Part shown: one piece after another, positions 1 to 36,495 of the stretch
Position numbering within the stretch: position 1 is the first letter of the stretch
Layout of the letters: every line of letters begins with the position of its first letter
From: a virus
DNA: 36,495 nucleotides
Virus record (IMG/VR): IMGVR_UViG_3300042154_000735
Coordinates: 1 to 36,495 of that record
Direction: 5' to 3' (one strand)
Notes under the pieces: model-generated
Seen by the model: only the letters and a program-made list of their open reading frames with translations
Databases searched by the model: none
What the model was told of the DNA's origin: nothing
Made by a program: the position numbers and the translations under genes

Positions 1-1
1 A

Positions 2-1138
2 CCACATAAATCAGGAAATAATGTTGCATACATTAAAAAGGGTGATATTCAAAGTTATCTTTACAACATTACAAATAAACAGGGTCAAAAAGAACTTGCA
101 ATCAATATTGAAAAATTATTAAATGATTTGGGATTTACAAATGGTATTCTTAAAGTTAATATAAATTTTGTAAAACAAAAAGTAGGTAGTGAAAATGAAT
201 TAACAAGAGTTTGGATACAAGAAGTTTCACCATCTAGAAATGAAATAAGAATTTTACCTTTAAAAACTAAAGATTCTAATATCAATTCAATAACTACTAC
301 ACAATTTAAAAATCTTAAAAGTTTAAATAAAGATTTTTTATATTATAAAACTTCTATATTAGATTCTTTAAATGCATATGAAAATTCTTTTTTAAATAAA
401 ATAGATTCATACTTAGAAACTAAATTTGGTAAAGATTTTTTTGCAATTTTAAGAAAAGACTTTGGATTAACTAAATTTGATACTTTTAGAACAAAAATAT
501 TTGAAGATTTTAAATTATCCGTGCAATATTATTTAACTAACAAATATTATAATGTTGGTGAATCTACTTTTGGAAAACAATCTGAAACTAGATTTGATGA
601 TTTTGAAGTTTATGATTATAATGTGATGTTGTCTGAAATTCAAAAGATTTTAAATAATTGTATTGATAACAATTCCAAAGTATTGAAAAGAAGAAGTGTT
701 GAAACAAAACAATTACCAAAAGAATTTGCAATAACTGAATTGCAAAAACAAGTACAAAATAATTTAGAATCGTTTTCAACATTTACAGAAACTAAAGTAA
801 ATGTTTATTCACCGACGGGAGAAGTTACGGTATTTGATGATTCTAATTTGGGAATAAAATATCCGGCAAAAGGTACATTACTTTCAACATTGTGTAAAGG
901 ATATGACCAATATGGAAAATATGCAGATGGTAGTGGTGGTTCATATGAATCATTGATTGAATTAAATTCTTCAAATTGTGGATATACACCCCCACCTCCT
1001 CCACCGGATGAAGGTGGTGGTGGAACTGGTGGCGGTGGAACCGGCGGTGGCGGAGGAGGTTATACTGGTGGAGGTGGCCCGGATGATGGTAGAGAAAGAA
1101 CGGATGGTGGATTGGGTAGAGTGGAAAATATTAGATAA
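2..1138 (+). CDS. Virion structural protein, tail-associated, 5' truncated
   Basis: The frame is already open at base 2, so the gene starts before the window and 378 residues are visible. An in-frame TTG at 128 exists, but the codons before it read as ordinary protein, so I do not take it as the start. The first part looks strand-rich (segments such as VNINFVKQKV and SPSRNEIRILP), the middle is rich in Lys, Phe and Asn and probably helical. The last ~50 residues are low complexity: a run of six prolines, then blocks of glycine, then a charged end. I do not recognise the family with certainty. A tail or baseplate role is inferred from the very large tail protein that follows 25 bases later. 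The glycine blocks could be a flexible linker; a similar glycine run occurs in the Hint-domain gene at 18856. Confidence 0.7.
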   Translation, partial: PHKSGNNVAYIKKGDIQSYLYNITNKQGQKELAINIEKLLNDLGFTNGILKVNINFVKQKVGSENELTRVWIQEVSPSRNEIRILPLKTKDSNINSITTTQFKNLKSLNKDFLYYKTSILDSLNAYENSFLNKIDSYLETKFGKDFFAILRKDFGLTKFDTFRTKIFEDFKLSVQYYLTNKYYNVGESTFGKQSETRFDDFEVYDYNVMLSEIQKILNNCIDNNSKVLKRRSVETKQLPKEFAITELQKQVQNNLESFSTFTETKVNVYSPTGEVTVFDDSNLGIKYPAKGTLLSTLCKGYDQYGKYADGSGGSYESLIELNSSNCGYTPPPPPPDEGGGGTGGGGTGGGGGGYTGGGGPDDGRERTDGGLGRVENIR

Positions 1139-1142
1139 TAAA

Positions 1143-1151
1143 ATATTTATA
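1143..1151 (+). promoter_or_regulatory. ATATTTATA promoter-like motif
   Basis: Exact 9-mer ATATTTATA, 12 bases before the ATG at 1164. The same word precedes most transcription units here, on the sense strand. Read as a phage -10-like element by recurrence and position only. Confidence 0.5.
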
Positions 1152-1163
1152 AAAAAACAATAA

Positions 1164-4100
1164 ATGGTAGAAAGTACAGAAGATATAGGATTAGAATATG
1201 GTGGTATAAACACCGGTGGTGAGGTTGGATTTGTCCCACTTCCACCGGTTGAAGGTACGGCCGATGAACCATTGACTGCAGATTATTTAGTTAATTATGA
1301 GATTGTATTTGCATCTAATTTTCAAAATGAAATTGGTGATTTATTAAAATTAAAATATGAGATAGTTTCTGGTGATACTAGTATATCTACCGATACCATA
1401 AGTTTAGCTGATTATAATACAGATGGTAAAAATACATTAAAATCAAATCTTACAAATTCAACTTTACGAATTTATGTAGAAGGAACACTTCCGAGTAATT
1501 ATAAAATTTTAAAAATATTTTATGCAAATAGACAAGTTGCAGAAAAAAATTCAAAAGATGTTTCAAAGTGGACAGTTGGTGAAAAATTCATATCAATACC
1601 AGCTACTGAATTATTAACAGGTGGATTTGCTGTATCGGTTGTAATGGAAAAAAGAATACTATCCGAACAACCAATAGTATCTATTACAAGTACAAAATAT
1701 GATTATAATGTAAAAGATTCTGATTTAGATACGATAGTTAATATACCATTTAATTCATCTAATACGGATTTTGTTGATTTTTATTTAAATACAAATAGTA
1801 AAATAAGAGTTCCTGCAACTAAGGGATTTATTGACTTATCATTCAAAAAAGATTTTGCAGGAGTATATGGTAGTAAAAAACTAATAGTAGTCCCATATAG
1901 TGATGCATATGGTACAGGAAACAAAATAGACATTATTGTTAATTTTAATAGTGTAAATGATTTTCCATCAATTACTCAAATTATATTTCCTGATGTTATA
2001 GACATTCCTTCGTTTTCGGATTTTAATTTGGAATATGATGTAGAATGGAACTCATTTGCAGTTTCTTCGGTTGATATTGATTTAATAGCAACGGACAAAA
2101 GTAGAATTCAATTATTTAAATCATTACCTGCAAATGGTAAAGTTAAAATAAATTTAAAAGATTTAACTACTAAATTTCCAACATGGGCTGGTAGTGATAA
2201 TGTAACATTTATTTTAAAACCATATAATAGAAGTGGTGCAGTTGAATTAGTTGGAAATGAATATGAAATAAAAACATCATTATTATTATCAAGTATACAA
2301 TTGGATGAGAGTATAATTAAAAAAACTTTATTTGATGCATTTGTTGAAAATTTAAAATTCACAGAGCCAGAAAAAGAAAGTAAATATTTAACACATCTTG
2401 CAAACTTTGGTAATGATGAACAAATAATAGTTTCATCATGGGAAGAAGATAATTTTACACTATCCGATAAGGGGGAAGATAATTTAGGAAATACGATTGT
2501 TACTAGAGAAGTTGAGTCTTTGATATTGAAATTGTATTCACCTCTTCCTGCAAGTATAACAGAAAATTCAACTCTTTGGATTACTAAATTATTAACAAAT
2601 CCATTAATTGAGACAGTTGTCCTATCTCAACAAGATGGAATAAATTGTCCACCAATAAAGGGGCCAAATTTTAGTGTAGATGTTGATTTTGTTGTAGGAA
2701 AATCTACGGGATATGAATCATTGGATGACTTAATATTAAATGCATCAATATCATCATCTTCTAATTTAATAGGAGAATATTTAAGTTCTTCATTGGTTAA
2801 TACAGATGATTTAAATATACAATATTCAAATGATTCCGAATACATTTGGGATAATTTTGTACACTTTAGTTCCGCAAAGGAAAGAGTTGACAATTTTGTG
2901 TATAAAGTTCAATTAATTGAAGTCTATGAAAATTCCATAGAAAATGCACAAACTTCATCTTGGTCTAATACGTTACAATCAACAAAAGAAATAGAAAGAC
3001 AAAGAATTAAAAAAGAACAATTAATACAAGGATTTGATGGATTTGAAAAGTTTTTATATACATCATCATCAATGTCTTGGCCGTATAGTGGTAATATTAA
3101 ACTAAATTCAACGAATGTGATTGTTGAAAATTGGTATGATAATATAATAGAACTTGCAGAAATATATGATATTAACAATCCAAATTATGTATTAAATAAT
3201 ATACCACAATATATTGTAAATAATACAGAAAACCAAAGTTTATTATTATTTTTCTCAATGATAGGTCAACACTTTGACAACATTTATTACTATACAAAAT
3301 CAATTGAAAAAAGTAGAGGATTGGGTTATAAATCAACAAACGGAATATCCGATAAATTATTATTTGATGTATTGAAATCGTTTGATTGGGATGCTAAAAA
3401 TCTTTCATCGGATTCACAACTTTGGAATTATGTTTTTGGTATGGACTCTGATGGAAATGTTAAGGAATCAAAACCTGCAAAGAAAAGAACATACGAAATT
3501 TGGAGAAGAATTATAAACAACTTGCCTTATTTATTAAAACACAAAGGTACTAGAAGAGGAGTTTATGCAATAATGAGTTGTTATGGAATTCCATCATCAA
3601 ATCTTTCAATTTTAGAGTTTGGAGGTCCTGAAGTAACAACTACAAATAAAAGTAAATTTGAATTTGACAACATAACTACTGCATTAAAAATGGTTAGTGG
3701 TTCATATGTTCAATTAAATTGGCAAAATACAGAAAAAAATAGAAAACCAGATACAATTGAATTATTTATAAAACCAGCATATAGTGGTGACTTTACTTTA
3801 ATATCTGGAAGTAATTGGAATGTTAAATTAAGTGGTTCAGCTGATTCTAATTTTGGTAATGTGATTCTTAATATTGCATCACAATCTATATCATCAAGTT
3901 TATTACCTATTTTTAACGATTCATTTTTTGGTGTTGAAATTAGTAGATTAACCGGAAGTGGTAGTGATGTTACTATGTCTTTAAATTTAAGACAGGCGGA
4001 TAAAGAAAGAACCATATTTCAATCAACATCCATTTTACCATTAACATCTTCAAATTGGGAAAGTGGTTCTACAATTATATTAGGTGGAAATTATACGGGT

Positions 4101-5744
4101 AGTGTTGATGAATTCCGTTTATGGTCTACTCCGTTGGATAAAGAAAGATTCTTTGAACACGTTTCTTTTCCAGAAATGATTAACGGAAATCACACATCTG
4201 CATCTACCGATGATTTGTATTTTAGATTGGATTTTGAATATCCTAAAGATTTGTCAACATATACAACTTTGCCAAATGTGGATACAAACATATATTTTGA
4301 AAGTGGATTGACTAGAAATGACTATGAAACTGGAACAACATCATCATTATATTCAATGAACACACAACCATTATTATCGGCTTCGGTAGTTGGATTTACT
4401 TCGGTAACATCTTATCCATATCAGTTTGAAGCAATAGATAGAACAGTTATATTAGAAATACCGGATGTAGGTTCTACAAGATATTCTACAAATAAAGTTA
4501 GATTTGAATCACAAACATTAGTATCCGATTTATCATATAAAAGTAGAGCAACTACAAAAGCTTTTGACCAATCACCTACTGATTCAAATAGAGTTGGTTT
4601 ATTCTTCTCTCCTACAAAAGAGTTGAATATTGATATTGCAAAATCTTTGGGTGGGATAAATTTGGACAATTATATAGGAGACCCATCGGATAGATATAGG
4701 TCAAATTATAAGAGATTAGACGAATTGAGACATTATTATTTCCAAAGATATGATAATAGAGACATTTATGCATATATCAACTTAATCAAACTATATGAGA
4801 AATCCATGTTTGAAGATATTAAGAAAATGTTACCCGCTAGAGTTAAAGCAACTACTGGTTTATTAATTGAACCACATATTTTAGAAAGAAGTAAAATTGC
4901 ACAAAAGAAACCAACAGGTGACGAATATCAACAAGATGTAACTATACATTATCAAGATACAACTATATTGAGTGCCGATAACGCACAATACGAAAGTATA
5001 GTAGATGCAAATCTTTCTGAGAACTTAATTGCTGAAAACAATCAATACGAAAGTATAGTAGATGCAAATCTTTCTGAGAACTTAATTGCTGATTCATATC
5101 AATATGATGGTTTAATTGACAATAACGATACTACCATTGCGATTGCCGAATCATATCAACAAAATGTAACAATAGATGCTGGATTAGATGAACCAACGAT
5201 TACAACTGAAATTGATTTGGGTATAGAAACATATGGTCAAACGGCATATGAAACAATTGGATTTGGTATTTATGCACAACAAGGAAATGCAATTAGAACT
5301 TATTTTGATAAAAACAATAGAAGGGTAAAAGAAAGAATTAGAGTCCAATTGATTACACAGGAAAAGCAAAGAATGATAACCAAATTTGCAGTAACAGCGT
5401 CTGCAACTGGATTAGGAGACCCACGTGGTGGATACGTTTCTGCTATTCAAACATATAATGAAACCTATTTAAACACTCAACCATTTAGTGGTTCTACAGT
5501 TCCTACTATACAAGGTAATATAATTGCAGTAAAACCTGTAAACGGGTATTTACCAACACATTATAGAAATACATCGGATTTAACACGAGGATTAGAAAAT
5601 AGTTTCTTTAGAGGTTCAAAAAATACTGCAGCAACTACTTTGGATGGAACACCACCGGTGGAGACATTTGTATCTAATCCAAATACATTAACGGTAAATA
5701 GAACAGGTAGAAATACTTCTGAACCAATTTTGGAAGTAGAATAA
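1164..5744 (+). CDS. Large tail/baseplate protein with tail-protein-I-like segment and LamG-like domain
   Basis: 1526 residues. Residues ~1-640 are mostly beta-strand-like and unrecognised. Residues ~650-830 resemble phage tail protein I (P2 gpI-like): a WYDNIIELAEIYD stretch, a helical part, then NLPYLLKHKGTRRG followed by a short YGIPSS motif. That family links the baseplate to the fibres. Residues ~830-1015 look like a LamG/concanavalin-type jelly roll (ELFIKPAYSG near its start, DEFRLWSTPLDKERF near its end), a usual carbohydrate-binding fold. Residues ~1255-1350 hold about five 19-residue repeats, two nearly identical. The ATG at 1164 follows a promoter-like motif by 12 bases and there is no Shine-Dalgarno. 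I infer a baseplate or fibre-attachment protein; the N-terminal half could be anything structural. Confidence 0.75.
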   Translation: MVESTEDIGLEYGGINTGGEVGFVPLPPVEGTADEPLTADYLVNYEIVFASNFQNEIGDLLKLKYEIVSGDTSISTDTISLADYNTDGKNTLKSNLTNSTLRIYVEGTLPSNYKILKIFYANRQVAEKNSKDVSKWTVGEKFISIPATELLTGGFAVSVVMEKRILSEQPIVSITSTKYDYNVKDSDLDTIVNIPFNSSNTDFVDFYLNTNSKIRVPATKGFIDLSFKKDFAGVYGSKKLIVVPYSDAYGTGNKIDIIVNFNSVNDFPSITQIIFPDVIDIPSFSDFNLEYDVEWNSFAVSSVDIDLIATDKSRIQLFKSLPANGKVKINLKDLTTKFPTWAGSDNVTFILKPYNRSGAVELVGNEYEIKTSLLLSSIQLDESIIKKTLFDAFVENLKFTEPEKESKYLTHLANFGNDEQIIVSSWEEDNFTLSDKGEDNLGNTIVTREVESLILKLYSPLPASITENSTLWITKLLTNPLIETVVLSQQDGINCPPIKGPNFSVDVDFVVGKSTGYESLDDLILNASISSSSNLIGEYLSSSLVNTDDLNIQYSNDSEYIWDNFVHFSSAKERVDNFVYKVQLIEVYENSIENAQTSSWSNTLQSTKEIERQRIKKEQLIQGFDGFEKFLYTSSSMSWPYSGNIKLNSTNVIVENWYDNIIELAEIYDINNPNYVLNNIPQYIVNNTENQSLLLFFSMIGQHFDNIYYYTKSIEKSRGLGYKSTNGISDKLLFDVLKSFDWDAKNLSSDSQLWNYVFGMDSDGNVKESKPAKKRTYEIWRRIINNLPYLLKHKGTRRGVYAIMSCYGIPSSNLSILEFGGPEVTTTNKSKFEFDNITTALKMVSGSYVQLNWQNTEKNRKPDTIELFIKPAYSGDFTLISGSNWNVKLSGSADSNFGNVILNIASQSISSSLLPIFNDSFFGVEISRLTGSGSDVTMSLNLRQADKERTIFQSTSILPLTSSNWESGSTIILGGNYTGSVDEFRLWSTPLDKERFFEHVSFPEMINGNHTSASTDDLYFRLDFEYPKDLSTYTTLPNVDTNIYFESGLTRNDYETGTTSSLYSMNTQPLLSASVVGFTSVTSYPYQFEAIDRTVILEIPDVGSTRYSTNKVRFESQTLVSDLSYKSRATTKAFDQSPTDSNRVGLFFSPTKELNIDIAKSLGGINLDNYIGDPSDRYRSNYKRLDELRHYYFQRYDNRDIYAYINLIKLYEKSMFEDIKKMLPARVKATTGLLIEPHILERSKIAQKKPTGDEYQQDVTIHYQDTTILSADNAQYESIVDANLSENLIAENNQYESIVDANLSENLIADSYQYDGLIDNNDTTIAIAESYQQNVTIDAGLDEPTITTEIDLGIETYGQTAYETIGFGIYAQQGNAIRTYFDKNNRRVKERIRVQLITQEKQRMITKFAVTASATGLGDPRGGYVSAIQTYNETYLNTQPFSGSTVPTIQGNIIAVKPVNGYLPTHYRNTSDLTRGLENSFFRGSKNTAATTLDGTPPVETFVSNPNTLTVNRTGRNTSEPILEVE
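4986..5092 (+). repeat. 50-bp exact tandem repeat, 57-bp period
   Basis: Two identical 50-base copies (4986-5035 and 5043-5092), 57 bases apart, inside the large tail gene. Each encodes QYESIVDANLSENLIA. They are the central, freshest copies of a longer 19-residue repeat array that continues, degenerate, on both sides (about 4925-5215). Confidence 0.9.
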
Positions 5745-5762
5745 CGGAATTTTAAAAAAATT

Positions 5763-5771
5763 ATATTTATA
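5763..5771 (+). promoter_or_regulatory. ATATTTATA promoter-like motif
   Basis: Exact 9-mer in the 47-base gap between the large tail gene and the structural gene at 5792, 20 bases before its ATG. Confidence 0.5.
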
Positions 5772-5791
5772 AACAAAGATAATATTATACT

Positions 5792-6415
5792 ATGGGATAT
5801 TTAAGTAACACAGAATTAACTGTTGACGCAATTCTTACCAAAAAAGGTAGAGAAAAATTAGCTGCTGGTCAAGGTTTAAACATCACTCAATTTGCATTAG
5901 CAGATGATGAGATTGATTACACACTTTACGAACCTGCACATCCATTGGGAACACCTTCTTACGATTCGGCAATTAAAAATATGCCTGTGTTGGAAGCTAA
6001 CCCTGATGAGACTCAAGTAATGAAGTATAAGTTAGTAACTTTACCAAAAAACACAACTAGAATTCCTATTGTTGAACTTGGTCAAGTTCCAAGTGGGTTA
6101 ACTCAAAGAAGTGGTGAAATTACTTTAACTCCAACTACATCTGGTGGGGGAAATAGAAGTTTAGGATATACCGTTATATTGGCAAATAAAAATGCAGGTG
6201 ATATTATCGGTGAAGGTGTAACATCAGAAATTGGTTCGGTTCCATTATTTATCGGAGACGATGTATCGGCAACTGCAGCAATTGCAAAAGGAATCACATT
6301 TAAATTTATTCCAAACCCATCATTAACTTCAACTATCAGAACTACAATTACAGTTTATGGTAACGAAACGGGTGGTTCACAAACAATTCCAGTAACAGTA
6401 ACTTACGTTCAATAA
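5792..6415 (+). CDS. Conserved virion structural protein
   Basis: 207 residues. The N-terminal ~100 residues (MGYLSNTELTVDAILTKKGR, later FALADDEIDYTLYEPAHP and DETQVMKYKLVTLP) match a conserved structural protein I remember from marine T4-like phage genomes, without an assigned function. The C-terminal ~105 residues alternate strands and turns and look like an Ig-like or similar beta sandwich, ending in an edge strand QTIPVTVTYVQ. The next structural gene starts 9 bases after the stop, so the two probably share one mRNA that ends at the terminator at 7690. There is no Shine-Dalgarno before the ATG. A tail role is inferred from neighbours. Confidence 0.75.
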   Translation: MGYLSNTELTVDAILTKKGREKLAAGQGLNITQFALADDEIDYTLYEPAHPLGTPSYDSAIKNMPVLEANPDETQVMKYKLVTLPKNTTRIPIVELGQVPSGLTQRSGEITLTPTTSGGGNRSLGYTVILANKNAGDIIGEGVTSEIGSVPLFIGDDVSATAAIAKGITFKFIPNPSLTSTIRTTITVYGNETGGSQTIPVTVTYVQ

Positions 6416-6424
6416 TAAAATACT

Positions 6425-7663
6425 ATGGCAGTAATAAGAGACAATAGAGGAGCCCTTTTAGCAAGTAATATATCAAATTACTTAGCAGGTGCAGCAAACA
6501 CCGCAGGTACTCCAGTAGATACTAACGAATTAGTTAGAATCGTAAACCAATTTTTAGGAACTGGTGAACAAATCAGTTCAGATATCACTACAATCACAAA
6601 TGGTATCTACAAAAAATTTGGTGCAATTGATAAAGTAACTAATAGAACCGAAATTGTAACTTCTGGAATATGGAGTGGTGATACGGGTTCTCTTGGAGTA
6701 TTTTTCACATCATCGGCACAACAATCTGATGTTAGTGGTAAATATTATTTAGATGTTTATAATCTTACAACAACATCCGATGCAGCAGAAGTTCAATTCT
6801 CAATTGCATATGGTGACGTAAATGGATATGGTGCACCAACAGTACAACAGACCGAAACATCAAATTTACCAACAAAGGCCACTTATAATCAATTTAAGAA
6901 TGTTTTATTGGATAGTTCTGATGCATTCTTTAGTGTTTATACTGGTTCAATTGCGGGTGGCCACAATTTGCAAAACTTCTACGCAATCAATGTAAATAGA
7001 GCTAGATACAAAGAAAGATTAGACCCAGGTAATTTTTCAATAGAATTATCAGGTTCAGTAGGTTCTTTAACACTTATTGATGATAGTGGTGGTTCTGATG
7101 AAAATGTAACAACTGCAGGTAGAGTTTATAATGTAGTAGAAGGAACATTAAATATTGGTTCTGCATTAACGTCAAGTATTACATCTTATTCGGATTCAAC
7201 TTCTGGACAAGGATATGGTTTATTCTATCCTGATATGGGAATTATATTATTAAACCCAACAGCGTTGAAGAATAAAGTTGATACAAAATTAGCACCGGCT
7301 AATTCATCTATACCAAATATTTATCACCAAAATAATGGTGCAAATTCTGGTTCAGTTGCATTATTAAATTCAATTGCAGGTGGTGGTGATTTTCAAATGA
7401 GAAGAACTGAGAATGTTTCTACATCTCATTACTTTGTAAGAGCAAACAATAGAGAATTCAATTTCTCAAACAACCCAACTTTCGTAACTGGTCAAGTTGG
7501 TCAATTTGTTCAACCATTGTTTGAAAGAGACCCTAAAGTATACATTACAAGTGTTGGTCTTTATGATGATGCAAATGAATTATTAGCGGTAGCTAAAGTT
7601 TCTAGACCAATTGAGAAATCATTTGATAAGGAAATTGCTATTAAAGTTAAATTAGACTTCTAA
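6425..7663 (+). CDS. Conserved virion structural protein, paralogue of the gene at 7738
   Basis: 412 residues, rich in Ser, Thr, Asn and Gly as in virion proteins. The N-terminus (MAVIRDNRGALLASNISNYL) is compact; the centre holds many strand-like segments. The C-terminal block has an NREFNFSNNPTF motif and then YITSVGLYDDANELLAVAKV with a PIEKSF element. The same order of motifs closes the next structural protein (7738-8694), so the two are paralogues in their C-terminal domain. Similar motifs occur, from memory, in T4-like cyanophage and marine phage structural proteins of unknown role. It is the last gene before a strong intrinsic terminator, which suggests it ends a structural operon that starts at 5792. 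Confidence 0.75.
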   Translation: MAVIRDNRGALLASNISNYLAGAANTAGTPVDTNELVRIVNQFLGTGEQISSDITTITNGIYKKFGAIDKVTNRTEIVTSGIWSGDTGSLGVFFTSSAQQSDVSGKYYLDVYNLTTTSDAAEVQFSIAYGDVNGYGAPTVQQTETSNLPTKATYNQFKNVLLDSSDAFFSVYTGSIAGGHNLQNFYAINVNRARYKERLDPGNFSIELSGSVGSLTLIDDSGGSDENVTTAGRVYNVVEGTLNIGSALTSSITSYSDSTSGQGYGLFYPDMGIILLNPTALKNKVDTKLAPANSSIPNIYHQNNGANSGSVALLNSIAGGGDFQMRRTENVSTSHYFVRANNREFNFSNNPTFVTGQVGQFVQPLFERDPKVYITSVGLYDDANELLAVAKVSRPIEKSFDKEIAIKVKLDF

Positions 7664-7689
7664 TCGGAGAATAAAATAAAATCTAACGG

Positions 7690-7713
7690 CCCACCTTAAT
7701 TTGGTGGGTTTTT
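7690..7713 (+). terminator. Rho-independent terminator
   Basis: Stem CCCACC (7690-7695) pairs perfectly with GGTGGG (7703-7708) around a 7-base AT loop, followed by TTTTT (7709-7713). It lies 27 bases after the stop of the structural gene ending at 7663 and just before the promoter-like motif of the next gene. The GC-rich stem stands out in this AT-rich DNA. Confidence 0.9.
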
Positions 7714-7722
7714 AGTTTTAAG

Positions 7723-7731
7723 ATATTTATT
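7723..7731 (+). promoter_or_regulatory. ATATTTATT promoter-like motif (one mismatch)
   Basis: Differs from ATATTTATA in the last base. It lies directly after the terminator and only 6 bases before the ATG at 7738, so a transcript starting here would have almost no leader. Confidence 0.4.
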
Positions 7732-7737
7732 AGTGAT

Positions 7738-8694
7738 ATGTTAAAAAGAATACCAAAGTCGGATATTAGTATTAGGCCTTTTAAAGCTTACAAAGAATGG
7801 GATAAGGCTTCAGCTGGAGTTACATTATTAGAGGCCGTTGATGGTGATTATACATCAAATGATGCAAATACAATTACTACTGGATTATTGAGTGGATCGG
7901 TATATAATAAATATTCTGTATTTGGTCAGTTACGTGCTCAATTTTATAATGGAAAGGAAAGTGATCCATTTTATAGATTAGGTAGTAAAACTAATATATA
8001 CGATGAAACAAACCCAGAAAGATTTTTAAGTGGTTCTGCAAAAGTAATATCAATACCACAAAATTGTATTGGTGATGGTATTAAAAGGGGTTCCGTATTA
8101 TTAAACGATTCTGGAACATATTATATAGACGATAAGTATAGTAATTTGGTATTGAGTGGAAGTAATAATAGGATTGGAAATGTATTCTATAATCAGGGGT
8201 TGATTGTTATTACGAGTGGTTCTAATTCAAAACTAACAGGAGCATGGGATATAGAATATAAATCAACAGAAACAATTTATGAACATGAATATCTTTTAAT
8301 TGTAAATGAAGATGAATTCAATGTATCACAAAATCCAACTGCAGTAATAGAAGTTGGTAGAGAAACGCAACGATATATAACTTCCGATGGTAAAACTATG
8401 AGTGTTATTACAAATACTGGAGTTAAATATATTCGTAAAAAATCAATATTAGAAAATGGTGATATATTGGATTACCGATACACATCATCGGTTAATCAAA
8501 ATGTATTTGCAGGGTTTGAACATTATGAGTTAAGTAGTTCGGTAGATAGTACTGGTTCATTCTTAGCACCATTCATTACAACAATTGGTTTATATGACGA
8601 TAATTGTGATTTAGTTGCAGTTGCGAAACTTCCACAACCAATTAAGTCCGAACCGGATATTCCTGTAAACTTTATTATCCGTTTTGATACATAA
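7738..8694 (+). CDS. Virion structural protein, paralogue of the gene at 6425
   Basis: 318 residues. The N-terminus (LKRIPKSDISIRPFKAYKEW) differs from the preceding paralogue and resembles short attachment segments of phage tail proteins. The C-terminal part carries the same signature order: NEDEFNVSQNPTAV, then FITTIGLYDDNCDLVAVAKL and a PIKSEP element. It is about 90 residues shorter than the paralogue. It sits in its own unit between a terminator and the next promoter-like motif. The ATG follows the motif by only 6 bases and no other Met fits the N-terminus better. Function is unknown; a tail or baseplate location is inferred. Confidence 0.75.
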   Translation: MLKRIPKSDISIRPFKAYKEWDKASAGVTLLEAVDGDYTSNDANTITTGLLSGSVYNKYSVFGQLRAQFYNGKESDPFYRLGSKTNIYDETNPERFLSGSAKVISIPQNCIGDGIKRGSVLLNDSGTYYIDDKYSNLVLSGSNNRIGNVFYNQGLIVITSGSNSKLTGAWDIEYKSTETIYEHEYLLIVNEDEFNVSQNPTAVIEVGRETQRYITSDGKTMSVITNTGVKYIRKKSILENGDILDYRYTSSVNQNVFAGFEHYELSSSVDSTGSFLAPFITTIGLYDDNCDLVAVAKLPQPIKSEPDIPVNFIIRFDT

Positions 8695-8697
8695 TTT

Positions 8698-8706
8698 ATA
8701 TTTATA
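8698..8706 (+). promoter_or_regulatory. ATATTTATA promoter-like motif
   Basis: Exact 9-mer just after the stop at 8694 and 16 bases before the ATG at 8723; probably drives the small gene and the endonuclease gene after it. Confidence 0.5.
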
Positions 8707-8722
8707 AGTAAAATAAAACAAT

Positions 8723-8932
8723 ATGTCTAAAATATTAGAATTATACAAAGCACAACAATCGGCATTAGGTGTTGATAAATTAGGATTTGACGCAGGTGTT
8801 GCGGCAAAAACTCCATATACTACAAACGATTTGAAAAAGGTAGATGAACAAGTTTTAACTGCCGATAAATTCAAAACAGGTAGAGGTGGTGAAAAGAATT
8901 TTGCCAAATACTCAGATTCGGTGAAAAAATAA
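8723..8932 (+). CDS. Small protein of unknown function
   Basis: 69 residues, Lys/Asp-rich, no transmembrane segment, no Cys. The sequence (MSKILELYKAQQSALGVDKL at the start) suggests a short amphipathic helix, then an extended, probably flexible region with TTNDLKKVDEQV. I do not recognise it. It is likely real: it has its own promoter-like motif, an ATG in a good place, and is followed after 9 bases by the endonuclease gene, with which it probably shares a transcript. It could be a small virion protein like its left neighbours. Confidence 0.6.
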   Translation: MSKILELYKAQQSALGVDKLGFDAGVAAKTPYTTNDLKKVDEQVLTADKFKTGRGGEKNFAKYSDSVKK

Positions 8933-8941
8933 AAGAATTTA

Positions 8942-9367
8942 ATGGCAAAAAAAGTTACAAAAAATAGTAGTCCTAAATGGGTTGCTAAAAAATATGGATT
9001 TAAGTCTGGTTTAGAAGAAACCATATCTCAACAAATAGAATCTCAAGGAATTAAAGTAGAGTATGAAACTGAAAAGGTTCCATACATAATTCCTGCATCA
9101 AATCACACATATAGTCCTGACTTCAAATTGCCAAATGGTATTAGAGTAGAGACAAAAGGTAGGTTTGTAGCCGCAGATAGAAAAAAGCACCTATTGGTTA
9201 AAGAACATAACCCACATTTGGACATTCGTTTCGTATTTTCCAATTCAAAGAACAAAATCAGCAAAAAGTCTAAAACGACCTATGGGGATTGGTGTGAAAA
9301 GAATGGATATAAGTATGCAGACAAAATCATCCCAAATGAGTGGTTTTTAGAGGAAAATAGACCGTAA
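8942..9367 (+). CDS. Endonuclease I, T7 gp3-like Holliday junction resolvase
   Basis: 141 residues, close to the ~149 of T7 gp3. These enzymes cut four-way junctions and branched DNA, working as domain-swapped dimers with a restriction-enzyme-like PD-(D/E)xK site. The catalytic set is visible with exactly the T7 spacing: E25 (in GLEE), D60 (in YSPDF), E70 and K72 (in VETKG), matching T7 E20, D55, E65 and K67. The later blocks also match the family: DRKKHLLVKEHNPHLDIRFV, FSNSKNK, TTYGDWCEKNGYKYADKIIP. It precedes primase and the SbcD-SbcC fusion, so it likely resolves recombination or replication branches before packaging. T4 itself uses the unrelated endonuclease VII (gp49). Confidence 0.95.
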   Translation: MAKKVTKNSSPKWVAKKYGFKSGLEETISQQIESQGIKVEYETEKVPYIIPASNHTYSPDFKLPNGIRVETKGRFVAADRKKHLLVKEHNPHLDIRFVFSNSKNKISKKSKTTYGDWCEKNGYKYADKIIPNEWFLEENRP

Positions 9368-9391
9368 AATATTTGGTAATATCAAATATTT
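9367..9391. repeat. Perfect 9-bp inverted repeat
   Basis: AAATATTTG (9367-9375) and CAAATATTT (9383-9391) around 7 bases, filling most of the 40-base gap between endonuclease and primase genes and ending 5 bases before the motif at 9397. All stem pairs but one are A-T, so a protein-binding site seems likelier than a strong terminator. Confidence 0.6.
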
Positions 9392-9396
9392 GTCGT

Positions 9397-9405
9397 ATAT
9401 TTAAA
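9397..9405 (+). promoter_or_regulatory. ATATTTAAA promoter-like motif (weaker match)
   Basis: Seven of nine bases match in order before the change (ATATTTA then AA). It ends only 2 bases before the GTG and 5 before the TTG that could start the primase gene. Confidence 0.35.
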
Positions 9406-9407
9406 GG

Positions 9408-10349
9408 GTGTTGAAGCAAAATGATAAGAATATAGTCGTATCTACCCTAACTGGCGTTTTAGGTAGTTATCTCAATCTGAAAGGAAATGAGTTAGCATTT
9501 TACTGTCCTTTCTGCAATCACCACAAACAAAAACTACAAGTTAATACGGAAACCCAAAAGTGGCATTGTTGGACTTGCAATAGTGGTGGTAAGAAATTGA
9601 CCTCATTATTAAAAAAGTTAGATGTTGATAGAAAGATTATTTCGGTTATTAGAGAGATATACGGAGATAGCAATTATAACCCACTTTTAGAGGATGCCGA
9701 TACAAAGGTGTTCATTTCCTTACCAAAAGAATTTATATCACTTAGTGAGACTCCCAAAGGGTTTAATCCAGAATATAAACATGCAATACATTACCTTACT
9801 CAAAGAGGTATTACTGAAAAGGACATAATCAAATATAACATAGGATATTGTAAAGAAGGATTATATGGACAAAGAGTAATTATACCATCATACAATTCCG
9901 ATGGTTCATTAAATTACTTCGTTTCTCGTTCGTATTATCCGGACAACAAAATGAAATACAAAAATCCTCCAATCAGTAAAAATGTGATATGTTTTGATTC
10001 TCAAGTTAATTGGAATGAACCGATTATACTTTGTGAGGGTGTATTTGATGCAATCACAATTAAAAGAAATGCAATTCCATTATTAGGTAAGTTTCCATCC
10101 AGAACATTGGTGGAGAAAATCTTTATGAGTGGAATTACTGACATTATTATTTCATTGGATAACGATGCTATCAACGAAGCACTTAAAGCAGCTGAGTATT
10201 TTAGAAAGCAAGGTATCCATGTAAAGATGATGTATATGAAAGATAAAGATGCTTCCGAAATTGGTTATGAAAAGTTTTATGAAGAACTAAAAAAAACTAA
10301 AGAATTTTCATCGGAAGAACTATTGTTAAATAAAATAAATTCATTATGA
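9408..10349 (+). CDS. DNA primase (zinc finger plus TOPRIM)
   Basis: 313 residues. It should make RNA primers for lagging-strand synthesis. The N-terminus carries a CHC2-type zinc ribbon, here Cys4: C33-P-F-C36 and C54-W-T-C57. The TOPRIM catalytic fold follows, with the acidic residue E210 in LCEGVFDA and the D251-N-D253 pair in SLDNDA. The length is near that of T4 gp61 (342 residues); no helicase domain is attached, unlike T7 gp4. No in-frame ATG exists before the zinc finger, so the start is GTG 9408 or TTG 9411. The stop overlaps the next start as ATGA, so translation of the SbcD-SbcC gene is probably coupled. No replicative helicase is seen in the window. Confidence 0.9.
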   Translation: MLKQNDKNIVVSTLTGVLGSYLNLKGNELAFYCPFCNHHKQKLQVNTETQKWHCWTCNSGGKKLTSLLKKLDVDRKIISVIREIYGDSNYNPLLEDADTKVFISLPKEFISLSETPKGFNPEYKHAIHYLTQRGITEKDIIKYNIGYCKEGLYGQRVIIPSYNSDGSLNYFVSRSYYPDNKMKYKNPPISKNVICFDSQVNWNEPIILCEGVFDAITIKRNAIPLLGKFPSRTLVEKIFMSGITDIIISLDNDAINEALKAAEYFRKQGIHVKMMYMKDKDASEIGYEKFYEELKKTKEFSSEELLLNKINSL

Positions 10350-13300
10350 GTTTAAAGAAAATTTATCATATTGCGGACGTTCATATCCGTAATGTGAAAA
10401 GACACAAAGAGTATAGACAGGTATTTGAATTGATGTTTGAGGAAATCCGTAAAAGAGGAACCGAAGATGCAATTATATATTTAGCAGGTGATATTGCACA
10501 TGCGAAGTTGGAAATGTCACCAGAATTAGTCAACGAAATAAGTTGGTTATTCAAAGAATGTGCTAAAACTTGTCCTACAATTCTTATTACCGGAAATCAC
10601 GATTGTAATATGAACAATATGGATAGAATGGATGTTCTTACTCCTATTGTAGATGCATTAGAATTGAAAAACTTTCATTACTTAAAAGATACACAAGTAT
10701 TTTCTATTGGTGGTGTTGATTTTTCAGTATTTTCAATTTTAGATAATAAAGACAATTGGATTACTGCCGATAAATTGGTTGGTAATAAAAAGATTGCATT
10801 ATTCCACGGACCTGTTGATAATTCACAAACTGATATTGGATATGTTGTAAGTAGTAGACATTTTACAACTGATATATTTGATGGTTTTGATTTAGCCTTA
10901 TTAGGTGATATTCATAAGCGTCAGGAGATGATTTCTCCAAAAGGTTGTAAGGTAGTTTATGCAGGTTCATTGGTTCAACAAAACTTTGGTGAAACATTGG
11001 GTAGACATGGTTTTTTAGCATGGGATTTGGACACAATGACTTACGAAGAAATTGACTTACAAAATGATTATGGTTATTATACAATGGATATTGACAATGG
11101 TAAAGTTCCAGTTGTAAATGATATGCCAAAACATCCTCGTTTAAGAGTGAGATTGTCAAATACCGATACTGCCGATACTAAAAAGGTAATTGCAGAAATC
11201 AAAATGAAATATGGTGTTGAGGACTTTACAATTATTAGAACGGACTCATTATCAAAGAAGAAAACAGGAGATAGACAAAATAAATTAGACTTTGAAGATA
11301 TTTCCGACATCAATTATCAAAACTCTTTAATAAATGAGTATGTAGAAAGAATGATGCCATTTGTTGATAAGAAAGATTTGGCAGAATTAGAAAATATTAA
11401 CAGAGATGTAAATAGTAGAATTGTACATGAAGATACTTTACGAAACATTATGTGGAAACCAATTAGATTTGAGTTTTCTAATATGTTTAGTTATGGTGAA
11501 GATAATAAAATTGACTTTAATAAGTTAAATGGATTGATGGGATTGTTTGCACCAAACGCACAAGGTAAGTCATCTATATTTGATGCTATTTCATTTTGTC
11601 TTTATGATAAAAGTAGTAGAGCATTTAAAGCAGCTAATATCCTAAACAATCGTAAGACTGATTTTAGATGTTATTTGAATTTCCAAGTTAATGGTGTAGA
11701 TTACTTTATTGAAAGAACTGCAAAAACAATTAACAAAGGTAAGAATGTAAAAGTTGATGTAAGCTTTTGGTATGTTGATGGTGATGAAAAGATATCTTTG
11801 AACGGAACCGAAAGGAGAGATACAAATCAAGTCATTGAACAATATGTTGGTAAGTATGAAGATTTCGTATTGACTACATTATCTTTACAAGGTAATAACT
11901 CTATATTCATTGATAAGTCACAAAGTGAAAGGAAAGACTTACTTGCTCAATTTATGGGATTAAATGTTTTTGATAAATTATACGAAACTGCAACCGAAGA
12001 TATTAAAGAAGTTTCGGTCTTAATTAAGAACTTTAAGAAAACTGATTTTACAACTGAACTTGCTGATAAAGCAAATGAGTTGAAAGATAAGAAAGGTGAA
12101 TTAAAAGAATTTGAGAAAGAATTGGCTAAGTTGAATGGTAATAAGGATGGGTTAGATGGTATTATATTGGAATTAAGTAGAAACCTTACTCCAATTGACT
12201 CTAATTTGGACTTACCTAAATTGGAAGAAAAAAGAAAGGGTTTGGGTGAAGATATTCAAAACAATACAACTTTAATTGGGACAAAAGAAACATTCATTAA
12301 AATATTAGAAGGAAAAATTGAAGAAATTTCACAATCAATAGATGAAAAGAAACAATCAAATGGTATTGATATAGAAATTGTCTATTCAAACTATCAACGA
12401 GAACAAAAATCTTTAATTGAAGCTACTAAAGTATATGACACTGCAAAAGTGTATTTAAGGGGTGCAGAAGAAAAGATTAAACATTTGGATAAACATGAAT
12501 ATGACCCAAATTGTAAATTTTGTTGTGATAACACATTTGTAAAAGATGCAATGAAGTCAAAAGAAGCATTGCCTCAATTACAAGAAATAGTTAAACAAGC
12601 AATGATTGATTGTGTTGGTATTCAACAAACCATAGATACGATGGAAGGTGTTGAGGAACAATATAATGAATTGACCGACTTAAAAATAAAACTTGGACAA
12701 TCCAAAGGTATCTTAAAAACGGCAGAGGCCGAATTGAAGGGGTTGGAAACAAAAGAAGAATTATTACAAACTCAATTAGATAAAGTTGAAGAAGATATTG
12801 AGAAGTATTTTGAAAACGAAGAAACAATTGAAAGCAATAAAGAGTTAGAAAAACAAATCAAAGAATTAGAGGTAGAGAAACATAAAATTGAGTTGGATAT
12901 TAAAGATATCAGTAAACAGATAGCTACTACAAATGGTTCTATTTCATCATTACAGACCTATATAGAGGGTATAAAGCAGAAGATGAGTGATGTTAAGGAC
13001 TTAGAAGAAAAGAACCGATTATACACCTATTATTTAGATGCTGTGAAGAGAGATGGTATTCCTTATGAGTTAATTAGTAAAGCACTTCCAGTAATTGAAA
13101 ATGAAATCAATAATATTCTTGCACAAGTTGTAGACTTTGGTGTGACAATGGAAATGGATGGTAAATCAATCAATGCAAAAATAGTTTACGAAGACCAAGA
13201 ATGGCCTTTGGAGATGTGTAGTGGTATGGAGAAGTTTGTAAGTGGATTGGCTATTAGAGTTGCACTTATTAATGTATGTAACCTACCTCGTCCAAACTTC

Positions 13301-13489
13301 TTAGTAGTGGATGAAGGATTTGGCACATTGGACGCAGACAATTTATCATCTTTATTTATGATGATGCAATATCTTAAAACACAATTTGATTTTATATGGA
13401 TGATTTCTCACTTAGAACAAATGAGAGATATCGTAGATGGATTGATTGAAATAAAAAAAGAAAATGGATTTAGTAAGATTGATTTCTAA
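10346..13489 (+). CDS. Fused SbcD-SbcC / gp47-gp46 recombination nuclease-ATPase
   Basis: 1047 residues in one uninterrupted frame. Residues 1-~345 are an Mre11/SbcD-type metallophosphoesterase: D11-V-H13, G48-D49 (LAGDIAH) and G83-N-H-D86 bind the two metals. Residues ~365-1047 are an SbcC/Rad50-type ATPase: Walker A APNAQGKSS (402-410), a long coiled coil, the zinc hook C723-K-F-C726 at its tip, a signature region near CSGMEKFVSGL, and Walker B FLVVDE with D989 and E990. T4 makes these as two proteins, gp47 and gp46, which together resect DNA ends for recombination-dependent replication; here they are one chain, fixing a 1:1 ratio. The gene is coupled to primase by an ATGA overlap. Its 3' end overlaps the convergent regulator gene by 20 bases. 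Confidence 0.95.
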   Translation: MSLKKIYHIADVHIRNVKRHKEYRQVFELMFEEIRKRGTEDAIIYLAGDIAHAKLEMSPELVNEISWLFKECAKTCPTILITGNHDCNMNNMDRMDVLTPIVDALELKNFHYLKDTQVFSIGGVDFSVFSILDNKDNWITADKLVGNKKIALFHGPVDNSQTDIGYVVSSRHFTTDIFDGFDLALLGDIHKRQEMISPKGCKVVYAGSLVQQNFGETLGRHGFLAWDLDTMTYEEIDLQNDYGYYTMDIDNGKVPVVNDMPKHPRLRVRLSNTDTADTKKVIAEIKMKYGVEDFTIIRTDSLSKKKTGDRQNKLDFEDISDINYQNSLINEYVERMMPFVDKKDLAELENINRDVNSRIVHEDTLRNIMWKPIRFEFSNMFSYGEDNKIDFNKLNGLMGLFAPNAQGKSSIFDAISFCLYDKSSRAFKAANILNNRKTDFRCYLNFQVNGVDYFIERTAKTINKGKNVKVDVSFWYVDGDEKISLNGTERRDTNQVIEQYVGKYEDFVLTTLSLQGNNSIFIDKSQSERKDLLAQFMGLNVFDKLYETATEDIKEVSVLIKNFKKTDFTTELADKANELKDKKGELKEFEKELAKLNGNKDGLDGIILELSRNLTPIDSNLDLPKLEEKRKGLGEDIQNNTTLIGTKETFIKILEGKIEEISQSIDEKKQSNGIDIEIVYSNYQREQKSLIEATKVYDTAKVYLRGAEEKIKHLDKHEYDPNCKFCCDNTFVKDAMKSKEALPQLQEIVKQAMIDCVGIQQTIDTMEGVEEQYNELTDLKIKLGQSKGILKTAEAELKGLETKEELLQTQLDKVEEDIEKYFENEETIESNKELEKQIKELEVEKHKIELDIKDISKQIATTNGSISSLQTYIEGIKQKMSDVKDLEEKNRLYTYYLDAVKRDGIPYELISKALPVIENEINNILAQVVDFGVTMEMDGKSINAKIVYEDQEWPLEMCSGMEKFVSGLAIRVALINVCNLPRPNFLVVDEGFGTLDADNLSSLFMMMQYLKTQFDFIWMISHLEQMRDIVDGLIEIKKENGFSKIDF

Positions 13490-13655
13490 GAACCACCTTA
13501 TCAGACTTCAACACACTAGATTGTGGTTTTGAGACACCAATGTGTTTCTTAATTAGATTTTCAACTAGACTGCCCATTTTAAACCCGTGTTCTTCACAAT
13601 ATTCTTTGAGAAGTTCATGGGTTTCTTTTTTAATTTGTAACATTGCGTATTTCAT
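13470..13655 (-). CDS. Small ribbon-helix-helix-like DNA-binding protein
   Basis: 61 residues and the only convincing minus-strand gene. The start MLQIKKETHELLKEYCEEHG then MGSLVENLIKKHI fits an Arc/MetJ-type ribbon-helix-helix: a short strand, helix A, a turn with Gly, and helix B. Such proteins are dimeric repressors or activators that put the strand into the major groove. The C-terminal ~20 residues are basic and look unstructured. Its 3' end overlaps the SbcD-SbcC gene tail to tail by 20 bases. Upstream, two copies of a 13-base direct repeat lie between its own promoter-like motif and its ATG, as expected for self-repression. Divergence from the fibre gene suggests that it controls that gene too. 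The fold is inferred from pattern, not proven. Confidence 0.75.
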   Translation of the reverse strand: MKYAMLQIKKETHELLKEYCEEHGFKMGSLVENLIKKHIGVSKPQSSVLKSDKVVLRNQSY

Positions 13656-13662
13656 AACTTAT

Positions 13663-13675
13663 TTAGTTTTCTTTA
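13663..13675. promoter_or_regulatory. Candidate operator, copy 1
   Basis: TTAGTTTTCTTTA, identical to 13693-13705 with a 30-base period. It lies 8 bases upstream of the start codon of the leftward regulator. Proposed regulator-binding site by repetition and position. Confidence 0.45.
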
Positions 13676-13692
13676 GTTTTTTAAAGACTTTA

Positions 13693-13705
13693 TTAGTTTT
13701 CTTTA
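13693..13705. promoter_or_regulatory. Candidate operator, copy 2
   Basis: Second exact TTAGTTTTCTTTA. It directly abuts the minus-strand promoter-like motif (13706-13714), so a protein bound here could block transcription of the regulator gene. Confidence 0.45.
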
Positions 13706-13714
13706 TATAAATAT
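13706..13714 (-). promoter_or_regulatory. ATATTTATA promoter-like motif, minus strand
   Basis: Reads TATAAATAT on the + strand, so the 9-mer is on the sense strand of the leftward regulator gene, 50 bases before its ATG. It faces away from the + strand copy at 13736. On the + strand it also reads as the T4 late box TATAAATA. Confidence 0.5.
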
Positions 13715-13735
13715 CGGATAATATTTTTTTTAAAG

Positions 13736-13744
13736 ATATTTATA
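13736..13744 (+). promoter_or_regulatory. ATATTTATA promoter-like motif
   Basis: Exact 9-mer, 12 bases before the fibre gene ATG at 13757, the same spacing as at 1143. It forms a back-to-back pair with the minus-strand copy 21 bases away. Confidence 0.55.
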
Positions 13745-13756
13745 GAAAAGATTTAA

Positions 13757-16700
13757 ATGGCCATCATAAAGAAAACTTTATTTCCAAAGAATTTAGAAAA
13801 TTTTGCAGTATTAGTAAATGATACTCAAGTTGATAGTAAATATTTCAAAATAACTGAATTACCCAATACATTTACAGGAGGAAAAAATGCATTCTTAATT
13901 GCAGGTTCACAATATTTAGTTCCAGACACTAAAATACAAATTGAATTAAAGGATTCTGCAGGGAATATTATTTACCATGAACCAGGTGAAGGTTTAATTT
14001 CATCATCATTAAATGGTGAATCATTTGTTACGGAATATTATGAGGGTGTTTCCAAAGTAGTTGCAGTATATGTTTATCCTGATACTGCTTATGGCCCATG
14101 TACACTTACAATATTGGGTGAACTGAGTGAATATCAAGACGCAAATAATGTTACACTTCCTGTTCCTTTAGATTGGGAAAATAAATATAATGTAAAGTGG
14201 CAAAAACAAATTGATGTAAATCCATCTCTTGCAAATACTACTAAGATTAGATTTTATAAAAGGCCTACCGTAAGTATTACTGAATTGTTAGAACCAATTT
14301 ATAGAATAGATAGTGGTTCAAAAGTAAATTCAGGAGTAAGTCAATCATTTGCAGATATTAAGTTATCAAATTTAGAAACATTTGCAGGAGATGTAAAAAG
14401 AGTAAGAGTATTTAGAACTTCATTGGGTGACATATCCGATTATAGTTTGATACAAGATATATTGGTTGAATCAAAGGAATTATTGACCACATTTGGATTA
14501 TCAGGAAGTGTTATAGGAAATACAGGAACATTTACGGCAGAAACTCTTAAAAATTATTGGAATACCGGTTCATTAAATACACAATTATCAAATAGTAGAA
14601 TTGATAGTGGTATAAAGATGACTGGTAGTGGAGAATTAACATATACCTCATCTTTGGATATAAGAAGTACAAATACATATGAATTAAATTTAGATGCATT
14701 TTATTCTTCATCAACTTCTAGTAATTTGGGAATATATTTAAGTTATGTTTCTCAGTCCACAACATTTACAAGTAGTCTTGCAACATTGGTAGGAACACAA
14801 CCAACTAAAAATTTATTAGATACTGTAATACCATTTAAAATAAGTAGAGATTATCCATCTGCAAGTTTATATTTTTCTCAATCACAGGGAGAATGGCATT
14901 TAGGAAATATTAGTTTAAAATTATCCGAAGATACTGCATTTTCACCTGATGAGGTTTCCTTTATAACTCCAATGCCTACGGTAATTGGTAATGAAGATTT
15001 TAATTTTAAGTTTGAATTTTTTGATGTTAATAATAATTATGTACCCGTATTTGTTACACAAAGTGCAAATTTTACAGGAGGTAATTTAAATAGAGTATCA
15101 AAGACATTAACATTTGATTCCGATAGAAATGCATTTAGATTTTCTACCGGTTCAATTGGTAACCCGAGATTTCAACAAATTGCATTTACAGTTGGAAGGA
15201 CAAATTTAACAGGTTCGGTAACATACGGACGTTCAGTTTATGACTTAACGGGAAGTTATATTGATCCATCTGTTTATACTTCAGCTCCAGGCGGCCCATA
15301 CCCATATCCAGGAGAACCTACAAATCCAAATGAAAACGGATTCATTGCACATATAGATGAATTTACTGGAAGTCTTGCAAATATAACGATTGGGTCAATT
15401 ACATATACTGCATCATGTGAAGAATTACATCAACATGAAACAATTTATAGATTTGAAGATGGTGATAATGCACCTGGTGTTTTTGTAACTGCAAATACAA
15501 ATCAATTTATTTATAAGGCAACCGATTTATCATTAAACCCAACGGGACAAGTTATTACAATAGAAGCTAAACGTAAAAATTTAGCATCTGCAGACACTCC
15601 ATTAACAATAAATTCAGGAAGTGGTAAACCACCATTGACATATGTTTCTACAAATACCACAAATGGTGTAGATACTTATACAATATCTGGAATTTCATAT
15701 CCATATTCAACCGGTGAAACAATTTATTCTATATCTGGTTCTGATCAATTTGGAAATGTATTTTCAGATGCAATTAAAATAAGTCCTGTAAAAATATTAG
15801 ATGGATTATCCGTATCGTTGACAAATGATAATGCATCACTACCGGCACGTTCTACTGGATTTGTAGAGAGTGGTTCTTTTGTGTTGAGTAGTGGTTCGGT
15901 TAGTGTTAAGGTTGGTAATGAAGTTATAACACATAGTAACGGATTATCTGCAAATAATAGATTTGATGTTGTATCGGCGATAGCAACAAATGTTCAGACC
16001 GGTTCATTAAATTATTCAACAACTGATTATTTTATATCAAGATTAGACGCTGATAGTGGTTCTTTAAATTTGACTATAAGATATAAGGATGGGGCGGGTG
16101 ATACATCCGATACAACAAAATTAGTAACATATACTAAAAATAAAAGAGGTGCACCAATCTTGCAAATATCATCAACACCAAAAGACCAAACGGTAACCGC
16201 AAAATCAACAGGTGAACAAATAGATACATTTTCAAATGTAACTGTATTAGTAAAAGAAACTTATAATGGTGTTACATCAAATTTAACAATAACATCTTTA
16301 ACTGCAACGTCTTCAGATATTACAAGTATATTAACAACTCCGTCAACAGGTTTAATTACTTTAAATGGAAAAACTTTAGCAAATGGAGTAAATTCAACAA
16401 CGGTAAGTATTAGTGCAGTAGTTACGGATTCAGAAGGTATAAGTAGAACTATAACGGATACATTGGCATTGTCAAAAACTAAAAAGGCAGTTCCAAATGT
16501 GGTTATATCTGCAACTCCACAAGCACAATCAGTATTGGCGAATTCTGCAGGTGTACAAACAGCAGCACTGACAAATGTGACGGTAACCGCGTTGGAAGGT
16601 AGTACTAGTAGATTCACATCAATGGCAATAGCCTCATCTACTGGATTCTCAGCTGCACCAACGATTAATGGTAATATCCTAACAATGATAAGTGCGGTTA

Positions 16701-18856
16701 TGAATGCAGCAGAAGCTTCTGTGACATTAACTGTAACACATACCGATAGTGAGGGTACTACGGGTCAAACCCAAACAATTGTAATAAGATCAACAAAAGT
16801 AAGTGTTGGTGCAAATGGAGATCCAGGAGCAACAGGTGGAAATGGTCCTGGTGTGGTATTTAGAGGTCCGTGGAGTTCCACAACGACATATTTTGATACG
16901 GATGATTTTCCTACACGTAGAGATGCGGTTTTGTATGAAGGAGTTTATTATGCAACAAAAACAAATGCAACTACAAACTTAAATAAACAACCGAATACTC
17001 AAACTACATTTTGGGAATCTTTGGGAACCGATTCTTATTTCGTTGCTGCAGAGATTGCAATATTTAGAGAATCATTTGTAAAACAAACTATAAATGTTGG
17101 TACAAATACTTCAGGTAATGCAAACATAACTATATACGGAAATGATACCTCTCCATATATTTCAATTGGACAAGCAACTAAAGGATATGATAATTTAGGT
17201 GCTTTTATAGGTAGTAATGGTACTACTGGTAGATTATCTTTAAAATCTGCTACAAATTCATTAAAATGGGATGGTTCTACATTGGATATAACTGGAAACA
17301 TTAATATAGCCGGAGGTACTGCCGCAACTCAAATTACAGACGCTGCAGCATCTGGGTCAGTTGCATGTGCAGCTGCCCTAACTGCAAATACGGCCGCAGG
17401 TAATGCAAATACCAAAGCAATTCATGCATGTAATTGTAGTTATACTGCATTAGAAAGATCAGTAGATAGTACAGGTAAAATAACATTTGCACCAACACCT
17501 GCAGGAAATGGTTTATTTTTAAGCTCAACACATTTGGGATTTTATTGTTGTACGGCTTGGAAAACTTATATGAATAATGGAGGATGTTTTTTCCTGTCTG
17601 GTGGTGGTACAAACCAATTAACGTGGGACACTACAACATTAACAGTTGTTGGAAATATTAATATAACCGGAGGTACTGCCGCAACTCAAATTACAAATGC
17701 TGCATCATCTGGATCGGTTGCATGTGCAGCTGCATTGACTGCATTTAATTGTGGTGTACAAGGAAAAACCGATGCAAGTAATGCAAATGACAAAGCAACA
17801 CACGCGTGCAATTGTAGTTATACTGCATTATCAAGATCGGTAGATTCGGTTGGTAAAATAACATTTGCACCAACGCCTGCAGGAAATGGATTATTTTTGA
17901 GCTCAACTCATATGGGATTTTATTGTTGTACGGCTTGGAAAACTTATATGAATAGTGGAGGATGTTTTTTCTTATCTGGAGCTGGTACAAATAGTTTAAC
18001 TTGGGATACCAATAATTTAGTAATATGTGGTAATGGTGTATTTAGTGGAACGGTAACAGCTGGTGCAGGTCTAATTGGAGGTTGGAGTATTCAAAGTACA
18101 AAGCTTTGTAAAAATGGTATTGTATTTGATTCAAGCATACCAGAAATATCTTATTTAAGTGGATGTGCAAAATTTCAAATTTCTACTGGATATATAAATG
18201 ATGTGGCATCATCATCTGGTACCATTACATGTACAACATATATAGGTGATGGTGGTCAATTATGGTTAGGAGTTAGAGACGCTAGTAGTAATTTGAAAAA
18301 TTATATTAGATTTGATAATACAAGTGATTATACAAGAGCAATATTTTTTGATGATGGAACAACAACATATACCGATGAAATGGTTTGGATATATAAGCCT
18401 ACGGATTCAAATTCGGCAGCACTGAGAGTAACAGGTGGTGGTATACAGGCAAGTGTAACCGGTACTGCAAATTTTGGGCATGCTATAGTTGGTGGTGGTT
18501 CAGCAACATTTACAGGAGATGTTATTGCCAATACTTCGGATAAAAGATTAAAGACTAATATAATTAATATAGATTCACCATTAGAAAAAATATCAAAAAT
18601 TAATGGGGTATATTTTAATTGGAACGAACTGGCAAAAGAACTAAGTGATAAGAATACTGAAATAAGAGAGGTTGGATTTATTGCACAAGAAGTACAGGTG
18701 ATATTACCGGAAATAATTAAACCTGCTGCCTTTGATGTACTATTAAAGACTGGTCAAAACTATTTAACAATTCAATATGAAAAAATAGTACCTTTATTGG
18801 TAGAATCTATTAAACAATTGAAAAGAGAATTGGACGAATTAAAATGTAAAAGATAA
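13757..18856 (+). CDS. Long tail fibre with S74 intramolecular chaperone
   Basis: 1699 residues. Residues ~1-790 are strand-rich, Ser/Thr/Asn-rich fibre. Residues ~798-1015 hold two related ~113-residue Ig-like domains (ISSTPKDQTV and ISATPQAQSV mark their starts). A short collagen-like Gly-X-Y run (~1018) precedes a chitin/carbohydrate-binding-like module (GPWSSTTTYFDTDDFP ... VYYATKT ... FWESLG). Residues ~1185-1425 contain two 119-residue cysteine-rich repeats. The end (1594-1699) is a Peptidase_S74 chaperone: S1594-D-K-R-L-K1599 gives the SDxRxK Ser/Lys dyad that cuts just before the serine after trimer folding, followed by EVGFIAQEVQ and a terminal coiled coil. This is a host-recognition fibre. 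The stop shares one base with the next ATG, so the two genes are translated together. Confidence 0.9.
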   Translation: MAIIKKTLFPKNLENFAVLVNDTQVDSKYFKITELPNTFTGGKNAFLIAGSQYLVPDTKIQIELKDSAGNIIYHEPGEGLISSSLNGESFVTEYYEGVSKVVAVYVYPDTAYGPCTLTILGELSEYQDANNVTLPVPLDWENKYNVKWQKQIDVNPSLANTTKIRFYKRPTVSITELLEPIYRIDSGSKVNSGVSQSFADIKLSNLETFAGDVKRVRVFRTSLGDISDYSLIQDILVESKELLTTFGLSGSVIGNTGTFTAETLKNYWNTGSLNTQLSNSRIDSGIKMTGSGELTYTSSLDIRSTNTYELNLDAFYSSSTSSNLGIYLSYVSQSTTFTSSLATLVGTQPTKNLLDTVIPFKISRDYPSASLYFSQSQGEWHLGNISLKLSEDTAFSPDEVSFITPMPTVIGNEDFNFKFEFFDVNNNYVPVFVTQSANFTGGNLNRVSKTLTFDSDRNAFRFSTGSIGNPRFQQIAFTVGRTNLTGSVTYGRSVYDLTGSYIDPSVYTSAPGGPYPYPGEPTNPNENGFIAHIDEFTGSLANITIGSITYTASCEELHQHETIYRFEDGDNAPGVFVTANTNQFIYKATDLSLNPTGQVITIEAKRKNLASADTPLTINSGSGKPPLTYVSTNTTNGVDTYTISGISYPYSTGETIYSISGSDQFGNVFSDAIKISPVKILDGLSVSLTNDNASLPARSTGFVESGSFVLSSGSVSVKVGNEVITHSNGLSANNRFDVVSAIATNVQTGSLNYSTTDYFISRLDADSGSLNLTIRYKDGAGDTSDTTKLVTYTKNKRGAPILQISSTPKDQTVTAKSTGEQIDTFSNVTVLVKETYNGVTSNLTITSLTATSSDITSILTTPSTGLITLNGKTLANGVNSTTVSISAVVTDSEGISRTITDTLALSKTKKAVPNVVISATPQAQSVLANSAGVQTAALTNVTVTALEGSTSRFTSMAIASSTGFSAAPTINGNILTMISAVMNAAEASVTLTVTHTDSEGTTGQTQTIVIRSTKVSVGANGDPGATGGNGPGVVFRGPWSSTTTYFDTDDFPTRRDAVLYEGVYYATKTNATTNLNKQPNTQTTFWESLGTDSYFVAAEIAIFRESFVKQTINVGTNTSGNANITIYGNDTSPYISIGQATKGYDNLGAFIGSNGTTGRLSLKSATNSLKWDGSTLDITGNINIAGGTAATQITDAAASGSVACAAALTANTAAGNANTKAIHACNCSYTALERSVDSTGKITFAPTPAGNGLFLSSTHLGFYCCTAWKTYMNNGGCFFLSGGGTNQLTWDTTTLTVVGNINITGGTAATQITNAASSGSVACAAALTAFNCGVQGKTDASNANDKATHACNCSYTALSRSVDSVGKITFAPTPAGNGLFLSSTHMGFYCCTAWKTYMNSGGCFFLSGAGTNSLTWDTNNLVICGNGVFSGTVTAGAGLIGGWSIQSTKLCKNGIVFDSSIPEISYLSGCAKFQISTGYINDVASSSGTITCTTYIGDGGQLWLGVRDASSNLKNYIRFDNTSDYTRAIFFDDGTTTYTDEMVWIYKPTDSNSAALRVTGGGIQASVTGTANFGHAIVGGGSATFTGDVIANTSDKRLKTNIINIDSPLEKISKINGVYFNWNELAKELSDKNTEIREVGFIAQEVQVILPEIIKPAAFDVLLKTGQNYLTIQYEKIVPLLVESIKQLKRELDELKCKR
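13767..13777. promoter_or_regulatory. Near-match to candidate operator, inverted
   Basis: TAAAGAAAACT, 11 of 12 bases of the reverse complement of TAGTTTTCTTTA, just inside the fibre gene. It encodes KK in the fibre N-terminus, so it may be chance. Confidence 0.25.
17311..18020 (+). repeat. Two 357-bp repeats encoding a cysteine-rich fibre module
   Basis: The segment beginning CGGAGGTACTGCCGCAACTC recurs exactly 357 bases later (17311 and 17668), in frame, 119 residues per unit. Each unit encodes NCSYTAL, then SSTH, YCCTAWKTYMN and GGCFFLSG. The copies differ at scattered positions and in an indel-like region near 17380/17745, so the duplication is not brand new. Confidence 0.85.
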
Positions 18857-19548
18857 TGGCATTACCTGCATGTGGAGTGATTTGTATGTCACAGATAAAA
18901 TGTTTTTTAGGTTCTGTATCAAATTCATTGAGAGTTTATTCATGTGCTGCAAGAATGTCAACTGGACTTATTAAATTTGATATACCGGATTTAATGAGTG
19001 ATTTTTATGGACTTACTACGGATGAATATGGTGGTGTTATTCCTGGAGGTGGAGGTGGTGGAGGAGGAGGTGGTGGATGTTTGGCATATGGTACAAAGGT
19101 ATTGATGTATGATGGTTCATATAAAAATGTTGAAGATTTAATAATAGGTGATATTGTTAAAAGTATAGTTATTAGTGGTTTAGAACCTGGTTCCGAAGAG
19201 GCGTGGGTGAATTTTTTAACTAATGATTTTCAATATGAAGAAAGCTTATCTATCATTTATAATATAAAAGATGATTCATATAGTCAATATTACTTAATAA
19301 ATAATAGATTAAAAGCAACATTTGAACATCCTATTTTTGTAAAAAGAAATAGTGATTATTTATTTGTAAAAACTGAAAATTTATTGATTGGTGATTATGT
19401 ATTTAATTCTAATAATGAATTTGAAATAGTTGATTCTATTAGTATAATAGATGATGTTATAAAAACAATTAACATAAATATTGAAGAAAATGATGTTTAT
19501 TTTGGAGATAATATACTTGTACACAATTTAGCTGAAAAGCCTGAGTAA
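18856..19548 (+). CDS. Fibre-adjacent protein with C-terminal Hint (intein-like) domain
   Basis: 230 residues. Residues 1-63 are an unrecognised, cysteine-containing domain. Eleven glycines (64-74) form a linker, then a Hint domain runs from C75 to N224. Intein/Hedgehog blocks are visible: block A CLAYGTKVLMYDGSYKNVED, block B T155-F-E-H158-P, and the closing ENDVYFGDNILVHN with H223-N224. In inteins C75 would start an N-to-S acyl shift and N224 would cyclise. The residue after N224 is Leu, not Cys, Ser or Thr, so full splicing is unlikely. Self-cleavage, or transfer of the N-terminal domain to a nucleophile, fits better, as in bacterial intein-like domains. It overlaps the fibre gene by one base. 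No homing endonuclease is inserted. Confidence 0.85.
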   Translation: MALPACGVICMSQIKCFLGSVSNSLRVYSCAARMSTGLIKFDIPDLMSDFYGLTTDEYGGVIPGGGGGGGGGGGCLAYGTKVLMYDGSYKNVEDLIIGDIVKSIVISGLEPGSEEAWVNFLTNDFQYEESLSIIYNIKDDSYSQYYLINNRLKATFEHPIFVKRNSDYLFVKTENLLIGDYVFNSNNEFEIVDSISIIDDVIKTININIEENDVYFGDNILVHNLAEKPE

Positions 19549-19576
19549 TAAAAAAATAATAAGTTATTAAAATGTT

Positions 19577-20986
19577 ATGAAAAAAAAATTAGGAATATGT
19601 ATACCATACAGAAATAGAGAATCACATCTAAAGATATTATTACCACATCTTACAAAATTTCTAAATAAAAAGGGAATTCCACATCAATTTTATATTACAC
19701 ATCAAATAGATGATAAATTATTAAATAGAGGTGCATTAAAAAATATTGCAGCAAAAAATGCATTTGAAGATGGTTGTGATTATGTGGCCTTTCACGATGT
19801 TGATATGTTGCCAGAAAATGATAATTGTGATTATTCTTACCCAATAGATTATCCAATACATATTGCCACAAAACTTTCTAAATACAAATATAAATTAAAT
19901 TATGAACAATATTTTGGTGGAGTAGTGTTAATGACAAAAGAACAAGTAGAAAAAACAAACGGATATTCAAATGGTTATTGGGATTGGGGGATGGAAGATG
20001 ATGACTTATTCTGGAGATGTATATATGAAAATTTAAGTAATAGGAATTTATTTACAAAATATGAAAATATGAATTGTATAAATTTTAATGGAGAAAATTC
20101 TTACATTGAAATACCTAAAGATATTGGATTACATAATGTATTATCAAATTCTCATACAATTTCTATATTGTGTAATATTGATAGCCAATCGGAAAAATAT
20201 AAAGAATGGTTGATAGGTGATGAAAGTAGGTCATTTTTAGAACATCCAATTTTTAGACACAATTCAGTTAATAGTTATGCTGTTGGATTTAATAGTTCTA
20301 GAGCTGTATGTGCTTCCGTTAGGAATGAAAAAAATGAATTAAACTATGGTTGGATTAAACGGAATTTTAATGAATGGGTTTGGGTTACCATATCTGCAGA
20401 TGTTGAATCTGGAAAATTATATTTTTATTCTAATGATAAACTTATAAAAGTTTTAAAAAACGGAGTATTAGAAGAAAGTCATTATACCTTTACGGGTAAA
20501 TTAAAAAAATTAAATTCAAATTTTTATATTGGAAAAAATACATTAAATACAAATAAAATTGTAATTGATTTTTTAAAAGGTAAAATTGCAGGATTAAAAG
20601 TATGGGATAAATTTACGGAAAAGGAAAATATAAAAGATATTATAATAGAGAATGGTAAATCCCCATTTTTTGAATTATCTTTAAATGATACTAATTTAAA
20701 ATTTAATAATACTGAAAATACTTTAGAAAATATTGATGTATATGATAATGCAATACCATATAGAAGAGATGGTAGATTTCTTTCATTACCACATGCGGAT
20801 GAGGGATTTGTAGATGGTAAATGGGCAAAAGGAAAAACCACTGCAGTAAATGAAAAAAGATTATTTTTAGAAATGAAAAAAGAAAAATTGAATTACAAAG
20901 AAGATGGTATTAAACAATTGGAATATCAATTAGTATCAAAAGAGGCTATTTCTGAAAATTGTTTTATGTTAAATGTAAAACTTTAG
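19577..20986 (+). CDS. GT7-like glycosyltransferase interrupted by a LamG-like domain
   Basis: 469 residues. The N-terminus (LGICIPYRNRESHLKILLPHL) and the motifs FHDVDMLPE (72-80, DVD at 74-76 for metal and sugar nucleotide) and GGVVLMTKEQ...GYWDWGMEDDDL (114-144) match the beta-1,4-galactosyltransferase family (GT7). From ~168 to ~375 the sequence changes to a LamG/concanavalin-like beta sandwich (INFNGENSYIEIP near its start, KIAGLKVWDKF near its end). After it a GT7-type C-terminus resumes (RRDGRFLSLPH ... EKRLFLEMKKEKLNYKEDGI, then QLEYQLVSKE). So a sugar-binding-like domain seems inserted in the transferase. It follows the fibre genes by 28 bases; it may glycosylate a virion protein or host glycan. 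Donor and acceptor cannot be read from the sequence. Confidence 0.85.
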   Translation: MKKKLGICIPYRNRESHLKILLPHLTKFLNKKGIPHQFYITHQIDDKLLNRGALKNIAAKNAFEDGCDYVAFHDVDMLPENDNCDYSYPIDYPIHIATKLSKYKYKLNYEQYFGGVVLMTKEQVEKTNGYSNGYWDWGMEDDDLFWRCIYENLSNRNLFTKYENMNCINFNGENSYIEIPKDIGLHNVLSNSHTISILCNIDSQSEKYKEWLIGDESRSFLEHPIFRHNSVNSYAVGFNSSRAVCASVRNEKNELNYGWIKRNFNEWVWVTISADVESGKLYFYSNDKLIKVLKNGVLEESHYTFTGKLKKLNSNFYIGKNTLNTNKIVIDFLKGKIAGLKVWDKFTEKENIKDIIIENGKSPFFELSLNDTNLKFNNTENTLENIDVYDNAIPYRRDGRFLSLPHADEGFVDGKWAKGKTTAVNEKRLFLEMKKEKLNYKEDGIKQLEYQLVSKEAISENCFMLNVKL

Positions 20987-21058
20987 TTGGAAAAGTCAAA
21001 AATTTTTAGTATGTTTAATTAAAAAAGAACAGCAAGCAGCAAAACTGCAGCATTTAAG

Positions 21059-21067
21059 ATATTTATA
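21059..21067 (+). promoter_or_regulatory. ATATTTATA promoter-like motif
   Basis: Exact 9-mer ending 3 bases before the ATG at 21071, in an 84-base gap between genes. If it is a -10 element, the mRNA would begin at or inside the start codon. Confidence 0.5.
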
Positions 21068-21070
21068 CAT

Positions 21071-24000
21071 ATGAATTTAATAAAAGAAATAAATAAACCA
21101 AAAGTAACACAGACAATAGTGATATACGCTGGTAGATTCCAACCATTCCACAGAGGACACTATGATGCATATAAAAGAATAGTTGACGAATTTGGTTCTG
21201 CAAATGTTTACATTGCAACCTCAAACGATACATCATCTACTAAATCTCCATTTTCATTTAAAGAAAAAAAGGAGATTGCAACTAAAATGTTTGGAGTTCC
21301 TTCTTCTAAATTTGTAAAAGTAAACAATCCATATAGACCGGTAGAAATACTTTCTAAATACGATGGTAAAATTACACAATACATTGCAGCAGTTGGTGAA
21401 AAAGATGCAACAAGATTACAAGGTAAATATTTTAAACCATATAAAGGAAAAATGGGATATGGTTATGATGAAATAGGTTATACATATAATATTCCTGCAG
21501 AAACTTCTCCAATAAGTGGAACAGACGTAAGAAACGGATTGGGTAGTGGTGATAAAGAAAAAGCTAAAAAGTTTTTTCTTAAAGCATATCCAAAATTTGA
21601 TAAAGATATTTTTAAAATGATAACAACAAAGTTAAGTGAGGGATTTCCAGGAGGAATAGGTATTGGATTAAATTTACCTGGAGGTTATATAAATGGTGCA
21701 CCAACTGGTTCAGTAATGGAGTTGGTTAATAATTATGAACTAAATCCATACGACCCAATTACAGAATTACTAAATCAAGTAGTTACCGAAGAATTATTTA
21801 AAGAATTTACTAAACAATATTTTGTAGAAGAATCTGATGCAGAAAAAATGGGATTGGTTCATTTAGGTGGTGGATATTATGGAAAAGATAAAGGACAAGG
21901 AGCAACCCATAAATCTGATGGTGGTAATATAAGAGCATTAACACCCGATGAAGTAGCAGCTGAAAAACAAAAACAAATGGCAAAGGGCCCTTCGGATGCA
22001 CCTGCAAACGAACCAAAACCATCTCAACCTGGTCAACCTGTTAATAAGGGAGCAACTGTACAAGGTAAGACTGATACCGAAAAAGAAAAATCTCCAGAAA
22101 ATAAACCTGGAGAAGAAAAACAAGAAGTTCCACCTGAACAAAAATTAAGTGGAACTGAATTAAAATCTTCAGCTGAAAAGAGTGATAGTGAAAACAATGA
22201 AGAAAAAGTTAAAGAAGCTTTAGATTCTGTTAGAAAAGAATTATCAAATGAAGATAATGAAACAATTGATAAAGTAAACAACCCACAATCCGAAGAAAGA
22301 AACACAATGTTAACCAATATAAAAACAGGCATCCAAAAATTTGGTAAAGGTTTAAAACATTGGGCAGAACACAAAAAAGAAATGGTTGGTGGAACAATGG
22401 ATACGGTTAAAGCATTGGCAAATGGACAAAAAATTGGTTCTACTAAAAATAAAGAAACAGGAAAGTGGGAATATTCGGATGAAAAAAGAAAAGAACAAAT
22501 AAATCATGTAAAACATTTTGTTCTAGATGCTGGATTACTTTTAGGTTCCATGGCATTGGGTGGGGCAGGTGTAGCTGTTGCAAAATCCGTTATGGCAGGT
22601 TCTGGTATTACTGGAACAATAGGAGCAGCTGGATCTGGTGCAGCTGGTGCTTTTACACATGGTGTAGGTGGATTTGCTTCACATTTGGGTAAAGATATCG
22701 TTAAACATGCAACATTAGAAAGTATGGGATTCGGTGGAGTAACCGCGGCCGGTGGTGGTGCAGCTTTATCTACTGTAACCGGTGGATTATTTGAAATGAT
22801 AAATGAAAAAATTGATAATAATGGGTTTATTACAAATTTATTTAAAAAAGTTATTCAAAAAATGGAAACATATAAACTTTCAAATGAACAATTATTAAAA
22901 TCTATTGAAAGTTATAAGAAAAATGAACCAAAACAAAATGCTGCAGATTTATTAAAAGAAAATATTTCTGAATCAAAACAAAATTCTATAAATCATTTTG
23001 TAGAGTATGCAAGTAAAAAATTAAAATTAAAAGAACAACCAAAAATAACTTTAGTATCAGGTAGAAAATATTCGGAAGCAAAAACCAGTTTGGGTGGATA
23101 TAATCCGATGTCTAAAGAAATATATGTTGCAATTGAAGGTAGATTAACTGCAGATATTTTAAGAACTCTTGCACACGAAATGGTTCATAGAAAACAAGAT
23201 GAATTAGGATTGGTAAAAGATGAAGTTAAAGATGGTGCAACAGGTTCTCCAATAGAAAATCAAGCTCACGCAGTAGCCGGTATTTTAATGAGAAACTATG
23301 GTAAAATAAATAAACAAATCTACAACGAAGATATTAATATAGATGTTGATAAGGGTGATACTGTTTTGATGGGCAAATTCAAAAACAAAAAAGTTGTTGT
23401 AAAAGATTTAGGCAAAGACGGACATGGGATGCCAACTATAAATGGCAAAGTGGCAACTACATTTCGTTTAGGACAAAAAGGCCAAAACATATATGAAATG
23501 GGTAATAAAGATGTCCATTTCAAAAATATAATTCAACTTTACAGAGATGCAAAATTCAGAAAAAGAATCCATGCATATCTTTTTGGTAGAGCAAATATGC
23601 CAGCAAATCCAAATATGGTTGCAAGAGCACTTCGTAATATGGGATATGACGAAATAACCCAAATGGAAAAAGAATTAAATATTCAGCCAGATTTAAATGA
23701 AGTTAGTAATGTTGCAACAGCGAATACCGCAGATGTTCCGGATGGTTCATTTGTTCAAAAAGGCAAAAAAAGAAAATTAAATACCGACAAAAGTGAAGCT
23801 TGGTATAAAAATGGTGGATATACACAAACTGAATTTCCAAAAGCAGATGCAATATTTGGTGACGAAGACGCAGAACAGAGAATTGTAACATATAGTATAC
23901 AAAATCTTCCTGATGTAGATTATGTAGAAACTGAATTTATTAAAGAAGGGTTGTTAATGGAAGGCGGTGCATATGGACACATGTCACACCCGTTTGATGA

Positions 24001-25153
24001 TATGGATTTGACTTTCGGTGATTTAAAAAATATAATCACAAAAGCACTTACCGGAGAATTGGGAGTAATTAGAGAAAAAACAGATGGCCAAGCTTTGGCA
24101 ATTAGTTGGAAAAATGGTAGATTGATTGCAGCAAGAAATAAAGGACATTTACAAAACGCAGGAGCAAATGCATTGGGTATTGAAGGTATTGCATCTAAAT
24201 TTGCCGGAAGAGGTGGACTAACCGATGCATACAATTTTGCAATGAAAGATTTATCTGCAGCAATATCATCTTTATCTCAAAAACAAAGAGAAAAGATTTT
24301 TGGTGAAGGTAAAAACTTTATGAATATTGAAGTTATTTGGCCAACATCAGTAAATGTAATTCCTTACGGCCAAGCTTTATTGGTTTTTCATAATTGTATT
24401 CAATATAACGAAAATGGTGTAGCAGTAGGACAAGTAGATGGTGCAGAAAATATATTGGCGGGAATGATTAAACAAGTAAATGCCGATGTTCAATCTAAAT
24501 ATACAATACAAGGCCCTCCTATTACAAGTATACCTAAAAACGATAATTTAAGTTCTAAACAAAGTAAATATCTTTCTAAATTAAGTAAATTACAAAATGA
24601 ATTTGGATTGAAAGATTCGGACAATGTTGCAGACTATCATCAAAGTTGGTGGGATTGGTGGATTACATCAAATAGTCCAGTAAAAGTTGATAAACTTACA
24701 AAAGAATCATTAATTAGAAGATGGGCCTTTGGTGATAAATCATTTAGATTAAACACAATCTCAAATCCAGAATTACAAAAATGGGCAATTACACAAGATA
24801 AGGTAAATGTTATAAAACAACAAAAAGATAATATTAAACCATTTGAAGAATTATTCTTAGGGGTAGGTGCGGATGTTTTGGAATTTGTAAGTTCAGTATT
24901 AACTGTACATCCTGATAAAGCAATTAGGTCAATGAAAGAAAAACTAAAATCAGTTGCATCACAAGTTAGAAGTGGTGGAGACCCATCTAAAGTTCAAAAA
25001 TTGAAACAAGAATTAAGTAGATTAAATACATTGGGTGGTATTGATAAGATAGTTGCAACCGAAGGATTGGTGTTCTTTTATAATGGAAAAACATATAAAC
25101 TTACAGGTTCTTTTGCACCCTTAAATCAAATCTTAGGTATTTTTTACGAATAA
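21071..25153 (+). CDS. Giant protein: nucleotidyltransferase, HExxH peptidase-like and KxDG ligase-like domains
   Basis: 1360 residues. Residues 1-~195: a cytidylyltransferase/NMNAT-type fold with GRFQPFH27-R-G-H30 (HxGH) and I148-S-G-T-D-V-R154 (the ISxTxxR motif). Residues ~258-290: an LVHLGGGYYGK...ATHKS module, then a long Pro/Lys/Glu/Gln linker. Residues ~480-590: hydrophobic, Gly/Ala-rich, possibly membrane-active. Residues ~645-745: a putative zinc peptidase with H702-E-M-V-H706 and a possible third ligand E729 (ENQAHA). Residues ~960-1360: a covalent nucleotidyltransferase (RNA/DNA ligase-like) with K1003-T-D-G1006 (motif I), IEVIW near 1087 (III), E1331-G-L-V (IV) and K1343-L-T-G (V). 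I infer a polyprotein or virion-packaged enzyme set; substrates are unknown. No Met other than 21071 precedes the first strand. Confidence 0.8.
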   Translation: MNLIKEINKPKVTQTIVIYAGRFQPFHRGHYDAYKRIVDEFGSANVYIATSNDTSSTKSPFSFKEKKEIATKMFGVPSSKFVKVNNPYRPVEILSKYDGKITQYIAAVGEKDATRLQGKYFKPYKGKMGYGYDEIGYTYNIPAETSPISGTDVRNGLGSGDKEKAKKFFLKAYPKFDKDIFKMITTKLSEGFPGGIGIGLNLPGGYINGAPTGSVMELVNNYELNPYDPITELLNQVVTEELFKEFTKQYFVEESDAEKMGLVHLGGGYYGKDKGQGATHKSDGGNIRALTPDEVAAEKQKQMAKGPSDAPANEPKPSQPGQPVNKGATVQGKTDTEKEKSPENKPGEEKQEVPPEQKLSGTELKSSAEKSDSENNEEKVKEALDSVRKELSNEDNETIDKVNNPQSEERNTMLTNIKTGIQKFGKGLKHWAEHKKEMVGGTMDTVKALANGQKIGSTKNKETGKWEYSDEKRKEQINHVKHFVLDAGLLLGSMALGGAGVAVAKSVMAGSGITGTIGAAGSGAAGAFTHGVGGFASHLGKDIVKHATLESMGFGGVTAAGGGAALSTVTGGLFEMINEKIDNNGFITNLFKKVIQKMETYKLSNEQLLKSIESYKKNEPKQNAADLLKENISESKQNSINHFVEYASKKLKLKEQPKITLVSGRKYSEAKTSLGGYNPMSKEIYVAIEGRLTADILRTLAHEMVHRKQDELGLVKDEVKDGATGSPIENQAHAVAGILMRNYGKINKQIYNEDINIDVDKGDTVLMGKFKNKKVVVKDLGKDGHGMPTINGKVATTFRLGQKGQNIYEMGNKDVHFKNIIQLYRDAKFRKRIHAYLFGRANMPANPNMVARALRNMGYDEITQMEKELNIQPDLNEVSNVATANTADVPDGSFVQKGKKRKLNTDKSEAWYKNGGYTQTEFPKADAIFGDEDAEQRIVTYSIQNLPDVDYVETEFIKEGLLMEGGAYGHMSHPFDDMDLTFGDLKNIITKALTGELGVIREKTDGQALAISWKNGRLIAARNKGHLQNAGANALGIEGIASKFAGRGGLTDAYNFAMKDLSAAISSLSQKQREKIFGEGKNFMNIEVIWPTSVNVIPYGQALLVFHNCIQYNENGVAVGQVDGAENILAGMIKQVNADVQSKYTIQGPPITSIPKNDNLSSKQSKYLSKLSKLQNEFGLKDSDNVADYHQSWWDWWITSNSPVKVDKLTKESLIRRWAFGDKSFRLNTISNPELQKWAITQDKVNVIKQQKDNIKPFEELFLGVGADVLEFVSSVLTVHPDKAIRSMKEKLKSVASQVRSGGDPSKVQKLKQELSRLNTLGGIDKIVATEGLVFFYNGKTYKLTGSFAPLNQILGIFYE

Positions 25154-25199
25154 TTTTGATATATATAATATAAACAATCAGTTATAAAAGTATAGAAAT

Positions 25200-25868
25200 A
25201 TGGCAAAAAGAAAAAGTTTTGATGAGAAATCAAAAGGGATGCACAAATCTCGTAAACTCATCATAGACACGGTTTTTGGTAGAGCAGACAACACACAAAG
25301 AGTACATGGATATGAGGGTGAGTTTGACGAAAAAAAAGAAGTTGGTGAACGATGGACTGACAAAGAAGGAAAAGAGTGGGAACAAAAAGAAGGATTTAAA
25401 GTTGCAGTAACTCAAATGGACGATGTAAGACAATTTTTACAAAAGTTGAATACATGTTCATCGGAAGATTGTAAAACAGAATCGTATAGTAATACAGACA
25501 AAAAACTTATTCGTAAAACAGGAATGTGTATTGTTTGTCTTGCAAAGTTTGAACATGGTTTAAAAGAAGATGGAACATATCCTTTCTATGAAGATTATAA
25601 GATAACAAGAAACAAGCTTGCTTATGTTAGGGAGTTGAAAGATAGATATGAAGAAGCTTTGGGTGGTATTAAAAAACAAATGGAAATTATCACCGAAGAT
25701 GGTAGAACTGAAACTTGGACATGGGAAGTTGATATTGAAAAAGTAAAAGAAGATTTGAAAAAAGACATTGATGGTGCTTATGAGGCCATTGGATTATTAA
25801 TAGAAAGAAAAAGGTTATTAGAAGAAAAATTGGTTGAATTAAATCATCCAGAATTAATTAAAAAATAA
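25200..25868 (+). CDS. Unknown protein with Cys4 cluster; candidate small terminase
   Basis: 222 residues, hydrophilic, with a Lys-rich start (MAKRKSFDEKSKGMHKSRKL). Four cysteines, C86, C91, C110 and C113 (CSSEDC and CIVC), could bind zinc. The C-terminal ~100 residues are a helical, charged region (KLAYVRELKDRYEEALGGIKK, later GLLIERKRLLEEKLVELNHP) likely to form a coiled coil. Position two genes before the terminase large subunit, and in the same operon, makes a packaging role such as small terminase subunit possible, but no motif proves it. T4 gp16 is somewhat shorter (164 residues). The DNA before it (25157-25176) is an AT run with only a degraded copy of the promoter-like motif. Confidence 0.65.
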   Translation: MAKRKSFDEKSKGMHKSRKLIIDTVFGRADNTQRVHGYEGEFDEKKEVGERWTDKEGKEWEQKEGFKVAVTQMDDVRQFLQKLNTCSSEDCKTESYSNTDKKLIRKTGMCIVCLAKFEHGLKEDGTYPFYEDYKITRNKLAYVRELKDRYEEALGGIKKQMEIITEDGRTETWTWEVDIEKVKEDLKKDIDGAYEAIGLLIERKRLLEEKLVELNHPELIKK

Positions 25869-25873
25869 AAATT

Positions 25874-26515
25874 ATGAAAAAATTCTTAAATTTAAAAAAC
25901 ATTGCAATCGTTGCATTAATCTTATTTGTATTATTAGAATGGTTTAATCCAGGTGGAGTTATGCCAGGTAAAAAAGTTTATATAGAAGGTAAGGCATATG
26001 AAGTTATTAAACATGATATAGACACTATTGATATTGTAAAAACAAAAGTAGTAACTAAAAAAGGTGAAGACATATATCACGAAACAATTAAAGAAGTAGT
26101 AATTCCTACAATTGTAGATACTCAAGCTTTATTAAAAGATTTTTTTGCAAAAAATATTTACAAAGATACATTACAATTACCGGATAGTTTAGGAACCATT
26201 GCAATGATAGATACAATTACACAAAATAAAATATTAGGTAGAACTTTTAATGCAAGTGTTAAACAAAGAACTATTAAAGAAACTATGATTGTTAAAGAAT
26301 TACCAAAGACACAAGTATATTATGGTTTAACTGGTGGATTTAACAAAGCGGATGTGGTTTCAAACGTTGGTGCAGGATTACTTATAAAAACAAAAAAAGA
26401 CAAAATCTATAATTTAGGTATTGGTGTTTCTAATAGAGTATCCGATGGAACTAACGGAACATTATCTCCATATATTGGTGGTGGTGTTTATTGGAAGATT
26501 AAATTCAAAAAATAA
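25874..26515 (+). CDS. Membrane-anchored protein of unknown function
   Basis: 213 residues. Residues ~8-23 (LKNIAIVALILFVLLEW) form one N-terminal transmembrane helix after a short Lys-rich start, so the rest probably faces the periplasm. No lipobox cysteine is seen. The central part is Lys/Thr/Val-rich and extended (DTIDIVKTKVV, EVVIPTIVDTQAL). The last ~70 residues alternate short strands with glycines (YYGLTGGF, VGAGLLIKT, YIGGGVYWKIKF), like outer-membrane barrel hairpins. That anchor-plus-beta layout would suit a unimolecular spanin or an envelope protein, but this is a guess from shape. The stop shares its last A with the terminase ATG, so the two are translationally linked. Confidence 0.65.
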   Translation: MKKFLNLKNIAIVALILFVLLEWFNPGGVMPGKKVYIEGKAYEVIKHDIDTIDIVKTKVVTKKGEDIYHETIKEVVIPTIVDTQALLKDFFAKNIYKDTLQLPDSLGTIAMIDTITQNKILGRTFNASVKQRTIKETMIVKELPKTQVYYGLTGGFNKADVVSNVGAGLLIKTKKDKIYNLGIGVSNRVSDGTNGTLSPYIGGGVYWKIKFKK

Positions 26516-28122
26516 TGGGAGTTCAAGGGCAACCTAAGAAAACCTTAAAAGAGATAATCGCTGAAGAATATCGTAAATGTGCGTTAGACCCAATTTACTT
26601 TATGAAGAAGTATTGTGTGATTCAGCATCCGGTGAGAGGAAAAATACCCTTTCACCTTTATCCATTCCAGGAAGATTGTTTAACAGACTTTAAAGATAAT
26701 CGTTTTAACATTATTCTTAAATCCCGCCAGTTGGGTCTATCAACCTTATCTGCAGGATTTATTTTATGGAAGATGATATTCAACCAAGACTTCAATGCAT
26801 TGGTAATCGCAACGAAAGTAACCGTAGCTAAGAATCTGGTAGAGAAGGTAAGAGTCATGCATGATTTACTTCCTATTTGGTTGAGAGATGGAGGAACAGC
26901 TGCCGCAGAAGATAACAAACTTTCCCTTAAATTAAAAAATGGTTCACAAGTAAAAGCAATCGCTAGTTCTCCAGACGCAGGTCGTTCTGAAGCCCTATCC
27001 CTATTAGTTGTGGATGAGGCTGCATTTATTAGAGATATTGATGAGATTTGGTTATCAGCACAATCAACCTTATCAACGGGTGGTTCTGCAATCGTATTGT
27101 CTACTCCAAATGGTATCGGTAATTGGTTCCATAAAATGTGGGTAGATGGTGAAAGCGGCCAAAACGGATTTAATAATATCAATTTACATTGGACAGTTCA
27201 CCCAGAAAGAAATCAGGCCTGGAGAGACGAACAAACTCGTATCTTAGGAATCAAAGGGGCCGCACAGGAATGTGATTGTGACTTCGTTGGTTCGGGTGAT
27301 ACGGTATTTGATCCTGCATTGTTGACATGGTATAAAGATACATATGTTATGGAACCTGTACAAAAAAGAGGATTTGACAATAATCTTTGGGTATGGGAAC
27401 ATCCGAATTACAATAGAGCATATATGGTATGTGCGGACGTTGCACGTGGTGACGGAGCTGACTATTCTACTGCACAGGTTATAGACATTGAAGATAGTTC
27501 ACAGGTTGCGGAATATAGAGGTAAAATTGACACAAAAGATTTTGGAAACTTTTTAACTGCATTATCAACCGAATATAATAATGCACTTTTAGTAGTGGAA
27601 AACTCAAATGTAGGATGGGCATGTATACAACAAATTATTAATAGAGGTTATAGTAATTTGTTTTATATGAGTAACGATTTACAATATATAGACACCGAAA
27701 GACAGATGTCTAACAAATATTACAGAGATGAAAGACAAATGGTTGCAGGATTTTCAACAACATCCAAAACTCGCCCACTTATTATTTCTGCATTAGACAC
27801 ATATATGAATGATAAAGATATTCTAATTCGTTCAAGTAGATTAATAGATGAAATGTTTACATTTATTTGGCATAGTGGTAGAGCAGAAGCAATGAAAGGA
27901 TATAATGATGACCTTATTATGGCATTGGGAATTGGTCTTTGGGTTCGTAATACCGCATTAAGATTAAAACAAGAAGGTATAGATTTGACAAAACAAATGT
28001 TAAATTCGGCCCAAATAAATAAATACGAAGGCCTTATTTCAACGGGTCATTTATCTAAAAACCCATATGAAATGGATTTGGGTAAAGGACAAACCGAAAA
28101 CCTAACTTGGTTACTTAAGTAA
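26515..28122 (+). CDS. Terminase large subunit (gp17-like)
   Basis: 535 residues (T4 gp17 has 610). It packages DNA: an N-terminal ATPase drives translocation and a C-terminal RNase H-like nuclease cuts the concatemer. The ATPase shows KSRQLGLST (69-77) as Walker A and LLVVDEAAF with D167-E168 as Walker B. The loop lacks the usual GK[ST] lysine; a lysine sits at its start (K69), like the deviant site of lambda gpA. The nuclease acids are D308 (CADVARGDGADYS), E362 (VVENSNVG) and D465/D466 (YNDDLIMALG). It starts on the last base of the previous stop. The portal gene follows after one intervening gene, normal for T4-like head clusters. Confidence 0.97.
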   Translation: MGVQGQPKKTLKEIIAEEYRKCALDPIYFMKKYCVIQHPVRGKIPFHLYPFQEDCLTDFKDNRFNIILKSRQLGLSTLSAGFILWKMIFNQDFNALVIATKVTVAKNLVEKVRVMHDLLPIWLRDGGTAAAEDNKLSLKLKNGSQVKAIASSPDAGRSEALSLLVVDEAAFIRDIDEIWLSAQSTLSTGGSAIVLSTPNGIGNWFHKMWVDGESGQNGFNNINLHWTVHPERNQAWRDEQTRILGIKGAAQECDCDFVGSGDTVFDPALLTWYKDTYVMEPVQKRGFDNNLWVWEHPNYNRAYMVCADVARGDGADYSTAQVIDIEDSSQVAEYRGKIDTKDFGNFLTALSTEYNNALLVVENSNVGWACIQQIINRGYSNLFYMSNDLQYIDTERQMSNKYYRDERQMVAGFSTTSKTRPLIISALDTYMNDKDILIRSSRLIDEMFTFIWHSGRAEAMKGYNDDLIMALGIGLWVRNTALRLKQEGIDLTKQMLNSAQINKYEGLISTGHLSKNPYEMDLGKGQTENLTWLLK

Positions 28123-28129
28123 TTTTTAT

Positions 28130-28138
28130 ATATTTATA
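28130..28138 (+). promoter_or_regulatory. ATATTTATA promoter-like motif
   Basis: Exact 9-mer 8 bases after the terminase stop and 17 bases before the ATG at 28156. Confidence 0.5.
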
Positions 28139-28155
28139 TGTTGAAACTATTATAG

Positions 28156-29130
28156 ATGAACGAAGATTTAAATAAGTGGTTTAAAGAAAAATGGGTAAAC
28201 ATCGGCAAAAAAGTTGATGGTAAACACCCACCATGTGGAACTTCAGGAGAAAAGAAAGGATATGCTAAATGTGTTCCAGCTGCTAAAGCTGCCGGAATGA
28301 GTAAAAAAGAAAAGGAAAGTGCAACTCGTAGAAAGAGAGCTGCACAAAACGATGCAGGAAGAGGTGGTAAAGATAGTAGTGGACAAGGTAAAAAACCAAT
28401 ATATGTTTCAACAAAACCAAAAAATGAAACTATGAACATAGAAGAAAAAATAAATTTATTCTTAGAAAAGAATTGCCCAACCGACCCAGGTAAGTGGTCT
28501 GCAAGTAAAGCAGCAGCGAAATCTAAATTTGATGTATATCCATCTGCATACGCAAATGGATGGGCCGCAAAAAACTACAAATCAAAAGGTGGTGGTTGGA
28601 AAACTTGTAATGAGGGAGAAGTTAACGCATTATGCGAGTGTTGGGATGGCTATAGAGAAATTGGTGGAAAAATGAAAGATGGTAAGATGGTTCCAAACTG
28701 TGTACCTGTAAGTGAAGATATTGATAGTGATGATGATGTAAATTATGGTTTAGTTGAACCTGAAGAATATGATGTAGAAGATGAGGATATGGAAGATTTC
28801 ATTTCTTTTATGAGATTATATTCTAAAGATTTAAATGAAGCTGGATGTCCTTGTGTATTTGAAGCAGAATATCAAGGTAGAGAAGTTAAGTTAGGCAAAC
28901 CAATGAGAGGTGATGTTAAGAAGTTTAAAGTATATGTAAAGAATCCTGCAGGTAATGTTGTTAAAGTAAACTTTGGACATGGTGGAACATCGGCAGCGGC
29001 TAAGGGTGAGAAAACAATGAAAATAAGAAAATCTAATCCAAAAGCAAGAAAATCTTTTAGAGCTAGACATAATTGTGATAGTCCAGGTCCAAGACATAAG
29101 GCAAGATATTGGAGTTGTAGGAAATGGTAA
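28156..29130 (+). CDS. Three-module basic protein (DUF5872-like N-terminus), unknown function
   Basis: 324 residues in three parts. Residues 1-~90: WVNIGKKVDGKHPPCG, YAKCVPAAKAAGMSKKEK, then RRKRAAQNDAGRGGKDSSGQ and KKPIYVS, which I recognise from memory as a phage domain catalogued as DUF5872. Residues ~93-185: a second module with GKWSASKAAAKSKFDVYPSA and KGGGWKTC. Residues ~186-215 are strongly acidic. Residues ~225-324: a third module ending in KSFRARHNCDSPGPRHKARYWSC, known as a conserved tail in marine phage proteins. Ten-odd cysteines, some in CPC or CEC pairs, hint at metal binding or disulfides. Between terminase and portal, it may be a head or packaging accessory; its highly basic first domain could touch DNA. 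Confidence 0.75.
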   Translation: MNEDLNKWFKEKWVNIGKKVDGKHPPCGTSGEKKGYAKCVPAAKAAGMSKKEKESATRRKRAAQNDAGRGGKDSSGQGKKPIYVSTKPKNETMNIEEKINLFLEKNCPTDPGKWSASKAAAKSKFDVYPSAYANGWAAKNYKSKGGGWKTCNEGEVNALCECWDGYREIGGKMKDGKMVPNCVPVSEDIDSDDDVNYGLVEPEEYDVEDEDMEDFISFMRLYSKDLNEAGCPCVFEAEYQGREVKLGKPMRGDVKKFKVYVKNPAGNVVKVNFGHGGTSAAAKGEKTMKIRKSNPKARKSFRARHNCDSPGPRHKARYWSCRKW

Positions 29131-29141
29131 ATTTGGAAAAG

Positions 29142-29155
29142 TGGAAAATTTTCCA
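29142..29155. repeat. Perfect 14-bp palindrome
   Basis: TGGAAAATTTTCCA lies in the 54-base gap before the portal gene, ending 1 base before its promoter-like motif. There is no T-tract or loop, so an operator is likelier than a terminator. Confidence 0.6.
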
Positions 29156-29156
29156 T

Positions 29157-29165
29157 ATATTTAAC
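29157..29165 (+). promoter_or_regulatory. ATATTTAAC promoter-like motif (weaker match)
   Basis: Matches ATATTTA, then differs in the last two bases. It lies 19 bases before the portal ATG at 29185 and directly after the palindrome. Confidence 0.4.
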
Positions 29166-29184
29166 AAAATAGAATTATATAAAA

Positions 29185-30927
29185 ATGGCAGATAAATCAA
29201 TATTTAGTAGGTTACAAAAATTATTTTCAACTAACACCATAGTAAGGAAAACTTCAGATGGTTTAAAAGTTATTGATACGGATGAGTGGCAAAATATGAC
29301 CACCAATCTGGTTGATAGATTTATGAAATTGAAGGTAACAAACTATGGAACTGGTCAATTAGAATCATCAATGGCATATCAACAAGTTAGAATTGATTTG
29401 TTTAGAGATTATGATTCAATGGATATGGACCCGATACTATCATCAGCATTAGATGTATATGCGGATGAGTGTACCGCTAGAAACGAAATGGGTAATGTTT
29501 TAAAGATACACCATGAAGATGAAAATGTTAAACAAATATTAGAAAATTTATTTTACGATATTCTTAATGTGGAATTTAACTTATGGCCATGGACAAGAAA
29601 TTTAGTTAAATACGGAGATTTCTTTTTACAATTGGAAATGGCAGAAAATATCGGTATTGTTAATATTATGCCATTATCTACATATGAAGTAAGTAGAGTT
29701 GAGGGATTTGACCAACAAAACCCACAAAGAGTTAAATTTGTATATGCCCCATATCAAAATCCATTAGGTGCATATGGCCAAACGGCAAAGAAAGAGTTTG
29801 AAAACTATGAGATGGCTCACTTCCGTTTAAATTCGGATTCAAACTTTTTACCTTACGGAAAATCTATGATTGAAGGTGCAAGAAGAGTTTGGAAACAATT
29901 AATGTTGATGGAAGATGCAATGTTAATTCATAGAGTAATGAGAGCTCCTGAAAAGAGAATATTTAAAATTGATGTAGGTAATATTCCACCAAACGAAGTG
30001 GATAACTACATGCAGAAAATTATTAACTCATCTAAAAAGGTTCCATTTGTTGACGAAAGAACAGGTGAGTATAACTTAAAGTATAATGTACAAAACTTAA
30101 TTGAAGATTATTACATGCCTGTAAGAGGTAATGATAATGGTACTTCAATTGATACATTAAAAGGTTTGGAATATAATATGATTGATGATATTAACTACTT
30201 AAAAGGTAAGTTGATGGCAGCTTTGAAAATTCCAAAAGCATTCTTAGGGTATGAAGAAGAAACAAATGGTAAAGCAACTCTTGCATCAATGGATGTTAGA
30301 TTTGCAAAAACAATTGAAAGAGTTCAAAGAGTTCTAATTTCAGAATTAACTAAGATTGCAATCGTTCACTTATATGCACAGGGTATAGATGATGACAATT
30401 TAACCAATTTTACAATAGAACTTACTATCCCATCAAAAATATACGAACAAGAACAAGTTGAATTATATACTTCTAAGGTAGCACTAATTCAACAAATGCA
30501 ACAAACAAAGATGTTCTCCAAAGAATGGATGTATGAGTCAGTAATGAAGATGGCTAAAGATGAACAAGATGAATTAACACTTGCTGTATTAGAAGATACT
30601 AAACAACAATTCCGTTTAACATCAATTGAAACACAAGGTGTAGACCCTGCTAAAGAATCTGGGGTAGAAGGCCAAACAAATATAGAAGAAGAATTGGATA
30701 AATTAAAATCTGAATTAGAAGAAGATGGTAATATAGGCAGACCAAAAGATCCTGTTAGATATGGAAAAGACGATCATCCACAAGGTAGAGATCCATTGGG
30801 AATCAAAACTCTTAAAACGAAAGAAGGTTCGGTAAAATATAAACCAAGAAACAATTATCAAGAGATATTTAAAGATATGAATGGTAATAAAAAAACTATT
30901 TTAACCGAAGATTTAACAAAAGAGTAA
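29185..30927 (+). CDS. Portal protein (gp20-like)
   Basis: 580 residues (T4 gp20 has 524). Twelve copies form the ring at the capsid vertex through which DNA passes and on which the prohead starts to assemble. Family blocks are visible: RIDLFRDYDSMDMDPILSSA, LDVYADECTARNEMG, WPWTRNLVKYGDFFLQLE, the helical ARRVWKQLMLMEDAMLIHRV, MRAPEKRIFKIDVGN, and the stem/clip region GNDNGTSIDTLKGLEYN followed by KIPKAFLGYEEETNGKATLA. The C-terminal ~110 residues are charged and probably flexible (EEELDKLKSELEEDGN). No Shine-Dalgarno precedes the ATG. The order terminase, accessory, portal, small genes, protease, scaffold matches the T4 head cluster. Confidence 0.97.
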   Translation: MADKSIFSRLQKLFSTNTIVRKTSDGLKVIDTDEWQNMTTNLVDRFMKLKVTNYGTGQLESSMAYQQVRIDLFRDYDSMDMDPILSSALDVYADECTARNEMGNVLKIHHEDENVKQILENLFYDILNVEFNLWPWTRNLVKYGDFFLQLEMAENIGIVNIMPLSTYEVSRVEGFDQQNPQRVKFVYAPYQNPLGAYGQTAKKEFENYEMAHFRLNSDSNFLPYGKSMIEGARRVWKQLMLMEDAMLIHRVMRAPEKRIFKIDVGNIPPNEVDNYMQKIINSSKKVPFVDERTGEYNLKYNVQNLIEDYYMPVRGNDNGTSIDTLKGLEYNMIDDINYLKGKLMAALKIPKAFLGYEEETNGKATLASMDVRFAKTIERVQRVLISELTKIAIVHLYAQGIDDDNLTNFTIELTIPSKIYEQEQVELYTSKVALIQQMQQTKMFSKEWMYESVMKMAKDEQDELTLAVLEDTKQQFRLTSIETQGVDPAKESGVEGQTNIEEELDKLKSELEEDGNIGRPKDPVRYGKDDHPQGRDPLGIKTLKTKEGSVKYKPRNNYQEIFKDMNGNKKTILTEDLTKE

Positions 30928-30944
30928 TAAACCAATAGAAAAAT

Positions 30945-30953
30945 ATATTTATA
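30945..30953 (+). promoter_or_regulatory. ATATTTATA promoter-like motif
   Basis: Exact 9-mer, 17 bases after the portal stop and 21 before the ATG at 30975. Confidence 0.5.
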
Positions 30954-30974
30954 TCTGACAAATTAGACAAATTG

Positions 30975-31847
30975 ATGAAAAAAATAAAACATTCCAAGTT
31001 CAAAAATACTGGATTTATATTTGAATTATTAGTAAGACAAATTACTTCCGAAATTATGTCTGCAAGTAATTCAGTAGCTGAAAAGATTTTAAAAGAACAT
31101 TTTAATTCTAAAAAAGAATTATCTAAAGAATTAAAATTATACCAATATTTGATTAACGAAAAATATAATTCGGAATCAAAGGCTGAACAATTTATCAATA
31201 CGATATTGGAAGCTCGTAAAAAAATTGATGAGAAAAAACTTACAAAAGAAAAGTATATCCTTATTAAAGAAATTAAGGAAACTTATAATTTAGATGAGTT
31301 TATTAAATCTCCAATATCAAACTACAAAACTCTTGCATCTATTTATAAAATATTTGAAACCGTTACATCCGAAGAATCATTTGACCCAACGGATATAGTT
31401 TCATCTAGATTTACTATTGCAGAAAACATTATCAATTCGTCTATTCAAAATAAAGATGCAAAAGTAAAAGATGCAGTTTTAGAAGAATATAGAAAACAAG
31501 ATGATGATTTAAGAGCAGTATCATATAAATTATTAGTAGAATCTTTTAATAGTAAATACAAAAACCTAACTGAAGACCAGAAAGGGTTGTTAAGAGAATA
31601 TATTAACAACATCAATAATACAGGTAAATTGAATCAATATGTTAATGAAGAAGTAACTAAATTAGTAGATTCATTAAAAGAAGTTGGTTCTAAAATTTCT
31701 GACAAAGTTACTAAAATTAAATTAGCAGAAACAATTTCAAATGTTAGAAAAATTAAATCTGTAAAAAAGATTAAAGAACAACATTTATCTGCAATGATGA
31801 TGACATATGAACTATTGGGTGAATTAAAACAATCGATTAAAAAATAA
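30975..31847 (+). CDS. Conserved phage protein of unknown function, helical
   Basis: 290 residues. I take ATG 30975 over the adjoining in-frame TTG at 30972. The start (KIKHSKFKNTGFIFELLVRQ) with SEIMSASNS and KILKEHFN resembles a conserved protein of marine T4-like phages that sits next to the portal gene and has no assigned role. It is almost all helix, Lys/Glu-rich, with no transmembrane segment or catalytic motif. Several blocks (KEYIL-type charged helices, DDDLRAVSYKLLVESFN, KVTKIKLAETISNVRKIK) could make coiled coils. Its own promoter-like motif suggests that it heads the run of small head genes reaching to 35046. A prohead core or assembly-factor role is possible but unproven. Confidence 0.7.
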   Translation: MKKIKHSKFKNTGFIFELLVRQITSEIMSASNSVAEKILKEHFNSKKELSKELKLYQYLINEKYNSESKAEQFINTILEARKKIDEKKLTKEKYILIKEIKETYNLDEFIKSPISNYKTLASIYKIFETVTSEESFDPTDIVSSRFTIAENIINSSIQNKDAKVKDAVLEEYRKQDDDLRAVSYKLLVESFNSKYKNLTEDQKGLLREYINNINNTGKLNQYVNEEVTKLVDSLKEVGSKISDKVTKIKLAETISNVRKIKSVKKIKEQHLSAMMMTYELLGELKQSIKK

Positions 31848-31851
31848 AATT

Positions 31852-32079
31852 ATGAGTGTAAATTATAGAGCATATAACGCAAAATTAGTAACATCCGGTT
31901 CTGCCGCATTAATAGATAGAGTGTGGGGTGTGTTACCTGTAAGTGGTGTGACTGGTACGATTACTTTAGAAGGTAATACAACCATTTCATTGGCACATTT
32001 AACAGCAGGAGAACCTTTTCCTTGTTATGTAAAAAGTATTTCAGTAACCAATGGTGGTTCTGTTTATGTATTAGCTTAA
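31852..32079 (+). CDS. Small beta-rich virion-type protein
   Basis: 75 residues, few charges, strand-rich: AKLVTSGSAALIDRVWGVLP, GTITLEGNTTISLAHL, then YVKSISVTNGGSVYVLA. Such composition is typical of small phage decoration, head-fibre or tail-spike-like domains. I do not recognise the family. It starts 4 bases after the preceding stop (ATGAG context, no Shine-Dalgarno) and belongs to the same operon. Position among head genes makes a capsid decoration or connector role plausible, but this is only inference from size, composition and place. Confidence 0.65.
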   Translation: MSVNYRAYNAKLVTSGSAALIDRVWGVLPVSGVTGTITLEGNTTISLAHLTAGEPFPCYVKSISVTNGGSVYVLA

Positions 32080-32089
32080 TATTATCAAA

Positions 32090-32686
32090 ATGCCAGCAGT
32101 ATCAAAAGCACAACAAAGATTTATGGGAATGGTTCATGCCGCTCAAAAGGGTGACATGGAAAATCCATCTCCAGAAGTTTCTAAAGCAGCAGACTCAATG
32201 TCTGATAAAGATGCTAAAGATTTTGCATCAACATCTCACAAAGGATTACCTGATAAAAAGGATGAACAAATCAAACAACTTAAAGAAAAAATTCGTCAAC
32301 TTGTAAGAGAAAAGATGGTAGATGAGATGAATGTAACCGGAAATGTACAAGGATACAATAGTCCCCATGCATTTGGTAAACCTGAAAACGAAAAGAAAAA
32401 AGGTAAAAAACAGGCAGATTTAACGGGATATAGTGTAGTAAGTGAAAATCGTTGGTTAGATTTAAAAAATGAAGAATCAAGTGCACAAGCAAAGATAGGT
32501 AGAGGTATATCTAATATCAATAAACAATTAAAAGAAATGGAAAGATTTCTTAATTGGTATGGTAAAATAAAAAATGAAAGTGGTGTTGATAACAAATCTT
32601 ATTGGAAAAGGACAAATGGTCATATTTATAGTATAAAAGAAAGACTAATTAAATTAGATCAAAAAATCAGACAAATATCAGAATAA
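32090..32686 (+). CDS. DUF3008-like protein
   Basis: 198 residues. The first ~62 residues (AVSKAQQRFMGMVHAAQKG, then SPEVSKAADSMSDKDAKDFA and STSHKGLPDK) match, from memory, the small DUF3008 family found in phages and bacteria with unknown role. A Lys/Glu-rich helix follows (EQIKQLKEKIRQLVREKM), then a Gly/Lys linker, and a helical C-terminal half (RGISNINKQLKEMERFLNWY, IYSIKERLIKLDQKIRQ). It is longer than a bare DUF3008 protein, so the C-terminal half is an added domain. The stop shares one base with the next ATG. A copy of ATATTTATA lies inside the gene at 32622-32630, 55 bases before the next gene. Confidence 0.75.
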   Translation: MPAVSKAQQRFMGMVHAAQKGDMENPSPEVSKAADSMSDKDAKDFASTSHKGLPDKKDEQIKQLKEKIRQLVREKMVDEMNVTGNVQGYNSPHAFGKPENEKKKGKKQADLTGYSVVSENRWLDLKNEESSAQAKIGRGISNINKQLKEMERFLNWYGKIKNESGVDNKSYWKRTNGHIYSIKERLIKLDQKIRQISE

Positions 32687-32994
32687 TGAAACATACGGAA
32701 TTAAAAGAACTTATTAGACAAGTCGTAAAAGAAGAAAGTGACTATCAAGAATTGTTTAAACATATGTTAGACAAAACCGGTAAATCATTGGGAAATATGT
32801 CTGATGATGAAAAGAAAGCATTTTTTAATGCAGTAGATAAAGCATCCAAAGCAAAATCGGAAGGTAGATTAAGAGGATATAACGAAGCCGAATTAACTGC
32901 AGGACAAAAGAAAATTGATGTAGATGGTGATGGTGAGATTGAAGGAAGTGATTTGGCTAAGTTAAGAAGTAAGAACGAAGAAAAAAAAAAGTAG
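32686..32994 (+). CDS. Small protein with an EF-hand/dockerin-like calcium loop
   Basis: 102 residues. The N-terminal half is helical and charged (KELIRQVVKEESDYQELFKH). Near the end, residues 78-89 read D-V-D-G-D-G-E-I-E-G-S-D: acids at loop positions 1, 3, 5, 7, 9 and 12, Gly at 6 and Ile at 8. This is a classic EF-hand or dockerin-type calcium-binding loop, with Asp rather than Glu at position 12. Only one loop is present, with a helix after it (LAKLRSKNEEKKK). It overlaps the preceding gene by one base (TAATG). Calcium binding could stabilise a head protein; function is otherwise unknown. Confidence 0.75.
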   Translation: MKHTELKELIRQVVKEESDYQELFKHMLDKTGKSLGNMSDDEKKAFFNAVDKASKAKSEGRLRGYNEAELTAGQKKIDVDGDGEIEGSDLAKLRSKNEEKKK

Positions 32995-33017
32995 ATGAGA
33001 ATCTTATATTGGGTGTA

Positions 33018-33401
33018 ATGACCACTATTGGTTCTATACTCATTGGTAAGATTATTTTTTATTATATTGTAGATTTGGCACAAAAAGGAATGAAATATTT
33101 CCAAGGAAAACCAAACTATAAAAAAGAGGTTAAAAGTATTTTAGATTCAATTGCAGATAATAAAAATGTAATTGAAGATATATCTAAAATGATTGACCCG
33201 AAAAAAGGAATTGACAATAGTACCGCTGAGGATATTGTTAATATGGGATATATTAAGACACAGATAATTAAAATGGTGGATAGTACAAATGGTGAGTTGG
33301 ATGAAACTGAATTGAAAAATCAATTAAAGACTATACTTATCAAATCTTGGACACCAATAAGTAATGTGGCAATTGAAAAAGTAAAAAAGGATTTAAAATA
33401 A
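33018..33401 (+). CDS. Small protein with N-terminal hydrophobic segment, unknown function
   Basis: 127 residues from ATG 33018; an in-frame TTG at 33009 would add three residues. The first ~20 residues (MTTIGSILIGKIIFYYIVDL) are hydrophobic and could be a membrane anchor or a packed helix. The remainder is hydrophilic and helical (YKKEVKSILDSIADNKNVIE, later ELDETELKNQLKTILIK). I do not recognise it. It lies 23 bases after the EF-hand-like gene, and its stop TAA shares the final A with the ATG of the prohead protease, so translation is coupled to the protease gene. A prohead-related role follows only from this coupling. Confidence 0.6.
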   Translation: MTTIGSILIGKIIFYYIVDLAQKGMKYFQGKPNYKKEVKSILDSIADNKNVIEDISKMIDPKKGIDNSTAEDIVNMGYIKTQIIKMVDSTNGELDETELKNQLKTILIKSWTPISNVAIEKVKKDLK

Positions 33402-33991
33402 TGAATAAAGGATTATTAATAGAAACTCATTTGTTTGAAGCAAAACTTCAACAAGAAGAAAACGGAACTTATTTAGTTAAGGGAATCCTACAAAGAGCTG
33501 GTGCTCCAAACCAAAATCATAGAAGATATCCTAAAGAAATATTAGAAAGAGAGTGTAAGAAATACGAACAACTTATTAAAGAAAGGAGAGCATTGGGTGA
33601 ATTAGACCATCCAGATTCTCCAGTTATTAACTTAAAGAATGTATCACATAATATTAGAGAAATCTATTGGGAAGGTGATGATGTGTGTGGAGTAGTAGAA
33701 ATACTTTCAACACCATCAGGTAATATCTTAAAAGAATTATTAAAAAACAACATCCGTTTGGGTATTTCATCAAGAGGATTGGGTTCAGTAAAAGAACTTA
33801 GAGATGGAACTGTAATGGTTCAGGAAGACTTTGAATTAGTTGGATGGGACTTTGTATCAAATCCGTCAACACATGGTGCATTTATGGCTCCTATGAACGA
33901 AAGTAAACAATGGGCAAAAGTAGCAGAGGAATGTGGTAAGTGGTGTAAGTCACAAGATTTAATGAGAGAAATTATAATAGAACTAAACTAA
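33401..33991 (+). CDS. Prohead core protease (gp21-like)
   Basis: 196 residues, close to T4 gp21 (212). This herpesvirus-assemblin-fold serine protease digests the scaffold and trims head proteins before DNA enters. Key blocks: the substrate-like segment RAGAPNQNHRRYPKEIL (33-48), the catalytic histidine H70 in GELDHPDSP, the catalytic serine in G121-I-S-S-R-G126 (S123 or S124), and the WDFVSNPS block around D150. The His-Ser distance is close to that in T4 gp21. It starts on the last base of the preceding stop. Its main target, the scaffold, is encoded about 1.4 kb downstream, with three unknown genes, bS21 and a leader in between, which is looser than in T4. Confidence 0.95.
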   Translation: MNKGLLIETHLFEAKLQQEENGTYLVKGILQRAGAPNQNHRRYPKEILERECKKYEQLIKERRALGELDHPDSPVINLKNVSHNIREIYWEGDDVCGVVEILSTPSGNILKELLKNNIRLGISSRGLGSVKELRDGTVMVQEDFELVGWDFVSNPSTHGAFMAPMNESKQWAKVAEECGKWCKSQDLMREIIIELN

Positions 33992-33992
33992 T

Positions 33993-34244
33993 ATGGCAAA
34001 ATTAATAAATTTAATACCTGGTAAAGAAATAAAAAAAGAATCCATAGAGGATATGGATACGACAATTCCATCTAAAGTTGAAAGATTTTTAGATAGAGCA
34101 TTGAGTGTTATTAAATCATATAACTTATCCAGAAAAAAAGAACAATTGGTGATAGCTAAATTGATAGATGCATTAGGCATGACACCACAAGAATTGTCAA
34201 TAGCAGTTCAAAAATTAAAAAAGAATAAAATCGTAAAGAGATAA
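33993..34244 (+). CDS. Small helical protein, unknown function
   Basis: 83 residues, starting 1 base after the protease stop. It is Lys-rich and helical: SKVERFLDRALSVIKSYNLS, KEQLVIAKLIDALGMTPQEL and SIAVQKLKKNKIVKR. The central stretch ALGMTPQELSIAVQKL has the look of a helix-turn-helix-like or winged-helix tail, but it is too short to call. No cysteine, no membrane segment. I do not recognise the family. It sits in the operon between protease and scaffold genes, and the next gene follows after 3 bases. Confidence 0.6.
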   Translation: MAKLINLIPGKEIKKESIEDMDTTIPSKVERFLDRALSVIKSYNLSRKKEQLVIAKLIDALGMTPQELSIAVQKLKKNKIVKR

Positions 34245-34247
34245 TAT

Positions 34248-34673
34248 ATGTTAAAGTTAAGAGATTTATTAAAAGAAACCGAAGAGTTTCAAGAATTACC
34301 AACTGAGTTAAAAAAACACTTTTTGGAAATTATTTCAACTTATAACCAACATAGAGAAGGAATGAGTAGAAAATCCGATATTATGCAAATCGCAGAAACA
34401 TTGGGTGGTATTGCAGATGCTGCACAAGAATATACTTTGAGAGAAGGTGGTGACTGGTTTGATAGAGTTACTATTAAAAGAAATATGAATGAACTTAAAA
34501 AATTACAATCAGGTTTTGAAAAAGAAGCAGTAGAAGCAAAAGCTCAACAACAAAGATTAGAAGCACTTTATGAAGATATGGGACATGTATTAGGTAGATA
34601 TTTTGAAATAGCAGATTTATCCGAAGAAGTGATGAAACAAAGATTGGGAATTAAAGAAAATAAAACAAAATAA
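34248..34673 (+). CDS. Helical protein of unknown function
   Basis: 141 residues, almost all helix: KLRDLLKETEEFQELPTELK, a middle block DIMQIAETLGGIADAAQEYT, and a long charged helix NELKKLQSGFEKEAVEAKAQ that probably forms a coiled coil. One Trp, no Cys, no membrane segment. I do not recognise the family. It starts 3 bases after the preceding stop with an ATATATG context and no real Shine-Dalgarno. The next gene begins with a TTG one base after this stop, so the two are probably coupled. The place between protease and scaffold genes suggests a prohead core or assembly protein. Confidence 0.6.
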   Translation: MLKLRDLLKETEEFQELPTELKKHFLEIISTYNQHREGMSRKSDIMQIAETLGGIADAAQEYTLREGGDWFDRVTIKRNMNELKKLQSGFEKEAVEAKAQQQRLEALYEDMGHVLGRYFEIADLSEEVMKQRLGIKENKTK

Positions 34674-34674
34674 A

Positions 34675-35046
34675 TTGGAACAATTAGCATCATTATTATT
34701 ACATAGTAGAACACAGGCACATTCATTTCATTTAGGTCAAAGAGGTGTTGGTTCATTATCTGCACATTTAACATTGGGAACATATTATGAATCAATTGGT
34801 GGGTTGGTTGATGGTTTAGTAGAGGCATATCAAGGACAATATGGTTTAATTAAATTACAACCTGTTAGTGGTTTAGATACAAACAACGATATTAAAAATG
34901 TAATTGTATATTTTGATAAATTGATTGCAGCAGTTGCAAAATTGAGAAAAGAAGAAAAATTACAAATGAGTTGGTTACAAAACGATATAGATAATATTGT
35001 AACTTTATTATACTCAACAAAATATAAATTGGTTAATTTACAATAG
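34675..35046 (+). CDS. Ferritin/Dps-like helical phage protein (DUF5856-like)
   Basis: 123 residues from a TTG at 34675; no in-frame ATG or GTG exists upstream before a stop at 34633, and TTG lies one base after the preceding TAA, so re-initiation is likely. The sequence reads like a four-helix bundle: LASLLLHSRTQAHSFHLGQR, LTLGTYYESIGGLVDGLVEA, then a loop and two more helices. The HxxH and E residues recall Dps/ferritin-type bundles. From memory, similar phage proteins are catalogued as DUF5856. Whether it binds metal is unclear. The ribosomal protein bS21 gene starts 4 bases after its stop. Confidence 0.7.
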   Translation: MEQLASLLLHSRTQAHSFHLGQRGVGSLSAHLTLGTYYESIGGLVDGLVEAYQGQYGLIKLQPVSGLDTNNDIKNVIVYFDKLIAAVAKLRKEEKLQMSWLQNDIDNIVTLLYSTKYKLVNLQ

Positions 35047-35050
35047 AAGA

Positions 35051-35227
35051 ATGTTAATAGTTAGTGTTAAAGGTGGGAATATAGAGTGGGCTTTGAAAGA
35101 TTACAAAAAGAAAGTTCAGTCCACAAAACAAATAGAAGAACTTAGAGATAGAAAGAATTTCACTAAGCCTTCTAAAAGAAAGAGGTTACAAAAAGAAGAA
35201 ACTATAAGAAAAAACAAACTATTTTAG
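35051..35227 (+). CDS. rpsU: Phage-encoded ribosomal protein bS21
   Basis: 58 residues, starting at ATG 35051 four bases after the previous stop. bS21 sits on the 30S platform near the 3' end of 16S rRNA. The match is clear over the whole length: MLIVSVKGG at the start, EWALKDYKKKVQSTKQIEEL, then RDRKNFTKPSKRKRLQK. The MLI start and RKNFTKPS block are closer to Bacteroidota bS21 than to the MPVIKV form of E. coli, suggesting acquisition from such a host. It is several residues shorter at the C-terminus than typical host copies. No Shine-Dalgarno precedes it. Phages are known to carry bS21 genes. It lies inside the head cluster, directly before the leader and scaffold gene, so it is probably made late. 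Confidence 0.92.
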   Translation: MLIVSVKGGNIEWALKDYKKKVQSTKQIEELRDRKNFTKPSKRKRLQKEETIRKNKLF

Positions 35228-35239
35228 TAGTTTTCTTTA
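35228..35239. promoter_or_regulatory. Candidate operator, distal copy
   Basis: TAGTTTTCTTTA, the same 12-mer found twice before the leftward regulator gene, here directly after the bS21 stop and 177 bases before the scaffold ATG. It is followed by GTTTTCT, so AGTTTTCT occurs twice in tandem. Confidence 0.4.
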
Positions 35240-35273
35240 GTTTTCTAAAAAATTTACATATATATTATCAAAT

Positions 35274-35402
35274 ATCTCATTTTTTATTATGAGATTACAA
35301 GACATAGTTGATTAATGAATACCCTTCTCTTATAAGGTGTGACCGAACAATCAACATAATTACATTGGAGTTCCCTACAAGAATAACTTCACAACAAAAT
35401 TT
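35274..35402 (+). promoter_or_regulatory. Structured leader of the scaffold gene
   Basis: The 189 bases between bS21 and the scaffold ATG hold no gene but fold well on paper. Hairpin 1: ATCTCAT (35274-35280) with ATGAGAT (35289-35295). Element 2: GTTGATT (35307-35313) closes with AATCAAC (35349-35355) around an inner CCTT/AAGG hairpin (35323-35337). The strand TTCTCTT (35325-35331) could instead pair with AAGGAGAA at the ribosome binding site, with one bulged G, which would hide it. Two tiny reading frames, MRLQDIVD (35289-35315) and MNTLLL (35315-35335), overlap there as TAATG. No known riboswitch was recognised. Confidence 0.5.
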
Positions 35403-35408
35403 AAGGAG
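35403..35408 (+). promoter_or_regulatory. Strong Shine-Dalgarno site (the only one in the window)
   Basis: AAGGAG, 8 bases before ATG 35417. It fixes the scaffold start. By eye no other gene in the window has a comparable site at this spacing. Confidence 0.85.
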
Positions 35409-35416
35409 AAAACAAG

Positions 35417-36495
35417 ATGGCAAATTCAAAATTATTGAAAGAAGCAATCGCTGATGCCAAAGCCGTTAAAGAAACTGCTTTAGCAAACGCAAAAATCGCA
35501 CTTGAAGAGGCATTCACTCCAAGACTTCAATCTATCTTATCTCAAAAGATGAGAGCAGAAGCTGAAGTTGAAGATATGGAAGCTGAAAAAGTTGACGAGG
35601 AATTAACCTCAACTGGTATCGGGTCTAAAGTAGACGCTGGATACGCTGAGACTCCAGGTTCACAACCAAACTTAGATGCACATACTGATTTATCAGTTGG
35701 TGTAAAGAAAGATAGTGGTAAACCTGAACAAGCTGGTACTGACTATAAGAAAGTAGCAGACATTTCTGAAGAAGAAAATCCATTCGCTGACAAAGAAGAT
35801 GACAAAGATGCAGAAATTGCAGAATTGAAAGCTAGATTGGCAGAATTAGAAGGTGAAGATTCTGAAGAAGAAAAAATGGAAGGTGAAGATGAAATGGGCA
35901 TGGATGACATGGACATGGATTCTGAAGATTCTATGGATATGGATTCTATGGACATGGGTTCTGATGACGAAGAGTCTGAAGATGATATGGACTTAGAAGC
36001 AATCATCAGAGAATTAGAAGCTCAATTAGGTGATGACGATTCTGAAAAAGAAGAAGGCATGTACGAAGCAGAAGAAGAAGAAGAAGCTAAAAACGAAAAT
36101 TTAGCTGATGGTTCTGAAGCTGGAACTGACAAAGGTGAAGACCCTAAAGTTGTAGTAACTAATGAAGCTGAAGAAGATGACAAAAAAGACGATGTAATCG
36201 ACTTAGAAGAAATCTTAAGAGAAATGGAAGCTGATATGAAAGGTGATGACAAAGAAAAAGTTGACGAAGCTGAAGAAGAAGAAAAAGAAAAAGAACTTAA
36301 CGAAGCTTACAAAACTATCAAGTCTTTACAAAAAACTATCAACGAAGTAAACTTATTAAACGCTAAGTTGTTATTCGCGAACAAATTATTTAGAGCACAC
36401 AACATGACTAACGAACAAAAAGTGAAAGTGATTGAAACTTTAGATAGAACAAATTCAGTTAGAGAAGTTAAATTGGTATACTCTACATTAGCAGA
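35417..36495 (+). CDS. Prohead core scaffold protein (gp22-like), 3' truncated
   Basis: 359 residues are visible and the frame is still open at the right edge. Scaffold proteins form the inner core around which the capsid assembles and are then cut up by the gp21-like protease. The N-terminal ~50 residues are helical (LLKEAIADAKAVKETALANA). Residues ~50-290 are extremely acidic (long Glu/Asp runs), with a Met-Asp-rich stretch at ~160-182 (MGMDDMDMDSED). The last visible part, KSLQKTINEVNLLNAKLLFA followed by NKLFRAHNMTNEQKVKVIET and SVREVKLVYSTLA, is the conserved C-terminal block of T4-like marine phage scaffolds. The gene has the window's only strong Shine-Dalgarno and a folded leader, pointing to special translational control. 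Confidence 0.9.
   Translation, partial: MANSKLLKEAIADAKAVKETALANAKIALEEAFTPRLQSILSQKMRAEAEVEDMEAEKVDEELTSTGIGSKVDAGYAETPGSQPNLDAHTDLSVGVKKDSGKPEQAGTDYKKVADISEEENPFADKEDDKDAEIAELKARLAELEGEDSEEEKMEGEDEMGMDDMDMDSEDSMDMDSMDMGSDDEESEDDMDLEAIIRELEAQLGDDDSEKEEGMYEAEEEEEAKNENLADGSEAGTDKGEDPKVVVTNEAEEDDKKDDVIDLEEILREMEADMKGDDKEKVDEAEEEEKEKELNEAYKTIKSLQKTINEVNLLNAKLLFANKLFRAHNMTNEQKVKVIETLDRTNSVREVKLVYSTLA

Follow-up and report, generated by a model that had tools for sequence, protein, structure and literature searches.

Why one phage polypeptide should carry the catalytic motifs of a nucleotidyltransferase, an HExxH peptidase, and a nucleic acid ligase is the question raised by an ATG-initiated ORF at positions 21071..25153 (+) of IMG/VR record IMGVR_UViG_3300042154_000735, a 36,495-base virus sequence analyzed here in full and referred to as the window. 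The 1360-residue product is encoded by uncultured freshwater phages. A sequence-only reading had noted the three motif sets in one frame; codon-by-codon verification confirms their positions, each set lies inside a conserved domain, and the three domain assignments are borne out by Pfam, structural models, conservation, and a register test. The best reading of the sequence is a protein of the already known polyvalent type whose set of domains is new, and which probably joins two predicted activities, NAD+ supply and RNA repair.

The N-terminal domain (residues 13-190; 21107..21640, +) is a probable HIGH-superfamily nucleotidyltransferase of the NMN-adenylyltransferase (NadM/NMNAT-like) kind, harboring HxGH at H27-H30 (21149-21160, +) and ISGTDVR at residues 148-154 (21512-21532, +). 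The superfamily assignment follows from these HxGH and ISxTxxR motifs together with a Pfam CTP_transf_like match over residues 18-110, which at 28.7 bits exceeds the curated cut-off of 21. The domain also matches the PHROG 395 cytidyltransferase and archaeal NMN adenylyltransferase chains (E 7e-5), a specificity for NMN being suggested by this sequence match only. Among 78 sequences, G21, R22, Q24, H30, T151, and R154 are invariant and H27 is present in 77; Microcystis phage Mel-JY01 and one Flavobacteriales contig (L282) have GxHH in place of HxGH. GRFQPFHxGH and ISGTxxR are common to the phage domain and NadM or archaeal NMN adenylyltransferases, to which the sequence match is significant. 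In contrast to NadM, the phage domain has no Nudix or kinase partner, and NadV is not found in most of the phages.

The middle domain (residues 632-752; 22964..23326, +) models as a zincin-like metallopeptidase. Its HEMVH motif occupies residues 702-706 (23174-23188, +), with Glu729 (23255-23257, +) downstream, and HExxH is intact in all 66 sequences that have the domain. Modeled over residues 626-901 (mean pLDDT 70), the domain shows the zincin order of a helix, strands, the HExxH helix, and a next helix that carries the Glu ligand. In structural comparison, nearly all of the best 29 rows are metallopeptidase or YbeY-type folds, the best being a YbeY-type protein (Z 8.8), followed by SprT-like proteins, selecase, IrrE, and ArdC; the plain Foldseek match is weak (E 0.35). 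The domain has the strand core, HExxH helix, and Glu-bearing following helix of these zincins and of the YbeY-like fold, but it differs from them in its own conserved HRKQDE and GSPxEN motifs and in having no Pfam match above cut-off.

A free-standing HExxH relative is encoded by cyanophages S-SRM01 and B23. Flavobacterium phage immuto, an isolated phage, has both an NMNAT and an HExxH domain in the single chain of gp088, with profile matches of 1.3e-7 to the peptidase and 1e-5 to the nucleotidyltransferase. Directly after the peptidase domain lies a small GKFKNKK module (residues 756-806; 23336..23488, +), which recurs among relatives in varying position and copy number.

The C-terminal domain (residues 955-1360; 23933..25150, +) resembles the covalent nucleotidyltransferases and, among these, most of all the RNA ligases. 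The motifs of the superfamily occur in order: KxDG as KTDG at K1003-G1006 (K1003, 24077-24079), the motif III glutamate E1087 (24329-24331), EGxV as motif IV with EG at 1331-1332 (E1331, 25061-25063), and the motif V lysine K1343 (25097-25099), with R1022 (24134-24136) following motif I, all on the + strand. K1003, D1005, G1006, R1022, E1087, E1331, G1332, and K1343 are invariant in 124/124 sequences; in all, 15 of the 20 positions checked are invariant. EGxV ends in V in 121 sequences and in I in the other 3. Motif V reads KLT in 121 of the 124 and KMT in 3, its second lysine replaced by an invariant threonine. KTDG and motifs III and IV stand as first read, whereas motif V must be corrected to KLTG, with one lysine rather than two.

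Pfam support, one of the checks proposed with the sequence-only reading, is obtained for the nucleotidyltransferase but not for the other two domains, which reach no family above cut-off. Neither RNA_lig_T4_1 nor RNA_ligase matches the ligase-like domain at E up to 10 in the 29 members scanned; scanned member by member against Pfam and PHROG, the ligase and peptidase domains yield no meaningful family, and profiles of the two domains find no match in a PDB sequence search. Structural comparison, another of the checks, leads from the peptidase model to zincins (Z up to 8.8); for the ligase model, RNA ligases and capping enzymes predominate among the rows, but with Z at most 5.6. For the latter model (pLDDT 78), Foldseek ranks RNA ligases first, at E 0.17, and much of the structural list consists of RNA ligases, tRNA ligases, capping enzymes, and DNA ligases. 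These matches lie mostly over model residues 57-209 at Z 3.5-5.6 and are tied with some RNA methyltransferases.

Unsupervised hhalign pairs K1003 with K99 of T4 Rnl1 and K35 of Rnl2, and E1087 with E159 of Rnl1. Column-permuted profiles reproduce the pairing of the catalytic lysine in 0/300 cases for Rnl1 and 1/300 for Rnl2, but the plain scores against the two enzymes are not above those of column shuffles (14 and 11 of 200). It is thus the catalytic register, not the profile score, that is the stronger sequence evidence for a likeness to RNA ligases. The domain shares motifs I, Ia, III, and IV in order with Rnl1 and Rnl2, with the catalytic lysine and the motif III glutamate in register. In contrast to both, it has approximately 240 mostly helical residues between motifs III and IV, KLT rather than KxK as motif V, an HxxHPFDD leader before motif I, no Pfam match, and a fusion to other enzymes. 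Because of the motif V threonine and the long III-IV insertion, it is placed in neither the Rnl1 nor the Rnl2 family.

The ligase-like domain has more than 500 matches in IMG/VR. By eye, cyanophage DUF6267 (PF19782) has similar HxxHP ... KxDG and EGYV ... YKL strings; as a parent family it is not supported, with no significant profile or pairwise score. A possible distant relative is gp25 of Pseudomonas phage Paride (Paride_0025; L283:2908-4248), in which EKIDG, SREGKG, EIEVL...NVIEYD, and EGYV can be seen by eye in ligase order, and which scores E 0.6 by tblastn and E 0.02 by hhalign against the single sequence. For this phage a laboratory host exists.

The stretches between the domains are as first described. 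A polar low-complexity linker (residues 240-470; 21788..22480, +), which starts with a GGYYGKDKG mini-module, is followed by a Gly/Ala-rich hydrophobic stretch (residues 478-590; 22502..22840, +) with a hydropathy maximum of 1.64 at residue 483. Relatives of about 895-981 residues lack both, which places them outside the conserved core.

The composition of that core can be read from 93 unique full-length ORFs, although the choice of retrieval queries biases this set. Both end domains are present in 88/93, the peptidase in 66/93, and all three domains in 64/93, while the ligase domain stands alone in 3/93. Eleven arrangements are found, and the middle is shuffled; one relative (L278) has the altered order peptidase-ligase-nucleotidyltransferase. 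A PolyA_pol/CCA head domain is inserted in L282 (1.5e-29) and L207 (2.8e-29), and other relatives have ParB_N, GNAT, DUF5661, or zinc-finger inserts. The L282 ORF (L282:835-6558, 1907 residues), from a Flavobacteriales MAG contig, adjoins terminase and portal genes and consists of a GKFKNK module, a ParB-like stretch, a CCA/poly(A) polymerase, the nucleotidyltransferase, and the ligase.

Fusions with no match to the peptidase number 22 (8 NT-LIG and 14 NT-KF-LIG unique ORFs). Since relatives without a match to the peptidase are common, and three consist of the ligase alone, the self-cleaving polyprotein proposed in the sequence-only reading is rejected as the core function. A broader form of the proposal holds that the chain is cut by its own peptidase or by the prohead protease into separate enzymes, the fusion itself being meaningless. 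Linkers between the domains would suit such cutting, as would the processing role proposed for zincins in the main text of PMC5512222 and jumbo phage LR756500, in which the ligase and the nucleotidyltransferase are adjacent, separate genes; the peptidase-free fusions argue against it, and it is considered improbable.

In the main text of Iyer et al. 2017 (PMC5512222), polyvalent proteins are described as combining disparate enzyme domains in one chain, as encoded near late genes, and as thought to be injected. They occur in phages and conjugative elements, examples being P1 DdrB and the N4 virion RNA polymerase, and the zincin is their commonest domain and is proposed to process them (PMC5512222, main text). 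The zincins of polyvalent proteins fall into 12 published clades. The 1360-residue protein has, by sequence and predicted fold, at least two disparate enzymatic domains in one polypeptide; its relatives draw variable architectures from a common module pool (11 arrangements, with PolyA_pol, ParB_N, GNAT, and DUF5661), and its gene lies near late virion genes. With polyvalent proteins it thus shares a long multi-enzyme chain, a zincin among the shuffled modules, relatives that contain ParB and GNAT domains, and virion-gene neighbors. In contrast to these, the constant core here is RNA-ligase-like plus NadM-like. The combination, for which the sequence-only reading knew of no defined function, is therefore less isolated than had been claimed in that it fits the polyvalent class, yet the main text of PMC5512222 does not discuss RNA-ligase or NadM-like domains among the members. 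A literature search found no report of a nucleotidyltransferase, an HExxH domain, and a ligase combined.

In the window, the ORF is preceded by genes for a tail fibre (13757-18856), a Hint-like virion protein, and a glycosyltransferase, and followed by those for a Cys-rich protein, a 213-residue protein, the large terminase, the portal, and a head protease. Of 94 loci that extend 4 kb or more downstream, 92 have the Cys-rich (CxxC) protein (222 residues; 25200..25868, +) directly 3′, at a median gap of 53 nt. The terminase large subunit (26515..28122, +; PHROG 2, E 4.8e-47) is found on the same strand within 6 kb in 93/94, and the portal in 85/94. The Cys-rich protein has no Pfam match; it is a candidate for the small terminase, otherwise missing, or for a partner that binds DNA.

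This fixed place beside the terminase could alternatively mean that the protein takes part in assembling or filling the head. As an enzyme of packaging or head maturation, it would close nicks in the phage DNA with its ligase, either ahead of packaging or in its course, and the nucleotidyltransferase would supply NAD+. The position just 5′ of the Cys-rich protein and terminase (92-93/94 loci) favors this, as does the finding that no more than 3 of 15 related records contain a recognized DNA ligase, but such records may be fragments and the host ligase can serve. Moreover, both the fold comparison and the register test point to RNA ligases, and immuto, whose terminase is close, has no match to the ligase-like domain. 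Nick sealing is therefore judged unlikely, if ahead of the polyprotein. By terminase, the closest isolated phages are immuto (52%) and Mel-JY01 (51%). In immuto, a gene annotated cob(I)alamin adenosyltransferase (L445:13632-14633) lies near the terminase, at the place held by the ligase fusion in relatives of the window.

The tail-fibre gene upstream, together with the annotation of T4 Rnl1 as a catalyst of tail-fibre attachment, raises a further alternative, in which the C-terminal enzyme would nucleotidylate virion or host proteins or, like T4 gp63, aid fibre attachment rather than join RNA. It has no direct support, and the same upstream tail-fibre tip is kept in none of the loci tested; it is the least probable of the readings weighed here.

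A late-promoter-like octamer, TATTTATA, lies 11 nt 5′ of the start codon (21060..21067, +). Read in reverse complement, it is the T4 late element. The window holds 11 copies, of which seven fall in the 3.3% of DNA that is intergenic (binomial p 1e-8), 11-28 nt before the start codons of seven genes (1144, 5764, 8699, 13737, 21060, 28131, and 30946, +). Among relatives, the octamer occurs within 70 nt upstream of the start in 66/76, at -11 in 48, as compared with 28/1520 random 70-mers; here and in most relatives it ends 3 nt before the ATG. If it serves as a -10 element, the mRNA would be leaderless or nearly so. From the locus and the octamer, we infer late expression, and an enzyme cargo that is injected, as the sequence-only reading had suggested, would suit this setting among late, virion genes.

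The reading tentatively preferred, at somewhat less than an even chance, is a polyvalent-type enzyme made late and carried with the DNA for NAD+ supply and RNA repair. The protein would enter the host with the DNA and could therefore act before early genes are expressed. Its first domain would make NAD+ from NMN and ATP; its last, charged with AMP on K1003, would seal broken RNA, most likely tRNA cut by a host defence; and the peptidase may release or trim parts of the chain or cut a host protein. In its favor are counted the domain identities, the strict conservation, the kept ends, the PolyA_pol/CCA heads as an RNA theme, the late context, and immuto gp088; counted against it are the missing Pfam ligase match, the non-significant profile scores, the single motif V lysine, and the scarcity of NadV (1/15).

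Ranked second, and rather unlikely, is that the same enzymes act late inside the infected cell, supplying NAD+ and repairing RNA without ever being packaged; nick sealing ranks third. Published descriptions (PMC9503650, PMC7824862) place the action of phage NadM and RNA ligases inside the infected cell; none of the results demonstrates packaging, and no packaging signal was recognized. However, the structural gene position and the octamer would make expression late for a defence that strikes early.

Against host defence, phages are equipped with enzymes of NAD+ salvage and of RNA repair, CCA-adding enzymes among them (PMC7824862, PMC9503650). In 15 related records, RNA_lig_T4_1 is found in 4, RNA_ligase above cut-off in 5, and an AAA_33 kinase-type protein in 9; an NMN-making, NadV-type NAPRTase is found in one, several of the records being fragments. 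Because many are incomplete, absence of a companion enzyme is weak evidence. A canonical RNA ligase is additionally present in at least 8/15, and repair therefore need not rest on the 1360-residue protein. The two ends may work as a unit, an RNA ligase that depends on NAD+ and recycles its own cofactor. The ligase would take AMP from NAD+ and free NMN, from which, with ATP, the fused adenylyltransferase would regenerate NAD+. Such recycling would account for the end domains staying together while the middle is exchanged, but it is considered improbable.

If the preferred polyvalent-type reading is correct, an RNA-ligase-like domain and a probable NAD-making enzyme are added to the multi-enzyme proteins that phages may inject, and a single chain would link NAD+ supply with RNA repair, both of them anti-defence themes. 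K1003, H702/E703, and H27/H30 are residues by which the predicted activities can be tested.

Elsewhere in the window, between the primase and tail-fibre genes, a 1047-residue ORF (10346-13489) joins a calcineurin-like phosphoesterase to an SbcC/Rad50-like ATPase and is, by sequence, a fusion of the T4 gp47 and gp46 kinds. The 230-residue Hint-like protein (18856-19548) has poly-Gly followed by the Hint-like domain (PT-HINT 1.4e-5, just below cut-off), which begins with Cys and ends in VHN, and is possibly a self-cleaving virion protein. The glycosyltransferase (19577-20986) is of family 7, with a Laminin_G_3-like domain near residues 171-352.
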